Below are positions 1-64,000 of a stretch of DNA of 64,000 bases, in pieces. Numbering within the stretch: position 1 is the first letter of the stretch; the number at the start of each line of letters is the position of its first letter. The stretch covers positions 909,206 through 973,205 of the forward strand of contig NZ_JACHDZ010000001.1 in assembly GCF_014201375.1 (NCBI RefSeq), in the 5' to 3' direction. The notes below the pieces were generated by a model. The model was not told where the DNA came from. It ran no database searches and saw nothing but the letters and a program-made list of their open reading frames with translations. A program made the translations under genes and the position numbers. The DNA is from Tunturiibacter empetritectus. Lineage in GTDB: Bacteria; Acidobacteriota; Terriglobia; Terriglobales; Acidobacteriaceae.

Positions 1-99
1 ATTTTTTGAATCAGGACCATTGGTTGATTTGTAGGAGTGAGGATTGATGATGAATTATCGGTTGTGCTTCTGCGTGAATGACGAAGAACGAACAGTCAA

Positions 100-180
100 C
101 GGCAAGAGCAAATACGGGGATCCTTCACTGCGTTCAGGATGACGATAGTTGGGGTGGCGACTTCGTTCAGGGTAACTAGC
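100..180 (+). repeat. Dispersed repeat, family E, copy 1
   Basis: A short intergenic repeat whose core reads AAATACGGGGATCCTTC, then ACTGCGTT, CAGGATGACG and, further on, AACTAGC. The same blocks in the same order and orientation recur near 7069-7196, including the preceding AACGGCAAGA stretch. The first 190 bases of the window carry no gene that I can support. Confidence 0.7.
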
Positions 181-190
181 TCTGTATTTG

Positions 191-1777
191 CTAGGTTTGC
201 ATCTGTTTTGCGATGCGTTCGATGGCGTGGTGGGCGGAGAGGACTGCGCCCTCCTGCCAGGCGACGAGGTGAGAGAGGTAGTCTCCGGCGAAGTAGGTCT
301 TGCCCTCCGGTTTTTCAAGCTGTGCGTAGGCCGGGGCGCTGCCGGAGACGAAGTTGTTCGCAAGGCAGCCGAGTGAATATGGGATCCTGGACCATGCAAC
401 GTAGATCGGTTTGGTGAGCAGGTGGGAGCGGCCTGGGTGAAGGATCTCTACGGCCTGACGGGAGGCTTCGAACTTTGCTTCGATGGTGGGGAGTGCGCCG
501 AAGGGTGAGAGCTTGCCTGTGGTAGTGCCGCCTAAGCCGCCTATGATCTCCTGCTCGGAGTTGAAGCCCGCGACGAGGACGCCGGTGGGGGAGAAGAGCT
601 TGTCGGTGGGGTACCAGACAAGATCGACCTTGTCTTTGAGGAAGGAGATGCCGCCGTAGATGTTGTTCTCTTTCTCCCAGAAGCGCGGAGACTGCCAGGC
701 GATTTTATAGAGCGGGACCATGGACATGCCGGCGAATGCCTGTTGGGTTTCGGGAGAGAAGTTGTTTTTAGTTTTGGCGAGGATTGGAAGCGGCAGGGTG
801 CAGATGCAGAAGTCGGCGGTGATGGTTTGGGGTGTGCCGGATCTGGTGTAGGCGACGGTGACGCTTTGGCCGGAGGTGGTGATCTCTGTGACAGGACACT
901 CGTAGAGGATTATGTTGCCGAGAGATTTTGCGAAGCCGTAGGCGATGCGATCCATGCCGCCGATGGGTTGGAACATGGTGGCCTGCCAGTCGATCTGCTC
1001 TTCGTAGAACTCGCCGGTGGACATGTCGGCGGCGAGGAGTTCGGAGAAGTTGAGCGGTTTGTGTAGAACGGAGTTGACGGGGCCTGCACCCGGGCCAGTG
1101 ATGAAACCTGCGCGAGGGGTGCCGGTGTAATGTCCATCTTTGTTTAGGTCGCCGAAGTTCTGAAGGAATTCGAGGAGACGGGCAGTTTCTTCTTTGGAGA
1201 GTTCGTCGTCGAGGGTGTGCTTGTTGATCGCTTTCGAGAGGAGTTCAGCGAGATAGCCGCGCGTGTCATGAACGACCTGGCGCTGCTGGACGGGGTCGCC
1301 GTGGTTGAGTTTGGGAGACTGCATGAGGGCGGAGCGGGAGGTGTTGACTTCAACTTCGAGGCGAACGCCGAGCTCCTGACAGTAGCCGAGGATGTGGGTG
1401 TGGATGGAGGGGATGCGCGCGGGGCCAGCGTTGAGATAGCCGCCGTCTTGCCACTCGCAGTTTTGGGTGGTGCCGTCGGTGAACTCGACTTTGGTGCCGT
1501 CGCGGACGGTCCAGTTGCGTCCGCCGGGGCGGTTGCGGGCTTCGAGGATGGTGCAGTCGAAGCCGGCTTTGCGGAGCTCGTAGGCGGCGGTCATGCCGGC
1601 GATGCCTGCTCCGAGGATGATGACTTTTTTGCCTTTGCCGAAGTCGGCGGGGAGTTGCGGAAGAGGAGACTGGCCAACGGCGGGCATGAGGCCGAGCGCC
1701 TGCATGGTGGCGAATGCGGCGGAGTAGCCGCCGATCTGGGCGATGCGCTGGATGAAGACACGGCGTGTCAGGCTCAT
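191..1777 (-). CDS. Flavin monoamine oxidase family protein, Tat-type leader
   Basis: Predicted FAD-dependent amine oxidase of 528 residues, exported or tethered to the cytoplasmic membrane. The N-terminus carries a twin-arginine-like leader (TRRVFIQ, residues 4-10) and a hydrophobic stretch to about residue 35. The dinucleotide-binding motif VIILGAGIAG is at 52-61, followed by the EAR turn (79-81) and RPGGR (83-87), the usual start of the flavin-containing amine oxidase fold. The C-terminus keeps the FAD contact region (YFAGDYLSH). I chose the ATG at 1777 because GGAG lies about nine bases upstream and the leader begins there; the frame stays open further upstream but that part looks non-coding. 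It is divergent from ftsZ. The amine substrate cannot be read from the sequence. Confidence 0.9.
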   Translation of the reverse strand: MSLTRRVFIQRIAQIGGYSAAFATMQALGLMPAVGQSPLPQLPADFGKGKKVIILGAGIAGMTAAYELRKAGFDCTILEARNRPGGRNWTVRDGTKVEFTDGTTQNCEWQDGGYLNAGPARIPSIHTHILGYCQELGVRLEVEVNTSRSALMQSPKLNHGDPVQQRQVVHDTRGYLAELLSKAINKHTLDDELSKEETARLLEFLQNFGDLNKDGHYTGTPRAGFITGPGAGPVNSVLHKPLNFSELLAADMSTGEFYEEQIDWQATMFQPIGGMDRIAYGFAKSLGNIILYECPVTEITTSGQSVTVAYTRSGTPQTITADFCICTLPLPILAKTKNNFSPETQQAFAGMSMVPLYKIAWQSPRFWEKENNIYGGISFLKDKVDLVWYPTDKLFSPTGVLVAGFNSEQEIIGGLGGTTTGKLSPFGALPTIEAKFEASRQAVEILHPGRSHLLTKPIYVAWSRIPYSLGCLANNFVSGSAPAYAQLEKPEGKTYFAGDYLSHLVAWQEGAVLSAHHAIERIAKQMQT

Positions 1778-2105
1778 TGCGATAGCTCCGAGGGGCTCTC
1801 TGAGTTTGGGAGGGACTCTTTCAGTTTGAGGCGTGGAAGTGATCTTTGCAAGGGGGAAAGAGGAGTGATCGTGAGATTGAATGATGGCGGTGAGACTGTT
1901 TCTTGCTGGGGTCTTGCTCCAGTCGAGACGACAGAGGCTGACGCGCGATGGATGATGGCACACTCTCCCGAGTGCCGCACGCTATCAAAAGGGGTGCAAG
2001 TTTGCAGGGTTTGGAACCATGCGTGGTACGGGCGGTGGAAAACGGGGGTCGTGCGTTGGGCAAGGAGATGGGAGAATTAAACAACTTTCAAGGAGTTCTG
2101 CTGCC
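1778..2105. other. Divergent intergenic region, amine oxidase / ftsZ
   Basis: A 328-base region between two divergent genes that must hold both promoters. I see the ftsZ ribosome binding site (AAGGAG at 2090-2095) but no clear -35/-10 pair, hairpin or repeat. Frames open through it on both strands have poor composition and appear non-coding. Confidence 0.6.
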
Positions 2106-3617
2106 ATGTCGAATCTGCCCAATGAATCTAACGATCTCCGCATTCACTATCACGATGAGATACCGCATGGGGCGAGGATCAAGGTGATCGGCGTGGGCGG
2201 GGGCGGGAACAACGCTGTTAATCGGATGATCGCGGCGAATGTGGTGGGTGTGGAGTTTATTGCGGCGAATACGGATGTGCAGGCGCTGCAGGTTTCGAAC
2301 GCTCCGGTGAAGCTGCAGCTTGGAGTGAAGCTGACGAGCGGGCTGGGCGCGGGTGCGAATCCTGATGTGGGACGGCGCGCCGCGCTTGAGGATTCGGACA
2401 AGATCATTGAGGCGCTCGAGGGCGCGGACATGGTGTTCGTGACGGCGGGGCTGGGTGGTGGTACGGGGACTGGGGCTGCTCCGGTGATTGCGAGCCTGGC
2501 GAGTGAGATGGGCGCGCTGACGGTGGCGGTGGTAACAAGGCCGTTTGCGTTTGAAGGCAAGCGGCGGATGCAGCAGGCTGAGCGGGGGATGCAGGAGCTG
2601 CTGGAGTCGGTCGATACCGTGATTGTGATTCCGAATGAGAAGCTGCTGGCGGTGGCGAAGGATGCTGGATTCTTTGAGAGCTTCCGGATTGCGGATGATG
2701 TGCTGCGGCAGGGCGTGCAGGGAATCTCGGACATCATCACGATTCCCGGCGTGATCAATCGCGACTTCGCCGATGTGAAGACGACGATGGCGGGGATGGG
2801 CTATGCGGTGATGGGGACAGGCGTGCGGACAGGTGCGAATCGCGCGGTGGAGGCTGCGATGGCAGCGATGGCTTCGCCGCTGCTGGAGGCGGGAGCGATC
2901 GATGGAGCACGCGGGATTCTGATCAACATTACGGGGTCGAGTAGCCTGAAGCTGAGTGAGGTGAATGAGGCTTCGAGCATTATTCAGAATGCGGCGCATG
3001 AGGATGCCAACATCATCTTTGGTGCAGTGCAGGATGAGTCGATGGGTGATGAGGTGAAGATCACCGTGATTGCGACGGGCTTCAAGCAGCAGGAGATGCC
3101 GCAGCGGCGGGAGCGCATGCTGGCCGAGGCGACGCTGCCGACGATGCGGTATGACGTGCCGATACAGCCTCGTGTGGTGTCTGCTCGACCTGGGGGTACG
3201 AGATTTGCCAGTGAGATGGAGACGGCAAAGGAAGCGGCCCGGCCGATGCATGAGCACGAGGTGAAGGAGCCGGTTGTGAAGGTGGAGGCGGGTACTTCGG
3301 CGGAGTTGGTTCCGGTGCCGGCGTCGGTGTTTGATGACGACTTTTTTCGGGCTCCTGCGGTTCCTGTTGCGCGCGGGGAGAGAGCCGCTGAGGGGAATCG
3401 GGTGGAGGCTGGGCATATTGAGCGGGCGAGGGATACTCACTTTTCTGCGCCAGTGAGAGTCCAACAGGAGGACCTGCGCAGTATGACGGGCGAGGCGGGG
3501 GAGTCCTCGGTTCGGGTTCCGGCGTTTGGGAGCGCGGCTGTGGCGGCTGCGGAGCCTTTGAATCCTTCGGAGTCGGATGAGCTTGATATTCCTGCGTTTC
3601 TGCGGCGCGGGAACTAA
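2106..3617 (+). CDS. ftsZ: Cell division protein FtsZ
   Basis: Tubulin-like GTPase that polymerises into the division ring on the inner face of the membrane. The 503-residue product has the glycine-rich start [14 protein letters not shown] (27-40), the tubulin signature GGGTGTG (117-123) and the NTDVQAL loop. A long variable linker runs from about 335 to 490, and the conserved C-terminal tail DIPAFLRR, which binds FtsA/ZipA-type partners, ends the protein. The linker is long compared with the E. coli protein (383 residues in total), which is common outside the Proteobacteria. The ATG at 2106 has AAGGAG ten bases upstream; in-frame codons before it are not supported. No ftsA or ftsQ lies upstream, so ftsZ is detached from the rest of a dcw cluster here. 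Confidence 0.98.
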
Positions 3618-3757
3618 AGTACCACTGATTTCGTGGGGAGTAGCACGAATGGGGAACGGCGCTACTTTAGGAATTAGTGTTGAATTAGTGTTTTATTAGA
3701 TGAATTGTGGATCGATGGCAGTTCGATTGCAGTCAAATCAATAAGAGGGATCCGCCT

Positions 3758-5026
3758 GTGTCGAGATCATTGAAGATTTTTGGCGCACTCCTCTTCGGCC
3801 TGGTTCTTGGTGCTGGAGTGGGTGCTAACGCTGCGACGAGTACAACTGGGAAGGCCAGGCGCCACTCGGCTGGTACGGCGCGAGTTGCTACGGCAGTAAA
3901 AGGTCGTTCGGGGGCTTCGCACGCGGGGTCGGCTCACTCGGGTTCTACTTCCAGGGGTACGGCGCACGTCGTTGCAACGCATGGGGTTGTGAGGCATCAT
4001 CGAGGAGCCCGGCCGACTCTGGCTGTGCGGCGGACGCGGTATCAGGAACACTTTTCGGCGAGTTCGTACGCCGACAATCTGACGCTTGGCGATGTGGTGG
4101 ACGGCGAGGACCCTCTGGTTCGCGCGGCGGCGATTGAAGCGTTGGGCAATATGAACGGCACTGCGATCGCGATCGACCCCTCTACGGGGCGGATTCTGGC
4201 GATGGTCAACCAGAAGCTGGCACTGTCGAGGGGGGCCGAACCCTGCTCGACGATCAAGCTGACGGTTGCTCTGGCGGCGCTCGAGGAGGGGATCGTTCGC
4301 AACGACACTCCGGTGAATCTGGGCGGACACTATCACATGACTATGACGGAGGCTCTGGCGCACTCGAATAATCTTTATTTTGAGACGCTTGGGCGACAGC
4401 TTGGGTTTGAGCGGGTGAAGCACTATGCCAATGAGTTTGGGCTTGGCGAGCTGGCTGGATATCACATTCAGGGCGAGCAGCTGGGGACTTATCCGGATGA
4501 GGTACTGCCGGCGTCTCTGGGCGGGGTGGGGAGGATGTGTTCGTTTGGTGAGAGCGTTTCGATGACTCCGCTGCAGCTGGGGGCTCTGGTTTCGGCGATC
4601 GCGAATGGTGGAACGCTTTATTATCTGCAACATCCTGAAACTGCGGTGGATGTGGCTACGTTTGAGCCTAAGGTGAAACGAGTTTTGGATATTGCTCCGC
4701 TGATTCCTGAGATTTCGGTGGGGATGTCGGGAGCGGTGGAGTATGGAACGGCGCGGTCTCTACGGGCTAACTTTAGCCAGTTTCCGGTGATGGGCAAGAC
4801 GGGGACCTGCTCGAATAATGGCACTCGATTCGGGTGGTTTGGGTCGTTTGCGGATACTCCGAAGGGCCGGATTGTTACGGTGTTTTTTCTCGAGGGCGGA
4901 CGTCCTACCTTTGGGCCTAAGGCGGCTGAGTTGACTGGGGAGTTTTACCGGGCGCTGTGGAATAAGGATTATTTTTTGCAGAAGCAGACGGTTGAAAACA
5001 GCGGTGTTATGGGCGGTTCTGAGTAG
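3758..5026 (+). CDS. Penicillin-binding transpeptidase domain protein
   Basis: A 422-residue exported protein with a penicillin-binding transpeptidase fold. A signal peptide covers residues 1-25 (VSRSLKIFGALLFG...ANA). Residues 26-100 form a basic, Ser/His/Arg-rich low-complexity linker. The catalytic motifs follow: SxxK as STIK at 164-167, SNN at 203-205 and KTGT at 347-350. The N-terminal dimerisation domain of PBP2/FtsI proteins is absent, so this is a compact, divergent transpeptidase. The GTG start at 3758 is preferred because AAGAGGGA lies seven bases upstream and the signal peptide then begins the protein; an upstream in-frame ATG at 3707 would bury it. It follows ftsZ on the same strand by 140 bases. 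A cell-wall or division role is inferred. Confidence 0.88.
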   Translation: MSRSLKIFGALLFGLVLGAGVGANAATSTTGKARRHSAGTARVATAVKGRSGASHAGSAHSGSTSRGTAHVVATHGVVRHHRGARPTLAVRRTRYQEHFSASSYADNLTLGDVVDGEDPLVRAAAIEALGNMNGTAIAIDPSTGRILAMVNQKLALSRGAEPCSTIKLTVALAALEEGIVRNDTPVNLGGHYHMTMTEALAHSNNLYFETLGRQLGFERVKHYANEFGLGELAGYHIQGEQLGTYPDEVLPASLGGVGRMCSFGESVSMTPLQLGALVSAIANGGTLYYLQHPETAVDVATFEPKVKRVLDIAPLIPEISVGMSGAVEYGTARSLRANFSQFPVMGKTGTCSNNGTRFGWFGSFADTPKGRIVTVFFLEGGRPTFGPKAAELTGEFYRALWNKDYFLQKQTVENSGVMGGSE

Positions 5027-5424
5027 GGGTTGTGGCAAAACGTGGTGAAAAGCGCTGGTAAGAACGTGGTGGCATCGTGGTGTTTTGGTGGTGAAAGCGT
5101 GGTGTTTGGCAGCGTCTTTTTGCGTTGCTAAAAAAGTGCCACTTTTTTGGATTTATTTTCGTTTTCACTCCCTTTTGGGAGAGAGGATCTTTCTTTCAGT
5201 TTTGCGAGCTGAATCTTTCCTTCTTTTTTGGAGTTGAATCCTGGGTGGCCCGGCTTCGCTTTAGGTCGGGCTTTGCTGTTTGTGCCCGCTTTTTCGCGGG
5301 GTGTGCCTATGTCGCTGTGAGGGGCCTGGATCTCTGTACGGGTGGACTCGCTGTTTTGGATGGGGTGAAGCGTCGGGGGCGGGGGCGTCTTGGCTTCGGT
5401 GGGGGAATCGCGTAGAAGGGAAAG
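5027..5424. other. Intergenic region holding a GTGGTG element
   Basis: A 398-base gap. The first part (about 5033-5165) is a GTGGTG-rich repeat, listed separately. The rest is T- and G-rich with no credible protein; one frame open at 5125-5415 has an unnatural composition. The nnr ribosome binding site (AAGGG) closes the region. Confidence 0.6.
5033..5165 (+). repeat. GTGGTG-rich dispersed element (family H), copy 1
   Basis: Directly after the PBP stop there are closely spaced GTGGTG blocks, including CGTGGTGAAAA, GTGGTGTTTTGGTGGTGAA and CGTGGTGTTTGGC, then a T-rich end TTTTTTGGATTTATTTT. The same series of blocks, in the same order and orientation, occurs at 61563-61720 after another stop codon. 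Both copies therefore lie at the 3' end of a + strand gene. Confidence 0.75.
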
Positions 5425-7041
5425 ATGAAGATTCTTACAGCGACGGAGATGCAGGCGGTGGATCGGTGGACTGCAGAAGAGTTTGGGGTTTCGCTGGAGA
5501 GGTTGATGGAGGCGGCCGGGGGTGCGGTGGGGCAGTTCTGTCTGCGGCAGCATCCGGCGGCGATGAGGGTGGTGGCGTTGTGTGGGAAAGGGAACAACGG
5601 CGGGGATGGTTTTGTTGCGGCGCGTGTGCTGGCGCAGGCGGGATGTCTGGTTCGTGTGGTGCTGCTGGGGCTGGCGGATGAGGTGAAGGGAGAGGCAGCT
5701 ACGGCGCTTAGGAGGCTTCGGGAGGAGTACTCGTCTGTTGTGGTGGAGGAGGTGGTGGATGAGGCTGGGCTGGCGGCTTGCGCGGGTGCGGTGAACGAGG
5801 CGGAGTTGCTGCTGGACGCTGTGGTGGGGACGGGATTCAAGCCGCCGCTGCGTGGGCTTGCGGTTTTGTTGCGGGAGATGGTGGAGAAGTTGGCGACGCC
5901 GGTGGTGGCGGTGGATCTGCCTTCGGGGTGGGATGCGAATTCGATGGAGCAGACGGCGGAGGGGTCGTTTCGGGCGGATGCTGTGGTGACGTTTACGGCG
6001 CCGAAGATCGCGCATGTGTTTGGGCATCTGACGCGCAATGAGAGGACCGGCGGAGTGTTTGGGCCGGTGGTGGTTGCGGGGATCGGATCGCCGGAGGATG
6101 CCGTGGTTTCGGCGAGTGGGTTTACGTGGGCGGGTTCGTCGAAGACGGTGGCGGAGAGGCCGCGGGATGTGAACTCGAATAAGGGCAGGTTCGGGCATGT
6201 GCTGGTGGTGGGGGGGAGCTACGGGAAGGCTGGGGCTCCGGCGATGGCGTCGCTGGCGTGTCTGCGAAGTGGGGCTGGGCTGGTGACGGCTGCGGTGCCG
6301 AAGAGCATTCTGGATACGGTGACTCGGATTGCGCCGGAGTTGATGATGGTGCCGCTGGCGGAGGGGACCAAGGGTGCGGTTTCGTTCAAGAATCTGGATG
6401 GGGCGAAGCTGGATGCGCTGGTGACGAAGATCTCGGTGGTGGCCGTTGGGCCGGGGCTGTCGACCGAAGGGGATGCTCCGGCGTTTGCGCGGCAGATCGT
6501 GGAGAAGACGATGGTGCCGGTGGTGATCGACGCGGATGCGTTGAATGCTTTCGAGGGAAAGACGGATCTGCTGAATGGTGAGGGGCGGGTGATGGTGCTG
6601 ACGCCGCATCCGGGGGAGATGGCGCGGCTGGCGGGGATGACGGTGAAAGAGGTGGAGGCGGATCGGGTTGGGCTGGCGCGGAGGTTTGCGACGCAGCATA
6701 AGCTGACGCTGGTGCTGAAGGGGTGGCGAACGCTGATTGCGCATCCGGATGGCTCGATTGCGGTGAATACGAGTGGGAATCCGGCGATGGCGAAGGGTGG
6801 GAGCGGGGATATTCTGACGGGGATTGTGGCGGCGATGCTGGCGCAGTTTCCCGGCGATGTGGCTCGTGCGGTGGAGGCGGCGGTTTATCTGCATGGGCTG
6901 GCGGCGGACTTTGCGGCGCATGCGATGGACGAGCATACGGTACTTGCAACCGATACGGTTACACACCTTTCGGATGCGTTTCGCTATCGGGTGACGGATG
7001 CGGATGGGCTGGTGTGGATCTGTGGGTTGCGGTGGCGTTGA
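5425..7041 (+). CDS. nnr: Bifunctional NAD(P)H-hydrate epimerase / ADP-dependent dehydratase
   Basis: Metabolite-repair enzyme that epimerises and dehydrates the damaged hydrates NADHX and NADPHX back to NAD(P)H. The 538-residue protein has the fused layout. An N-terminal YjeF-type epimerase domain (about 1-215) carries GKGNNGGDGF at 54-63. A C-terminal ribokinase-like dehydratase domain (about 235-525) shows GHVLVVGGSYGKAGAP and the nucleotide-binding signature AKGGSGDILTGIVAA. AAGGG lies just before the ATG. In many bacteria nnr is followed directly by tsaE; here tsaE lies about 3 kb downstream, beyond two unrelated genes. Confidence 0.95.
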   Translation: MKILTATEMQAVDRWTAEEFGVSLERLMEAAGGAVGQFCLRQHPAAMRVVALCGKGNNGGDGFVAARVLAQAGCLVRVVLLGLADEVKGEAATALRRLREEYSSVVVEEVVDEAGLAACAGAVNEAELLLDAVVGTGFKPPLRGLAVLLREMVEKLATPVVAVDLPSGWDANSMEQTAEGSFRADAVVTFTAPKIAHVFGHLTRNERTGGVFGPVVVAGIGSPEDAVVSASGFTWAGSSKTVAERPRDVNSNKGRFGHVLVVGGSYGKAGAPAMASLACLRSGAGLVTAAVPKSILDTVTRIAPELMMVPLAEGTKGAVSFKNLDGAKLDALVTKISVVAVGPGLSTEGDAPAFARQIVEKTMVPVVIDADALNAFEGKTDLLNGEGRVMVLTPHPGEMARLAGMTVKEVEADRVGLARRFATQHKLTLVLKGWRTLIAHPDGSIAVNTSGNPAMAKGGSGDILTGIVAAMLAQFPGDVARAVEAAVYLHGLAADFAAHAMDEHTVLATDTVTHLSDAFRYRVTDADGLVWICGLRWR

Positions 7042-7068
7042 TTTTTGAGATGAGATGAGAAGAAACAG

Positions 7069-7215
7069 GCAACGGCAAGAACAACGGCAAAGGCAAATAC
7101 GGGGATCCTTCGACTGCGTTGCTCACGAAGGCCGTGAGCAAGTTCGCTCAGGATGACGCTATTTTGGGTTTGGGTTGGGGTTGGGAAGAACTAGCAACCG
7201 CAATTGCAAAAGCAA
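7069..7215 (+). repeat. Dispersed repeat, family E, copy 2
   Basis: Contains the family E core (AAATACGGGGATCCTTC, then ACTGCGTT, CAGGATGACG and AACTAGC) found at 100-180. This copy has an extra perfect hairpin between the two halves, TTGCTCACG at 7120-7128 pairing with CGTGAGCAA at 7134-7142. The flanks hold several AACGGCAA units. It fills most of the 271-base gap between nnr and the next gene. Confidence 0.7.
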
Positions 7216-7312
7216 CGGCAAAAATTGGGAGTCAGTTTCGGTGTACATTTTCGCGGATCTTCGGGGAACTTATGCAGCTTGAGGTGCGTTAGATCACAGA
7301 GTTGGACCTTGT

Positions 7313-9106
7313 TTGGGGGAGCGTGTGGTTAACACTCGTCGGAACGTTGTTCTACGTGGGTTGGCGGTCGCTGGTCTGTTGACCGTGCTTTTTCTGCAGC
7401 TGCTGGCTGTCAATGTCAGAACCTCGATGAGCTGGGATGAGGGTCATCATCTCTTCGATGGATATACGATCCTGAAGCATCACGACTTCGGGTTGAATCC
7501 AGAGGTTCCTCCGCTGGCCAAGACGGTCGCGGCCGTTCCTTTATTGCCTTTGCGGCTCTATGAGCCGGTTCAGCAGGGGAGGAGTTCCCAGCTGGAGGCT
7601 TTCATTGATGGTCGAGAGTTTTTGTTCAAGAACGATGCGAACCAGCTTCTGATTCGTGGGCGGGTTGCCATCTCACTATTCACGATTGGTCTTGCTCTGC
7701 TGGTGTTTCTAGCGGGTCAGGAGATCTTCGGTAGCGTTGCCGGGTTGCTGGCGCTGGCGTTTCTTGTGTTCGATCCAACGCTTCTTGCTCACGGAGCGTT
7801 GGTGACGACGGATGCGGCGATTACGTTCTTTGTCTTTACGGCGGTGTACTCGTGGTATCGATACATGCTGCGTCCGACAGTATGGAGGATGCTTCTGGTC
7901 GGCGTGGTCGTGGGCCTTGCCTGGGCGGTGAAGTTCACTGGTTTATTCCTTGCGCCCACGCTGGCGCTGATGATCGTGGTTGGGTGGCTTGGTGGACGGG
8001 ATCTGCGTTTGGCGTGGCGGAGAGTTGCGGCGCTGGCCGGTGTGTTGTGTGTTGCGTACGTTGTGCTTTGGAGCTGCTATGGCTTCCGCTATGCGGCGCG
8101 GCCTGTTGGGATGGTTCAGAATCCGAATCTTGAAAGTTATCTGCGGGAGTATGCGCATGTCGCCAACCCGCGACCTTTGCAGATGCTGGCCCGAACGCAT
8201 GTTCTTCCTGAGGCGTATGTCTGGGGACTTGTGAATACGAAGCTTACCGAGGAGCGGGACATCAGCTATTTGTTTGGAAGGTTGCGACGGCATGGAACGT
8301 GGTTGTACTTTCCGGCTGCGATTGCGATCAAGTCGACTCTGCCGTTTCTTGCGATGTTGGGGATCGCTCTCTTTCTGTGTTGGAGTGAGCGGGCAGTATG
8401 TTGGCGTTGGCTGCTGTTGATGGTTCCTGTTGTCGTCTTTCTGAGTCTGGCGATGCACTCGGATATGAACATCGGAGTTCGGCACATTCTTCCGATCTAT
8501 CCCTTTCTGTACCTTGTTGGAGCTTCGGCTTTGAGTGTTTTGATCAGTCGGGATCGCCGGTGGATGGTTGTAGCGGGCGGGCTGCTTGTGTTTCAGGCGA
8601 TTACTTCGTTGAGATCGTTTCCTGGATATGTTGCGTATGCGAATGAGGCCTGGGGTGGCCAGAAGAATGTACATCGGCTGCTTAGCGACTCGAACTCGGA
8701 TTGGGGACAGCAGTTGAAGACGGCTGCGAAGTATCTTCGGGAGCGCCATGTGACGGAGTGCTGGATGGCGTATACGGCGAGTGGTGTTGCAGAGGAGCGC
8801 TACTATGGTGTGCCTTGCCGGCCGCTTCCGACCATGGTCAATCTTTGGTGGATTCCGGTTTCGATGAATGTTCCGGATCAGATTGAAGGTCCGGTTTTGA
8901 TCAGTGATGACGAGCTTGAAGGAGTCGATCTGCCGATTGGGCAGGCAAATCCTTATGCACAGTTCAAAGAGCTGAAGCCGTCGGCGATTTTGGATGGTGG
9001 GATTCTGGTGTATGACGGACACTATGATGTTCCTCTTGCTGCGAGTCTGGTGGAGATGGCGAGGCCAAAACCAACAGAGGGAAAGAAGCCAAATTCAGCG
9101 CAATGA
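7313..9106 (+). CDS. GT39/ArnT-type membrane glycosyltransferase
   Basis: A polytopic membrane protein of 597 residues of the phospholipid-carrier-dependent glycosyltransferase type (PMT/ArnT superfamily, GT-C fold), expected to move a sugar from a polyprenyl-phosphate donor on the outer face of the membrane. After a first hydrophobic helix comes the family's acidic motif in the first periplasmic loop (MSWDEGHHLFDGY), then about ten hydrophobic segments. The soluble C-terminal part contains SDSNSDWGQQL, a block typical of this subgroup. The start is uncertain: TTG at 7313 or GTG at 7325, with GGGGGAG between them. The acceptor is unknown. Confidence 0.82.
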   Translation: MGERVVNTRRNVVLRGLAVAGLLTVLFLQLLAVNVRTSMSWDEGHHLFDGYTILKHHDFGLNPEVPPLAKTVAAVPLLPLRLYEPVQQGRSSQLEAFIDGREFLFKNDANQLLIRGRVAISLFTIGLALLVFLAGQEIFGSVAGLLALAFLVFDPTLLAHGALVTTDAAITFFVFTAVYSWYRYMLRPTVWRMLLVGVVVGLAWAVKFTGLFLAPTLALMIVVGWLGGRDLRLAWRRVAALAGVLCVAYVVLWSCYGFRYAARPVGMVQNPNLESYLREYAHVANPRPLQMLARTHVLPEAYVWGLVNTKLTEERDISYLFGRLRRHGTWLYFPAAIAIKSTLPFLAMLGIALFLCWSERAVCWRWLLLMVPVVVFLSLAMHSDMNIGVRHILPIYPFLYLVGASALSVLISRDRRWMVVAGGLLVFQAITSLRSFPGYVAYANEAWGGQKNVHRLLSDSNSDWGQQLKTAAKYLRERHVTECWMAYTASGVAEERYYGVPCRPLPTMVNLWWIPVSMNVPDQIEGPVLISDDELEGVDLPIGQANPYAQFKELKPSAILDGGILVYDGHYDVPLAASLVEMARPKPTEGKKPNSAQ

Positions 9107-9171
9107 GAAGACTTTCACGTTGCTTTGAGCGACTTGAGGTCTATACTTTCGCCGTGGTGCGGAGGGTTCGG

Positions 9172-9954
9172 ATGCGCGTTCGGTCGTTGAGGCTGCTCCC
9201 TTTGGTTGTGCTGGCAGTGCTGGTTGTGCCTCATCCTTTTGCGCTCGCTCAGGCGGCGCCTCCGGTGGTTCATATCCAGGATGGCGGAACGAGTGGAAGG
9301 ATGGAGAGTATCTTCATCCCGCCGCTGACGGGTGCTCCGTTCAGCATGATGCTGGTGACGGAGTGGTCGCGGCCGTTGGGAAATGGAGGCTCGTTTACGC
9401 TGGTCAACAAGAGACGCATTGTGCGGGATGGACGAGGGCGGATCTATCAGGAGCGCTGGCTGCTGGTGCCGAAGGGGAGCAAGATCGAGTCGCGCATGGA
9501 CGTATTTCAGATCTCCGATCCGATGGAGCACACGTGGTTGAATTGCGGCGTCGAGGAAAAAATCTGCGAGGTGCGGCCCTACGGGTTGGTGCCGGACATG
9601 GTCTACAGGCCAGGGATGGGGACTACGGGGCCATTGCCGGACGGGCAGGGGTTTCGTCAACATGACGATCTGGGGCTTAGCAATTCGAACGGAGTGGACA
9701 CGATCGGGTATCGGGAGACGACGACGCTGAATCCTGGGGTGCTGGGAAACGATCTGCCGATGGTGAGCACGCGGGAGTTCTGGTACTCGGCCAAGCTCGG
9801 CATCAACCTTATCTCGAAGGTTGACGATCCGTCGAGCGGGAGGCAATCGTTCTCGGTGACGGAGTTGACTACGTCGGAGCCGGATCCGAGGTACTTTGTG
9901 GTGCCTGAGGGATACAAGGTGGTCGATCGGCGGAAGGGGGAGGAGAAGCCGTAG
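9172..9954 (+). CDS. Exported protein of unknown function
   Basis: I do not recognise a family. The 260-residue product starts with a clear signal peptide (MRVRSLRLLPLVVLAVLVV, cleavage near ALA-QAAP). The mature part is beta-rich, with few cysteines and no visible catalytic motif. It resembles the lipoprotein-sorting-like beta folds common in acidobacterial secretomes, but that is only an impression. GGAGGG at 9161-9166 lies five bases before the ATG at 9172. An in-frame ATG at 9103 overlaps the stop of the upstream gene, but using it would place 23 residues before the signal peptide. Confidence 0.75.
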   Translation: MRVRSLRLLPLVVLAVLVVPHPFALAQAAPPVVHIQDGGTSGRMESIFIPPLTGAPFSMMLVTEWSRPLGNGGSFTLVNKRRIVRDGRGRIYQERWLLVPKGSKIESRMDVFQISDPMEHTWLNCGVEEKICEVRPYGLVPDMVYRPGMGTTGPLPDGQGFRQHDDLGLSNSNGVDTIGYRETTTLNPGVLGNDLPMVSTREFWYSAKLGINLISKVDDPSSGRQSFSVTELTTSEPDPRYFVVPEGYKVVDRRKGEEKP

Positions 9955-10012
9955 GGCCGGCTGCTCGGATCTTCTATCGCGTGGACAGGTGTGGGTTCGC
10001 TCTGGTGAGAAG

Positions 10013-10489
10013 ATGGTGGAAGAGGGCGAGGGTGTGAGTTTGGAGTTGCGGGAGAAGAAGCGGTTCAAGACGCGGAGCGAGGCGGGGACGCTGGCGATGG
10101 GGGAGCGGGTGGCGGAGATGTTGCTGCCGGCGCCGAAGATGTTTGTGCTGCGGGGGGATCTGGGGGCGGGGAAGACGACGCTGGTGAAGGGGATCGCCGC
10201 GGCGCTGGGGGCGGCGGAGACTGACGAGGTAACGAGTCCTACTTTTACGCTGGTGCATGAGTATGCGGGGAGGAAGGTGCGGCTGTTTCACCTGGATCTT
10301 TATCGGCTGGAGACGGAGCGGGAGTTGATGACGCTGGGGCTGGAGGAGATGGCGGAGGAGGAGGACGCGCTGGTGCTGGTGGAGTGGGGGGAGAAGTTTC
10401 CTAGCGTGGTGGCGCGGGCGGATGGGGAGATTGCGATTGAACATGCGGGTGGGGATGAGCGGATGTTTTATGTTCGGGTGAAGGGGTAG
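10013..10489 (+). CDS. tsaE: tRNA t6A biosynthesis ATPase TsaE
   Basis: P-loop ATPase subunit of the TsaBDE complex that makes N6-threonylcarbamoyladenosine at A37 of ANN-decoding tRNAs, in the cytoplasm. The 158-residue product matches the family length. It has the Walker A motif GDLGAGKTT (48-56), the TSPTFTLVHEY block (75-85), HLDLYRLE (93-100) and EWGEKFP (124-130). The start is either the ATG at 10013 or a GTG at 10034, the latter with AGAGGG seven bases upstream. The conserved N-terminal strand lies downstream of both. Confidence 0.95.
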   Translation: MVEEGEGVSLELREKKRFKTRSEAGTLAMGERVAEMLLPAPKMFVLRGDLGAGKTTLVKGIAAALGAAETDEVTSPTFTLVHEYAGRKVRLFHLDLYRLETERELMTLGLEEMAEEEDALVLVEWGEKFPSVVARADGEIAIEHAGGDERMFYVRVKG

Positions 10490-10603
10490 GGATTTTTCTG
10501 TCTGTGCTCGTATGCTGGACGTTCAGGGATTTGTGTGGATGGGATGTGGCTGGGGCTTAGGATTGGCGTGTCGGATGATCTTGTTGTGTGAGGCGGTGTG
10601 CGG

Positions 10604-11050
10604 ATGGTTTTGAAGAGCGCTTTGATGATCTGTCTGGCGGTCGGTGCGAGTTGTGGAGCGGTTGGGCTGACTGCTCAGGTGCACTCGCCGATGGTGCAGG
10701 AGACGGCGGAGCAGATCGCGGTGCGTGCGGGCGAGAGCTGGCTGGCGCTGATGGATGCGGGGAAGTATGTAGAGAGCTGGAATGCTGCGGCTGCGGTGAT
10801 GAGAGGGGCGGTGACGGTGGAGAAGTGGGAGTCGACTATGAAGAATGTGCGCGACCCGCTGGGAAAGCTTGAGAGCAGGAAGCTGCAGAGCGCCACGTAC
10901 ACGACGCTGCTGCCGGGTGCGCCGGATGGAGATTATGTGGTAATTCTTTATGAGACGAGCTTTGAGCATAAGACGGTGGCGCAGGAGACTGTGATCATGA
11001 GCCGGGAGAAAGATAAGGTTTGGCGGGTGGCGGGGTACTACATCAAGTAG
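10604..11050 (+). CDS. DUF4019-like exported protein
   Basis: A small exported protein (148 residues from ATG 10604; an in-frame GTG lies six bases earlier). A signal peptide (MVLKSALMICLAVGASCGAVGLTA) is followed by one domain with the pattern AGESWLALMDAGKYVESWNAAA, then ETVIMSREKDKVWRVAGYYIK at the end. This layout is that of DUF4019 proteins. Their function is not known. AGGCGG lies seven bases before the ATG. Confidence 0.78.
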   Translation: MVLKSALMICLAVGASCGAVGLTAQVHSPMVQETAEQIAVRAGESWLALMDAGKYVESWNAAAAVMRGAVTVEKWESTMKNVRDPLGKLESRKLQSATYTTLLPGAPDGDYVVILYETSFEHKTVAQETVIMSREKDKVWRVAGYYIK

Positions 11051-11091
11051 GTTTTCAGTTATCACCTAAGAGCGCAGGAACCGAGGACCTC

Positions 11092-11538
11092 ATGACGAGC
11101 CTTGAAGTGATCTCCCTTGCGGGTCTGCTCTCCGGCGTTCTCGACCTTACCGCAACCTCAACGTTGGTCCGCCGGACGCAAGGCATACCCCTCGAGCGGC
11201 TCTTGCAGAGAATCGCCAGCGGCGCTCTCGGGCCCTCCGCATTCGAGGGGGGAAAGAAAACCGCAACCGCTGGCCTGTTCTTCCACTTCTTGATCTCTTT
11301 CACTGCCGCCTTCGTCTACTACGCAAGCAGCCGCAAGCTGGCGATCCTCATCGACCATCCACTGCTCAGCGGAGTTCTATACGGCGCGGCGGTTCATCTG
11401 GTGATGAATCGAATTGTGCTCCCACTCTCCGCCGCAACAATTCCCTTTTCCGCCAAAGCTTTCCTAACCCAGCTGGTCATTCATATCCTCTTCGTCGGTC
11501 TGCCGATCGCACTTGTCGTGAGCCATCTGTCGCGATAG
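11092..11538 (+). CDS. Small integral membrane protein, conserved hypothetical
   Basis: A 148-residue protein with about four hydrophobic segments (roughly 5-22, 55-77, 88-108 and 125-145), so an inner-membrane protein. The motif LQRIASGALGPSAFEGG before the second helix and NRIVLPLSAA between helices 3 and 4 are conserved, as far as I recall, in a widespread uncharacterised family. The ATG at 11092 has GAGG five bases upstream. Codon choice differs sharply from the neighbours: C-ending codons dominate on a strand that is G-rich elsewhere, which suggests recent inversion or acquisition. Confidence 0.75.
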   Translation: MTSLEVISLAGLLSGVLDLTATSTLVRRTQGIPLERLLQRIASGALGPSAFEGGKKTATAGLFFHFLISFTAAFVYYASSRKLAILIDHPLLSGVLYGAAVHLVMNRIVLPLSAATIPFSAKAFLTQLVIHILFVGLPIALVVSHLSR

Positions 11539-11821
11539 GCTCCCGCTCCCCCGCGTTCCATCAGCCACCGCTCCAGCGCAGCCAGCGACTCCACCCTAGA
11601 CGGCGCGGATGTTTTGAAAATTTACAAACCTGTGCAATCCGGTGTCTGGTCCGGCGCGTTCTGAAGATGTCGGAACCGCCAGGATCTGCTGTCTCGCCTT
11701 TGCTCGCAGGCATCTCTACCCTCCCGATTCCGGTTCGACCGGGGCCTCGTTCAAATCACGTTCAATTCAAAACTGAAATTCAAGAGGTAGCAGTGTTTGA
11801 TGGCCCGGGGAGGGCCAGCTT

Positions 11822-12727
11822 ATGAGTGGAATCAATGTTGGTAAATCGGCAGCGGGTCTGCTGCCACGTCGTTCCTTTGTCACCCGCGCCGGGCTGTTTG
11901 GGCTGTCTGCAACGGCAGCGGCGTTTCTTCCGGGCACACCTCTTCACGCAGCGGCTCCGGGCCTGGATAATCAGAGTGGCGATACGGCGCAGGAGATCTT
12001 TACTGCGGCTCTGATTGCTGAGGATCTGGCGAGTACGTTCTATTACAACGGTCTGGTGGGTCCGGTGATTATGGATCCGAACCTTGCCGGACCGGGCGGA
12101 ACGGCCACGCATGTAACGGCTGCCGGAAACCTGGGCAATGTAGAATACTTTCGCGCTGCGTTGAGCGAAGAGATTCAGCACGCCGACCTGCTTCGGTCTC
12201 TGATTGGGAAGACGGTTTCGACGACCGATTCGGTGCAGACGTTTTATTTTCCGACGGGAACGTTCGATACGCTTGCTCCCTTCATCGCTGTTTTGAATGC
12301 GCTGGAGAATGCTTTTATTGCAGCGTACCTGCTGGCTACGATCGAGTTTGCCCAGATGGCGTCTGATACGAGAGGTGGTCTGGTGATTGAGCGTGATGCC
12401 AGCGGAGCTGCTTATACGGCGCGGGACCTGGAGTACTTTGCGCAGGTGGCTGCCTCGATCATGGGAGTGGAGGCGGAGCATCGTGTGCTGGGCAGGGTAG
12501 TGATGAATCAGAATCCGGCCAACAATACGAACTACGAACGCACGGATAATCTGACTGCGGTTTACAACGGGAAGGCGTCCGCAGTGGCGGCTTTGACGCC
12601 GTTTTTGGCGCCGGGCGCCGGGCTAACGGCGTACTCGTTGCAGACGGCGCTGACAAACGCACCGAGTGTTTATAAGAATGTACCTGGTGGACCGCCAAAG
12701 CCGCCTTCTTACCCTGCGGGACATTGA
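11822..12727 (+). CDS. Ferritin-like domain protein with Tat leader
   Basis: A 301-residue protein exported by the Tat route. RRSFVTRAGLFGLSA at 16-30 is a twin-arginine leader. The mature part has a four-helix ferritin-like pattern with acidic and histidine residues on successive helices: AEDLASTFYY (near 66), LSEEIQHADLL (near 120), ENAFIAAYLLATIEF (near 160) and VEAEHRVLGR (near 219). These positions suit a di-iron site, though metal binding is an inference. The C-terminus is Pro/Gly-rich (PGGPPKPPSYPAGH). GGGGAGG lies seven bases before the ATG and a strong terminator follows. A stress or extracytoplasmic role is likely, but no substrate can be assigned. Confidence 0.85.
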   Translation: MSGINVGKSAAGLLPRRSFVTRAGLFGLSATAAAFLPGTPLHAAAPGLDNQSGDTAQEIFTAALIAEDLASTFYYNGLVGPVIMDPNLAGPGGTATHVTAAGNLGNVEYFRAALSEEIQHADLLRSLIGKTVSTTDSVQTFYFPTGTFDTLAPFIAVLNALENAFIAAYLLATIEFAQMASDTRGGLVIERDASGAAYTARDLEYFAQVAASIMGVEAEHRVLGRVVMNQNPANNTNYERTDNLTAVYNGKASAVAALTPFLAPGAGLTAYSLQTALTNAPSVYKNVPGGPPKPPSYPAGH

Positions 12728-12758
12728 TCGCGGTTGTGTTTGGTGATTGATTACAGAT

Positions 12759-12796
12759 GGGGTGCGGCTTCGGCTGTGCCCCGTTTTGTTTTTTGG
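12759..12796 (+). terminator. Rho-independent terminator after the ferritin-like gene
   Basis: GGGGTGCGGC (12759-12768) pairs with GCTGTGCCCC (12773-12782) through ten consecutive pairs, including G-U wobbles, closed by a TTCG tetraloop. The stem is followed by GTTTTGTTTTTT. It lies 32 bases past the stop codon. Confidence 0.85.
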
Positions 12797-12847
12797 TTGA
12801 GGCGCGACGAAGTGGTCTCGCCTCCTTATGTTTCGTGTCTTCGGTTG

Positions 12848-13381
12848 TTAATTTCTGCGGTAGCGGATGGTGTCCTCTTCTTTGCCGGGGCCTTCGAGGG
12901 TGAAGCCGCAGTGCTCGAGGATACGGATGGAGCCGGTGAGGTGGGGGAAGGTGTGGGCGAAGATTCTGTTTGCGGAGCCGGTGGCTTCGATCCAGTGGAT
13001 CATGGCTTTGGTGGCTTCGAGGGCGTAGCCGTGGAGGCGGAACTCGGGGAGGATGGCGTAGCCAATCTCGGCGGCGTGGGGGTCGTCGGGCCAGCGAAAG
13101 CCGCCGACAGAGCCGATGAGGGTTGCGGGTTGGTTGGTGGTGGAGGGGAGGAGGACGTAGCGGTGCCAGCCGATGTCGGTGGGGTCGTCGGCGAAACGCT
13201 GCTGGAGGAGTTGGAGGACGTGCGGCTCCCAGTCGGCGTGGGGCCACTCGGAGGTGACGCGGCAGTGGAGGACGTCGCCTAGCTTGCCGTCGGAGCTTTG
13301 CTCGGAGGTTAGGGACTCAGGGGTGATGGCGACTAGCTGGAGACGGGGGGTTGTGATGTTTTCTTTGCCTTAGGATGGCAT
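12848..13381 (-). pseudogene. GNAT acetyltransferase with stop at codon 4
   Basis: The minus strand encodes an otherwise intact GNAT-family N-acetyltransferase of the RimJ/RimL type. Readable blocks are TTPRLQLVAITPE, GSVGGFRWPDDPH, AAEIGYAILPEFRLHGYALE (acetyl-CoA loop and strand 4) and a C-terminal IRILEHCGFTLEG. An ATG at 13381-13379 is in the same frame with AGGAG eight bases upstream, but codon 4 is TAA (13372-13370): ATG CCA TCC TAA GGC. Between that stop and the catalytic core there is no ATG, GTG, TTG or CTG in frame. The gene is therefore broken by one nonsense change, or contains a sequencing error, or uses a non-canonical start such as ATC at 13357. The rest of the frame shows no decay, so inactivation would be recent. 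Confidence 0.75.
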
Positions 13382-13775
13382 TCGAGTTTCTCCTGAACGA
13401 TCTTGCGTGGCTGGATGGCATGGGATGGCGCTGCCCGGTGGTGGCCGAGGCGTCGCTGGCAGCTCGCTGGATGGTTCAGGCAATCATAGGCAGGGACAGC
13501 GTATCACTTCGGACTTTTTAGGGACAATCGAAATACGGAGATTTGCTGAGCACGACGACGACAGAGGCAAAGACGAAAGACGGGGGTCTCTCCACTCCGC
13601 CGTGCGATGAAACTGCACGGCTCCGGCCGAGATGACGAGTTTTTAGGAGGCCACCCGGTCGAGATACGAGTTTTTAGATAGGCCACCGGTCGAGATGACG
13701 AGTTTTAGATAGATATTTCTCTGCAAGCCCTTTGGTTACGTATTGGTGCGTTCTCTGATGATGGTGGCCTGTAAT
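13382..13775. other. Repeat-rich intergenic region
   Basis: A 394-base gap without a credible gene. From about 13588 it holds a family D repeat that grades into three tandem 31-32-base units, listed separately. The part nearest 13382 holds the ribosome binding site of the broken acetyltransferase (AGGAG on the minus strand). Confidence 0.6.
13588..13712 (+). repeat. Family D repeat with three tandem 31-32 bp units
   Basis: TCTCCACT, a GC hairpin and CTCCGGCCGAGATGACGAG open the block. Three units starting CGGCCGAGAT (13624), CGGTCGAGAT (13656) and CGGTCGAGAT (13687) follow, each running through ACGAGTTTT(T)AG and, in the first two, a GGCCAC end. Spacing is 32 then 31 bases. A related single copy (TCTCCACTGCGGC, then CTCCGGTCGAAATGACAG) lies in frame inside a glycosyltransferase gene at 33801-33881. 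Confidence 0.75.
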
Positions 13776-14552
13776 TCAGAGTTTGGTGGAGCGGCCGGTC
13801 AAGCGGTAGATGGCGCACTCTTCGTCGCCGGTGGAGCCGTACTCTTTTTGTTGGGCGATGGCGGCGAGGTCGGCGGCGTGGTCTTCGGGGGACATGGCTA
13901 CGGGGCCGAGGAAGAGGCGGGTGAAGGCGGGGTGGCGGTCGAGGAGGGCGCGGCACTCGGAGTTGACGTAGAGGAGGTCGAAGGCTGGGACTGGGGCGCC
14001 GCGGCGGGGGGCGAACTGGGCTTCGATGCGGCGGAGGAGGAGCTTGAGGACGGGGGCTTCGAAGGGATGGAAGAGGAAGGCGAGGGTGGGGGTGCGGGGG
14101 AAGTCGAAGGTGAGGGCGTCCTGTTCGAGGAGGCGGATGGGGGCGAGGGGTTGCGCGGTGGAGTCGGCGGCGTGGGAGGTGCGCCAGTGTTCGACGTTTG
14201 TTTGTGCGGTGTCGGCCAGGGTGGGGTTGAGCTCGATGCCGATGATTTGGTGGAAGGGGAGCTCGCTGGCGACGAGCATGGCGCGGCCTTTGCCGGCACC
14301 GATGTCGACGAAGGTGTAGTGGTGGATGGGGTGGGGCGGGTTGGTGTCGCGCCAGAGGTGGATGAGGGTGCGGAGGATGCTGGGGGCGACGCCGTAGTAG
14401 GCGGTGACGTGGGCGTCGTTGGGGTGGCCGGTGGTGAGGTTGCCGGCGGCGATGAGGCCGCTGGTTTCGACGCCGTGGATCTGGTCGAAGGGATGTTGCG
14501 GTGGTGCGGGCGGGGGCATGACCAGCGGGAACTTTGATTTGCGTGGGGGCAT
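13776..14552 (-). CDS. Class I SAM-dependent methyltransferase
   Basis: A 258-residue cytoplasmic methyltransferase. The SAM-binding motif I is FVDIGAGKGRAML (81-93), preceded by a family-specific block YYGVAPSILRTLIHLW (52-67) and followed by GIELNP (motif II acid). The substrate is unknown. The start codon lies two bases past the stop of the DUF59 gene, so the two are probably co-transcribed and translationally coupled. A second in-frame ATG at 14519 is also possible; no ribosome binding site is clear for either. Confidence 0.82.
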   Translation of the reverse strand: MPPRKSKFPLVMPPPAPPQHPFDQIHGVETSGLIAAGNLTTGHPNDAHVTAYYGVAPSILRTLIHLWRDTNPPHPIHHYTFVDIGAGKGRAMLVASELPFHQIIGIELNPTLADTAQTNVEHWRTSHAADSTAQPLAPIRLLEQDALTFDFPRTPTLAFLFHPFEAPVLKLLLRRIEAQFAPRRGAPVPAFDLLYVNSECRALLDRHPAFTRLFLGPVAMSPEDHAADLAAIAQQKEYGSTGDEECAIYRLTGRSTKL

Positions 14553-14554
14553 GA

Positions 14555-14926
14555 TTAGCGGATCTGGACCAGGTGCGGGTTGCCGTCGAGGCCTAGGGTC
14601 TTGCGGCCGGCGGGAGTGATGTTGTTGGGGGTCCAGTGGGGCGTGTCCAGGAGGGTGATGGTGGTGCGGCTGATGGCTTCGAGGCCGGCGAGGCGGTTGG
14701 ATATTTGTGCGCTGAGTTGGGCGGTGGCGGCTTCTTCGGTTTGGGTGGGGGTGACGGAGATTTCGATGATGCATTTTTGCGGGACGCCTGGGATGCGTGC
14801 GCCGGGGGCTTCGGCGTCGGGGGTGATGGTGATGGAGTGGATGAGGCCGAGGTCGACGATGTTGCAGGGGAGTACGGGGTCGTAACAGTCGCGGAGGGCG
14901 TGAAGGATGTCGGACTGGGTGAGCAT
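14555..14926 (-). CDS. DUF59/SufT-like metal-sulfur cluster assembly protein
   Basis: A 123-residue protein of the MIP18/DUF59 type. Its start LTQSDILHALRDCYDPVLPCNIVDLGLI has the family pattern of a short helix, then DPxLxxNIVDLGLI. Related proteins (SufT, PaaD) help deliver iron-sulfur clusters. The Cys of the usual C-terminal signature is replaced in a divergent IPGVPQKCIIEI region. It is the first gene of a two-gene unit with the methyltransferase. A cysteine desulfurase lies about 48 kb away in this window, so no local Fe-S operon is present. Confidence 0.78.
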   Translation of the reverse strand: MLTQSDILHALRDCYDPVLPCNIVDLGLIHSITITPDAEAPGARIPGVPQKCIIEISVTPTQTEEAATAQLSAQISNRLAGLEAISRTTITLLDTPHWTPNNITPAGRKTLGLDGNPHLVQIR

Positions 14927-15034
14927 CTGTTTCGATGATAGCGTTCTCTGGATAATGGGTCAGGTTGAACTCAAGGGCAACCAAGGTCCTATAACCCCGT
15001 TTTGCGGGAATGCTCGACTGCTAGGATACGTCGC

Positions 15035-15490
15035 ATGAGTTACGACCTGATGGTTTTCGAGCCAGAAGCTGCGCCGAAGAATCACGACGGCTTCATGGAG
15101 TGGTACTTCGCACTGACAAAATGGAATGATGGACCTTATGACGATCCTGCACGGACTTCCGCTCGCTTGCGGGCTTGGGTAAAAGAGATGCAGCGCACGT
15201 TCCCGGACATAAACAGTCCACAAGCAGAAATCCATTTGCAGGATGACGAGGGTGTGCTTGGGGATTACACCATCGGTCGGCAGTTTGTATATGCCGGATT
15301 CGCGTGGTCGAAGGCCGTCGCCGCCGCTGGCGAAGCGGAAAGATTAGCGAAACTGCATGGGGTGGGTTTCTTTGAAGTCAGTTCGGATGGCGAAGAGGTT
15401 TGGCTTCCGGTAAATGAAACGCTAGAACTGGCTCACCAGAAGAGGCGTTCATTTCTTGAACGGTTGCGACGAAGATTCCGTCGTAGATGA
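15035..15490 (+). CDS. Hypothetical protein (MSYDLMVFEP type)
   Basis: I do not know the function. The 151-residue protein starts MSYDLMVFEPEAAPKNHDGF, a start I recall in scattered, often isolated hypothetical proteins, some next to polymorphic toxins. It is acidic to about residue 125 and ends with an Arg-rich tail (RRSFLERLRRRFRRR). No signal peptide or membrane segment is present. AGGA lies eight bases before the ATG at 15035. An in-frame upstream start at 15002 lacks a binding site. Confidence 0.7.
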   Translation: MSYDLMVFEPEAAPKNHDGFMEWYFALTKWNDGPYDDPARTSARLRAWVKEMQRTFPDINSPQAEIHLQDDEGVLGDYTIGRQFVYAGFAWSKAVAAAGEAERLAKLHGVGFFEVSSDGEEVWLPVNETLELAHQKRRSFLERLRRRFRRR

Positions 15491-15616
15491 ACTTGTTTCC
15501 GGTTGGTGCTCTGAAAGTCCGGTTATCGGCAATTTCGGTCATTCACTCCAAACTGACCCACCACAGTTCCCCGCGCACCCCTGCGGAGATGCGAGTTGAA
15601 GTGCTAGAGTGGCGGG

Positions 15617-16021
15617 ATGAAGATTGTGAAGAGTGGTGACCGAGGTTGCAGGAAGGGTCCGGAGGAGTGGTTCACCGGCGATGTGTGGGTGGATGGGATT
15701 GTGGAGGCGGCTGCGCCTTCGCGGTTGCAGGCTGCTCGGGTGACGTTTTCTCCGGGGGCGCGGACGGCTTGGCATAGGCATCCGGTGGTGCAGGTGCTGG
15801 AGGTGATCTCTGGGTTGGGCTGGGTGCAGTTGGAGGGGCCGGCGGCGCAGGCAATTCATCCTGGGGATGTAGTGGTGATCGGGGCAGGGGAGAATCATTG
15901 GCATGGCGCGCAGGCTGGACGCACGATGGTGCACCTGGCGATGCAGCAGGCGGATGATTCGGGGAGTACGGTCGCCTGGGGTGCGAAGGTTACGGATGAG
16001 GAGTATGGTGCGGCGGGGTGA
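15617..16021 (+). CDS. Single-domain cupin protein
   Basis: A 134-residue small beta-barrel of the cupin superfamily. The first cupin motif appears as FSPGARTAWHRHPVVQVLEVISG (45-67), with the two metal-binding histidines in HRHP and no acidic third ligand at the usual spacing other than E62. The second is HPGDVVVIGAGENHWHGA (81-98), with its histidine. It resembles the quercetin-dioxygenase or carboxymuconolactone-associated cupins; the substrate is unknown. GGCGGG lies directly before the ATG. Confidence 0.85.
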   Translation: MKIVKSGDRGCRKGPEEWFTGDVWVDGIVEAAAPSRLQAARVTFSPGARTAWHRHPVVQVLEVISGLGWVQLEGPAAQAIHPGDVVVIGAGENHWHGAQAGRTMVHLAMQQADDSGSTVAWGAKVTDEEYGAAG

Positions 16022-16118
16022 TCGTGACTTGCGGGCTGCGGTTGGTGGGTTTGAACGGTGTTGTGTAGTTCAGGATGATGCTGAGGGCTTCTGAGGCGAT
16101 GCCGGCACTTGAAAGAAA

Positions 16119-16270
16119 CGTACCTCAGCGGCTAAAGCCGCGTGCATTGCTCTCTATTTACGGCACGGCTGGAAGCCGTGCCCTTAACAAAACTGGATTT
16201 AGAAGGCTGTCAGTAACGGCACATGCAAGAACGCAGATCCCCTGCGGGGATGACAACAAAAAGCACGGAT
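16119..16270 (+). repeat. Dispersed repeat, family F, copy 1
   Basis: Two short palindromes in series: GCGGCTAAAGCCGC (16128-16141) and GGCACGGCTGGAAGCCGTGCC (about 16162-16182), then CTTAACAA. The same two palindromes and the CTTAACAA end recur at 48480-48552. A further related piece (GATCCCCTGCGGGGATGACAA) follows near 16235. No gene is visible between 16022 and 16306. Confidence 0.75.
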
Positions 16271-16306
16271 GGACTTTCTGTCCCATAGCAAACTGCGGCA
16301 GCGACG

Positions 16307-17320
16307 CTAGTTTTTTCGTTCGACTAGATATTGGGCCAGAGATTTGAGTGGGTCGGCGGCGGGGCCGAAGGGGGCCAGCGCGGCGAAGGCGTCGGCGATG
16401 AGCTCTTCGGCGTCGTGGAGGGATTGGTCGATGCCGAAGACGGCGGGCCAGGTGGCTTTGATGCTGGCGGTGTCTTTGCCTGCGGTCTTGCCGAGCTCCT
16501 CGGAGCTTTGGGTCATGTCGAGGACATCGTCGACGATCTGGAAGGCGAGGCCGGCCTTTTCGCCGAAGGTGCGGAGGCGTGCAGTGGTGTCGGCATAGGG
16601 GGCGTAGGCGGTGCGGCCTGGCTTCGGTCCGATGAAGTTTTCGTCACGGGCGTAGCTGCTAGTTGAGCGATGACGGAGGCTCAGGCCATAAAGACCGCCG
16701 GAGACAATGCTGGCGGTGATGAGAGCGCCAGTCTTGGAGCGGTGGATCGCTTCGACGAGTGCTGCTGTGGGTGGAGTGCCTTCGGCTTCGATGTCCATGA
16801 CTTGACCGCCGATCATGCCGGGAGGGAGTTTGGTATCGAGGTCGCCGACGTGGCCAACGCCGGTGCCGATGGCGAGGGTGATCTCGCGAAGGATGGCGAT
16901 GGTGGCTGGGGATGGGATCGGAAGGGTGGCGATGGTTTGGAAGGCGAGGGTCTGGAGGGCGTCGCCGGCGAGGATGGCGGTGGCTTCGCCGAAGACGACA
17001 TGGCAGGTGGGCTGGCCGCGGCGCAGGTCGTCGTTGTCGAGGGCGGGCAGGTCGTCGTGGATGAGGGAGTAGGTGTGGATCATCTCGAGCGCGGCGCCGA
17101 GGTCGGCGATTCCGTCGGGGTAAGCCTCGGTGCATGCGGCGAGGCGAGCTGCTTCCATGCAGAGGATGGGACGGAGACGCTTGCCGCCGGCGAAGGTGCT
17201 ATGCCGCATGGCGCGGTGGATGGAGTGAGGAAGTGTGTCGGTTGCGGGCAGGATGCGTTCGAGGGCGGCATCGGTGAGTTGGGCGCCGGAGAGGAGCAGG
17301 TCTTTTACCGTGGGTTGCAT
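16307..17320 (-). CDS. ispA: Polyprenyl diphosphate synthase (farnesyl/geranylgeranyl type)
   Basis: Cytoplasmic prenyltransferase that condenses isopentenyl diphosphate with an allylic diphosphate, feeding hopanoid, quinone and undecaprenyl pathways. The first Asp-rich motif is DDLPALD (89-95), the DDxxxxD form typical of bacterial farnesyl synthases, followed by RRGQPTCH. The second is DDVLD (264-268). GGKRLRP (46-52) binds pyrophosphate. At 337 residues it is about 35 longer than usual, owing to a segment at roughly 215-248 (RHRSTSSYARDENFIGPKPG and following), between the helix ending GGLYGLSL and FGEKAG. The start ATG at 17320 has no obvious Shine-Dalgarno sequence. Confidence 0.93.
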   Translation of the reverse strand: MQPTVKDLLLSGAQLTDAALERILPATDTLPHSIHRAMRHSTFAGGKRLRPILCMEAARLAACTEAYPDGIADLGAALEMIHTYSLIHDDLPALDNDDLRRGQPTCHVVFGEATAILAGDALQTLAFQTIATLPIPSPATIAILREITLAIGTGVGHVGDLDTKLPPGMIGGQVMDIEAEGTPPTAALVEAIHRSKTGALITASIVSGGLYGLSLRHRSTSSYARDENFIGPKPGRTAYAPYADTTARLRTFGEKAGLAFQIVDDVLDMTQSSEELGKTAGKDTASIKATWPAVFGIDQSLHDAEELIADAFAALAPFGPAADPLKSLAQYLVERKN

Positions 17321-17342
17321 CGGGTTCGATGATAAATCAGGG

Positions 17343-17440
17343 ACAGGGTGTAGGGTGCAGGGCTTAGGGTGTAGGCCACTACAACCAACACTACCATCGT
17401 ACGAACAGCCTACACCTTACACCCTGAGCCCTACACCCTG
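17343..17440. repeat. GGGTGTAGG-type inverted repeat
   Basis: A 32-base left arm made of TAGGGTG/GTGTAGG units (CAGGGTGTAGGGTGCAGGG, about 17345-17376) matches the reverse complement of the right arm (about 17409-17440) at 27 of 32 positions, with a loop of about 32 bases. It fills the gap between the polyprenyl synthase and the membrane-protein gene, both minus strand, and overlaps the last codons of the latter. It could act as a transcript-end hairpin or be a mobile repeat remnant. Confidence 0.7.
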
Positions 17441-19257
17441 CGGTGGAGGGTGATGAGGAGAGTGGCGAGGGCCAGGAGGGAGATGGTGTTGCCGAGGATT
17501 TGGTCTGGGGTGCGGGCGTAGGTGATTGCGATGAGGGAGGGACCGGCGGGGATGGGGATGGCGATGAGGCCGTCGTCGCGCTGGTCGCGCGTGGTGATGA
17601 GGGAACCGTTGTCGGTGATGCGCCAGGCGGGGTAGTCGCGGAGGTTGAGGATGAGGTCTTCGGGGATGGGTGGGTTGAGCGTGAGGGGGGTGGGCGCGGG
17701 TGCGGGTTGGGTTTGGGTGGGGGCTTTGGCGTTGGAGTCTTCCGAGAGCCAGTAGGGTGGGTCGCTTTGGGCGAGGGAGTCGTTGTCGGCGGTGGTGGGG
17801 GTGTACTCGTCGGTGGGTTCGGTGCCGCGGTTGGAGTGGAAGAGAGCTTCGCGGGCGGTGGGGGTATCCTCTTCGTCGCATGGTTGGTGGAAGAGGGTGT
17901 AGGCCGGGTAGGTGAGAGCTGCGGCGAGGGCGATGGTGAGTGCGGTGCTGGCTGTGGATTTGAGGTTCAGGCGAGTGATTGCCAGGGCGATGGCGAGGCT
18001 CATGATGGTGGCAAGGATCGCCAGGAGACGCCAGGGGAATTGGAGGAAGGCTAGCTCGGGGGCGTGGTTCCAGAAGATGGTGGTGAGTGGGGTTAGGAGG
18101 AGGGCGATGGCTGTGGTGAGGATGGCTAGCGAGAAGAGGAGACTGATGGTGGTCGAAGAGCTTCGATCCCACCCTTCGCAAGAACGCGAAGGATGGGGCA
18201 CCGGGGCTTTTCTGGTCAGGTAGAGAGCTGTCAGGGCTATGACCGTTGCCACGAGGAGGATGAGGGCGAGGATCGATGCGGTGTGGAGGACTTGATCGTG
18301 GGGGGCGTCGCCGGTGTGGTGGAAGAGGAAGTTGTCCTGGATGCGCATGTTGGGGATGATGGCCATGGCGATCTGGACGTAGCGGCGCTCGTAGGCGGCG
18401 GGGAGGAGGTAGAAGGCGGCGAGGGCGAGGCCGAGGGTGGTGCCGGCGATGGTGTTGATGGTTAGGCTGAGTGGTGTTTGGGATGGGATTGGGGTGGGGT
18501 CGGCGTGGGCGGGAGCGGTCGGGCTTGCGCCCGATGCCCACACATCAAGGTCGATGTATGGGGCACCCGGATTTGTGGTGGTCCGTGATCTCCACGATGT
18601 CTGAGATGGATCGGATGGGTGGATTGGGGCTGGAGATGAGGTAGCCCGATTTGTGGCTAGTCGGATGATGGTGAGGAGGGCGAGGGCATAGCAGCTCATG
18701 ACGGCGGCGGGGGCGTTGGTGAGCCAGAGGAGCGCTACGGGGATGGCGATGCGGGGGATGGTGACGCGCTGGCTCAGGATGGCGTGGAGGAGGAGCGGGA
18801 TGAAGGCGGCGGCGAGGAGTTCGGCGTAGGCGGTGCGCTCGAAGGCAGTGAAGAGCATGTAGGGGTTCACCGTGTAGAGGATCGCGGCGAGGAGAGCGGC
18901 GGTGGGTGGGGTGAATTCTTGGGCGAGGCGGTGGAGCGCGAGGCCGCTGGCGGTGAGGGCTAGCCAGGTGTAGAGGATCGGCGTTGCGGTTATTGGGAAG
19001 AGGAGGGTGAGGATCGCGCCGAGTGTCCAGGAGAGTGGCGGGTAGAAGACGAAGCGGGGTTCGCCGGCGTTGTAGGCCGCGGTATAGGCCCAGTGCGGGT
19101 GGAGGTTGCCGTGGGTGAACTGGCGAGCGGCCTCCATCCAGTTGAGGAGATGGAAGTCGAAGTCGTGGCCGCAGGAGCAGCCGTGGAGGAGGAGAGGGAG
19201 GATGGCGATGCAGGCGGCTAGTGGGATCAGGAGGTAGGGGAGCCGGTCGCGCTGCAT
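17431..19257 (-). CDS. PTPS-related membrane protein carrying two in-frame repeats
   Basis: A polytopic membrane protein of about 608 residues with the pattern of the 6-pyruvoyl-tetrahydropterin-synthase-related membrane family: first helix, CGHDFDFHLLNWMEAARQ, a loop GNLHPHWAYTAAYNAGEP and FVFYPPLSW. The family is GT-C-like in layout and its function is unproven. About ten hydrophobic segments follow. Two inter-helix loops contain peptides that are translations of dispersed repeats: NPGAPYIDLDVWASGASPTA (DNA 18508-18582) and RKAPVPHPSRSCEGWDRS (DNA 18165-18212). The ATG at 19257 fits the first helix; a TTG at 19296 with AGGA upstream is the alternative. Confidence 0.8.
   Translation of the reverse strand: MQRDRLPYLLIPLAACIAILPLLLHGCSCGHDFDFHLLNWMEAARQFTHGNLHPHWAYTAAYNAGEPRFVFYPPLSWTLGAILTLLFPITATPILYTWLALTASGLALHRLAQEFTPPTAALLAAILYTVNPYMLFTAFERTAYAELLAAAFIPLLLHAILSQRVTIPRIAIPVALLWLTNAPAAVMSCYALALLTIIRLATNRATSSPAPIHPSDPSQTSWRSRTTTNPGAPYIDLDVWASGASPTAPAHADPTPIPSQTPLSLTINTIAGTTLGLALAAFYLLPAAYERRYVQIAMAIIPNMRIQDNFLFHHTGDAPHDQVLHTASILALILLVATVIALTALYLTRKAPVPHPSRSCEGWDRSSSTTISLLFSLAILTTAIALLLTPLTTIFWNHAPELAFLQFPWRLLAILATIMSLAIALAITRLNLKSTASTALTIALAAALTYPAYTLFHQPCDEEDTPTAREALFHSNRGTEPTDEYTPTTADNDSLAQSDPPYWLSEDSNAKAPTQTQPAPAPTPLTLNPPIPEDLILNLRDYPAWRITDNGSLITTRDQRDDGLIAIPIPAGPSLIAITYARTPDQILGNTISLLALATLLITLHRRV
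18165..18212 (+). repeat. TGGGGCACC element, family B, copy 1 (inside a gene)
   Basis: CCCACCCTTCGC (from 18168) and GCGAAGGATGGGG form an imperfect palindrome, followed by CACCGGGGCTTT. The same arrangement occurs at 31389-31441. It is in frame within the membrane-protein gene on the opposite strand. Confidence 0.8.
18508..18582 (+). repeat. TGGGGCACC element, family A, copy 1 (inside a gene)
   Basis: Begins GAGCGGTCGGGCTTGCGCCC, continues GATGCCCACACATC, then GATGTATGGGGCACCCGG and ATTTGTGGTGG. GCCCACACATC and GATGTATGGGGC are palindrome arms and CGGGCTTGCGCCCG a second hairpin. Copies with near-identical sequence lie at 58843-58906 (between genes) and 62581-62650 (inside the cysteine desulfurase gene). 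Confidence 0.9.
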
Positions 19258-19306
19258 GTGTTGAGGGTATCGCAGTGGGGTTGCGATTGCTCTCAACTGC
19301 GCTTGT

Positions 19307-19402
19307 CCTGCCGGAGGGGCCCACTTCGCGTGGGGCGGTCACTTCGTGACTTGTGTACCGGTCTTGGTTGGGCGGGTGTCTGGGTCCTCCCGTTGGTCGG
19401 AG
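19307..19402 (+). repeat. Dispersed repeat, family G, copy 1
   Basis: Reads CCTGCCGGA, GCCCACTTCGCGTGG, GGCGGTCACTTCGTGACTTG, TGTACC and ends CTCCCGTTGGTCGGA. A second copy of the same length and orientation is at 55736-55832. GTCACTTCGTGAC is a perfect internal palindrome. It separates the membrane-protein gene from the EmrB-type gene. Confidence 0.8.
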
Positions 19403-19414
19403 GGGACGGGTGGG

Positions 19415-21001
19415 TTAGTGGGCACCGGCTGGCGGTTTGCCTGGTTTTACTTTTTTCAGGAACCAGACGATGCCTACACAGAAGAAGCAGAGCAAAGAGA
19501 GCCAGCGGAAGACATCTACGAAGGCCCAGTTGGTGGCTTGGCGGCCGAGTTGCTGGTAGAGCGCGGCCTGGGCGGGATCGGCTGCGTTCGCCTTTCCGAA
19601 GGGGTTGGTCAGGAACTGGGTCATGCCGCCGAGTGCATTCTGAAACTGCTGGCCGGTGCGAGGGACCGAGTTGATGATCTCGTTCTGGTGGACGTCGGTG
19701 CGGCGGGTTAGCAGGGTAGAGGCGATGGAGATGCCGATGGAGCCGCCGACGTTGCGCATGAGGTTGAAGAGGCCGCTGGCGTTGCCGATCTGTTTCGCTT
19801 CGAGTGTGCCGTAGGCTGCGGTGCTGATGGGGACGAAGACGAAGCTGAGGCCGAAGCCGGTGATGAGGATTGGGAGAAGGAGGGTGGTGGGGGAGATGTC
19901 GAGCGTTACGTTTCCGAAGTAGAGGGTGGTGAGGCCGAAGGTGAAGAAGCCGAAGGTGAGGAGGTAGCGGGGGTCTACTTTGTTGGAGAGGTAGCCGATG
20001 ATGGGCATGCCGCAGACGGCTCCGATGCCTCGGGGGGCGACGACCAGGCCGGCGGTGAAGGCGGTGTAGCCGAGGAGCTCCTGGTAGAAGAGCGGCAGGA
20101 CGGTGACGGTGGAGTAGATGCCGACGCCGAACATGAAGATGAGAATGCAGCCTAGGAGGAAGTTTCGGTCTTTGAGGACTTTGAGATCGACGATGGTGTC
20201 TTTGTCGCGCCAGCAGTGCCAGCAGAAGTAGATGAAGGAGGTGACGAGGAAGAAGACGGCCCAGCGGATCCAGAGGGCGCCGAACCAGTCGTCCTCCTGT
20301 CCCTTGTCGAGGACGACCTGGAGGCAGCCGGTCCAGACGACCAAGGCGGCGAAGCCGTAGCGGTCGAAGGCGGCGACCTTGGCCTTGCTGATGTAGGGCG
20401 GGTCGTGGACGAAGCGGGTGATCATGAGGATGGCGAGGATGCCGATGGGGATGTTGATGTAGAAGGCGTAGCGCCAGGAGTAGGTGTCGGTGAGCCAGCC
20501 GCCGAGGGTTGGGCCGAGGACGGGGGCGACGACGACTCCGAAGGCGAAGACGGCCATGGCGGCTCCGCGTTTGGAGGGCGGGAAGGATTCGAGGAGAATG
20601 GCCTGGGAGAGTGGCTGGAGTGCGCCGCCGCCGGCGCCTTGAACGATGCGGGCGAGGAGCATGATGCCGAGGGTGGGGGCGGCTCCGCAAGCGAAGCTGG
20701 CGATGGTGAAGATGACGATGCAGGAGAGGAGAAAGCGTTTGCGGCCGAATTTGAGCGAGAACCAGTTGCTGGCCGGGAGGACGATGGCATTTGCGACGAG
20801 GTAGCTGGTGAGGACCCAGGTGGCTTCGTCGTTGGATGCGGAGAGGGAGCCGGCGATGTAGGGCAGGGCGACCGACGCGATGGCGGTGTCGAGCACCTCC
20901 ATGAAGGTGGCGAGCATGACGGAGGCGGCGATCAGCCAGGGATTGACGCCTTTGGTGACTTCCGCGGATTGATCGGGTGGTGCGGTCGCAGCCGAGGCCA
21001 T
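19415..21001 (-). CDS. DHA2-family MFS drug exporter (EmrB/QacA type)
   Basis: A 528-residue inner-membrane proton antiporter with 14 predicted helices, of the EmrB/QacA group. Helix 1 carries the DHA2 signature VMLATFMEVLDTAIASVALPYIAG. Motif A between helices 2 and 3 is NWFSLKFGRKRFLL, and the motif C region is VVAPVLGPTLGGWLTD. The cytoplasmic C-terminus is short and basic (FLKKVKPGKPPAGAH). EmrB-type pumps usually work with a membrane-fusion partner (EmrA), but none is adjacent, so it may pair with a distant operon. GGAAG lies four bases before the ATG. Confidence 0.92.
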   Translation of the reverse strand: MASAATAPPDQSAEVTKGVNPWLIAASVMLATFMEVLDTAIASVALPYIAGSLSASNDEATWVLTSYLVANAIVLPASNWFSLKFGRKRFLLSCIVIFTIASFACGAAPTLGIMLLARIVQGAGGGALQPLSQAILLESFPPSKRGAAMAVFAFGVVVAPVLGPTLGGWLTDTYSWRYAFYINIPIGILAILMITRFVHDPPYISKAKVAAFDRYGFAALVVWTGCLQVVLDKGQEDDWFGALWIRWAVFFLVTSFIYFCWHCWRDKDTIVDLKVLKDRNFLLGCILIFMFGVGIYSTVTVLPLFYQELLGYTAFTAGLVVAPRGIGAVCGMPIIGYLSNKVDPRYLLTFGFFTFGLTTLYFGNVTLDISPTTLLLPILITGFGLSFVFVPISTAAYGTLEAKQIGNASGLFNLMRNVGGSIGISIASTLLTRRTDVHQNEIINSVPRTGQQFQNALGGMTQFLTNPFGKANAADPAQAALYQQLGRQATNWAFVDVFRWLSLLCFFCVGIVWFLKKVKPGKPPAGAH

Positions 21002-21213
21002 GGTCTTCCGATGGGTTCCCTTTGGTGGAGTGAGTGTCTCCTGCGGAGTGATTGTCTCCTAGATAGAGACAGGAAAGGAACTAATGGATGCATTTGAGCT
21101 GGAGCGGTGCGGTTAGCGACGCAAAAAGGCGGCAGGCCCGTTGGATGGAGCCTGCCGCGCTTGGTTGGTTGTGGTTTCCGGCGATCGGACTGCCGGGTCG
21201 GAGTCGAGGGGTC

Positions 21214-21501
21214 TTAGGAGGGGTTGCGGCCGCTCGGGCCCATCGACTGGGAGACTGTATGGAAGGATCCGCCCTGGAGCCTGCGGGTGGAAGGAGCATG
21301 GCGAAGGGGGGGGACCTGCACGGAGTCGAGACTCTTGGGAATGTGGGTGGACCAGGTGTAGGTGGTCGAAGAGATATTGGTAGGGGTGGCGTCTTCGGTG
21401 GCGTTGCAACCGGAGAGGAGACCGGCGAGGAGGCCAGCCAGGCCCAGGGAGGCGACTTTCAGGAGGCGACGTGCGGTGCGGCGGGCAGTAGAGGAAGGCA
21501 T
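21214..21501 (-). CDS. Small putative lipoprotein
   Basis: A 95-residue product with a lipoprotein-type leader: basic start (MPSSTARRTARR), hydrophobic core (VASLGLAGLLAGLLSG) and lipobox LLSGC at about 25-29. The mature part is polar and shows no known domain. GGAG lies eight bases before the ATG. It lies upstream of the exporter gene on the same strand and may be co-transcribed. No homologue comes to mind, so the call rests on the leader, the binding site and the codon pattern. Confidence 0.5.
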   Translation of the reverse strand: MPSSTARRTARRLLKVASLGLAGLLAGLLSGCNATEDATPTNISSTTYTWSTHIPKSLDSVQVPPLRHAPSTRRLQGGSFHTVSQSMGPSGRNPS

Positions 21502-21857
21502 GAGCAACGCTCCAAAGTGATACAGAATTGAGGGAAGCGTAAGCCGGGGCATCAAGGGCGACAATGACACCTTCGGGGTAGCGGTGGGATTGAGGAAAAC
21601 GAGCGATTTGGCGACCTGCGTGTTTGATTTATAGGTGGCGATTGTGGGGATAAGAGGGCTTCAAGGCGTTTTTTTTGTCTGGCTGGGGGCCTTTGGTAAT
21701 GGAAGGGGGAGGGATAAACCTTTCTAAACGAAGGGTTAATGGTTCTGCGACCTGACGGTGGCCGGGTGCATCAGAATAGTTGACAACAAGTGACTCAAGG
21801 TGAGATTCTAGAGAAGTCAAATATTTGATGGGCATGAGCCCGGAATGGGGATGTGGG
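21502..21857. other. Divergent regulatory region before dnaK
   Basis: A 356-base region between the lipoprotein gene and dnaK. It contains the HAIR-like operator (21779-21799) overlapping a TTGACA box, and a perfect 12-base palindrome TCAAATATTTGA at 21817-21828 just ahead of the dnaK start. The remainder shows nothing I can name. Confidence 0.6.
21779..21799. promoter_or_regulatory. HAIR-like HspR operator overlapping a -35 box
   Basis: GTTGACA, seven bases, then ACTCAAG. The known HspR-associated inverted repeat is CTTGAGT-N7-ACTCAAG. Here the right half is perfect, the left half keeps the TTGA core, and the spacing is exact (TTGA-N11-TCAA). The left half doubles as a consensus -35 box TTGACA, so bound HspR would block RNA polymerase at dnaK. 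An hspR gene lies in the same locus at 28306. Confidence 0.7.
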
Positions 21858-23774
21858 ATGGCAAAGATTATTGGAATTGACCTGGGAACGACGAACTCGT
21901 GCGTTGCGGTGATGGAAGGCGGCGAGCCGAAGGTAATCCCTAATGAAGAGGGTGGCCGGACGACGCCATCGGTGGTTGCGTTTACCAAGAGCGGGGAGCG
22001 GCTGGTGGGCCAGGTGGCCAAGCGGCAGGCGATTACGAACCCGGAGAACACGATCTATTCGATCAAGCGTTTTATGGGCCGCCGGTTGAACGAGGTTGGC
22101 GATGAGATGAAGATGGTGCCGTACAAGGTGGTGGCCAAGGGCGACAACATCGTCATTGTGGCGCAGGGCAAGGAGTACACGCCGCCTGAGATCTCGGCGA
22201 TGATTCTGCAGAAGTTGAAGAAAGCTTCGGAGGATTATCTGGGGACTTCGGTGACGGAGGCTGTGATTACGGTTCCGGCTTACTTCAACGATGCACAGCG
22301 TCAGGCGACGAAAGATGCGGGCAAGATCGCCGGGCTTGATGTGAAGCGCATTGTCAACGAGCCGACTGCGGCTGCGCTGGCCTATGGGCTGGATAAGAAG
22401 AAGGACGAGACGATTGCGGTCTATGACTTCGGTGGCGGTACGTTCGATATCTCGATCCTCGAGGTTGGCGAAGGTGTGATTGAGGTGAAGTCGACCAATG
22501 GCGATACGCACCTTGGCGGCGATAATCTCGACCAGCGCATTGTGGATTGGCTGATTGCGGAGTTCAAGTCGGAGACTGGGCTTGATCTGCACTCGAAGGG
22601 CAACGAGATGGCGCTGCAGCGGCTGAAGGATGCTGCGGAGCGGGCGAAGATCGAGTTGTCGACGGCGCAGGAGACGGAGATCAATCTGCCGTTTATTACT
22701 GCGGATGCGAGTGGGCCGAAGCACCTGGTGCGGAAGTTGACTCGTGCGAAGCTGGAGTCGCTGGTTGATGATCTGCTGCAGCGGTCGATTGGACCCTGCA
22801 AGCAGGCGATGAAGGACGCCGGTGTGGATGCGAGCAAGATCGACGAGGTGGTTCTGGTCGGCGGTCAGACTCGTATGCCGAAGATTCAGCAGCTGGTGAA
22901 GGACCTGTTCGGCAAGGAGCCGCATAAGGGTGTGAACCCGGATGAGGTGGTTGCGATCGGCGCGGCGGTTCAGGCTGGCGTGCTTGCCGGTGAGGTGAAG
23001 GATCTGTTGCTGCTTGATGTGACTCCGCTGACGTTGTCGATTGAGACGATGGGCGGCGTGGCGACGGCGATGATCAACCGGAATACGACGATTCCGACGA
23101 AGAAGACGGAGACGTTCTCGACGGCGGCGGACTCGCAGACTGAGGTTGAGGTGCATGTGCTGCAGGGGGAACGGCCGATGGCGTCGCAGAACCGGACGCT
23201 GGGCAAGTTCAAGCTGGCTGGAATTCCTCCGGCTCCGCGTGGCGTGCCGCAGATCGAGGTGACGTTCGACATCGATGCAAACGGCATCCTAAATGTAACG
23301 GCGAAGGACAATGCGACGGGCAAGGATCAGAAGATTACGATTACGAGCTCGTCGGGCCTGAGCAAGGAAGAGGTTGAGCGGATGGCGAAGGATGCCGAGG
23401 CTCACGCTGCGGAGGACAAAGAGCAGCGCGATGCGGTTGAGGCTCGGAATGGGCTGGATTCGCTGGTCTACAACATTGAAAAGATGTTGAAGGATGCCGG
23501 CGATAAGGTTCAGGGATCGGACAAGACCGAGGTTGAGACGGCGCTGGCGGAGGCGAAGACGACTCTGGCGGGTACGCCGAGTGCGACAGAGCTGAATGCT
23601 GCGAAGGATCGTCTAACGACGGTGAGCCATAAGCTGGCTGAGGCGATGTACAAGGCCTCTGCGGCTTCAGCACCGACCGAGGGTGCGACAGGCGCGACCG
23701 AAGCTCATGAGGAGCCGAAGAAGGATGAAGGCGTGATTGATGCTGAGTACGTCGACGTCGATGAAAAGAAGTAA
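21858..23774 (+). CDS. dnaK: Molecular chaperone DnaK (Hsp70)
   Basis: ATP-dependent Hsp70 chaperone of the cytosol, 638 residues, normal for the family. The start [21 protein letters not shown] is the ATPase phosphate-1 loop. [15 protein letters not shown], the [14 protein letters not shown] adenosine motif and the linker [16 protein letters not shown] are all intact, and the C-terminus [13 protein letters not shown] is a lid-end variant. The ATG at 21858 begins the canonical N-terminus; upstream in-frame codons (from 21825) are not conserved. Regulation by HspR is likely from the operator upstream, and a strong terminator follows, so dnaK is probably transcribed alone and not with grpE. Confidence 0.98.
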
Positions 23775-23806
23775 GTGTAAATCCATAGAAGTTGTATGGA
23801 CGTAAG

Positions 23807-23848
23807 AATAAGAGGGGCGTTCCTATAAGGGTGCCCCTCTTATTTTCA
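23807..23848 (+). terminator. Rho-independent terminator after dnaK
   Basis: AATAAGAGGGGC (23807-23818) and GCCCCTCTTATT (23833-23844) form a perfect 12-bp stem with a 14-base loop, followed by a T-run. It is symmetric enough to work in both directions. Confidence 0.92.
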
Positions 23849-23995
23849 AGTTTGGGGTGTGGTGATGGACGTGTAGAGTGCGACTTATCACCCGGAAAGG
23901 TGTTTGAAGTGAGCAGGAGTGATGGGCAGGACAGATACGCAGATTTGCTTTGGATGGAGAACCTGGAACTCAATCGATTGCTTGGAGGGAAGACC

Positions 23996-24166
23996 ATGAC
24001 CGAGACGATGTGGAAGTGCGACCAGGTTCGAGCAGGCCGGCTGTACAACCGGATGATGTTCGATACCAAGGAAGAAGCGATTCAGTTCATGCAACGGATG
24101 CAGCAGATGGAGCCGGATCAGATGTTTTCGATCGAAGCGATTGAGGCACGGCAGGTTTGGAATTGA
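23996..24166 (+). CDS. Small conserved hypothetical protein (56 aa)
   Basis: The product begins MTETMWKCDQVRAGRLYNRM and continues with an amphipathic helix rich in Glu/Gln/Met (EEAIQFMQRMQQME), then SIEAIEARQVWN. GGAGGG seven bases before the ATG is one of the best ribosome binding sites in the window, which makes this short gene credible. A longer frame that starts at 23792 runs through the dnaK terminator and is not used. I do not know its function; its place between dnaK and dnaJ may be chance. Confidence 0.68.
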   Translation: MTETMWKCDQVRAGRLYNRMMFDTKEEAIQFMQRMQQMEPDQMFSIEAIEARQVWN

Positions 24167-24352
24167 TGCTTGGATGAAGCGCGATGGGATGAGATAGCGC
24201 GCTTTCTGGTACTGGTAGGAGTTCGAGATTAAGCAGGAAGTGAGGACGAAGGCAGGCGCGACTTCAGGTGCGTTGGCCGTCGTCCTCGCTGTTTATGGTC
24301 GCTTGCCGGATGGTGGGTCCTACGCATCCAACGAGGCTGGAGGACACACCTA

Positions 24353-24970
24353 GTGGTGAATTGGGAGGCGGTTCAGGCGGTGGCAACGGCTGCGCTTGTG
24401 GTTACGAGTGCTGGGGCCATCTCTTATGCAGGATTGCAACTGCGGCATGAGCGGGATTATCGAGCGGTTGAGAATCTTGAGAAGCAGTTGAGCTTCTTTT
24501 TGTCGGAGAAGTTTGTGGCAGTGAGGCGGAGGCTTGCGGAGTCTCGGCTGGATGAGGCGGGATTGAAGCCATGGACGGTGGAGGAGCCGCCGGTGAGTGC
24601 GTTCGAGGTGCTGGATTTTTATGAGCACCTGTCGTTGCTGGTGAAGAAGGGTCATCTGGATGTTTACGATGTGTGGCACACATTCTACGAATGGGCTCAG
24701 CCGGTGTATGTGGATATGCAGCCGTTGATTGAGAGCGAAGAGAGTTCTTATACGGAGCACTACAGGGACCTGCAGCGAATGATGCGGCAGATGGATGAGA
24801 TTCAAATGGACAGGATGCAGACGCAGAAGGGAGAACACTGGGCGTTGTGGACTCCGGAGCGAATTATTGAGCACTATCAGTATGAGTTGAAGACGAGCGG
24901 GCGGCCGCGGCGTATTCGGCGGCGACATCAGACGCAGGTGACTGCGACGAGGTTGAGAGACGATGCCTGA
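24353..24970 (+). CDS. Membrane-anchored hypothetical protein, DUF4760-like
   Basis: A 205-residue protein with one N-terminal membrane helix (VQAVATAALVVTSAGAISYA, about 7-26), then a soluble helical part with the pattern LRHERDYRAVENLEKQLSFF and FEVLDFYEHLSLLVKKGHLD. This resembles the DUF4760 family of uncharacterised membrane-tethered proteins. The tail is Arg-rich (GRPRRIRRRHQ). The start is a GTG at 24353 (or 24356) with GGAGGA eight bases upstream. Its last 8 bases overlap the start of the DNA glycosylase gene, so the two are translationally coupled. Confidence 0.72.
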   Translation: MVNWEAVQAVATAALVVTSAGAISYAGLQLRHERDYRAVENLEKQLSFFLSEKFVAVRRRLAESRLDEAGLKPWTVEEPPVSAFEVLDFYEHLSLLVKKGHLDVYDVWHTFYEWAQPVYVDMQPLIESEESSYTEHYRDLQRMMRQMDEIQMDRMQTQKGEHWALWTPERIIEHYQYELKTSGRPRRIRRRHQTQVTATRLRDDA

Positions 24971-25865
24971 GGGAAATGAGATTCATCGATGGGCCGAGAG
25001 GCACGCGGCGGCGCTTGGGGGGAAGATCGTTCGAGTGGATGGGCCGCAGGGACGGTTTACGGATGCGGAGATGATCGACGGAAAGAAGTTGCGGCGGGTG
25101 ATGGCTGTGGGGAAGCATCTGGGGTATGACTTTGGGAAGGACTTGATTCTGCATGTGCACCTTGGGTTGCAGGGGGATTTTACGGAGGGCTCGGGGCCGC
25201 TGCCTGAGGTGCGGGGCGCGCTGCGGTTGCGGATGTGGAATGAGGCTGCGGTGAAGCGGCCTGCGGTGCCGGGGGTGAGTAAGCGGCATGCGTGGTACTC
25301 GGAGGATGATGGGACGGGGCATATTGAGGCGGCGAAGGTGGCGTGGGTGGAGCTGCGTGGGCCGATGGACTGCTCGATCTACTCGCAGGCGAAGTGGGAT
25401 GCGCTGCTGGAGCGGTTGGGGCCCGATCCGCTGAATGGAGATGGGCCGGAGAAGATGATTGCGAGGGTTGCGAAGAGTAAGAAGGCGATTGGGGAGTTGT
25501 TGATGGATCAGTCGGTGGCGGCGGGGATTGGGAATATCTTTCGCGCAGAGCTGTTGTTTCGGGCGAGGTTGAATCCGTTTACGCCGGGGAAGGAGGTAGA
25601 GGAGAGCACGCTGCGGTCGATATGGAAGGAGGCGGGCGTGTTGATGAAGGCGGGGATGGTTGACCGGAGGATTGTGACGACGAAGCCGAAGGATCGGCCG
25701 CATAAGCGTGGGCCGGTGTTGAAGGAAGAGGCGCATTATGTGTATCGGCGGCAGGGGCGGCCCTGCTGGATCAGCGGGACGAAGGTTTTGACGAAGGTGA
25801 TGGCGGGGCGGAACCTTTTTTGGTGTCCGGTATGCCAGGCGGGCCCGGATTCACAGGCTGTGTAA
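24963..25865 (+). CDS. Fpg/Nei-family DNA glycosylase
   Basis: Base-excision repair glycosylase/AP lyase of 300 residues. The N-terminus [15 protein letters not shown] gives the catalytic Pro2 and Glu3 after Met removal and resembles Nei (endonuclease VIII) rather than MutM. The helix-two-turn-helix is at [26 protein letters not shown]. The C-terminal zinc finger is incomplete: RPCWISGTK, then [10 protein letters not shown], so only three of the four cysteines of CxxC-x16-CxxC are present, the second being Ser. Whether zinc still binds is unknown. It is coupled to the upstream gene by an 8-base overlap. An oxidised-pyrimidine substrate is likely by family. Confidence 0.88.
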
Positions 25866-25915
25866 GGTTTAGAGATGCGCGTGAGGCGCATTGGTTAGAG
25901 AATGGAAGAAAGATT

Positions 25916-27163
25916 ATGGCGACGACACAGACCAAGGACTACTACGGCACGCTCGGCGTAAAGAAGACGGCGACGGCAGATGAGATTCGCAAGGCGTTTC
26001 GCAAGGCTGCGCGGAAATATCACCCGGACGTGAATCCGAATGACAAAAAAGCTGAGGAGAAGTTCAAAGAGATCTCTGAGGCGAATGATGTTTTGAGCGA
26101 CGAGAAGAAGCGGAAGATCTACGACCAGTTTGGGTTCTACTCGGACAATATTGACCCGGCTGCGGCGGAGGCGGCGGCACGTGGTGGCTATGGCGGGAGT
26201 GCATCTTCGGGCGGCGGCTACGGTGGCGCGCAGCGTGGGCCGCGTGGTGGGCAGGAGGTTCCGTTCGACTTTGGCGGGTTCGATTTTTCGGACTTTCAGA
26301 GTGGACGCGCGCAGCAGCCGGAGTCGGGCGGCGGGTTTAGTGGGAGCTTCAAGGACATCTTCGGCGGGATGTTCAATGGCGGGAAGCAGGCTTCGCGCGG
26401 GCCGCAGCCGGGGACCGATCTTGAGTACCAGGTGAGTGTGGACTTCTGGACGGCGGTGCGCGGCGGCGTGGCGCGACTGGAGATTCAGCGGCAGGAGGTT
26501 TGCCCGACGTGCAAGGGCAAGTCGACGACGGGTGGGAGTGTGGAGTGCCCGGAGTGCCATGGGTCGGGGCAGGTGACGCAGATGGGCGGACGGATGAAGT
26601 TCAACATTCAATGTCCGCGATGCGGCGGGTCGGGGAAGGTGCAAAACTCGTGCCCGACGTGCGATGGCGAGGGCGTGGTGACGAAGCGGGAGCCGCTGGA
26701 GTTTCGTATCAAGGCGGGGACTCGCGATGGTCAGAGGATTCGGCTTGCGGGCAAGGGTAATGCCGGGATTAACGGCGGCCCTGCCGGGGATCTGTTTTTG
26801 ATTATCAAGGCGGGAACGAATCCGGTGTTTACGCGGAGTGCGGATGACATATATGTAACCGTTCCGGTTACGATGACGGAAGCTGCGCTGGGAGCGAAGA
26901 TCGACGTGCCGACGATCGATTCTCATGAGGGTGGAGCGAGGACGCAGCTGAAGATTCCGCCGGGGACGCAGACCGGGCAGAAGTTGCGGCTGCGGGAGAA
27001 AGGAGTGCCTTCGGCTTCGCGGGAGGGTGTGCGCGGGGATGAGATTGTCGAGGTGAAGATTGTGGTGCCGAAGGTGCAGGATGAGCGGAGCAAGGAGATT
27101 CTGCGGGAGTTGGCGAAGCTGAATCCGGAGGATCCTCGGGAAGATTTGTTTGCAAAGGCATAA
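25916..27163 (+). CDS. dnaJ: Co-chaperone DnaJ
   Basis: Type I Hsp40 that stimulates DnaK ATPase activity and delivers substrates. The 415-residue protein has a J domain (about 8-73) with HPD at 36-38, and a long Gly/Phe-rich region (about 85-160, with [15 protein letters not shown]). Four CxxCxGxG zinc repeats follow at 196, 211, 233 and 246 ([32 protein letters not shown]), the first with Ser in the last position. The C-terminal substrate domains follow. The ATG at 25916 starts the J domain; codons upstream overlap the glycosylase gene. No HAIR operator is visible here, unlike in front of dnaK. Confidence 0.97.
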
Positions 27164-27273
27164 AATCGCGTTCGCCGTGCATCCATTCACTAAGAAATGT
27201 TCGGACGTACATGGTTTGTTTGCACTGATTCTGGTGCAACGTGATGAAATCTCTTTAGCTCGGAGGTGATTCC

Positions 27274-28076
27274 ATGTGGCATCTGGCGAAGGCGCTGATG
27301 TTTCCCGGTCTCCTGTTCTCCATGGTGATGGCCTGCGCAGGGTGGGTGCAGGCGCAGAGTGGATCGCGACCGACGGCTGAGGAGATTGTTGGCCGGATGC
27401 TGGTGAAGAACGGCGAGCGGCAGGCGGCTCTGGAGCACTACAGGACGGACCGGACCTATCATCTAGAGTACGACGGAACCGGCGGGAAGCACCACGCGGA
27501 GATGGTGGTGCGTACGGAGTATGTGGCTCCGGGGCGGAAGTACTTTACGGTGCTGTCGGAGTCGGGCTCGAAGGTGTTGTGCAAGGAGGTGCTGCACAGA
27601 CTGGTGGAGAGGGAAGAACAGACGGCGGCGAAGACGGATTGGCAGCGGTCGCTGTTTTCGACCGACACCTACAATGTGGAACTGGTGGGGCAGGAGCAAC
27701 TGGCTGGCGTGAACACGTGGGTACTAAAGGTGGAGCCGAAGGTCTTGAGCAAGATGGCCTACCGTGGGAAGGTGTGGGTGAGTATGGATGACCTTGCCAT
27801 GGTGCGTGTGAAGGGAGAGCCGGTGAAGAGTCCTTCATGGATGATTGACAGCGCGGCGTTCGACACGTGGTACATGCGGCGGGGGGATGTGTGGTTCCGG
27901 CGAAGAATGTTTCGACGACGCATGTGCGGATTGGCGGTGAGGCGAAGGTGACGATCGACTACGGGAGCTATGATGTGCTGGCGGCGAGGCAGATCGTGGC
28001 TGAAGACGAACACGTACGGGAAGAGATGCCAGTCTCGAGTGGGGGAAAACGGATTGCGGCTAGTCTGACGCGTTAG
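27274..28076 (+). pseudogene. Frameshifted exported lipoprotein-sorting-like protein
   Basis: The first frame (27274-27951) encodes a signal peptide (MWHLAKALMFPGLLFSMVMACAGWVQAQ) and a beta-rich domain ending FDTWYMRRGDVWF. The continuation expected of this outer-membrane lipoprotein-sorting-like family, PAKNVSTTHVRIGGEAKVTI, is in another frame from 27897 to the stop at 28076. One base has been lost between about 27880 and 27897. Read in the first frame, the tail becomes an Arg-rich run (RRRMFRRRMCGLAVRRR), which is not plausible. Joined, the protein would be about 267 residues. Either a recent mutation or a sequencing error explains it. Confidence 0.7.
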
Positions 28077-28305
28077 GTTCACGGAGTTTGAACACTCGCT
28101 TTAGCGGTCTCTGAGCGAGGCGATGGCTGGGCTGCGATGATGGTGGCGATTCCGGTGACGATCTGCGTGTGTGAAAAGCTCTTTCTAGTTGCAGGTGAGA
28201 TGCTGATCCGGAGCGTCGTGGAGTTTGTTTGACTTGCGTATGCCGTGAAGAGCTAGACTTCGGGTAGAGCATCTGATCTGGGCTGGGATTTCAGGGGTTG
28301 GGACT

Positions 28306-28707
28306 ATGGCTACAAAGCGGAAGACCAAGGGCGCGTACATGATCTCGTCGGTGGCGGAGATGTACGAGATTCATCCGCAGACGCTGCGGCTGTATGAGCG
28401 GGAGGGATTGCTGCGGCCGTCGCGGAGTGAGGGGAATACGCGGCTGTATACCGATGAGGATCTGGAGCGGCTGGAGTTTATTTTGAACCTGGCGCGGGAC
28501 CTGGGTGTGAACATCGCCGGGATTGCGATTGTGTTGCAGATGCGCGAGCGGATGGAGGAGATGAACCGGCAGATGCAGGGGTTCGTCGACTATGTGCGGA
28601 CGGAGATGCTGACGCGGATGCAGCAACAGCAGGTTCCTGGGACTGGGTTGGTTCCTATGCGGCGGCAGGTGGTGGTGCCGGGACGGAAGGATAAGAAGGG
28701 CAGCTGA
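28306..28707 (+). CDS. hspR: MerR-family heat-shock repressor HspR
   Basis: DNA-binding repressor of chaperone genes that acts with DnaK as co-repressor. The 133-residue product has the winged MerR helix-turn-helix at about 12-80, with YEIHPQTLRLYEREGLLRPS and EGNTRLYTDEDLERL. This is the HspR variant, in which the usual TIRYYE becomes TLRLYE. A short coiled-coil (MRERMEEMNRQMQGFVDYV) and a basic tail follow; there are no metal-binding cysteines. It lies 4.5 kb from dnaK, whose promoter carries a HAIR-like site. No HAIR site is visible before hspR itself. Confidence 0.92.
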   Translation: MATKRKTKGAYMISSVAEMYEIHPQTLRLYEREGLLRPSRSEGNTRLYTDEDLERLEFILNLARDLGVNIAGIAIVLQMRERMEEMNRQMQGFVDYVRTEMLTRMQQQQVPGTGLVPMRRQVVVPGRKDKKGS

Positions 28708-28729
28708 GATAGCCCAGGAGTGCTAAAGC

Positions 28730-29914
28730 CTAGTGGTGCTGCAGGGGGCCCAGGCGAACCAGGACGCCGCCGGGGTTGATGCGATAGCGCTCGCCGCGGT
28801 AGATGATCTCTCGTCCAAAGTAGCTGGCGGCCCAGCTGTAGAAGCCGAGAAGATCACAGAGGGGGTAGAGCCAGAAGAAGGTGAGTGAGAGCTTGTCGCG
28901 CATGATAACGAAGCCGATGAGCAGGGCCTGGAGCCAGCGACTGGCGAGCGCGGCAAAGAGGAGCCAGAGGCCGAGGGTGGGTCGTCCGATGGCGAGGGCG
29001 GAGAGAAGGCCGAGGATGCCGAAGGGCATGGCGTAGGTGAGGCCGGTGCCGAGGTGTCCGGCGGGACGGGTGCCGCGGGTGTTCTTCATCCAGCTGATCT
29101 GATGGTGCAGTCCGGAGAGGACGCTTCCGTAGTTGATGCAGTGATCGACGATGGCCGTGGAGAGGATTACTTTGTAGCCCTTTTCTGCGATGCGGTTGCC
29201 GAGCCAGAAGTCGTCGGCGAGCAGATCTCCCATGTCTTTGAGGCCGCCTATCTCGTCGATCAAGGGCTTTCGGGTGAGGAGAGTGGGCCCGAGTCCGAAC
29301 TTGATGTCTTCGAGCAGATTTGCGGTGAGGACGCCGCTGGAGAACTCGACGGTCTGGGTGAGCGCGGTGAGCAGGGAGGTGCTTCGTCCGGGCTTGCCGC
29401 GGAAGGTGCAGGTGACGAGTCCGACGGCGGGGTCGGCGAGAGGCTGCACGATGTCGTGCAGGTAGGTGGGGTTGACGCGGACGTCGCTGTCGGAGAAGAG
29501 GATGATCTCGTGTTTGGCCGCTTCGACCAGGAGCGCCATGGAGAAGGTCTTGGGGTTCTGCCAGAGCGGCTCGCCTGAGGCTATGAAACGCGCCGGGATG
29601 GATGGGAATCGGCGGGCTATCTCCTGAGCGCACAGGATTCCGGGGTCGGAGAGCGATCTGGCGCAGAAGATGAGTTCGAAGTTGGGATGGCTGAGGTTGA
29701 AGAAGCTTTCGAGATTTTGCTCGAGCCCCATTTCCTTGCCGTGCAGGGGCTTGAGGATGCTTACTGGAGGGGCGTAGCTGCCTTGATCGTTGCGGCGGGA
29801 GCGGAACTTCAGGCCGCCTATGAGGGCAAGAAGAAAAGATACTCCGGAGGTCAGGGTGCCGAGTATGCCGAAGATGAGGGCGACTCGAGCGATCAGGAGC
29901 AGGGTGGAAAGCAT
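28730..29914 (-). CDS. hpnI: HpnI-like / ceramide glucosyltransferase-type GT21
   Basis: A membrane-bound glycosyltransferase of 394 residues. An N-terminal membrane helix (about 5-34) precedes a GT-A domain with VSILKPLHG (51-59), the nucleotide-sugar motif SDSDVRV (141-147) and GDLLADDFWLG. QISWMKNTRGTRP stands in place of the processive-type (Q/R)xxRW motif. C-terminal membrane helices follow. This is the layout of ceramide glucosyltransferases and of HpnI, which adds an N-acetylglucosaminyl group to bacteriohopanetetrol; the choice between these is an inference from the taxon. The start ATG at 29914 precedes the first helix. It follows two ArnT-type transferases on the same strand. Confidence 0.82.
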   Translation of the reverse strand: MLSTLLLIARVALIFGILGTLTSGVSFLLALIGGLKFRSRRNDQGSYAPPVSILKPLHGKEMGLEQNLESFFNLSHPNFELIFCARSLSDPGILCAQEIARRFPSIPARFIASGEPLWQNPKTFSMALLVEAAKHEIILFSDSDVRVNPTYLHDIVQPLADPAVGLVTCTFRGKPGRSTSLLTALTQTVEFSSGVLTANLLEDIKFGLGPTLLTRKPLIDEIGGLKDMGDLLADDFWLGNRIAEKGYKVILSTAIVDHCINYGSVLSGLHHQISWMKNTRGTRPAGHLGTGLTYAMPFGILGLLSALAIGRPTLGLWLLFAALASRWLQALLIGFVIMRDKLSLTFFWLYPLCDLLGFYSWAASYFGREIIYRGERYRINPGGVLVRLGPLQHH

Positions 29915-30008
29915 GGCTGTTGTAAGGATATCGGCTCGTGTCCCGTTGTGCCAGTGGGGGAGTACTCGCGGCGCCCGGTCTCTCTTGGCAAGACATTGGG
30001 AGAGATAA

Positions 30009-32162
30009 TCAGCGATTGGAGAGGATGAATTTGCCGCCCTCTGCCGCGAGGAGATGAACGGGGGCAAAGCGTGCGAGGTCAGCGGCGCGTTGCTTGCTGA
30101 AGGTGAGCAGGAAGATGCGTTGGCGGCCGGCCCAGGCTTGGCGGAGTCCGTCGTCGGTGCCGAAGATGGGGGGAGCGTCGGGCCAGAAGGAGCCGTACCA
30201 GGGGCCGTAGATGCGTCCGTTGACGAGGCCTGCCTGTTGGCCGGTGTAGAAGAGGAGAGAGGAGCCGGAGGAGAGCCAGCCGTCGATGATGACGCGGTCG
30301 CCGGGGTGTAGTTGCTGTTTGACGGTGAGGGCAAGATTCTTCGATCCGAGGATGGGGTAGAAGCGGACGAGGCCCTCGTGGGCGGCGAGGAGGGAGACGG
30401 TCATGGCGGTGGCCAGGACGAGATTTGCGGCGTAGGTGAAGGAGCGGCGGCGCAGGAGGTAGCTGCCGAGGCCAACGCCGAGCATGCTGAGGGCAACGGC
30501 GGTGAGGGGTCCGCGGAAGAGTCCCATGGCGTCTCCGGTGAGGTCGAAGAGGTGGCCGAGGGAGAGGTTGTAGAAGTCGGGGTTGGAGTTGAGCAGAGAT
30601 GCGAGGTCGGTGCCGGGGGCGGGGTGCGGTGCAGTGAGGGCGAAGTATCCGCAGACCATCGCGATGGCGGTGGAGAGGGGGAAGAGGAGGCAGAGATGCC
30701 AGCGGAGGGCGCTGCAGACTGCTTCGAGTTTGGCGGAGGTGAGACTTTGAGAGTGGTCGGCGCGAGCGAGGAGACCGCCGGCCATAAGGCAGAGAGCGGG
30801 GATGGCGGGGATCGAGTAGTACTCCTGACGGCTGGAGAGGGAGAAGAAGCCCATGACGAGGAGGCTCCAGAGAAGAAGGCAGAGCGATGCTTCGTGCTCG
30901 CGTGCGCGGGTGAGGGTGTTTGTGGCGATGCTGGAGGTGTGGCCGCGGAGGGTTCGGATGTGGTCGGCGATGGCTCCGGGGAGGAAGACGGTCCAGGGCA
31001 TGATCCAGATGGCGAGATAGATCCAGAAGACGAGGACGGGGGTTTGGCCATAGTCGTGGGGGATGCGTTTGGAGAGAAAGCGGGCGATGTGCTCGTTGTA
31101 GAGATAGAACCAGGCCCAGCCTGCTTTGGCGGGGAGACCGAGATCCGGGGGCATGGAGATGGCTGGGTTTCGGAGGGCGGCGAGGATGTGCCAGGGGGCG
31201 GCTATGGCCAGGAAGACCAAGGTGCCGGGGATGAGGTGGAGTTTCAGGAGGAAGTGGAGTTGTTTGGTGATGGCGAGGTAGAAGAGGACGAAGGCGATGG
31301 GGAAGACCAGTCCTATGAGTCCTTTGGTCAGGACGTTTAAAGCCATGACTGCGGCGAAGGCGATGCAGGGGAGGAGAGCGGAGTAGCTTACACTCCCACC
31401 CTTCGCGAAGTGCGCGAAGGATGGGGCACCCGGGCTTTGGTGGCTGGGGGAGGAGAGCGGATCGCGCTGCCGCGCGATTACCCACTCATCGCGATGAGAC
31501 TGCGATGAATGGGGCACCAGGTTTTGGGGCTCGATCTGAGATGTCCGGCTTTGTGGCTCGATTCCGAATGCCCGGTTTGGTGGCGTGGTTTGAGAGTGCA
31601 GGCGGTCGAGGGCTATGAGGAAGAGGTGGACGGCGAGGGTCATCCAGAGAGCGATGAGGATGTCCGGGATGTAGAAGCGGGTGTAGAGGTAGGGGCCGAT
31701 GCTGGTGGCGAGGGCGATGGCGGCGTAGAAGCCTCCGCGATCGGGTTTTTCGGCTGGAGAGACTGTTGCGAAGAGACGAATGCCGAGGGCGTAAACAGCG
31801 AGTAGAAGCGCGAGGACTGCAAGAGCGAGAGGGAGGCGGGCGGCCCAGTCGTGAATGCCGAAGAGGCGCATGGAGCCGGCGGCCATCCAGTACATGAGGG
31901 GAGGCTTGTCGAAGAAGCGAATGCCGTCGATGGTGGGGGTGACGTAGTCGTGACGCTGGAGCATCTCGCGGGCGATCTCGATGTAGATGGAGTCGACGTC
32001 GTCGAGGAGGCCGGGGGTGAAGAGGCCGCCGATCTGGAGGATGAGCCAGAGAAAGAAGATGACAGCGAGGGAGACGGGATTCCAAGGGCGGCGCGATGTG
32101 GCGTTTTGGGGAGAGGTCTCGTGCACTTGGGTTTCTTCGTCGAGTTTGAGCTGGTTCTGCAT
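30009..32162 (-). CDS. ArnT/PMT-type glycosyltransferase with in-frame repeats
   Basis: A polytopic GT-C glycosyltransferase of 717 residues. The acidic motif of the first periplasmic loop is LLDDVDSIYIEIAREM (52-67), followed by the amphipathic-loop pattern FFDKPPLMYWM (83-93), as in undecaprenyl-phosphate-sugar transferases that modify lipid A. About 11 hydrophobic segments are visible. Residues about 193-260, between the helix FYIPDILIALWMTLAVHLFL and the next helix, are a polar stretch that translates dispersed repeats (families C and B), including SPGAPSFAHFAKGGS. A paralogue lies directly upstream on the same strand, so the two probably form an operon. The acceptor is unknown. Confidence 0.85.
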   Translation of the reverse strand: MQNQLKLDEETQVHETSPQNATSRRPWNPVSLAVIFFLWLILQIGGLFTPGLLDDVDSIYIEIAREMLQRHDYVTPTIDGIRFFDKPPLMYWMAAGSMRLFGIHDWAARLPLALAVLALLLAVYALGIRLFATVSPAEKPDRGGFYAAIALATSIGPYLYTRFYIPDILIALWMTLAVHLFLIALDRLHSQTTPPNRAFGIEPQSRTSQIEPQNLVPHSSQSHRDEWVIARQRDPLSSPSHQSPGAPSFAHFAKGGSVSYSALLPCIAFAAVMALNVLTKGLIGLVFPIAFVLFYLAITKQLHFLLKLHLIPGTLVFLAIAAPWHILAALRNPAISMPPDLGLPAKAGWAWFYLYNEHIARFLSKRIPHDYGQTPVLVFWIYLAIWIMPWTVFLPGAIADHIRTLRGHTSSIATNTLTRAREHEASLCLLLWSLLVMGFFSLSSRQEYYSIPAIPALCLMAGGLLARADHSQSLTSAKLEAVCSALRWHLCLLFPLSTAIAMVCGYFALTAPHPAPGTDLASLLNSNPDFYNLSLGHLFDLTGDAMGLFRGPLTAVALSMLGVGLGSYLLRRRSFTYAANLVLATAMTVSLLAAHEGLVRFYPILGSKNLALTVKQQLHPGDRVIIDGWLSSGSSLLFYTGQQAGLVNGRIYGPWYGSFWPDAPPIFGTDDGLRQAWAGRQRIFLLTFSKQRAADLARFAPVHLLAAEGGKFILSNR
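31389..31441 (+). repeat. TGGGGCACC element, family B, copy 2 (inside a gene)
   Basis: CCCACCCTTCGCG (from 31395) pairs imperfectly with GCGAAGGATGGGG, then CACCCGGGCTTTGGTGG. It is equivalent to 18165-18212 and encodes SPGAPSFAHFAKGG on the minus strand within the glycosyltransferase gene. Confidence 0.85.
31479..31586 (+). repeat. TGGGGCACC element, family C (inside a gene)
   Basis: CCCACTCATCGC (31481-31492) pairs with GCGATGAATGGGG, then CACCAGGTTTTGG. A degenerate tandem stretch with GGCTCGAT units continues to about 31586. It has the same architecture as families A and B (CCCA, stem, stem, TGGGGCACC), with a different stem. It lies 50 bases from the family B copy, so the loop of this gene holds two elements. 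Confidence 0.75.
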
Positions 32163-32249
32163 GTTCGGTTTATGGCTTTGCCAGATAACCCAGTGATCCG
32201 ATCAATCAGCGATCGATCTGCGATATCGGAGTTTCCTCGTTGGTTCGGA

Positions 32250-34412
32250 TCAGGGAGTCCTGCCTGGGTTGTCGAGGGGACGGTCGGTGAAGAGCGCTTT
32301 GCCGGAGCTTTCGAAGAGAAGGACTTTGTGGGTGCCGAGGAGTTGGTCGACGGCGTCGCGTTTTTCGAGGGGGACGAAGAGAAGTTTGCGTTCGCCCTGA
32401 CCCCAGATGTTCAGAAGATCTTCCGGGGTGAGGAAGACGGGAGGCGCGTCGGGGAAGGTGCCGCCAAAGAGCATGGAGGAGGCGCGGCCGTTGACGAGAT
32501 AGATCTGACGGCCGAGGTAGAAGGTGATGGAGGAGCCGTAGGATTGGTCGCCGTAGAAGATGACTTTGTTATCGCGGGAGATGGAGTGGTCGGCTTCGAG
32601 TTGCTGGATGGTGTCGGCGAAGCTCTTGGAGGAGAGCATGGGGGCGAAGCGGGCGAAGGCGATGTGGGCTGCGATGAAGAAGGAGGTCGCGGTGATGGCT
32701 ACGGCTGCGGTTGCGGCGAGGTGACGGCGCTGGGAGCGAAGAAGCCAGGCGATAGCGGGACCGATGAGGAAGGCGATGGCGGCGAGCGTTGCGGGAAGGC
32801 GGAGCGCTGCGAAGCTGGGGCCGGTGAGATCGAAGATGCCGGACATGGAGAGGGTGTAGTCGCCGACGCCGCGATGGGCGAGGAGATCGCCGATGTCGGG
32901 GACGAAGGGGAGGTGGCGGGAGATCCAGAGGCCGTAGATAAGGGTGATGGCGATGGCGACTCCGAGGACGGTGAAGGTGGCGTGGCCGACGGTGATCCAG
33001 CGGCGGGAGCCGGAGTCAGTGGAGTAGGTCTGCTCGGCGTGCGCGAGGGCGACGGCGAGGAGGAGGATCATGGAGAGGTAGGCGGGGAAGGTGTAGTACT
33101 CCTGGTTGGTGGAGAGAGAGAAGAAGACCAGGACGAGCGAGGCGAAGATGCTGAGAAGGAGCGTGCTGCGCTGGGCGAGGGTGTTGACGCGGAGCAGCGG
33201 GCTGTCGGAGGGAGAGTTCGATTGGCGGCGGCGGAGACCGTGGAGCAGGAAGAGGATGAGCGCCAGGAAGAGCGTGAAGATGTAGGGGATCTTGAAGGCG
33301 TTTTGCAGGATGAGGCCGACTACGACGACGGCGTAGGGCTGCCAGTAGAAGGTTCTTGCTTCGTCGATTTGCGCGGGGTTCGAGGCTCGGTAGCGCTGGT
33401 AGGCAAGGTAGGCCTGGCGGAAGAGGGTTCCGCAGAAGAGCGACCAGGGGAAGAGCCAGACGAGATGAAGGCTCCAGAAGAGGTAACCGGGGAGTTTGTT
33501 GTAGTCCTTGGGGTAGCGGCGGCCGAGGAAGCGGAGGACGTGCTCGTTGATGAAGTAGAACCAGAAGAAGCCGTGGCCGTTCATGCCTCCGGTGTTGCGC
33601 AGGCCGGCGAGGATGTGCCAGGGAGCCGCGATGAGGAGGAAGAGCAGGATGCCGGTGAATGGCTTGAGGCTGCGCCAGTTTTTGTACTCGCCGCTGAGAG
33701 CGAGGTAGACGATGGCCGCGCCGAAGAAGAAGACCAGGGCTACGAGGCCTTTGGTGAGGACGGCGAGAGCGAGGGCCGTCCACATGATGTAGGCGTAGGG
33801 CACGGATCGAGAAGCGCGTTTCTCCACTGCGGCGGCAAGTGCACCGCCTCCGGTCGAAATGACAGATTTTTTTCCTTGTAGCTGATCTGTCTGAAGGGAT
33901 CGGAGGAGGCAGAAGAGGGCGATGGCGAGGAAGAGGGACAGCAGGACCTCGGGAATGTAGTAGCGGGTGAAGAGGAAGACGCCGATGGTGGTGAGGGTTG
34001 CGAGGCCGGTGTAGAAAGCGGCGCGGGCGTTGAAGGCTCGATAGGCCCAGTAGTAGCCGAGCAGAGCCAAAAGAAGGACGCCGATGGTCTGAGGGAGATG
34101 CGCGGCAAAGCTGTTGAAGCCGAAGAGGCGGAAGCTGAGGGCTCCGAGCCAGTAGGGGAGCGGTGCTTTTTCAAGGTAGCGGATGCCGTCGACGCGGAGG
34201 GTGACGAGGTCGCCGGAGAGGGCCATGTGACGGGCGGCGCTGGCGTGGGTGGCGTCGGCGTCGTCGAGCAGCGGGGGAGTGAAGAGGGCTGCGAAGAAGA
34301 TGATGAGCCAGAGGCCGGTGAGAACGAGGAGGGCCGTGGAGCGGCGGGGGGTGCAGGAGTCGAGGGACGCCCTGGTGTCGGCGGTTGGTTCCAGTAAGGT
34401 TTCTTTGATCAT
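32250..34412 (-). CDS. ArnT/PMT-type glycosyltransferase, paralogue with in-frame repeat
   Basis: A 720-residue membrane glycosyltransferase, clearly paralogous to the next gene on this strand. It shares the first-loop motif LLDDADATHASAARHM (48-63), YLEKAPLPYWLGA, FTRYYIPEVLLSL, VLTKGLVALVF and APWHILAGLRN. As in its paralogue, the loop after YYIPEVLLSLFLAIALFCLL carries a repeat-derived segment (about 178-204, KKSVISTGGGALAAAVEKRA), here from family D. It is expected to move a sugar from a polyprenyl phosphate on the periplasmic side. It is divergent from ppx across 134 bases. The gap to the next gene is 87 bases, which suggests one transcript. Confidence 0.85.
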   Translation of the reverse strand: MIKETLLEPTADTRASLDSCTPRRSTALLVLTGLWLIIFFAALFTPPLLDDADATHASAARHMALSGDLVTLRVDGIRYLEKAPLPYWLGALSFRLFGFNSFAAHLPQTIGVLLLALLGYYWAYRAFNARAAFYTGLATLTTIGVFLFTRYYIPEVLLSLFLAIALFCLLRSLQTDQLQGKKSVISTGGGALAAAVEKRASRSVPYAYIMWTALALAVLTKGLVALVFFFGAAIVYLALSGEYKNWRSLKPFTGILLFLLIAAPWHILAGLRNTGGMNGHGFFWFYFINEHVLRFLGRRYPKDYNKLPGYLFWSLHLVWLFPWSLFCGTLFRQAYLAYQRYRASNPAQIDEARTFYWQPYAVVVVGLILQNAFKIPYIFTLFLALILFLLHGLRRRQSNSPSDSPLLRVNTLAQRSTLLLSIFASLVLVFFSLSTNQEYYTFPAYLSMILLLAVALAHAEQTYSTDSGSRRWITVGHATFTVLGVAIAITLIYGLWISRHLPFVPDIGDLLAHRGVGDYTLSMSGIFDLTGPSFAALRLPATLAAIAFLIGPAIAWLLRSQRRHLAATAAVAITATSFFIAAHIAFARFAPMLSSKSFADTIQQLEADHSISRDNKVIFYGDQSYGSSITFYLGRQIYLVNGRASSMLFGGTFPDAPPVFLTPEDLLNIWGQGERKLLFVPLEKRDAVDQLLGTHKVLLFESSGKALFTDRPLDNPGRTP
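33801..33881 (+). repeat. Family D repeat inside a glycosyltransferase gene
   Basis: TCTCCACTGCGGC, then CCGCCTCCGGTCGAAATGACA and a T-run. It matches the intergenic block at 13588-13640 in order of motifs. It stays open in the frame of the minus-strand gene and codes for a low-complexity Ala/Gly loop. Confidence 0.75.
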
Positions 34413-34546
34413 GATTTGGGCGCTCTCTAAGCATAAATGGCGGAGAGGGCCTGTGGCCGGCGTCGAGGAGCGGGATTCAGAGAATCGGCTGAGGGATGTA
34501 ATCTGCTGGTGGTGGGATTTTTGCTCCCTGAGGTGATTTCAGAACC

Positions 34547-36109
34547 ATGCCTACGTTTGCCGCGATCGATATTGGGTCGAACTCTTGCCGGTTGAAGATA
34601 GCAACTGTTCAGATGCATCGGTTGAAGACTCTGCACGAGGACCGCGAGGTGACGCGGCTGGGGGAGAGTGTCTTTCAGACGGGTGTGATCTCTCCCGAAG
34701 CGATGGCGTCGACGATTCGCGCGCTGAAACGCTTCCATAAAGCGGTGCAGCTGCATGTGGTGGATAAGGTTCGTGTGGTGGCGACGAGTGCGATGCGTGA
34801 TGCGCGGAATGCCGCGGCGTTTACTGAGTGGGTGAAGGCGACGACGGGTTGGAATGTTGAGGTGATCTCGGGGCTCGAGGAAGGGCGGCTGATTCATCTG
34901 GGGGTGGTGACGCATGAGGTCGGGGCGCGGGGGCGGTGCCTGCTGATCGACCTGGGCGGCGGGAGCTGCGAGGTGACGCTGTCGGATGGCGGGCGGAACA
35001 AGTCGATGGTGAGTATGCCGCTGGGCGCGGTGAGGTTGCAGGAGGAGTTTCTGCGGACCGATCCTCCGTCGAAGGAGGATGTTGCGCGACTGAAGCAGTT
35101 TATCGACCGCGAGTTGAAGAGGGCGGAGAAGAAGCTGGGGACGCCGAGGGTGGGGCTGGTGATTGCGACGTCGGGGACGGCGTCGGCGCTGGCGGAGGCG
35201 AGTGGGCACGTTCGCAAGGGCAGGGTGGTGAAGAAGACGCTTGCCAAAAAGCGGCTGGAGCGCGTGGGTGCGCTGACTGCGGACACTCCGGATGTGCGAA
35301 GGCTGGCGGACCGGCTGGCGAAGATGAACAACGCCGAGCGGGAGGCGGTTCCGGGGATTGGGCCGCGGCGGTCGGAGATCATTATTGGCGGGTCGCTGGT
35401 GTATGCGAGCTTGCTGGAGAAGATGGGGTTGAAGGGCTTTCGCTACTCGCCGCTGGGGCTGCGGGATGGGATGCTGGCGCAGATGCTGGCGGAGGTGGAT
35501 CTGCGGACCTCAGTTCACCAGAAGATCGAAAGCGAGCGGTGGGCTGGCGTGCTGGAGGTCTGCGAGAGGTACGGGATTGAGCAGCGGCAGGTGGAGCCGG
35601 TGAGGCAACATGTGGTGGAGTTGTTCGACGCGCTGGCTCGGGTACATGAGCTGCCGGAGGAGTACAGGCTGTGGCTGGAGGCTGCGGCGATGATGCAGGA
35701 TGTCGGCAAGTTTATGAATCACCAGGGACACTACCGGCATACGCAGTACATCATTGCGAACTCGGAGATCTTCGGATTTTCGCCGGAGCAGCGAATGATC
35801 GTGAGCGCTGTTGCGCGGTACATGGGGAAGAGTCGGCCCGATGCGTTGGACCGGCCGATGCGGTGGATTCCTGTGGAAGAGCATATGAACGTTACGCGGG
35901 CTGTGGTGCTGCTGCGGCTGGCGGTGGCGCTGAATCAGGACCGGGCCAGTGCCGTGCTCCAGATGAAGACGCATGTGTACCCGAAACGGGTGCTGCTGGA
36001 GCTGGTGCCAGGGCGCGGCGGGGCGGAGCTGGAGGCGTGGTCGCTGAAGAAAGAGGCGGCTTACTTCCGAGAGGTCTTTCGGCGGGAGCTCTTCGTCGAG
36101 GTGGCGTAG
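34547..36109 (+). CDS. ppx: Ppx/GppA-family exopolyphosphatase with HD domain
   Basis: Cytoplasmic phosphatase of the ASKHA fold that hydrolyses polyphosphate and/or the pentaphosphate alarmone pppGpp. The 520-residue protein has the phosphate-1 motif AAIDIGSNSCRLKI (5-18), phosphate-2 LLIDLGGGSCEVTLS, and IATSGTASALAEASG for adenosine/nucleotide contact. A C-terminal HD-type region (about 330-500) contains QDVGKFMNHQGHYRHTQYII. The full length with the HD domain matches long Ppx/GppA proteins. Its 3' end overlaps the convergent sixA gene by 49 bases, so transcripts of the two would be antisense there. Confidence 0.93.
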   Translation: MPTFAAIDIGSNSCRLKIATVQMHRLKTLHEDREVTRLGESVFQTGVISPEAMASTIRALKRFHKAVQLHVVDKVRVVATSAMRDARNAAAFTEWVKATTGWNVEVISGLEEGRLIHLGVVTHEVGARGRCLLIDLGGGSCEVTLSDGGRNKSMVSMPLGAVRLQEEFLRTDPPSKEDVARLKQFIDRELKRAEKKLGTPRVGLVIATSGTASALAEASGHVRKGRVVKKTLAKKRLERVGALTADTPDVRRLADRLAKMNNAEREAVPGIGPRRSEIIIGGSLVYASLLEKMGLKGFRYSPLGLRDGMLAQMLAEVDLRTSVHQKIESERWAGVLEVCERYGIEQRQVEPVRQHVVELFDALARVHELPEEYRLWLEAAAMMQDVGKFMNHQGHYRHTQYIIANSEIFGFSPEQRMIVSAVARYMGKSRPDALDRPMRWIPVEEHMNVTRAVVLLRLAVALNQDRASAVLQMKTHVYPKRVLLELVPGRGGAELEAWSLKKEAAYFREVFRRELFVEVA

Positions 36110-36594
36110 AGGGCCCGGACGGTGCGGGGGTCCAACAGGGCTTGCAGGGTCGCCGGGCCTCGGGTGAGGACGACGCGGGCGATGGAGCCTTTGCGGAGCC
36201 GGATCCTGGCTTCGGGGTTGGTGGCGGGCACGAGAAGGGATCCAAGGAAGGTGGAGAGGTTGGGGTTATGGCCGACCACGAGTATGTTTTCGTAGCTGGC
36301 GAACTCGCGCAGGAGCTTCTGGAAGTCTTTGACGGTGGCAGAGGGGGAGAGTGATTCGGATTGCAGGATCTGGGCCTCGTAGCCGGTCTCGGTGCCGATC
36401 AAGGCGGCGGTCTGGAGACTGCGCTTGAGTGGACTCGAGACGATGAGGTCGAACTGGATGTTCAGTGCATTTAACACGTAGGCGAGTTGAAGGCTGTGCT
36501 TCTTCCCCTCTTTGTCTAGGGGACGTTTCACGTCGAGGAGTGGGTTTTTTCGACGAAGACCGGCGCTGGCGTGACGGAGGATATACAAATTCAT
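36061..36594 (-). CDS. sixA: Phosphohistidine phosphatase SixA
   Basis: A histidine-phosphatase-superfamily enzyme of 177 residues that removes phosphate from phosphohistidine proteins such as HPt domains. The catalytic RHG motif appears in SixA form as LRHASAG with His8. The second histidine is in VGHNPNLSTFL, and the arginine pair is in SSPLKRSLQTA. The C-terminal tail after about residue 160 is basic and Ser-rich (STKSSRRKTSRK), and its codons overlap the end of ppx. No strong ribosome binding site precedes the ATG at 36594. Confidence 0.9.
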   Translation of the reverse strand: MNLYILRHASAGLRRKNPLLDVKRPLDKEGKKHSLQLAYVLNALNIQFDLIVSSPLKRSLQTAALIGTETGYEAQILQSESLSPSATVKDFQKLLREFASYENILVVGHNPNLSTFLGSLLVPATNPEARIRLRKGSIARVVLTRGPATLQALLDPRTVRALYATSTKSSRRKTSRK

Positions 36595-36668
36595 AATCTA
36601 TTCACATTTTACCGCAGGCTTGTTTCTGGAGCATGGCCGGGCGGTGAACTTGTCGTGAGATCGCAGGA

Positions 36669-37781
36669 CTATTGCGGTGGTTTGGCTGGATCGTGATGGA
36701 AGACTCCCGGATCGGGCTCGTCTAGTGAAGGAGAGGCTGGCTCCGGGTTTGGGATGGGGTCAAGGGGCTGGGATGCCCGCGGTGTTTCGTGGGTCGAAGT
36801 CGGGGTTTGGGTGGAGATGGGGTGATTCGGGTGTAGAGGGTCGATGGGATTCACCTTGCCTACGACTGGAAGGATCGGCAAAGGGGAAGGGCGGAAGATG
36901 GGGTTTTGGAGGGCGAGCGAGGTTTCGGCGCCGCGCTGCCAGAAACGGGTGAAGAGGAAGAGGAAGAGTCCCAGCTGGGCGAGCACGATGGTGGGCCAGA
37001 CTCGCGGCTGCGCGAGCATGTGCATGGAGGTGCGGGCGGTGACGATGACGGCGGCTGCTCCAAGAAGGGTGAGGAAGAGGAAGATCGGCCACGCTTGAGA
37101 GAAGTGGGCGCGGACGGTTCGCCATGCGGGTGCGAGAGCGCGACGCACGCGGCGGTCGGGTTTGCCGTTGTGGCGCAGGTGTAGCCCTAACTGGACGGTG
37201 TAGACCTCGACGAGATCGAAGTAGAGACGAAGGATGGAGGCGACGAGGAAGATGAGAATGTAACCGGTTGAGGTCGCGAAGAAGGCGTGACGTCCGACAG
37301 CGTGCTTGTCCACGTGTTCGGCCCACTTGCCCTGAAGAAATACGAGAGGGCCGAGGATGAGCGCAGAGATGAGGATGGTGAGGATAGTGATGCGGACGAA
37401 TCTCCAGAAGTGGAGCAGGCCCAGATGGAGGAGAGTGCTGAGGCGGGCAGGTGCTTTGGTCTGGTAGCAGTACAGTGTTCCAGGGACGAGCAGGAAATAG
37501 ACGAGGAGATAAAGGGGGATGGATGAAAACGATCCGGCGGTGCTGCCGGAGGGGCCGTCTTGCAGGCGGAGTACAGTTTCAGCTCCTGCGCTGACGTCGA
37601 AGCCGCTTGTGAGTCTTTGAGCGGCGAGCGAGTGATCCATCATAGAGCTGAACTGGCTATGAAGGCGAACCGTGAAGATCAGTGCGAGGACAAGGTTGAA
37701 AGCGTAGGCCCAGAGAACGGTGGGGAATCGGCGCAGCGTGAGGAAGAGGCCGTGAAGAAAGATGTTGCGACGTTCGATCAT
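36669..37781 (-). CDS. Polytopic membrane protein of unknown function
   Basis: A 370-residue membrane protein with about six hydrophobic segments (near 18-38, 88-106, 128-150, 172-190, 235-252 and 260-278). A long Pro-rich cytoplasmic or periplasmic tail from about 300 to the end (PNHPISTQTPTSTHETP and similar) has no fold signal. I recognise no family. AGGAG lies eight bases before the ATG. It stands between sixA and the M1 peptidase on the same strand, 69 bases after the latter, so co-transcription is possible. Confidence 0.72.
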   Translation of the reverse strand: MIERRNIFLHGLFLTLRRFPTVLWAYAFNLVLALIFTVRLHSQFSSMMDHSLAAQRLTSGFDVSAGAETVLRLQDGPSGSTAGSFSSIPLYLLVYFLLVPGTLYCYQTKAPARLSTLLHLGLLHFWRFVRITILTILISALILGPLVFLQGKWAEHVDKHAVGRHAFFATSTGYILIFLVASILRLYFDLVEVYTVQLGLHLRHNGKPDRRVRRALAPAWRTVRAHFSQAWPIFLFLTLLGAAAVIVTARTSMHMLAQPRVWPTIVLAQLGLFLFLFTRFWQRGAETSLALQNPIFRPSPLPILPVVGKVNPIDPLHPNHPISTQTPTSTHETPRASQPLDPIPNPEPASPSLDEPDPGVFHHDPAKPPQ

Positions 37782-37849
37782 TTAGAGAGCTCCTGATTTG
37801 TGAGTGCGGGCGTTCAGGTTGGTCAGACAGTCAGTTTGAAAACCAGCAT

Positions 37850-39955
37850 TCATACGATCCAGGAGGCGAGTTGGGCTAAGAGTTGTTGGAGGCTGAGCCA
37901 GAGGTTGGAGAGTTTGCGTGCAGGGATCTTGTTGGTTGCGGTGGTGTAGCTGTTGTTGAAGAAGTTCTTGTCCAGGAGGACGGTGTGGTCGGGGTCGATC
38001 TCGACGTAGAGGATCTTTGCGTTGCGGGTGTAGTTGAATTTGGTCCAGCGATCGAGGCCGTCCCAGTGTTCGCGCAGACGCATGCCGTCGTCGAAGACGA
38101 TCTCGGCGGTGACAGGGAGGACAAAGTCGCCTTTGCGGCGGAGGTAGACGGTGGAGAGGTACTGAATCTGCTTTTTGTCTTTCGGTTCAGGAAGCCACCA
38201 CTTGAGGGGATCGGAGGAGACTTGATCGACGGCGTAGTCGAGCACCTGGGTTCCGTCGACGGCCTGGTTGAAGTACGGGCGCAGGCTTGAGATGGGTATG
38301 ACCTGAGAGGTGGCTGGAGCGTTGAAGATGGCGGCGAGGTCCGCCTGCGGAACGAGTGGAGTAGTGTCTGGGTGAGACGCCGTTTGAGTTGAGCGATTGA
38401 TAACGGTGCCTCCGATGGCAGTGGCGCGGCCGTTTTTGATGGCGACTTCTTCGATGGTGCGCAGGAAGTCCTCAGTGGTTGGATGGGTGAAGCGATAGCG
38501 CATGAAGTAGGTGCGCATGGCCTCGTCCATGGTGTCGCGACCGATGAGGCCTTCGAGGGTGGCGAGGAGTGTCGCCGATTTGCCGTAGGTGATGATGCCG
38601 TATGAGTTGGCGTCGTGGAACTTGAAGGCCCAGCGAGTGACGGGATCGAAGTCAGGCCTGCCGATGTATTCGAGCCGCTCATTTTCATAGTCACCCGCGT
38701 TGGCATAGGAGCGGTCGAAGAAGGAGGTGTTGGGGCCGAGGATGGCAGCGAGAACACTGACTTCGGTGTAGGAGTTGATGCCTTCGTCGAGCCACGCGTC
38801 TTCGAACTCGTTGGTGGCTACCATGCCGTACCAATATTGGTGGCCGAACTCATGTTCGGCGGCGATCTCGGTGATGTGGGTTGGGTCGTACCAGGAGGTG
38901 TCGCCGGTGAAGAGGGTGGGGTATTCCATGCCACCCATCTCGGAGTCGGGTTCGGGGTCGATGACGGTGACGATCTTGTAGGGGTATGGTCCGTAGCGCT
39001 GATCGAACTGGGCGAGGGTCTTTTGAATGATGTCGAGGTAGCGTGGACCGGCTTTAGGATGGGCAGCGAGGGCGAGGACGTGGATCTTTACCGGTCCGAG
39101 CGAGGAGAGATAGGTGCCGTCGGTGATGGTGAAGTTCGGGCTGGCTGCCCAGGCGAAGTCGCCGATGTCTTCGCCGTAGAAGGTGAGGGTTTTGGTGTTG
39201 TCGGGGTTGACGGCTTCGCCGACGGGAACTCCGCTGGCGCCGACGAGGTAGCGGCGGGGAAGGGTGAGGGAGACGCGGAAGGTGGCGAAGTCGGAGAAGA
39301 ACTCAGTGGTGGAGTGGTACTGATGGCAGTTCCAGGCACCCTGCCAGAAGACACCTGGCTTGGGATACCACTGGCCGCCCATGATGAAGTCTCGCTTCCA
39401 GCCGTTGCGCGCGACGGAGAGCGGGAAGACGTCGTGGAAGGCGAGGCGGAAGGTGATGGAGTCGTTGGGGGCGAGGGGATGGGGGAGGGTGAGTTCGGCT
39501 ACGGTGTGGTCTTCGGCGTTGTTGTCGTCGGGAGCGATGAAGTGCATGGCTGCGGTGAGGTCGCCGTAGCCGTCGGCCTCGATGTGGGAGATGGTGATGC
39601 TGCCTAGCTTCTCTGCGGGGTAGCTGCTCTCGTCTCCCGGGTCGCGGCCTCCGCCAGTGAAGTGAGTTTCGCGAGTGAAGGTCGACTCGGGACGGAATGC
39701 GTTGAGATAGAGATGAAAGGGGATGGAGGTGAGGGATTGGCCGGTGAGGTTTTTGTAGGTGAGGGTTTCGGTGGCGTCGAGAGTTTTTTTGCTGGTGTCG
39801 AGTTTGGCGTCGATGTTGTAGGCGACGACGCGGGTGGAGAATGGCTTGCCGTCGGGTGAGTTGGTGGCGATGCTGGGCTGGGAAGTTGTCTGAGCATGGA
39901 GGGCCAGGGGGAGGAAAAGCACGGCGGCGACGGGGAAGGAGTGGAGGCGCGGCAT
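37850..39955 (-). CDS. Exported M1-family metallopeptidase
   Basis: A zinc aminopeptidase-like protein of 701 residues with a signal peptide (MPRLHSFPVAAVLFLPLALHAQ). The gluzincin motif HEFGH is at 368-372, and the third zinc ligand Glu391 comes 18 residues later in WLDEG. The substrate-amino-terminus motif normally GxMEN is GGMEY at 341-345, so the Asn is replaced. Tyr and Asp/Glu residues in GIITYGKSATLL fit the catalytic tyrosine region. The C-terminal part is a beta-rich domain (PVTAEIVFDDGMRLREHWDG). It probably degrades peptides in the periplasm. Confidence 0.9.
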   Translation of the reverse strand: MPRLHSFPVAAVLFLPLALHAQTTSQPSIATNSPDGKPFSTRVVAYNIDAKLDTSKKTLDATETLTYKNLTGQSLTSIPFHLYLNAFRPESTFTRETHFTGGGRDPGDESSYPAEKLGSITISHIEADGYGDLTAAMHFIAPDDNNAEDHTVAELTLPHPLAPNDSITFRLAFHDVFPLSVARNGWKRDFIMGGQWYPKPGVFWQGAWNCHQYHSTTEFFSDFATFRVSLTLPRRYLVGASGVPVGEAVNPDNTKTLTFYGEDIGDFAWAASPNFTITDGTYLSSLGPVKIHVLALAAHPKAGPRYLDIIQKTLAQFDQRYGPYPYKIVTVIDPEPDSEMGGMEYPTLFTGDTSWYDPTHITEIAAEHEFGHQYWYGMVATNEFEDAWLDEGINSYTEVSVLAAILGPNTSFFDRSYANAGDYENERLEYIGRPDFDPVTRWAFKFHDANSYGIITYGKSATLLATLEGLIGRDTMDEAMRTYFMRYRFTHPTTEDFLRTIEEVAIKNGRATAIGGTVINRSTQTASHPDTTPLVPQADLAAIFNAPATSQVIPISSLRPYFNQAVDGTQVLDYAVDQVSSDPLKWWLPEPKDKKQIQYLSTVYLRRKGDFVLPVTAEIVFDDGMRLREHWDGLDRWTKFNYTRNAKILYVEIDPDHTVLLDKNFFNNSYTTATNKIPARKLSNLWLSLQQLLAQLASWIV

Positions 39956-40017
39956 ACGGGGATTGTAGGGTGGCTTGGGGTTTAGGCGAGAAAAATCTGC
40001 TTCATTTCCAGACGGGC

Positions 40018-40677
40018 CTATAGCGCAGAGGAGTTGAACTGCCAGAGTTCGGTGACCAGAAGGCCGGCGAGCCGATGCTGGTGAGCGATTCGGGTGAGGC
40101 CCGCCTGTTGAAGCGGAGTGGCGTGGTCGGGGAGTTTTGTTGTGCGGAGATTGGTAAGGATGCGGAAGGCGAGATAGAGGCTGCGGATGAGCGCCTTCGC
40201 AGGGAGTCGCATGAAGCCGGTTGGGATGTGGAAGTCGGAGATGAGCCAGAGAGCTTCGGGTGAGAGGGCTCGGGCGATGTGGTTGATGAGGGTTTCGAGG
40301 TCGGGTTGGGTGAGGCAGTCCAGGAAGAAGTGTGTGACGACAAGGTCATACGGGCCGTCGAGAGGACAGGTGAGAGCGTTGGCTTGGTGCGTGGTGAGGT
40401 GTGTGGAGGCGTTGGGAGCTAGTGATTCGCAGCGTTGACGGAGGAGTTGCAGCATGGTGGCGCTGGTGTCGACTGCATCGGCCTGGAGGTGAGGGTTTTG
40501 CGTGAGGAGTTCGGCAAGGAAGCGGCCGTCGCCATCGCCGAGGACGAGTGCTCGCTTACGCTTGAGGAGGCTTGGAAGGTAATGGAGGCGGCAGTGCTCG
40601 AGGGCGTGGCCGAGGGTGAGGTACTCCAGCCAGCGATAAGGGCGTGCTATGAGATCGAAGCTGGGTTGAGTGGGCAT
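40018..40677 (-). CDS. Class I SAM-dependent methyltransferase
   Basis: A 219-residue methyltransferase with motif I ALVLGDGDGRFLAEL (43-57), the acidic motif II in ADAVDTSATML and a DLVVTHFFLDCL motif IV region. This is the UbiE-like arrangement, but the substrate cannot be told. The start MPTQPSFDLIARPYRWLEYLT is typical of a group that acts near lipid or quinone metabolism. Its ATG overlaps the TAA of the upstream membrane-protein gene (TAATG), so the pair is translationally coupled and likely works together. Confidence 0.83.
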   Translation of the reverse strand: MPTQPSFDLIARPYRWLEYLTLGHALEHCRLHYLPSLLKRKRALVLGDGDGRFLAELLTQNPHLQADAVDTSATMLQLLRQRCESLAPNASTHLTTHQANALTCPLDGPYDLVVTHFFLDCLTQPDLETLINHIARALSPEALWLISDFHIPTGFMRLPAKALIRSLYLAFRILTNLRTTKLPDHATPLQQAGLTRIAHQHRLAGLLVTELWQFNSSAL

Positions 40678-41552
40678 TATCGGCGCAGGAAGGGGAGTAG
40701 AAGGAGAGGAGTGGTGAGGGCGAGGTCGGCGAGGCTTCGGAGGGTGAGGCGTGCTGTTTGATGACGGCGGCGGTTGAGAAGGAGAAGCGATGCGGCTGAG
40801 GCTGCGATCGCGCATGGTATTGGCCATGGAGCTTGATGGTCGAAGAAGGAAGTTGCGGCGCTGAGGAAGATGAGGCCGAAGGTGAGAGGCGGAAGGTTAT
40901 TAAGGGCCAGGCGAGTGAGTACATGTGCAGGATGACTTGAGTAGGGCGGGGTGCCGTGCTCCCAGGCGAAGATGAAGAGGCAGTTGAGGCTGCACAGGGC
41001 TGCGAAGAGAATCGCAAGCGGGAGCAGGGAGACGCGGAGGTCGGGACGGCGGGCGACGGTGGGAATGAAGGTGGCCGCGGCGAAGAAGAGGCCGACGGCG
41101 ATCTCCTTTGGGAGACGGTGAGCGTTGCTGGTGGCATGAATGAGGATGAAGTAACCGACGAGCAGGCCGCCCAGTATGAGGTAGAGGTGCATGGCTGCGG
41201 CTTCGAGATGGGGGAGAAGGATTGCGAGCGTGATGGAGGCTGTCATGATGCCGGCAAGGAATGCGCGGCGATGGCGATTGTGAAAGTAGTGACGTGCTTC
41301 GAGGTCTCCGTTGGTTATGGCTCCGATGAAGCGGGCATCGAGAAGGCGGTCGGCGGCGTAGAGCATCCAGACGGCGAGAAACATGGCAACGACGCTGATG
41401 GTGGGCAGGCGAAGATGATTGGCGGAGGCGACGAACCAGATCCAGAGAGAGGCAATGGTTGGGGCGTCGAGCGAGAGCAGATGCCAGAGCGCTAGGGGCG
41501 ATGTGTGAGGGGAGATCTGTTGACCCGGTGAGACTGGAGACGCTACCGCCAT
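40677..41552 (-). CDS. UbiA-like integral membrane protein
   Basis: A 291-residue protein with eight or nine hydrophobic segments. LYAADRLLDAR (about 64-74), before a basic loop ARHYFHNRHRR, resembles the first Asp-rich motif of UbiA-type prenyltransferases in place and spacing. HRLPKEIAVG (about 144-153) follows later. The second Asp-rich motif is not obvious, so the assignment is tentative and it may be a non-catalytic relative. The coupled methyltransferase gene downstream would suit a prenyl-lipid modification pathway, which is an inference. Confidence 0.6.
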   Translation of the reverse strand: MAVASPVSPGQQISPHTSPLALWHLLSLDAPTIASLWIWFVASANHLRLPTISVVAMFLAVWMLYAADRLLDARFIGAITNGDLEARHYFHNRHRRAFLAGIMTASITLAILLPHLEAAAMHLYLILGGLLVGYFILIHATSNAHRLPKEIAVGLFFAAATFIPTVARRPDLRVSLLPLAILFAALCSLNCLFIFAWEHGTPPYSSHPAHVLTRLALNNLPPLTFGLIFLSAATSFFDHQAPWPIPCAIAASAASLLLLNRRRHQTARLTLRSLADLALTTPLLLLPFLRR

Positions 41553-41597
41553 ATCTCTATCATGCGATATTTTCGCCCGGTTTGATCGGACAGGCGT

Positions 41598-42320
41598 ATG
41601 GTTTTAGCCATGCAAATACGCCTTATGTGCAACGTTGCGCTCTTTGCGCTGATGATGAGTCCGGCAGCCGATAACGGTGTGTCTCCAAAGCCGATGATGG
41701 GTGATGCATCTACACTGACGACGGAGCAGGCTTCCGGCGGATTGAAGGAGGCGCTGTCGCGTGGGGTGACCACGGCGGTGTCCGAGACTGGCAGGCCTGG
41801 AGGGTTTGAGAACAATCCGCTGATCAAGATCACGATGCCTGAGAAGCTGCGCACGGTCGAGAAGGGTCTGCGCGCGATTGGGATGGGCGCGAAGGTGGAT
41901 GAGTTCGAACACAGCATGAACGCTGCGGCGGAAGAGGCGGCACCGGCGGCGAAGTCGATCTTTATGGATGCGCTGAAGTCGATGAGCTTTGCAGACGCAA
42001 AGCAGATTGTGATGGGCGGCAATACGGCTGGGACCGATTACTTCAAGCGCACGACGTCGACGCAGGTATCGGAGGCATTCAAGCCCATCATCGAAAGGGA
42101 GATGGCGAAGACCGGCGTCACGGAGAAGTTCAACGCGATGATGGGGTCCGCGCCTCAGATGCCGTTCGGGAAGACGCCGTCGGTTGATATCAACGGCTAC
42201 GTTCTGGAGAAGAGCGTCGATGGGATGTTCACGATGATGGGTCAGGAAGAGGCGAAGATCCGCACGAATCCATCCGCTCAGGTGACTCCGTTGCTGAAGA
42301 GCGTGTTCGGCAAGTTTTGA
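41598..42320 (+). CDS. DUF4197-family exported protein
   Basis: A 240-residue protein with an N-terminal hydrophobic leader (IRLMCNVALFALMMSPA) and a single domain with the DUF4197 pattern: LKEALSRGVTTAVSETGRPGGF, NPLIKITMPEKLR, FMDALKSMSFADAKQIVMGGNTAGTDYFKRTT and NGYVLEKSVDGMFTMMGQEE. The family is periplasmic and of unknown function. It starts at ATG 41598 or, 12 bases on, at 41610. It is divergent from the UbiA-like gene with only 45 bases between, so both promoters must be compact or overlap the coding regions. Confidence 0.85.
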   Translation: MVLAMQIRLMCNVALFALMMSPAADNGVSPKPMMGDASTLTTEQASGGLKEALSRGVTTAVSETGRPGGFENNPLIKITMPEKLRTVEKGLRAIGMGAKVDEFEHSMNAAAEEAAPAAKSIFMDALKSMSFADAKQIVMGGNTAGTDYFKRTTSTQVSEAFKPIIEREMAKTGVTEKFNAMMGSAPQMPFGKTPSVDINGYVLEKSVDGMFTMMGQEEAKIRTNPSAQVTPLLKSVFGKF

Positions 42321-42344
42321 GATAAGGCGAGCGTTGCGAGATTG

Positions 42345-44141
<1,797 letters not shown>

Positions 44142-44310
44142 GACGGAACACCTCTGAGGCAGGGTTATTGGTTAAAAGCAGTACCGCGACGGTCGCGTCG
44201 GCTGGCTGCAGCTTGGTTGACAACTGTTATGCCTATGCGTTTCGGGCGATGAGCGACAGTCCGCGTGAATCTGCCGCCCCTGTTCTATAGCGTTAGATGC
44301 AAAGTTTTGT

Positions 44311-45438
44311 CTACTGTGGCGGCTGGTCTGCGGGCCTCGATTGCAGGTCCGGATTGGAGGTTGTGCTTTCGGTATTTTTTGTCGGAACCGAGAGAGACAA
44401 GGTGTTGGACAGGCGGAAACGGATGAGACTTTCAGAAGGGATTTGAACCTGCTCGCCACGGGTGATGGTGTTGGCACCTGCCCCGACGCCGCCGCCGGCA
44501 GCTGCACCGATGGCTGCTCCTTTGCCGCCGCCGAGGATGCCGCCAAGGATAGCACCAACAGCTGCCCCACCGCCGACCTTCTCGGCTGTATTTTTGCCGC
44601 GGCCTTTCCCTTCCACGCTGTAAGGCTCGGTGGTGATTGCGAGCTTTTCGCCGCGACGGTTGATGCTGATGAGTTCAACGGTGAGCAAGGAGCTGCCTTT
44701 GTAATGAGCTGCTTCCTGTACGGCAGAGACTCGGCCTGAGACGGGTGTTCCCTGACGGATGACGACGAGGCCGTCGATGATTACGTCTGTCGCGACGGTG
44801 CCGGAGAAGCTGTCGCCCTGCTGGGTGGTCGCGCTATCGAGCGTCTGATTGACGCGGACGGGGATCGTAGTATCCGGTGGCACGGTGATGTTACGGAACG
44901 CAGGAGGAGGTGGAGGCGGCGGAGGGGGCGGGGGGGGAAGTTCCTGCGGGGGCGGCGGGGCTACTGCTGCCTGTTGAACAGGCGCTTCAACGGGTGCGGA
45001 CTCGTGGACGACTGGGGCCGGCTTTGGCTTGGGAGTCGGCTTGGGAGCGGGAAGCTTCTTAGGAGCGACAGGTGAAGGAGGGGGCGGCGGAACGGCTGCG
45101 GCGGTGACAGCCGGTGTGGGAGTCTGCACGGCGAGATTATTGACTACGGTCTTGATGCCGGCGACTTGAGAGGCGTCGGCTGCGGCGAGGGATCGCGCTG
45201 CTTCGCTGCTGACGTTGCCGGTGAGGGTGGCTACACCGCTCTGGACCGTCGACTGGATGGATTCAGCGCTGAGGGCGCCGTCGCTGGAGATCCGGCTTTG
45301 CAGGGCTGCGGTCAGGCTGGCGTCGTCGGTAGGTGCTGCGGGTGCGGAACCTTTGCATCCAGAAAAGCCAAGATTGACGGCTAAAATCGTAGCGGCCAAA
45401 AGAGCGCGTGTGGCGGAGAGATGACGGTTGGCGTACAT
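44311..45438 (-). CDS. BON-domain lipoprotein with proline-rich linker
   Basis: A 375-residue envelope lipoprotein. The leader MYANRHLSATRALLAATILA ends in lipobox GFSGC with Cys28. A BON domain (about 40-100) with GVATLTGNVSSEAARSLAAADASQVAGI should bind phospholipid. A long proline-rich linker (about 110-185, with runs of up to a dozen prolines) may span the cell wall. The C-terminal domain has PVRVNQTLDSATTQQGDSF and a glycine-zipper segment (GGGAAVGAILGGILGGGKGA), which may insert in or contact a membrane. AAAGGGG lies before the ATG at 45438; a frame opening upstream of it is not supported. Confidence 0.82.
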   Translation of the reverse strand: MYANRHLSATRALLAATILAVNLGFSGCKGSAPAAPTDDASLTAALQSRISSDGALSAESIQSTVQSGVATLTGNVSSEAARSLAAADASQVAGIKTVVNNLAVQTPTPAVTAAAVPPPPPSPVAPKKLPAPKPTPKPKPAPVVHESAPVEAPVQQAAVAPPPPQELPPPPPPPPPPPPAFRNITVPPDTTIPVRVNQTLDSATTQQGDSFSGTVATDVIIDGLVVIRQGTPVSGRVSAVQEAAHYKGSSLLTVELISINRRGEKLAITTEPYSVEGKGRGKNTAEKVGGGAAVGAILGGILGGGKGAAIGAAAGGGVGAGANTITRGEQVQIPSESLIRFRLSNTLSLSVPTKNTESTTSNPDLQSRPADQPPQ

Positions 45439-45876
45439 GAAACCCCTTTCGTGCGTCGAGTGACTTGCACTGCGAACACTGTAAATCACAGAACAGCTAT
45501 CCGATGCAACGTCTCGGATCGAAGTTTCTAGTGAATGGCGGTTTCCTCAACTTTGCGGAGAGGACGTCTTCTTAAGGATTAGACGAGTCCGTTGCTGAAA
45601 GATATCGAAAAATATCCCGGGTTGCATCTGACAGAGGTGAGATAAAGCCCGTAAGGGTCTTGGCAAATGATTCGCGGTGAAGACGGGAGCGCGCAACCTA
45701 ATTGGAGGACGGGGCATCTTCCTAAGCAAGGCATTGAGACCGTGCGGTTGGGCGGACGAGGCGGCGTATTTTTCGGACCGGATATGAGATCCGATAGATT
45801 AGAAATCTTCAAGTTGAGTTATAAAGGGCGGAGAGGCAGATTCCGCACCTGAAGCCTGAAAAAGAGGAGAATGAGC
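45439..45876. other. Long divergent intergenic region
   Basis: A 438-base gap with lower GC than its surroundings. It must hold the promoters of the BON lipoprotein and the YtxH gene. I see no repeat of the families listed, no clear terminator and no convincing protein; a frame at 45667-45852 has weak composition. A regulatory RNA is possible but nothing identifies one. Confidence 0.5.
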
Positions 45877-46272
45877 ATGTCAGATAGCGACAACGAGAGT
45901 GGAGTAAGTGGATTTGGTTGGTTCCTGGCGGGACTGGGGATTGGTGCTCTGGTGGGGGTGTTGTATGCTCCGAAGGCTGGGAAAGAGACGCGCGAAGATT
46001 TGGTAGCGAGCGCTCTGGATGCCAAGGATAAGGCAGCGGTTCTGGCGCAGCAGGCGCAGGATCGCGCGGCTGTTTTGGCCTCACAAGGAAAGCAACAGAT
46101 GGGTGAGTACGTCGATCGTGGCAAGGAGTACTATGACCGCGGCCGGACGCAATGGGCTCAGTATGTTGAGAAGGGCAAGGGATTGGTGCAGGAGCATCAG
46201 GATAAGGTGTCTGCTGCAATTGATGCGGGCAAAGAAGCGTATACGAGCACGACGAGCGAATCTCACTCGTAA
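45877..46272 (+). CDS. YtxH-domain stress protein
   Basis: A 131-residue YtxH-family protein. One membrane helix (FGWFLAGLGIGALVGVLYAP, about 12-31) ends in the family signature LYAPKAGKETRE. A long hydrophilic helix with heptad-like KDKAAVLAQQAQDRAAVLASQ repeats follows. Related proteins belong to general-stress regulons in Bacillus. I place the start at the second ATG (45877), because GAGGAG at 45864-45869 is seven bases upstream of it and only one base from the first ATG at 45871. A strong terminator follows, then a DUF948-like gene, the same pairing as ytxH/ytxG. Confidence 0.85.
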   Translation: MSDSDNESGVSGFGWFLAGLGIGALVGVLYAPKAGKETREDLVASALDAKDKAAVLAQQAQDRAAVLASQGKQQMGEYVDRGKEYYDRGRTQWAQYVEKGKGLVQEHQDKVSAAIDAGKEAYTSTTSESHS

Positions 46273-46304
46273 AACGGTTGTCTGTTAGTCGTTTCTGATA
46301 GTCT

Positions 46305-46342
46305 GGCCCGGTCGACCGTTGCTGGCGACCGGGCCTTATGAT
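46305..46342 (+). terminator. Terminator after the YtxH gene
   Basis: GGCCCGGTCG (46305-46314) and CGACCGGGCC (46326-46335) form a perfect 10-bp stem with an 11-base loop, followed by the T-rich TTATGATTGTTAT. Confidence 0.85.
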
Positions 46343-46376
46343 TGTTATCTCGTAACTTGAGGGATTGAGAGACGTT

Positions 46377-46955
46377 ATGGAAGCGATGCGGATCGTGGTG
46401 TCAGGAATGTGGCTGCAGGACCCGGACTCGCTTTCGTCGGGGAACTCGAAGCTGTTGATGGTCTTTGTCGGCATGGTTGCGGTTGCGCTGGTCGTGCAGG
46501 CGATTGCTCTGATCGCAATGGCTCTTGGCGCGGCGAAGGCGAGGAAGCGCGGGCTTGAGATTGTGGAAGAGCTCCGCACGAAGGTGATGCCGATTCTGGA
46601 TAGTTCTCATGGATTTATTCAGGACACTGCGCCGAAGATGAAGATCATCACGGAGAACTTTGTTGAGACGAGTCATGTGATTCGTACCAAAGCGCAGGAG
46701 TTTGATTTGACTGCGAGCGATTTGAATTCGAAGACACGCGCGCAGGTGGCACGGGTGGATGGGATGGTGACTTCGGTTCTGAATACTACCTCGGACATCT
46801 CGGAGACGGTGCAGCGGGGATTCAAGATTCCGGTTCGGGAGTTTTCGGGGCTGATGAATGGGCTGAAGGCTGGGCTGGACGTTCTGGTGGGACGGACGAA
46901 GGGGTCCGGGGGTGGGCGGCAGAACGGACGGCGCGACTCTGATCCGGGGTGGTAA
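46377..46955 (+). CDS. DUF948-like membrane-anchored protein
   Basis: A protein of about 192 residues with one N-terminal membrane helix (KLLMVFVGMVAVALVVQAIALIA) and a long helical, coiled-coil-prone cytoplasmic part (EIVEELRTKVMPILDSSHGF, then ETSHVIRTKAQEFDLTASDL). This is the layout of DUF948/YtxG proteins. It follows the YtxH gene across a terminator, so it probably has its own promoter. The start is ATG 46377; TTG 46365 and ATG 46386 are in the same frame. The tail is Gly/Arg-rich. Confidence 0.78.
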   Translation: MEAMRIVVSGMWLQDPDSLSSGNSKLLMVFVGMVAVALVVQAIALIAMALGAAKARKRGLEIVEELRTKVMPILDSSHGFIQDTAPKMKIITENFVETSHVIRTKAQEFDLTASDLNSKTRAQVARVDGMVTSVLNTTSDISETVQRGFKIPVREFSGLMNGLKAGLDVLVGRTKGSGGGRQNGRRDSDPGW

Positions 46956-46986
46956 CGGACCTGGGTGGTAGCTCTCTGAATTATTG

Positions 46987-48111
46987 TCAGGTGATCCAGC
47001 CACCCCCGACTACCTCGTCTTCCTGATAGAAGACTGCGGACTGGCCGGGGGTGATTGCGCGTTGGGGCTCGTCGAAGAGGGCGTGGACCGTTTGGTCGTC
47101 GACGCGGCTGAGCGTGGCCATGGCCGGGGTGTGGCGATGGCGGATCTTGATGCTGACTCGGATGGCGTCGCCCGCGGCCAGGCTGGGGATGGAGATCCAG
47201 TTGAGGCGGTTGGCGAAGAGATCGCGGGAGAGGAGATCTTCGTCGGAGCCTACGTTGACCTGGTGGGAGTCGGGGTGGATGGCGAGGACATAGAGTGGGT
47301 TCGGCGAGGTGAGGCCGAGGCCCTTGCGCTGACCGACGGTGAAGCTCTGGATGCCCTCGTGGTGGCCGATGACCTCGCCGGTGGTGGTGACGAGTTCGCC
47401 TGCGGTGTTGGGGAGGTCTTCGCCCTGCTCGTCGAGGTAGGCCTTGAGGAAGGTGTTGTAGTCGCCGCCGGGGATGAAGCAGATCTCCTGGGAGTCGGAC
47501 TTCTGGGCAACGGCGAGACCTGCGTCTGCGGCCATCTGGCGGACGGCGGGCTTTTGCATCTCGCCGAGGGGGAAGATGGTGCGGCTGAGCTGCTCCTGGG
47601 TGAGGCCGAAGAGGAAGTAGGTCTGGTCCTTGGACTTGTCTTCGGGGCGGGAGAGGATCCAACGTCCGCGTGCTTCGTCGAAGCGGTTGCGGGCGTAGTG
47701 GCCAGTGGCGATGCGGTCGGCGCCGATCTGGCGGGCGGTGGTGAGGAGCTGGTCGAACTTGAGGTGGTTGTTGCAGAGGGTGCAGGGGATGGGGGTGCGG
47801 CCGGCGAGGTACTCGCTGACGAAGGGCTTGACGACGTCGGCTTCGAAGCGCTCCTGCTGGTTGACGACGTAGTAGGGGATGTCGAGCTGCTCGGCGACGT
47901 GGCGGGCGTCGTAGACGTCGTCGATGGAGCAGCAGCGGCCCTGGACGGCCTCGGGCATGCCCTCGTGTCCGGCGAGGCGGCGCTGGTTCCAGAGCTGGAG
48001 GGTGAGGCCGACGAGGTCGTGGCCCTGAGCGCGCAGGAGGGCAGCTACGGCGGAGGAGTCGACTCCTCCGGACATGGCGACCGCTATCGTGTTGTTGGGC
48101 TCAGTGGGCAT
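46987..48111 (-). CDS. mnmA: tRNA-specific 2-thiouridylase MnmA
   Basis: ATP-pyrophosphatase that thiolates U34 of tRNAs for Lys, Glu and Gln, using sulfur relayed from a cysteine desulfurase. The PP-loop SGGVDS is at 14-19. The catalytic cysteines are Cys113 in CTLCNNHLKF and Cys211 in DSQEICFIPGG, and ATGHYAR is intact. The 374-residue length is normal. Residues DSQEIC and GLGLTSPNPLYV are standard. It is convergent with the DUF948-like gene, 31 bases apart. The likely sulfur donor, the cysteine desulfurase at 62-63 kb, is not adjacent. Confidence 0.97.
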   Translation of the reverse strand: MPTEPNNTIAVAMSGGVDSSAVAALLRAQGHDLVGLTLQLWNQRRLAGHEGMPEAVQGRCCSIDDVYDARHVAEQLDIPYYVVNQQERFEADVVKPFVSEYLAGRTPIPCTLCNNHLKFDQLLTTARQIGADRIATGHYARNRFDEARGRWILSRPEDKSKDQTYFLFGLTQEQLSRTIFPLGEMQKPAVRQMAADAGLAVAQKSDSQEICFIPGGDYNTFLKAYLDEQGEDLPNTAGELVTTTGEVIGHHEGIQSFTVGQRKGLGLTSPNPLYVLAIHPDSHQVNVGSDEDLLSRDLFANRLNWISIPSLAAGDAIRVSIKIRHRHTPAMATLSRVDDQTVHALFDEPQRAITPGQSAVFYQEDEVVGGGWIT

Positions 48112-48284
48112 GGCTCTGTTCTATTTTCTCATCTCTCACTTTGCCAGAAGGAGATACCCCCTCCCCCGTAGCAAAAGTGTGCAAAGTCTTCAAAAGATAG
48201 AGCTTAGGTCTCAACCAGCTGATCCGGTTTCGTGGTTAAGTCCCATTTTTAGTGGCTTCCAGCGGCAAAGTATTCATTCTAAAT

Positions 48285-48319
48285 AAGAAAGCTGAACCTT
48301 GGTTTGGCTCGGCTTTCTT
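48285..48319. terminator. Hairpin, possible bidirectional terminator
   Basis: AAGAAAGCTGA (48285-48295) and TCGGCTTTCTT (48309-48319) pair at 10 of 11 positions with a 13-base loop. A/T-rich ends suit termination in either direction, though no long T-run follows. Confidence 0.5.
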
Positions 48320-48479
48320 CTCGATGTGAGAACCCTACTTCTTTAAGTATAGCGGTTCGATGAAACTGATACGCCACGCGATTTCGCTGGATTGGCGCGG
48401 GTTTTGGTGATTTGGGGCTTGACAGGTTTTCTTTGAATTCGACTCGGTGTCGATTCAAAATATTCTCCGAAACGAACGG

Positions 48480-48552
48480 CGGACCTCAGCGGCTAAAGCC
48501 GCAATGCAGCCAAAGCTCTTGCGGCACGGCTGAAGCCGTGCCCTTAACAATA
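48480..48552 (+). repeat. Dispersed repeat, family F, copy 2
   Basis: ACCTCAGCGGCTAAAGCCGC, a short spacer, then GGCACGGCTGAAGCCGTGCC and CTTAACAA. It is the same series as at 16119-16193, with a different spacer (about 20 bases) between the two palindromes. Confidence 0.8.
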
Positions 48553-48627
48553 CGGTTAATGCACGGTTGGTAGGGTGGCACGGTTGGTGGGTGGTGGGGG
48601 CGAGATCGGATAGAGGTGGGTTGGTTG

Positions 48628-48661
48628 GTGGACTGCGCTCTCAGCGCGGAGCGCAGTCCAC
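48628..48661. terminator. Perfect 13-bp inverted repeat after the mannosidase gene
   Basis: GTGGACTGCGCTC (48628-48640) and GAGCGCAGTCCAC (48649-48661) with an 8-base loop. It lies ten bases past the stop of the minus-strand GH38 gene. No T-run follows on that strand, so it may be an RNA-stabilising hairpin or another dispersed repeat rather than a classical terminator. Confidence 0.6.
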
Positions 48662-48670
48662 GGATAACTA

Positions 48671-51600
48671 CTATTTTGCGGTGGCGGTGGGGGTTGGGTA
48701 GATGGCCTGGAGGGTCAGGATCTCGTAGGGTTTGATGGGGACGGTGACTACGTCTCCGGTGAGGGGGAGGTGGTCGCCTTCGGGTTTCTCCATCATGTTG
48801 GATTCGATGGCGTAGGTGGCTCCGTGGGGGATGTGGAGTTTGACTTCGGATGCGGTGCCGGCCCACTCGTACATGCGGAAGACCAAGGCGTTGGAGTCTT
48901 CGGCTTTTTTGATGGCGGTGAGGGTTACGTTGGGGTTTTCGATGCTAGCGAAGGAGTGTTCGGCGGGGAGGGTTCCGGTGTGGGCGAAGACCTGCTGGGC
49001 TTTGAGTGGGTCGTTGAGCTCGTAGCCGCGGCGGACGGTCTGCGCTTGCTTCCAGGTGCCGGTGTGGGGGTAGAGGGCGTAGACGAAGTGCTGGTGGCCG
49101 CGGTCGGCTTCGGCGTCAGGCCAGGTGGGGGAGCGGAGGAGGGTGATGCGGAGGGTGTTGCCGACGGCGTCGTAGCCGTACTTGGAGTCGTTGAGGATTG
49201 AGAGGCCCTGGTGGTCGTCGCCTAGGTCGGCCCAGCGCATGGCGGGGACTTCGAACTGGGCCTTCTCCCAGGAGTTGTTGCGGGTGGTGGGGCGCTCGAT
49301 GGAGCCGTAGGGGATCTCGTAGGTGGCTTTACCGCTGGTGGCGGCTAGGGGGAAGGCGGCTTTGAGGAGGACGTGGGTCTCGTGCCAGTCGATGTCGTTA
49401 GTGATGCGGACGGTGTCGGCTCCGGCGTCGAGAGAAATGTCTTGAACAAATTTTGAGGACTGCCAATGACGGGTGATGCGTACGCTTTCGCCCTGTTGGC
49501 CGTCTGCAATTAGTTGGATCGAATCGACCTGGCTGATGGGTGTCATCGTGCCGTCAAGAGTCCCCGGGTCGATGTTCCAGGCGTCATATTGCTTGGGGGT
49601 GTCTTTGAAGGTCTGGAGCTGGTTGCCACAACCGTTGGGAGCGATGAATTCTTTATCGTCGTGCAATAGCCTTTTAATGCAGCCAGTGCTCTTGTCAATC
49701 TCCACTGACAAGTTCTCATTCCCCAAAATAATCGAATTGTCAGGAGGGCGCTGTCTCCAAGCTAGTTGACCTTGGATCGAGGTCTCTGCGATGGGCTGTT
49801 CTCCATTCACTCCGCTTGCGTTCAAAACTTTGTAGCCCTGAGAAGGCACATTGGACGACCGAACAAGAACTTTGAAGGTATTTGTTGCGTCGTCGTGGTG
49901 GAGTACCGTGATCGGCAAGACTCGATTCTGCTCGTCTTTCAATGAAATTGAATCGGAGTGCTCGGGGAGCTGAACCGTAGCTTCGAACGTTTCTGAGCGG
50001 GGCCATGCAAGTGTGTTTGTGACGAGAATCGGTACGCCAGATTTGACGCGGGTATCGATGCGGGCGGCGAGGGTGTTGAGGGAGTTGTCGGCGATCTCTT
50101 TGTCGGCGTGGAAGACTTCGGTGTAGTCGCGTTGGGCGTCTTTGTAGATGACGGCTATGCCGGAGCCGGCTGCGAGGTCGTGGAAGCCGTTGAAGGTGAT
50201 TTTTTTCCAGTTCTCGGTGAGTTCGGCGTTGGGGTAGGGCTGGCCGTCTAGCCAGGCCAGGGAGGCTAGTTTTTCTGCGTCGAGGGTGGCTACTTCGCTG
50301 GTGCGCATGTTGCGTTTGTGCGCGGCCTGCGTGGTGTAGACGCCGCGGTGATACTCGAAGTAGAGCTCGTCTTTCCATGTTGGAATGCCGAGGGCTCCGT
50401 TCGCGGCTGGTGGGGCGGTGTAGCCCTTCGCGATGCTGTCATAGTCCCATGTCGGGGAGTTGGGGTTGAGGCTCTTTTCTACGTTGGTGAAATAGTTTTG
50501 CGCGGTGTGGTAGCGCATGGTGGGGACGGCGTCGTGATCTTTGGAGCCTGCGGCGATCCAGTGGTCGGCCTGGTCGAGCATGGCGCGGGTGGGGCCGCCG
50601 CCGTGGTCGCCGATGCCGTAGAGGTCGAGCATCTCGGTGGTGCCGGGGTTGCGGTCGGCGGACTCGGCGAAGTCTGCGGAGATGCGGGTGGGGTTGACGT
50701 TGTCGTGGACGTAGTCGGTGGGGAAGTAGGTGAGGACTTTGCTGCCGTCGGGCGACTCCCACCAGAAGAGGCGGAAGGGGAGCTGGTTGGTGTCGTTCCA
50801 GTGCATCTTTTGCGTGACGAAGTAGTCGAGGCCGGAGCGCTTGTAGATCTGGGGGAGCTGCCAGTTGTAGCCGAAGGAGTCGGGGTTCCAGCCGATGCGG
50901 GCGGTGACGCCGTACTGCTGCTGGAAGTAGCGCTGGCCGAGGAGGAGCTGGCGGACCTGGGATTCGCCGTCGGGGAGGTTGAGGTCGGGTTCGACCCACA
51001 TGCCGCCGACGATCTCCCAACGGCCCTCTTTGACGCGCTGCTTGATCTGCTCGTTGAGCGCGGGATACTTTTCGGCCATCCACTCGGTGTACTGCGCGGC
51101 GGATTGGGAGAAGGTGTAGTCGGGGTACTCGTTCATGAGCTGGAGCGCGGTGGTGAAGGTGCGCTTGACGACGTCGATGGTTTCGCTGCGGGGCCAGAGC
51201 CAGGCGGCGTCGATGTGGGAGTTTCCGGCGAGGTCGATTTTGGCTTCGGCGAGGACGGGGTGGAGGGTGGTGAGGATCTCCTGGGCGTGGCGGAGGGATT
51301 TGTCGAAGGCGGCCTGGTCGGCGGAGGCGAGGGCGTTGGTGTCGATGGCGGCTACGGCCTCTTCAACTTTGGGGAGGAGGTCTGGGCGCGGGGTGGGGAG
51401 TGCGGGGAGGAGGTTGGCGGCGGCGATGCACTGGATGCGGATGTCGTCTGGGGATGGGCGGGCGTTGGCGCCGGTGGCGTTGGGATTTGGCTCGATGGTG
51501 AGGCGGACGCCGGAGAAGTTCTTGTCGTCGACGGTCTGGAGGAGTTTGACGGCTACGAGGATCTTGTCGCCGGGGTGGGCGGGTTCGAAGAGGACGATGG

Positions 51601-52018
51601 GTTCGAGGTCTTCGCCGAGGGCGACACGCTTGCCGTTGAAGTAGATGATCTCGGGGACGGCACCGTTGGCGTCGGAGCGGAACTGGAAGGAGATGCGGGC
51701 GCCGGTGATGTCGTAGCCGTTGAGGGTCCTGGGGACTTCGATCTGGCGGCGATACCAGACGGCCTCGTGGGGGGCTTTGGATTTGGGCTGGACGAGGGTC
51801 CAGGAGGAGTCGTCGAGGGTGGGAGATTCGCCGTGGGGGATGTCGCCTACGTGGAAGCGCCAGTCGCCTGCGGGGAGGGAGTTGAGGGTCTCGAGGGTGT
51901 GGAGCTTGGCTGCGGCTGCGGGTGAGAGGTTTTTCTGTTCGCGGACTGGAGTGAAGGATTGGGCGAGGAGGGGGGTGCAGGAGAGCAGGAGGGCGAGCGA
52001 GAGCCGGCTAAGACGCAT
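48671..52018 (-). CDS. Exported GH38 alpha-mannosidase
   Basis: A large glycoside hydrolase of 1115 residues with a signal peptide (MRLSRLSLALLLSCTPLLAQ). A beta-sandwich domain (about 45-180, with GYDITGARISFQFRS) precedes the GH38 catalytic domain. That domain opens DLAGNSHIDAAWLWP, with the zinc ligands His268 and Asp270. The nucleophile Asp380 lies in WNPDSFGYNWQLP. C-terminal beta domains follow. The substrate is probably alpha-mannosides of plant or microbial polymers outside the cytoplasm. The zone 49430-50050 is less G-skewed than the rest of the gene. No ribosome binding site is obvious. Confidence 0.92.
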   Translation of the reverse strand: MRLSRLSLALLLSCTPLLAQSFTPVREQKNLSPAAAAKLHTLETLNSLPAGDWRFHVGDIPHGESPTLDDSSWTLVQPKSKAPHEAVWYRRQIEVPRTLNGYDITGARISFQFRSDANGAVPEIIYFNGKRVALGEDLEPIVLFEPAHPGDKILVAVKLLQTVDDKNFSGVRLTIEPNPNATGANARPSPDDIRIQCIAAANLLPALPTPRPDLLPKVEEAVAAIDTNALASADQAAFDKSLRHAQEILTTLHPVLAEAKIDLAGNSHIDAAWLWPRSETIDVVKRTFTTALQLMNEYPDYTFSQSAAQYTEWMAEKYPALNEQIKQRVKEGRWEIVGGMWVEPDLNLPDGESQVRQLLLGQRYFQQQYGVTARIGWNPDSFGYNWQLPQIYKRSGLDYFVTQKMHWNDTNQLPFRLFWWESPDGSKVLTYFPTDYVHDNVNPTRISADFAESADRNPGTTEMLDLYGIGDHGGGPTRAMLDQADHWIAAGSKDHDAVPTMRYHTAQNYFTNVEKSLNPNSPTWDYDSIAKGYTAPPAANGALGIPTWKDELYFEYHRGVYTTQAAHKRNMRTSEVATLDAEKLASLAWLDGQPYPNAELTENWKKITFNGFHDLAAGSGIAVIYKDAQRDYTEVFHADKEIADNSLNTLAARIDTRVKSGVPILVTNTLAWPRSETFEATVQLPEHSDSISLKDEQNRVLPITVLHHDDATNTFKVLVRSSNVPSQGYKVLNASGVNGEQPIAETSIQGQLAWRQRPPDNSIILGNENLSVEIDKSTGCIKRLLHDDKEFIAPNGCGNQLQTFKDTPKQYDAWNIDPGTLDGTMTPISQVDSIQLIADGQQGESVRITRHWQSSKFVQDISLDAGADTVRITNDIDWHETHVLLKAAFPLAATSGKATYEIPYGSIERPTTRNNSWEKAQFEVPAMRWADLGDDHQGLSILNDSKYGYDAVGNTLRITLLRSPTWPDAEADRGHQHFVYALYPHTGTWKQAQTVRRGYELNDPLKAQQVFAHTGTLPAEHSFASIENPNVTLTAIKKAEDSNALVFRMYEWAGTASEVKLHIPHGATYAIESNMMEKPEGDHLPLTGDVVTVPIKPYEILTLQAIYPTPTATAK

Positions 52019-52132
52019 AAAGGCAAGGGTAGCAAATGCATGCGGGAACTCACAACGGAGTCGTCGTGTGATTTGGTCCGCGAGAGCTCTGATCGGCGGG
52101 CTCTGATCGGCGGGCTGATGGTGTTGGGCGGA

Positions 52133-52468
52133 TCAGACGGTCAGGTCGTGGATTGGGGCGTCGGGGGCGTTGGCTTTGACGGACTCGATGCCGGCGTCGC
52201 GCGCGGTGGTGGTGGTGTAGGTTTCGCTGGTGCCGATGACCTGATGGTTGGCGGCTTTGAGGTTGAACATGGGCTGGCCGTTCTTGGCTTCTTTACGCTC
52301 GTAGTGAGCATCGATGGGGGCGTTCTTCCTGACCGACTCGATGCCATTTTCGGCGGAGGACTTGCCGACGTACATCTCGCTGGCCAGGATGATCTGGCCG
52401 TTGCCGGCCTTGAGGTGGAAGTAGAACTCGCCGTCTTTTGCCTTCTTGATCTCGAACGTGCCTGCCAT
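52133..52468 (-). CDS. YegP-type DUF1508 protein
   Basis: A 111-residue protein with two tandem DUF1508 repeats of about 50 residues. The first has GTFEIKKAKDGEFYFHLKAGNG, QIILASEMYVGKSSAENGIESV and RKNA; the second repeats HYERKEAKNGQPMFNLKAANHQ, VIGTSETYTTTTARDAGIESV and KANA. Two repeats is the usual YegP form. The function is unknown. AAGGAG lies seven bases before the ATG. A possible promoter must lie in the 146 bases shared with the divergent serine hydrolase gene. Confidence 0.92.
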   Translation of the reverse strand: MAGTFEIKKAKDGEFYFHLKAGNGQIILASEMYVGKSSAENGIESVRKNAPIDAHYERKEAKNGQPMFNLKAANHQVIGTSETYTTTTARDAGIESVKANAPDAPIHDLTV

Positions 52469-52614
52469 GAATTCTCCTTGAGAGGGAAGCGTTGGTGTCG
52501 TTTGCGAGGGCCGGATTTTTGCTGATTCGGATTGTAGCTCGTGTTTGAGCCGGGGGTTGAGAATTTATTGCAGAGGGGTGGTGGGTGGACGAGGGCGCTG
52601 GTAGTCTTTCGTGC

Positions 52615-54039
52615 ATGATGAATCTGCGAGTTAGAGCGGCGGCGGTCTTTGGACTAGGTTTTGTAACGATGGGTGCGGCGTGGGCGCAGAACTCGCTGCC
52701 GACGGCTACGGCGACGGGGATCGATGCGGCGGCGGCAGAGGTGCTGAAGGCTACCGGGGTGCCGAGTGCTTCGGTGGCGGTGGTGCAGGGCGGGAAGATC
52801 GCTTATGTGAAGGCGTATGGGAAGGCTCGGCTGGAGCCGGTGATGCTGGCGGAGCCGGGGATGCAGTACTCGATCGGGTCGGTGAGCAAACAGTTTACTG
52901 CGGCGATTATTTTGCTGCTGGTGCAGGATGGCGGGGTGAAGCTGGACGATCCGGTGGGGAAGTATCTGCCGGAGCTGACGCGGGCGAGCGATGTGACGGT
53001 GCGGCAGGTGCTGTCGATGACCTCGGGGTACCAGGACTTCTGGCCGGAGGACTATGTGATGACGTCGATGATGCAGCCGGCGACGCCGCAGCACATTCTG
53101 GATGTGTGGGCGAAGAAGCCGCTGGACTTCGAGCCGGGGACCAAGTGGCAGTACTCGAATACGAACTATGTGATTGCGGGACGGATCGCGGAGATTGTCG
53201 CGGGGAAGCCGCTGATCGAGCAGTTGCAGGAGCGGATCTTTCGGCCGTTGAAGATGACGGGGGTGCTGAACTCGGACGCGAGCAGGCTGCCGGCGAATGA
53301 TCCGACGGGATACTACCAGCATGCGCTCGGGCCGCTGCGGCCGGCTCCGCAGGAGGGTGCGGGGTGGATGTTTGCGGCGGGAGAGTTGGCGATGCCGGCG
53401 AGCGATCTGGCGCTGTGGAATATCAGTTTGATGAATAGGACGCTGCTGGCGCCGCCTTCCTATGACGAGATGTTTACTGAGGTGAAGCTGAAGGATGGCA
53501 GCGGCACTCACTATGGGCTTGGCGTGCAGGTGAGCGCGCGGGATGGGCATCGGGTGATCTCTCATAGCGGGGAGGTGTCGGGGTTTGTTTCGCAGAATTC
53601 GGTGTTTCCTGACGATAAGGTTGCGGTGACGGTGCTGACGAATGAAGATGCTTCGAGCGCCGCGGGCGCATTGGCGCGGAAGATCGCTCCGCTGGTGCTG
53701 GGCGGGAGTGCTGCGGCAAGTGCCTCGGATGGAACGGCGGCGGCAGAGAGGCGGGCGCTTGCGATCTTTACGGGGCTGCAGGAGGGGAGGCTGGATCGGT
53801 CGCAGCTGACTGCATTTTGCGACGCGTACTTTACCGAGGAGGCGGTGGGGGACTTTGCCGGCAGCCTGAAGCCGCTGGGGGTGCCAGGCAGCTTCAAGCA
53901 GATGGATGAGGAGTTGCGTGGCGGGATGACGTTTCGCGTCTTCGAGGTGAGTTTTCCGGATAGAAAATTGCGGGTGACGACGTATGAGGAGCCGGATGGA
54001 AAGCTGGAGCAGTATCTGGTGATTCCTTCGGGGAGCTAG
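52615..54039 (+). CDS. Exported serine hydrolase (beta-lactamase class C fold)
   Basis: A 474-residue periplasmic hydrolase. The signal peptide is MMNLRVRAAAVFGLGFVTMGAAWAQ. The catalytic motif SxxK is SVSK at 89-92, YxN is YSN at 180-182 and the HxG triad is in HSGEVSG. The C-terminal part beyond the fold (about 380-474, EGRLDRSQLTAFCDAYF and following) is an extra domain seen in some esterase-like members. It may be an esterase or peptidase rather than a true beta-lactamase, which cannot be decided from sequence. ATG 52615 is followed directly by a second ATG. Confidence 0.88.
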   Translation: MMNLRVRAAAVFGLGFVTMGAAWAQNSLPTATATGIDAAAAEVLKATGVPSASVAVVQGGKIAYVKAYGKARLEPVMLAEPGMQYSIGSVSKQFTAAIILLLVQDGGVKLDDPVGKYLPELTRASDVTVRQVLSMTSGYQDFWPEDYVMTSMMQPATPQHILDVWAKKPLDFEPGTKWQYSNTNYVIAGRIAEIVAGKPLIEQLQERIFRPLKMTGVLNSDASRLPANDPTGYYQHALGPLRPAPQEGAGWMFAAGELAMPASDLALWNISLMNRTLLAPPSYDEMFTEVKLKDGSGTHYGLGVQVSARDGHRVISHSGEVSGFVSQNSVFPDDKVAVTVLTNEDASSAAGALARKIAPLVLGGSAAASASDGTAAAERRALAIFTGLQEGRLDRSQLTAFCDAYFTEEAVGDFAGSLKPLGVPGSFKQMDEELRGGMTFRVFEVSFPDRKLRVTTYEEPDGKLEQYLVIPSGS

Positions 54040-54093
54040 TGGGGTTTCAGGTGAGGTGGTGGCTGATGCAGCGGTGATGAGACAAACAGATCC

Positions 54094-54124
54094 TTGCCGG
54101 ATGACAACCGTTGCCGGATGACAA
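54094..54124 (+). repeat. 14-bp direct repeat
   Basis: TTGCCGGATGACAA occurs at 54094-54107 and again at 54111-54124, three bases apart, in the 273-base gap before the pseudokinase gene. It may be an operator or a small fragment of the GGATGAC-type dispersed repeats. The rest of the gap holds nothing I can name. Confidence 0.6.
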
Positions 54125-54312
54125 ACTGACAGACAGAGGACGTGTCGGGGATGATGCTCCGGTACCCGTTGAGTGACGCCGCGCAATAAAGGATAATAGT
54201 GCGTGGTGATGAGGCGTATGGTTGCCGCAGGGCTTTTCGTCGTCCCTCTTTGTTTTATTTTGCCTTTTGTGGCTTTCTCCCTTGAGTCAATACTTAGGAC
54301 GGTGGATCAGAC

Positions 54313-55638
54313 ATGGAACTGTGGACGGAGTATGAAGGAAGAACGATCGATGGAGCGTTTCCTCTAACCAAACTGATACGGCCTGAGGGCCGGAGCGCGT
54401 TCTTTTCAACGTCGAACGGAGTGGGTGGGCCGACGGTGATACGTCTGATCGAGTCGCACTTCGATGATGAAGAGATCCTGGTGCGGTGGCGCGGGATTCA
54501 GGCGCTGAATCATCCCAATCTGGTGAATTTGATTCAGTTTGGCCGGGTGATGCTGGATGAGACGTCACTGGTCTACGCGGTGATGGAGCCGGTGGACGCG
54601 AACATGGCTGAGATTGTGGCGGAGCGGCGGCTGACGGTGCAGGAGACCAGGCAGGTTGCGACGAGCCTGGCGTCGGCGCTTGAGGCGCTGCACACGAATG
54701 GTTTTGTGCATGAGCATATTGAGCCGGCGAATGTGCTGGCTGTGGGTGAAGCGATCAAGCTGCGGAGCGATTGCATCCGTGAAACTCCCGAGGGGCAGGA
54801 GGGGAGTGAGCTGAAGCGCAAGGACGCGCATGATTTCGCGGTGGTGCTGCTGCAGGCGTTGACGCAGAAGAAGACGCTGGAGGAGGTAAAGCGCGAACTG
54901 CCGCTGGATGCTCCGTTTGATCAAATGATCAAGAAGGGAATCAGCGGGGAGTGGGGGATTCCGGAGATGGTTAGGGCGTTGCGGCCGGATACGGAGATTC
55001 GGGTGGAGGCGCGGCCGGTTGCGGTGAGCGAGCCTCGGCCGGAGAGGGTGGCGGAGACGCCGGTTGAGCTGCCGACTTATCCGACAAATCGTGTGCGGGT
55101 TGCGGAGGAGAAGTCAGGCGGGATTGAAGGACGACGGCTGGCGATTGGTGTGGGCGCGATGGTGTTGTTGCTGCTGATCGCGCTCTTCCTGCATGGGCGG
55201 TGGTCGAAGTCCGGTGGAGCGGTGCAGGCGAATGCGGTGGTGCCTGCGATTGCGACAGAGGCGAGTGATTCTGCTCCTGCGCCTGCTCTGGAGACGCCTT
55301 CGCCTGAGGCTGGTGCTGCGGGGGTGGCTGCTGCTGCTTCTGCTCCTGCTGTGGCTGTGCCGGAGGCTTCGGTACCTGCGCCGGCTCGTGTGGGTACGGG
55401 GCAGTGGCGGGTGGTGGCGTTTACGTATAACCGCGAGGCTCAGGCTCAGCAGAAGGTAGAGAGTCTTAGGGCGATGCATCCGGATCTGCGGCCTGAGGTG
55501 TTTACGCCGAGCGGGCACTCACCGTTCCTTGTGGTCGTTGGCGGGACGATGAGCCGGGATGAGGCGTTTGCTTTTGCCAGGAAGGGACGCGCAGAGGGGC
55601 TGCCTCACGACAGCTACGCTCAGAACTATCGTCGATAG
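54313..55638 (+). CDS. Ser/Thr pseudokinase - membrane helix - SPOR-like protein
   Basis: A 441-residue protein in three parts. Residues 10-225 have a bacterial Ser/Thr kinase layout (ALNHPNLVNLIQFG, LVYAVMEPVDANMAE, ALEALHTNGFVHEHIEPANVL), but catalytic residues are missing. The HRDxKPxN loop reads HEHIEPAN (133-140), so the catalytic Asp is His and the Lys is Glu. The VAxK lysine is Arg44 in VIRLI, and no DFG is present (RSDC near 151). A membrane helix lies at about 277-294, then an Ala/Pro-rich linker. At 364-437 there is a SPOR-like domain (WRVVAFTYNREAQAQQKVES, then PFLVVVGGTMSRDEA) expected to bind peptidoglycan lacking stem peptides. Confidence 0.85.
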   Translation: MELWTEYEGRTIDGAFPLTKLIRPEGRSAFFSTSNGVGGPTVIRLIESHFDDEEILVRWRGIQALNHPNLVNLIQFGRVMLDETSLVYAVMEPVDANMAEIVAERRLTVQETRQVATSLASALEALHTNGFVHEHIEPANVLAVGEAIKLRSDCIRETPEGQEGSELKRKDAHDFAVVLLQALTQKKTLEEVKRELPLDAPFDQMIKKGISGEWGIPEMVRALRPDTEIRVEARPVAVSEPRPERVAETPVELPTYPTNRVRVAEEKSGGIEGRRLAIGVGAMVLLLLIALFLHGRWSKSGGAVQANAVVPAIATEASDSAPAPALETPSPEAGAAGVAAAASAPAVAVPEASVPAPARVGTGQWRVVAFTYNREAQAQQKVESLRAMHPDLRPEVFTPSGHSPFLVVVGGTMSRDEAFAFARKGRAEGLPHDSYAQNYRR

Positions 55639-55735
55639 CGGGGTTACTGGTGTTGTGAGAAGACAGAAGGTGTGGAGAGATGGCTCTTCGCACCTTCTTT
55701 TAGTTTCTAGAGCGTTTTTACTCTGAAAGATAGGC

Positions 55736-55832
55736 CCTGCCGGATGAGCCCACTGCGCGTGGCGCGGTCACTTCGTGACTTGTATACCCTGCTTTGGCGG
55801 GACTGGCGATATTCGTGCTCCCGTTGGTCGGA
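55736..55832 (+). repeat. Dispersed repeat, family G, copy 2
   Basis: CCTGCCGGA, GCCCACTGCGCGTGG, GCGGTCACTTCGTGACTTG, TATACC and CTCCCGTTGGTCGGA. It has the same order, length and orientation as 19307-19402. It lies between the pseudokinase and the convergent DUF4239 gene. Confidence 0.8.
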
Positions 55833-55870
55833 ATGGGAAAAGCTCCAGCGTTTCTGTCTGGGCTACGCTG

Positions 55871-56641
55871 CTAGTCGTTCATATTTTGCTGGGCTCGCTG
55901 GAAGGCGTAGTCGCTGACGTGCACCCAGCCGCGGAAGGGCAGGTTGACGTCGGCGATAGCGAGGAGAACGAGGGTGATGAGGAGGGTGAAACAGAAGACC
56001 TGAACAGCGTGAAGGGCTCGATTGGCGGAGCCAAAGAGGGAGGCGGAGAGGACGGTGACGAGTCCGCCGACGAGGAGGACTGCCCAGAAGATGGTGGGGA
56101 GGCGGTAGGCGCTTTGGAGGAGGCGGGTGCGGCGGTGCTCGGTGAGGGCGCTGAGTTCGGTGAGGGCGTGATCTTCGGCGATGAGCTCGGAGGGCGTGGC
56201 GGCTTTGACGGACATGAGGGTCTTCCACATGTCGCGATTGAGAAGGTGGCTCTCTTCGGGGAGTTTGCTCTGGTGCATCTCGGGCCAGTCGTAGTTGATG
56301 ACGGCGTCGGCGTAGGCTCGGGCCTGCTGCTCGAGGAGTATTCGTTGCGGCGTGGGCAGGCCTTCGGCGATGTGATAGACGTTGCGCAGGGAGTTGGCTT
56401 CGAGGTCGGCGTTGAGGTTGGCTTCTCCGAAGTTGGTCCAGACGGTGTAGAGCATGAAGCCGAGGATGACCGCGTAGGTGGTGCCGAGGATGCCGAGTTG
56501 CCAGCCGATGAGGTCGTTGTGTACGGTGCGCCGTTCGCGTGGCCAGATGCGGTTGAGAAGTGCCAGGAAGAGCATGGAGCAGGTCATTGTGACGATGAGG
56601 ATGACGATGTTTTGGGTGAGGGTCAGCATGAAGGCGAGCAT
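55871..56641 (-). CDS. DUF4239 membrane protein
   Basis: A 256-residue protein of the DUF4239 type. Two membrane helices at the N-terminus (about 8-27 and 50-70) with GWQLGILGTTYAVILGFMLYTVW are followed by a soluble domain NLRxVY-like region (ANSLRNVYHIAEGLP). Two helices close the protein (IFWAVLLVGGLVTVLSASL and VFCFTLLITLVLLAIADVNLPF, then RGW). The PFRGW end is a family hallmark. Function is unknown. The start is ATG 56641 (or 56629); longer open sequence upstream belongs to the reverse side of the M61 gene. Confidence 0.85.
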   Translation of the reverse strand: MLAFMLTLTQNIVILIVTMTCSMLFLALLNRIWPRERRTVHNDLIGWQLGILGTTYAVILGFMLYTVWTNFGEANLNADLEANSLRNVYHIAEGLPTPQRILLEQQARAYADAVINYDWPEMHQSKLPEESHLLNRDMWKTLMSVKAATPSELIAEDHALTELSALTEHRRTRLLQSAYRLPTIFWAVLLVGGLVTVLSASLFGSANRALHAVQVFCFTLLITLVLLAIADVNLPFRGWVHVSDYAFQRAQQNMND

Positions 56642-56695
56642 CTCCGCGTGATGGATTCCAAGCTTATCCCAGCGTGCTTGATGGCCGCAGCAAAA

Positions 56696-56725
56696 AAGCG
56701 CCGCTCTTGATGGAGAGCGGCGCTT
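56696..56725. terminator. Strong terminator between the M61 and DUF4239 genes
   Basis: AAGCGCCGCTCT (56696-56707) and AGAGCGGCGCTT (56714-56725) form a perfect 12-bp stem with loop TGATGG. The stem is flanked by A-runs and T-runs on both sides, plus outer CGCAGCA/TGCTGCG arms. It ends the minus-strand M61 transcript and could act in both directions. Confidence 0.9.
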
Positions 56726-56748
56726 TGTTTTGTGCTGCGGTGTGACGA

Positions 56749-58677
56749 TTATTCGGTGGAGTCTTTTTCTTTCTTTTCGGCAGGGATGGGTTCGGATTTG
56801 GCCAGGGGTTTGGTGATTTCGTCGAGGTAGGCGGGGGTGCCGTCCACACGGATTAGTTGCGGGTAGCGGGCGCCGTCGTGGTAGTCGATGTCGGCGGTGG
56901 TGACGAAGGCGTCGCTCTGGAGGATGAAGTGGATGGGCTCGGTTGTTCCCTTGGCCTGCTTGATTGCGGTCTTGAGGGCATCGGCGGAGTAGACGTTGCC
57001 GTTGACGGCGACGATTTTTTGTCCGGGGAAGAGTTTGGCTTTGTCGGCGGGGCTGTTCCAGCGGACGTCGGCGATGTTGCCTTCGGCGGAGACGCGGAGC
57101 CCGAGGGAGTACCAGACGTTGACGGAGCTGCCGCGACGGCTGCCGGAGTTGGCGAGGGTGCGTTCGGACTTCGAGGGTTCGTCGGTGTAGACGAGCTTGT
57201 AACCGCCGCGTTCGATGCCGGCGAGGTCGGCGTGTGGGTTTATGTTGTCTATGCGCTCGTGGATGAAGGTGGCCCAGTCGTAGGGGAGGACCTGGTTGAG
57301 ATCGGCGATGAGCTCGTCGCGGTTGTAGGTGACGATGAGGGGGCCGGTGTTGCCGCCTTCGCCGAGGAAGAGATGCAGGAAGTCGGTGAGGGATTTTTTG
57401 TTGTCGGTCTTCTGGCGAATGAGGGTGTCGGCGTCGAGCCAGAAGAGCTCGCCCTCCTGGTAGTAGTCCTGGCCGCGCTTCCAGTTGGACCAGGCGGGGT
57501 TGCCGCCGCGGAGGATGCTGGCGGCGATGGCGGTGTCTTCGGTGGGACGCCACTCGCGGCCGGGTTTGTAGTCAAGCTGGGCGGCGGAGAGGGCGAGCAT
57601 GTCGCGGTACTGCTCCTGCGATTTGAGGCCGGAGCGGGCGGCGAGGACGTTGCCGAGGTAGTGGGTCATGCCTTCGTAGACCCAGAGGAGCGAGCCCTGC
57701 TGCATCTTCTCGAAGTCGTCCTGATAGAGGTTGAAGGGGCGGCGGTACTTGCCGTTCCAGGAGTGGGTGAACTCGTGGGAGAGGAGGTCGGATTCGGCGA
57801 GTTGATGGCTGGGGTCGGAAAAGCCTTTTTCGCCTACGCCGTTGTCGGAGGACTGGCCGTGCTCGAGGCCTTCGCCACCGGCTACGTCGGAGAGGGTGAG
57901 GAGGAAGTGGTAGACGTCGTAGTGGCGGGAGTCGTAGGCGGCTCCGGTCTCGCGGACGAGGTTGTTGAGTTCGGCGAGGAGGGCAGGGCGGAGGTTGGAG
58001 TCTTCGGGCGAGTCGGAGACTACGTCGATGTAGTGCTTGGGGGTGACCTCGGGGGCGAGGGCGAACTCGTGGAAGTACTGGCCTGTGATGACGGGGGAGT
58101 CTTCGAGTTGTTCGACGGTGGTGGGGGCGTAGTGGGTGAGACCGCCCTTTGGATTTTGCGGATCGTAGCCGTCGGTTGGGGTGAGGGCGCTGCCGATGCC
58201 CCACCCTGCGGGAACTTTGACCGAGGGCTGGATGGCGATGTCTTTTACGGGGGTTTTCGCGGGGTAGAGGAGGAGTTTTTCCCATTCCAGGACGGCTAGC
58301 TTGTCGCTGACGCGGGCGGTGACGATGCAGTCGAGATGAGCGTGCAGGGTGGTGACGCCGGCGGGGACGGTGACGTGGAACTCGTAGAGGTCTTCGTCGT
58401 CGCGGCGCCAGGGGAGGACTTTGCCGTTAGCGGTGAAGACGACTCCGGTGATGTCATCGACGGGGCCGGTGGGGCGGTGGTTGCCGGGGATCCACTTGGG
58501 AGTGGTGAGCGCGACGGGGCCGGGCTGGACGGGGATGTCGACTTCGGCGTGGTAGAGCTTGCGCGGAGCCTCGGAGAGGTCGGCGGTGATCCGGATGGGG
58601 GTCTGCTGGGCTTGCAGGAGGCCAGGGGTTCCGAGGGTGAGCAGAGCTAGAGGCAGGAGGGTGCGGCGGACGATCAT
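56749..58677 (-). CDS. Exported M61-family glycyl aminopeptidase with PDZ domain
   Basis: A 642-residue zinc peptidase with a signal peptide (MIVRRTLLPLALLTLGTPGLLQA). An N-terminal beta domain (about 28-200) precedes the catalytic motif HEFTHSWNGKYRRP with His301, Glu302 and His305. The third ligand region is WVYEGMTHYLG with Glu335. A PDZ domain (about 515-600) includes VRWNSPADKAKLFPGQKIVAVNG. The layout equals that of M61 glycyl aminopeptidases. The C-terminus is acidic and Lys/Glu-rich (PIPAEKKEKDSTE). GAGAGGA lies upstream of the ATG. A terminator follows the gene. Confidence 0.93.
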   Translation of the reverse strand: MIVRRTLLPLALLTLGTPGLLQAQQTPIRITADLSEAPRKLYHAEVDIPVQPGPVALTTPKWIPGNHRPTGPVDDITGVVFTANGKVLPWRRDDEDLYEFHVTVPAGVTTLHAHLDCIVTARVSDKLAVLEWEKLLLYPAKTPVKDIAIQPSVKVPAGWGIGSALTPTDGYDPQNPKGGLTHYAPTTVEQLEDSPVITGQYFHEFALAPEVTPKHYIDVVSDSPEDSNLRPALLAELNNLVRETGAAYDSRHYDVYHFLLTLSDVAGGEGLEHGQSSDNGVGEKGFSDPSHQLAESDLLSHEFTHSWNGKYRRPFNLYQDDFEKMQQGSLLWVYEGMTHYLGNVLAARSGLKSQEQYRDMLALSAAQLDYKPGREWRPTEDTAIAASILRGGNPAWSNWKRGQDYYQEGELFWLDADTLIRQKTDNKKSLTDFLHLFLGEGGNTGPLIVTYNRDELIADLNQVLPYDWATFIHERIDNINPHADLAGIERGGYKLVYTDEPSKSERTLANSGSRRGSSVNVWYSLGLRVSAEGNIADVRWNSPADKAKLFPGQKIVAVNGNVYSADALKTAIKQAKGTTEPIHFILQSDAFVTTADIDYHDGARYPQLIRVDGTPAYLDEITKPLAKSEPIPAEKKEKDSTE

Positions 58678-58842
58678 GAACGGGAATTTCCTCTCGAAGT
58701 GAGGCGAAGATTTTAGATATTAGAAGGATAGACGATGTTGAGGCTGGAGAAGACGCCAAAAGCGGGTGGGTTGCGGTTGGAATGTCTCTGAGGCGGTCGA
58801 GGAGGCTCCGAGGTGGGTTGGGCTGTCGGCGGAGAGGAGATG

Positions 58843-58906
58843 GGCGGGAGCGGTCGGGCTTGCGCCCGATGCCCACATATCAAGGTCGATGTGTGGGGCA
58901 CCCGGC
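58843..58906 (+). repeat. TGGGGCACC element, family A, copy 2 (intergenic)
   Basis: GGGCGGGAGCGGTCGGGCTT, then GCGCCCGATGCCCACATATC and GATGTGTGGGGCACCCGG. It lies in the 267-base gap between the glutathione peroxidase and M61 genes. Translated on the minus strand it still gives PGAPHIDLDMWASGASPTAP, the peptide carried inside two genes, so the element itself is open in that frame. Confidence 0.9.
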
Positions 58907-58944
58907 AACAGCAGATCAATCCTCGTTCGGACTGGAGTTTGAGG

Positions 58945-59511
58945 CTAGGAGTTGAGGGCGGATTCGATGGCGGCGACGATGGTGGGATCGTCGGGGAGGA
59001 CTTCGGGCGAGAAGCGGGCGGCGACTTGGCCGTTGCGGTCGATGAGGAACTTTTCGAAGTTCCACAGGATGCCGGGTTCGGGGTTGGTGGTGGTGCCGTG
59101 CTGCTGGAGGAAGCCGTTGAGGTTTTCGCGGAAGGCTTCGCGGCCGGGGCTGGTGGCCCTGGGCTGGGCGGCGATGAGGGATTGGTAGAGGGGATGGGTA
59201 TCAGGGCCGGTAACGGTGACTTTGGAGAACATGGGGAAGTCGACGCCGAAGGTGGAGCGGCAGAAGGTCTGGATGTCCTCGTTGGAGCCTGGCTCCTGGC
59301 CGCCGAAGTCGTTGGCCGGGAAGCCGCAGACGACGAGGCCGGAGTCTTTGAAGCGGGCGTAGATCTTTTCGAGGGCGTCGTATTGGGGGGTGAGACCGCA
59401 CTTGGAGGCGACATTGACGATGAGCAGGACTTTGCCGCGATAGTCGGCGAGGGACGCTCCTTCGCCGGTGATTCTGTGCACGGGGATGTCGTAGAGAGCG
59501 GCTGCGGACAT
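58945..59511 (-). CDS. Glutathione peroxidase-family thiol peroxidase
   Basis: A 188-residue peroxidase that reduces hydroperoxides. The catalytic residues are Cys38 in NVASKCGLTPQY, Gln72 in NDFGGQEPGS and Trp150 in LWNFEKFLID. The peroxidatic residue is Cys, not selenocysteine, so the real reductant is probably thioredoxin, as for most bacterial members. Between 110 and 148 there is a segment longer than the minimum fold (EAFRENLNGFLQQHGTTTNP). AGGAG lies seven bases before the ATG. Confidence 0.93.
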   Translation of the reverse strand: MSAAALYDIPVHRITGEGASLADYRGKVLLIVNVASKCGLTPQYDALEKIYARFKDSGLVVCGFPANDFGGQEPGSNEDIQTFCRSTFGVDFPMFSKVTVTGPDTHPLYQSLIAAQPRATSPGREAFRENLNGFLQQHGTTTNPEPGILWNFEKFLIDRNGQVAARFSPEVLPDDPTIVAAIESALNS

Positions 59512-59693
59512 GGATTCTCCTGAAAGCTTTAGTGAATTGATTATAGGTGCGCTGGGACTGTGGGAGGCTGGTTGGACGGCGGAATCGCGGGCACGGTCTT
59601 TATGAGATCTTTACAATTTTTTTTGCAGGGCGTGAAGGTTAAATGCAGAGATTGAGTGAGTTGAGTTGACAGAGGCGGTACGATCTAAATCGT

Positions 59694-61562
59694 ATGTCAC
59701 TTACAGATTCGATTATTGGACGGCCGCTTGCGACGAGTGAGGAGCGGGCAGAGCACATTGGTGTAGCCGCAGGAATCCCTATCTTTGGCCTGGATGGGCT
59801 GACGAGCGCGGCGTATGGACCAGAGGCGGCGATGACGCTGCTGATTCCGTTGGGGATCGGCGGCGTGGAGTACGGCTGGCGGATTATCGGCGCGATCCTG
59901 ATTCTGCTGGCGATTGTGTACTTCAGCTACAGGCAGACGATTGCGGCGTATCCGGGTGGGGGTGGGAGCTATACGGTCGCGTCGGAGAACCTGGGGGAGA
60001 AGCCTGGGCTGCTGGCGGCGGCGGCGCTGATGATCGACTACATTTTGACGGCGGCGGTGGGAATCTCGGCGGGCGTGACGGCGCTGACGTCGGCGGTGCC
60101 ACGGTTGCAACCTCATACTCTGCTGATATGTCTCGTCATTCTTACGATTCTTGCGTTGGTGAATATGCGCGGCGTGAAGGATACGGGGACGGCGTTCATC
60201 ATTCCGACGTTCTTATTTGTCAGTACGCTGTTGGCGTTGATCGTGGTTGGGATGTGGAAGACGGTTCATGCGGGTGGGCATCCGATGGCGATGGCTCCGA
60301 TTCCAGCTGCTCTGCCGGCCACCGTTGGGACGCTGGGGATGTGGATGCTGTTGAAGGCGTTTGCGAGCGGCTGCGCGGCGATGACTGGGGTGGAGGCGGT
60401 GTCGAATGGCGTGATGGCGTTCGGCGAGCCGAGGGTGCAGCGAGCGCAGCGGACGCTGACGGTGATCATCGGGATACTGATGGTGTTGTTGTTCGGGATT
60501 GCTTACCTGGCGAAGACTTATCGGATCATGCCGATGGATCCGGATGCGGCGCAGTTTCAGAGTCTGTTGAGTTTGCTGGTGACTGCGGTCTTCGGGCGCG
60601 GGTGGTTTTATTTTCTGACGATGGGCAGCGTGTTGCTGGCGCTGGCGCTGAGTGCGAACACGGCGTTCGCGGACTTTCCGCGTCTGACACGGGCGATTGC
60701 GCTGCATGACTATCTGCCGCATGTGTTTATTCTGCGCGGGCGGCGGCTGCTGTACTCGCATGGGATCTATGCGCTGACGGGGTTCACGGCGGTGATCCTG
60801 ATTCTGTTTGGCGGTGTGACGGACCGGCTGATTCCGCTGTATGCGATTGGAGCCTTTCTTGCGTTTACTCTCTCGCAGGCAGGAATGGTGGTTCATTGGA
60901 TGAAGGGCGAGGCGCACAAAGGCCGCGTCTGGCATATGTTTGTGAACGGCATTGGCGCGGTGGCGACTGGGATTACCACGCTGGTGGTGCTGGTGGCGAA
61001 GTTCCGCGCGGGCGCGTGGGTGACGGCGCTGCTGGTGCCGGTGCTGATCGGGGTGATGTGGGTGGTGAAGCGGCACTACTCGCGGGTGCGGCGAGAGATG
61101 TCGGATATGACTCCGTTGAACCTGGTGAATCTTCAGGAGCCGATTGTGGTGATACCGATGGCGCGATGGGACCGGATTACGGAGAAGGCGATGCGGTTCG
61201 GGCTGTTGTTGTCGAAGGAGATCAAGGTGGTGCATGTGCACTCGGATGACGAGGAGGGCAGCCTGGACGAGCTTTGGCACGAGTATGTGATGGATCCGAT
61301 CAAGAAAGAGGGGTTGCAGGAGCCGGAGCTGGTGACGATTCCGTCGAACTACCGCTTTATTATCAATCCGTTGATGGATTACATTTTGAAGCTCGAGGAG
61401 GAGAATCCCGGGCGGAAGGTGGCGGTGCTGCTGCCGGAGCTGGTGGTGCGGCACTGGTGGGAGAATGCGCTGCATAATCAGCGGGTTCAGCTGCTAAAGC
61501 TGCTGCTGCTGGTGAAGGGGAATCAGCGGATTGTGGTGGTTAATATTCCTTGGTACCTGTGA
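59694..61562 (+). CDS. APC-superfamily permease with C-terminal cytoplasmic domain
   Basis: A 622-residue inner-membrane transporter of the amino acid/polyamine/organocation superfamily. The N-terminus has FGLDGLTSAAYGPEAAMTLL (32-51), and helix 1 and its GxG-type turn follow. YPGGGGSYTVASENLG (84-99) is a group hallmark. About 12 hydrophobic segments run to about 450. Residues about 475-622 form a soluble domain with a UspA-like pattern (PIVVIPMARWDRITEKAMRF, then IKVVHVHSDDEEGS). The substrate may be an amino acid or K+; it cannot be fixed here. A GTGGTG element follows the stop. Confidence 0.87.
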   Translation: MSLTDSIIGRPLATSEERAEHIGVAAGIPIFGLDGLTSAAYGPEAAMTLLIPLGIGGVEYGWRIIGAILILLAIVYFSYRQTIAAYPGGGGSYTVASENLGEKPGLLAAAALMIDYILTAAVGISAGVTALTSAVPRLQPHTLLICLVILTILALVNMRGVKDTGTAFIIPTFLFVSTLLALIVVGMWKTVHAGGHPMAMAPIPAALPATVGTLGMWMLLKAFASGCAAMTGVEAVSNGVMAFGEPRVQRAQRTLTVIIGILMVLLFGIAYLAKTYRIMPMDPDAAQFQSLLSLLVTAVFGRGWFYFLTMGSVLLALALSANTAFADFPRLTRAIALHDYLPHVFILRGRRLLYSHGIYALTGFTAVILILFGGVTDRLIPLYAIGAFLAFTLSQAGMVVHWMKGEAHKGRVWHMFVNGIGAVATGITTLVVLVAKFRAGAWVTALLVPVLIGVMWVVKRHYSRVRREMSDMTPLNLVNLQEPIVVIPMARWDRITEKAMRFGLLLSKEIKVVHVHSDDEEGSLDELWHEYVMDPIKKEGLQEPELVTIPSNYRFIINPLMDYILKLEEENPGRKVAVLLPELVVRHWWENALHNQRVQLLKLLLLVKGNQRIVVVNIPWYL

Positions 61563-61720
61563 GGGTGTTTTTGCTGGGGTTTTTGGGAAAAACGGTGTTC
61601 TGGATGTGGTGTTTTGATGGTGAAGTTATGGTGAGATGCGTGGTGGAACGTGGTGTTTCGCCGCGTGTTTTTCCTTGACGGAAGATACGCCAGTCTTTTT
61701 GGATTTATTTTTGTGAAGGC
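61563..61720 (+). repeat. GTGGTG-rich dispersed element (family H), copy 2
   Basis: Blocks GTGGTGTTTTGATGGTGAA, ATGGTGAGATG, CGTGGTGGAACGTGGTGTTT and CGCGTGTTTTT, with TCTTTTTGGATTTATTTTT near the end and a small CGCCTC/GAGGCG hairpin after it. It matches 5033-5165 block by block, and again follows a stop codon. Confidence 0.75.
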
Positions 61721-61778
61721 CGCCTCTTGCGAGGCGTTCTGTTACCGCAATCGGATGGTCCCTCGTATGGTCGCTAGA

Positions 61779-62078
61779 CTAGGGTCTTCGTCGCTTGCGA
61801 GTGCTGATCGGTTCGCTGACATAAAGCCATATGCTATAAGTCATGCCGGCTACCCACAATAGCCCGACAAACAAAGTACCCGATGTCACGATAAGAATTT
61901 TTCCCAAATTCCAGAAGTCATGCCAGCGATGGCCTTCGAGGAAGGGAATTACGGAGCAGATCGAGAAGATGAGCAGTGCTAACGTCAGATAAGTAGCTTT
62001 CAACCATCTTCTGAAAGCTATCTTCATCCTTGCAAGATTCTCTTTATCTGAGACTTTTCCCATTCGTTGAACATCCAT
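61779..62078 (-). CDS. Small two-helix membrane protein, hypothetical
   Basis: A 99-residue protein with two hydrophobic segments (YLTLALLIFSICSVIPFL, about 30-47, and LGKILIVTSGTLFVGLLWVAG, about 58-78) and a basic C-terminus (STRKRRRP). No family is recognised. The DNA is less G-skewed and more AT-rich than all neighbours, which hints at a separate origin. The start may be 62078 or the ATG at 62063; no clear ribosome binding site is present. It lies downstream of the cysteine desulfurase on the same strand. Confidence 0.5.
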   Translation of the reverse strand: MDVQRMGKVSDKENLARMKIAFRRWLKATYLTLALLIFSICSVIPFLEGHRWHDFWNLGKILIVTSGTLFVGLLWVAGMTYSIWLYVSEPISTRKRRRP

Positions 62079-62138
62079 TTCGCTTGTCAGCTTTGATCGC
62101 GCAATTTTCCGAGTCCATTTTGTAGAACGCCACTTTTC

Positions 62139-63455
62139 TTAGACGGCATGTGTCGTTATGCGGGAATGAGGGTGGGTGGGGGACTTGTGCCAGGTGGGGC
62201 TGAGGTCGCGGAGGCGGGCTACGGCGGCGGGGATTAGGGTAAGGGCGTGGTCGATCTCTTCGGCGGTCGTGAGGCGCGAGAGGGAGAAGCGGATGCTGGC
62301 TCGGGCGCGGGCGGGAGAGAGGCCCATGGCGGTGAGGACGTGGGAGGGTTCGGTGGCGCCGGACTGGCAGGCGGAGCCTCCGCTGACGGAGAGGCCCTTG
62401 AGGTCGAGGGCGATGACGAGGGCTTCGGCTTCGATGTGATCGAAGTAGAGGCTGGTGGTGTTGGAGACGCGGGGGGCTCCGGCTCCGTTGACGCCGCACT
62501 CTTCTATTTGGGAGAGGATGCCTTGTTCGAGGCGGTCGCGTAGGGCTTCGAGGTGAGCTGGGGTGTCGGCTGTTTGGGAGAGAGCGGTCGGGCTTGCGCC
62601 CGATGCCCACACATCAGACGCGATGTGTGGGGCACCCGGATTTGTGGTGGTGGTGGGAGTTTCTATGAGCCATTGCTGGGCTAGCTCGGCGGCTTTGCCG
62701 AGCGCGACGATGCCGGCTACGTTTTCGGTTCCGGCGCGGCGCTGGCGCTCGTGGGAGCCGCCGTGGAGCATGGGGGCGAGACGGACGCTGCGGCGCACGA
62801 AGAGGGCGCCGATGCCCTTGGGGGCGTAGATCTTGTGGCCGGAGAGGGTGAGTAGGTCGACGTCCTTGAGCGGGCCTTTGGGGCTGAGGTCGAGGGGGAG
62901 ACGGCCTACGACCTGAACAGCGTCGGTGTGGAAGAGCGCGCCTGCGGCATGGGCGATGGCGGCCAGCGTGGCGATGGGCTGGATAACGCCGGTCTCATTG
63001 TTGGCGAACATGACGCTGACAAGCTTTGTGTTGGGGCGGATGGCGGCCACTAAGGCTGCGGGTTCGATGATGCCTTGTGGGGTGCTCGGGAGGAACGTGA
63101 CTTCTACGTTCTTCTTGGCCAGGGATTCGGCGGCGCGGAGGATGGCGTCGTGCTCGATGCTGGTGGTGATGAGGTGAGCGGGTTCGCCGGTGAGCTTTGG
63201 GCTTCCGAGGGTGCCGAAGAGGGCGAGGTTGTCGCTCTCGGTGCCGCCTGAGGTGAAGACGATCTCGGAGGTGCGGCAGTGGAGGAGGCGGGCGATGCTG
63301 TCGCGGGCGTGGTCGACGGCGGCGCGGGCGAACTGGCCCTGTTGATGGATGGAGCTGGCGTTGCCGTAGTGCTCGAGGAAGAAGGGACGCATGGCCTCGA
63401 AGACCTCGGGGAGGAGGGGTGTGGTGGCGTTGGCGTCCAGGTAGATTCGGCGCAT
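62139..63455 (-). CDS. Cysteine desulfurase (NifS/IscS type) with in-frame repeat
   Basis: PLP enzyme that takes sulfur from cysteine for Fe-S clusters and tRNA thiolation. The 438-residue protein has YLDANATTPL at 5-14, SGGTESDN (69-76), the PLP lysine Lys208 in LSGHKIYAPKG, and the catalytic Cys363 in SGGSACQSGATEPSHVL. RAGTENVAGIVALGKAAEL (240-258) is standard. Residues about 266-298 (ETPTTTTNPGAPHIASDVWA and following) have no place in the family and are the translation of a family A repeat at 62581-62650. The family length is about 385-405, so the excess equals the insert. All catalytic parts are intact, so the enzyme is likely functional. Confidence 0.95.
   Translation of the reverse strand: MRRIYLDANATTPLLPEVFEAMRPFFLEHYGNASSIHQQGQFARAAVDHARDSIARLLHCRTSEIVFTSGGTESDNLALFGTLGSPKLTGEPAHLITTSIEHDAILRAAESLAKKNVEVTFLPSTPQGIIEPAALVAAIRPNTKLVSVMFANNETGVIQPIATLAAIAHAAGALFHTDAVQVVGRLPLDLSPKGPLKDVDLLTLSGHKIYAPKGIGALFVRRSVRLAPMLHGGSHERQRRAGTENVAGIVALGKAAELAQQWLIETPTTTTNPGAPHIASDVWASGASPTALSQTADTPAHLEALRDRLEQGILSQIEECGVNGAGAPRVSNTTSLYFDHIEAEALVIALDLKGLSVSGGSACQSGATEPSHVLTAMGLSPARARASIRFSLSRLTTAEEIDHALTLIPAAVARLRDLSPTWHKSPTHPHSRITTHAV
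62581..62650 (+). repeat. TGGGGCACC element, family A, copy 3 (inside the cysteine desulfurase gene)
   Basis: GAGCGGTCGGGCTTGCGCCC, GATGCCCACACATC, GATGTGTGGGGCACCCGG and ATTTGTGGTGGTGG. Nearly identical to 18508-18582, including the flanking ATTTGTGGTGG. It reads on the minus strand as NPGAPHIASDVWASGASPTA. Confidence 0.92.
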
Positions 63456-63663
63456 GGTTTTATTTTACTGTGTCGCCGATTGCAGTTGATTGGCTTGCCG
63501 GGAGTGGCCGATCCAGGAGCCGATATAAGATCGGCGGCGGTGGTCTCGCCGTGGGGTTGAAGTGAAAGAGAGCTGTCGAGCGTAACGGAGTCAGCCTATT
63601 GTTCACCATAAGGCATGAAGGATGGGCCCCTGGGATTCGGAGTGGAATCACAAGGAGATCGTC

Positions 63664-64000
63664 ATGGCAGGAAAGGTGCAAAAGGCAAAGTCGGACTCTC
63701 ACAAATCCTCTTTACCGCTGACTCCAGAGCAGGTGTTTCGCCTGGATAACGTGATGAAGCACGGAACGCCGCCCAAGGCGCTGCAATCGCTCAAGTCCAC
63801 CAACAGCTTTACCTTCATCGATGCGCCGGGCGATCTGAAGTTAGAGAAGTTGATCCGCAAGGTATCGCTGACCGGTGAGATGACGGCCTTCCAGATTGAG
63901 AACAAGTATGGGTACGTGCGTGGGCTGCCTGTTCAGGAGTACATTCGCCAGAATCCGGGAGTGCGGGTTGAAGCTCCGACGCTGCCTCTGCCGCCGCCTG
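63664..64000 (+). CDS. Hypothetical protein, cut by the window end
   Basis: The first 112 codons of a gene that continues past base 64000. AAGGAG lies about seven bases before the ATG. The product starts MAGKVQKAKSDSHKSSLPLT, followed by EQVFRLDNVMKHGTPPKALQ and LEKLIRKVSLTGEMTAFQIE, then a proline-rich stretch (APTLPLPPP) at the window edge. No signal peptide or membrane helix is seen. I do not recognise the family. Confidence 0.7.
   Translation, partial: MAGKVQKAKSDSHKSSLPLTPEQVFRLDNVMKHGTPPKALQSLKSTNSFTFIDAPGDLKLEKLIRKVSLTGEMTAFQIENKYGYVRGLPVQEYIRQNPGVRVEAPTLPLPPP

Follow-up and report, generated by a model that had tools for sequence, protein, structure and literature searches.

The desulfurase gene and its extra loop

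The window, i.e. the whole 64,000-nucleotide stretch of Tunturiibacter empetritectus DNA that was analysed, contains a gene for a cysteine desulfurase, within which lies the core of a dispersed palindromic element (Table 1). The protein matches PF00266, which describes the class V aminotransferase fold, and the closest solved folds to its AlphaFold2 model (made with 74 sequences; mean pLDDT 89.1, pTM 0.87) are those of the desulfurase in the ISC complex 8rme and of E. coli IscS (1p3w). The PLP lysine, residue 208, and the catalytic cysteine, residue 363, are both invariant in a 74-row alignment. The best NCBIfam model for the protein, TIGR03402, gives 473 bits, below its cut-off of 530.75, with the match falling in two stretches; the inserted element may be a cause of this low score.

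The 66-nt core comprises a left hairpin, the main hairpin, a CACCCGG foot and the start of a tail and, read on the minus strand, corresponds to desulfurase residues 270-292. The original prediction, that residues 266-298 are a repeat-coded peptide, has proved correct in substance, in that the peptide is real and the copies near 18.5 and 58.8 kb align well with it. Its extent was drawn too widely: the noted span of 62561-62670 corresponds to residues 262-299, whereas the repeat-coded part is residues 270-292, with the rest of the extra loop being flanking or tail-derived sequence. The reading frame is kept by the insert, as had been proposed, and the copy at 18.5 kb shares the frame used in the desulfurase. 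The insert was also expected to lie between two helices, and in the model helices are predicted at residues 246-264 and 299-316, bracketing the extra loop. The idea that it forms a loop agrees with the structure model, in which residues 268-284 and 286-293 have pLDDT values below 50 and are predicted to be disordered. By sequence alignment, the insert is positioned between residues 262 and 266 of E. coli IscS.

Table 1. Desulfurase gene, its extra loop and the copies of the element (positions are those of the window)
Feature	Position	Strand	Basis or remark
Cysteine desulfurase gene (NifS/IscS type, 438 aa)	62139..63455	-	ORF call, family match, fold match
Palindromic element core in desulfurase gene	62582..62647	+	repeat comparison, folding, genome search
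Extra loop relative to orthologues	62565..62666	-	approximately residues 264-297; mostly predicted disordered
A-type copy in membrane-protein gene 17431-19296(-)	18513..18578	+	frame as in desulfurase, TTTNPGAPYIDLDVWASGASPTAP
D-type copy, core variant TGGGGCACC, in gene 17431-19296(-)	18150..18204, ends approximate	+	another frame, VPHPSRSCEGWD
D-type copy in PMT_2 gene 30009-32162(-)	31394..31432	+	PGAP frame
Second copy in PMT_2 gene, core variant	31461..31518, ends approximate	+	another frame, LVPHSSQSHRDEWV
A-type copy between genes 56749-58677 and 58945-59511	58848..58913	+	repeat comparison

Copies and structure of the element

Taking 18490-18582 as the reference, the repeat family extends over 93 nt and includes 62559-62651 (86%) and 58825-58917 (74%). 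There are six copies in the window, all on the plus strand, two of which are core variants and five of which lie inside minus-strand ORFs. The gene at 17431-19296(-) has a weak PTPS_related match, with 19.1 bits against a cut-off of 26.4. A separate pair of repeats, 83% identical over 66 nt, is present in the window at 19307-19372 and 55736-55801.

Searching the genome of origin with the 66-mer gave 22 places at E<=1, with 7 besides the query itself at E<0.001. The exact core TGGGGCACCCG occurs at 46 sites in 4.83 Mb, whereas the backwards pattern, used as a control, occurs at none; the distribution is thus not due to chance. Of 41 genomes from the order, 6 contain the A-type 18-mer GATGTGTGGGGCACCCGG with up to one mismatch; these six are among the 15 that belong to the genus, and at the same stringency the 18-mer is absent from the other 26. 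At one locus (L090, G000 C5:211563-211945), three exact-core sites in the same orientation lie within approximately 380 bp.

The element consists of an optional left hairpin, a main hairpin of the form CCCA...TGGGG, interrupted by a mismatch or bulge, and a CACCCG foot bearing a loose TTTGTGG tail; 1 of 200 shuffled sequences folds at least as well (z -2.93). Stem types vary among copies, yet they pair in 221 of 225 cells compared with a shuffle maximum of 173, a count that leans towards pairing, the best register having been picked for each of the 45 parsed copies (of 46 sites, L093 being left out). With the relative G040, pairing in 47 of 55 cells (11 parsed of 13 copies, L209 and L214 being left out) equals the shuffle maximum of 47, and there is therefore no excess in that genome. 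These counts do not draw on the MAFFT alignment made of 44 hairpins, in which short-stem copies were placed wrongly.

Recurrent change at the same loop in other desulfurases

Loop length was defined as the number of residues between the GKAAELA and LRDRL anchors of the desulfurase. The spacing is 57 residues in the T. empetritectus enzyme and 24-27 residues in 42 of 44 parsed rows from outside the phylum (parsed from 68 loci, L112-L179, which are outside Acidobacteriota or not so assigned), with the other two rows, L127 and L174, being mis-parsed, unrelated segments. Orthologues that lack the segment, as the original prediction anticipated, are thus found outside the phylum, and the homologues P0011 and P0015, which are 90% identical to the desulfurase, also have a clean short loop.

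In the genus, an orthologous locus was located in 57 of 60 genomes, and the 55 parsed loci fall into 38 with short, 5 with intermediate and 12 with long loops (28-32, 36-39 and >=49 residues, respectively, counted with 2 extra residues). The element is recognisable by eye in the DNA of nine of the 12 long rows (L023, L024, L025, L026, L027, L032, L035, L036 and L041) and doubtful in L028; none was recognised by eye in the DNA of L030 and L034. On a desulfurase tree built without the loop, which counts changes and not the direction of gain or loss, the nine element-bearing rows require 4 changes, all forced by well-supported branches, and all 12 long rows require 7. The presence of an element in the desulfurase loop has therefore changed at least 4 times in the genus. 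Nor is the insertion a one-off event: relatives show repeated variation of this loop, and elements decorate many other genes as well. Five pairs of filled and empty sites were aligned and are too diverged at the junction for a target-site duplication, one of the traits of MITEs, to be read.

Two element types, A-type and D-type, occur at the site, and L032 has both together with an apparent tandem expansion of the tail. Among the best 120 of 8000 scored homologues, 117 were parsed, of which 54 have short loops, 61 long loops and 2 loops in between. Long loops occur in Edaphobacter lichenicola M8UP22, M8UP30 and X5P2 and Granulicella sp. S190, as well as in Tunturiibacter lichenicola and T. gelidoferens (P0018, P0019); the loop of T. 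psychrotolerans (P0047, P0055) is short.

A small number of ancestral insertions that were later lost several times over, perhaps with dispersed copies acting as donors for gene conversion, might also have produced this pattern in place of recurrent insertion. Such a history would explain why the order of D-type followed by A-type is common to L032, L036, P0004 and P0010, and is compatible with a tree that has no direction. It sits less well with the filled loops of L041 and L027, which stand beside the short loops of L046 and of L039/L045 (the pairing of L027 with L045 is weakly supported, the three-row group of L027, L039 and L045 well supported), or with the D-type element alone in L025 and the different, fully paired stem in L027. 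We regard ancestral insertion as rather unlikely, albeit as a serious competitor to recurrent insertion.

Orientation relative to GC skew

The window (1-64000) has a very strong GC skew, from +0.26 to +0.35 in 8-kb steps. Seven genes, lying in either direction, have skews of +0.28 to +0.48, and one spacer has +0.35; because the sign is the same whichever way the genes run, the skew follows the strand rather than gene direction. The G-rich strand is generally the leading strand. In the genome of origin, the motif is on the G-rich strand in 44 of 44 loci (some of them overlapping, for 46 sites) and in three relatives at 130 of 134 sites (G041, 55/57; G014, 30/30; G031, 45/47), with 2 of the 32 sites of G014 and 1 of the 48 of G031 not fetched. 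The four exceptions are L281, L338 and L340, which are not elements, and L295, a real element at a local skew of -0.02; inspection of 13 chosen loci identified L281, L338, L317 and L340 as having the exact core and no element hairpin, and all four were kept in the 134. For G040, 12 of 13 sites are on the G-rich strand, with the remaining one at a skew of -0.01, the 13 being hand-picked isolated sites of 67 and including two unparsed as elements. Judged by position, the element thus has a near-strict orientation relative to GC skew, whatever the direction of the gene. In position lists, which carry no local skew, the strands are in blocks with exceptions in G054, G023 and G059 and look mixed in G032 and G059; in G058, and partly in G059, the control pattern nearly equals the core in frequency or is at least not negligible.

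Neighbourhood of RAYT genes

The genome of origin has two PF01797 matches, i.e. a full RAYT (Y1 transposase) gene at C1:442300-442626 and a truncated one at 443952-444116. Five 156-nt repeats that hold the element surround these hits, one overlapping the start of the full RAYT gene and others flanking the truncated copy on both sides. At L099, positions 5116-6077 contain an array of B-type units around the truncated RAYT, which is 96% identical to the full RAYT over 227 nt. Across the ten genomes searched for both core sites and RAYT genes, an exact-core site lies within 1 kb of 5 of 16 RAYT hits, compared with approximately 0.29 hits expected from site density (Poisson tail 1.3e-5), and such sites are on both sides of 4 (2/2 hits in G040, 1/2 in G041 and 1/2 in G059); the other 11 of the 16 have no exact-core site within 1 kb. 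A RAYT match is present in 49 of 60 genomes of the genus; none to PF01797 was found in G014 (32 sites) or G032 (10 sites), and none in G002 and G028, which carry desulfurase inserts. By position, exact-core elements adjoin some RAYT genes.

The mover could be other than RAYT, or copies could spread by recombination, with the RAYT neighbourhood reflecting a preference of insertion. The elements of G014 and G032, and the majority of RAYT hits standing apart from core sites, are in keeping with that alternative; the excess of core sites near the other five hits, mostly on both sides, argues against it, and on balance we consider a different mover doubtful.

Other decorated genes and reading frames

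With coding frames called from the flanks, 7 of the 46 sites in the genome of origin and 30 of the 134 in the relatives lie inside genes, three of the latter 30 (L281, L338 and L317) not being elements. Decorated genes with family support encode HolA, PMT_2, an ABC transporter (which we take to be of the ABC-F type) and TrpE in the genome of origin, and ArgS, PheT, ValS, RsmB, XerC/D, MnmG, Nei/Fpg and RecG in the relatives. The in-gene site L075, on the other strand, was assigned to the XerC/D-type site solely from the pattern of its peptide. Long Arg-rich or otherwise odd ORFs over the elements at L057, L059, L068, L076 and L090 were judged by eye to be spurious and do not enter the gene counts. 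ArgS (with one model), PheT, ValS and MnmG score above curated cut-offs, and the best models of the desulfurase, XerC/D, RecG, RsmB and Nei/Fpg give scores below theirs; the insert may be one cause of such low scores, beside partial frames or divergence.

Nine of 10 relatives yielded a HolA; of these nine, four are empty at the site (EFEKLLLYVEGKNRVTLGDVE), one is nearly so (L228) and four have other inserts. TrpE varies at one site in 10 relatives. Possible repeat peptides, ISTGGIALAAAAEQPA and AKDDNKKGKF, occur in the same loops, at L061 (holA of the genome of origin) and L233/L234 (trpE of G031/G014). Judging by these other peptides in the holA and trpE loops, the repeats that enter genes may belong to more than one family.

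Among 180 exact-core sites, 50-64% are open in any given one of the six frames. Of 10 lagging-strand genes, 8 use the PGAP frame (P 0.008), or 8 of 9 (P 0.002) when the near-N-terminal L328 is left out; these P values allow for open frames and apply to four genomes, with sites grouped by gene by hand and post hoc. A preference for the PGAP frame in lagging-strand genes is, at this stage, suggestive only. The core-variant copies at 18194 and 31510 in the genome of origin are in a frame other than PGAP, and the genes of the opposite strand are divided between two frames, with three genes each.

Interpretation

We interpret the desulfurase segment as a REP-like palindromic element that inserted in frame into a permissive surface loop and was tolerated there, a reading to which we assign a probability of roughly 0.8. 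The element belongs to a dispersed family whose hairpin covaries, some relatives carry it and others do not, and the frame is kept. As to mechanism, RAYT would transfer the element in single-stranded form to the lagging-strand template, and its polarity would thereby be fixed. Copies in important genes would then survive selection only when in a stop-free frame and in a tolerant, disordered loop, where the surviving insert would be read as a predicted Pro/Gly/Ala-rich linker, NPGAPHIxSDVWASGASPTA, for which we propose no catalytic role. Inserts may later decay, expand or be lost; these states are seen, and their order in time is conjectural. It may be, more generally, that RAYT-driven palindromes of fixed polarity, coupled with tolerated translation, recurrently generate disordered linkers in the loops of core enzymes, a tentative proposal whose chances we put at somewhat less than even.

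It could be argued that the repeat-coded peptide has been domesticated, i.e. that it is now functional, perhaps serving as an arm for docking or oligomerisation, and that selection maintains it, given the frequency of long loops among the closest homologues (61/117 parsed, from the best 120 of 8000) and the similarity of the A-type peptide in many of those with long loops. The peptide is absent, however, from the close relatives P0011 and P0015, L038 is empty although nested with L026 in the desulfurase tree, different, decayed or expanded elements fill the same loop, and the loop is disordered in the model; we therefore consider domestication improbable. A low-complexity linker of the ordinary kind, similar to the repeats only by chance, would suit the Pro, Ala and Thr richness expected from a C-rich coding strand, but is highly improbable in view of the nucleotide palindrome and its close dispersed copies, as is an assembly error, given that assemblies of other strains, recorded under separate names, also contain inserts; chance similarity, artefact and an ancient conserved segment were rejected on the basis of the close copies, the 46 versus 0 sites and the short loops of orthologues.

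Tolerated insertion of a REP-like element has wider relevance. These mostly single, near-strictly oriented copies, some of them next to RAYT genes, provide a natural test of whether REPs spread by replication-coupled, single-strand dispersal, which inverted REP pairs hide. The empty, single, double and decayed states of the loop among relatives form a natural series for studying tolerance to foreign peptides. On the practical side, family models of decorated proteins can score under curated cut-offs.

Comparison with known systems

The element has canonical REP traits in that it is a dispersed hairpin palindrome, copies of which flank some RAYT genes (in the genome of origin, G040, G041 and G059). 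Inverted pairs, a trait of REPINs and BIMEs, are absent from L099 3000-6300 at >=14 nt. No GT[AG]G tetranucleotide was seen by eye at the 5' hairpin foot of the copies inspected, the conserved foot being CACCCG/CGGGTG, and for this reason we call the element REP-like rather than a canonical REP.

Rickettsia palindromic elements are in-frame palindromes in the genes of likely functional proteins. The element described here resembles them in its in-frame presence in protein genes and differs in lineage and in its link to RAYT, the comparison being one of descriptions. Rickettsia, the precedent first cited for the desulfurase insert, stands as an example; such insertions are known well beyond it, with the parts of PMC3733652 used here reporting intragenic REPs in many bacteria, including Opitutus terrae, Thauera, Xanthomonas and Stenotrophomonas.

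According to the same parts of that paper, intragenic GTAG/CGTC REP clusters encode 43-82 aa, and in two species of Xanthomonas the insertions in recB lie at nearly the same place (PMC3733652). The element shares with those REPs its nature as a small palindrome in ORFs and its targets, which include tRNA synthetase and DNA repair genes. As far as that material goes, it differs in that we noticed no GTAG/CGTC tag at the foot, and in its Acidobacteriota host, its single orientation to GC skew and its recurrence at one loop over 55 genus rows (PMC3733652). The terms "leading strand" and "lagging" are absent from the text of PMC3733652.

The arrangement of palindromes on either side of a Y1 HUH gene recalls the TnpAREP/RAYT REPtrons, as partly covered here from PMC6006769 and PMC8266576, in contrast to which our copies point the same way, instead of being arranged as inverted pairs, and have a CACCCG foot (CGGGTG on the other strand). 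The same excerpts report frame-keeping REP insertions in subclass 2.4 RAYT genes (PMC6006769), motifs without GT[AG]G for RAYT classes 2.6 and 3 (PMC6006769, PMC8266576) and use of the lagging-strand template by IS200/IS605 elements (PMC6006769). The Pseudomonas REPINs, in the portion of PMC3116915 drawn on, are likewise RAYT-associated and non-autonomous, with single-strand mobilisation proposed for them, but they are inverted doublets, whereas the units here are mostly single and on the same strand.

With respect to the phylum, the acidobacterium Koribacter is mentioned in part of PMC3733652 as having TIRYT genes and a single repeat family, and part of PMC3174227 describes many short repeats under 50-100 nt in Solibacter, using "palindromic" twice, for CRISPRs. 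Among the titles and abstract starts listed by literature searches, with subscription journals mostly outside their reach, none dealt with insertions of this kind in genes of Acidobacteriota. For other phyla, REPs lying in frame within genes have already been published; the new points here are the lineage, the link to RAYT of an element whose foot lacks GT[AG]G, its strict orientation and its recurrence at one loop.
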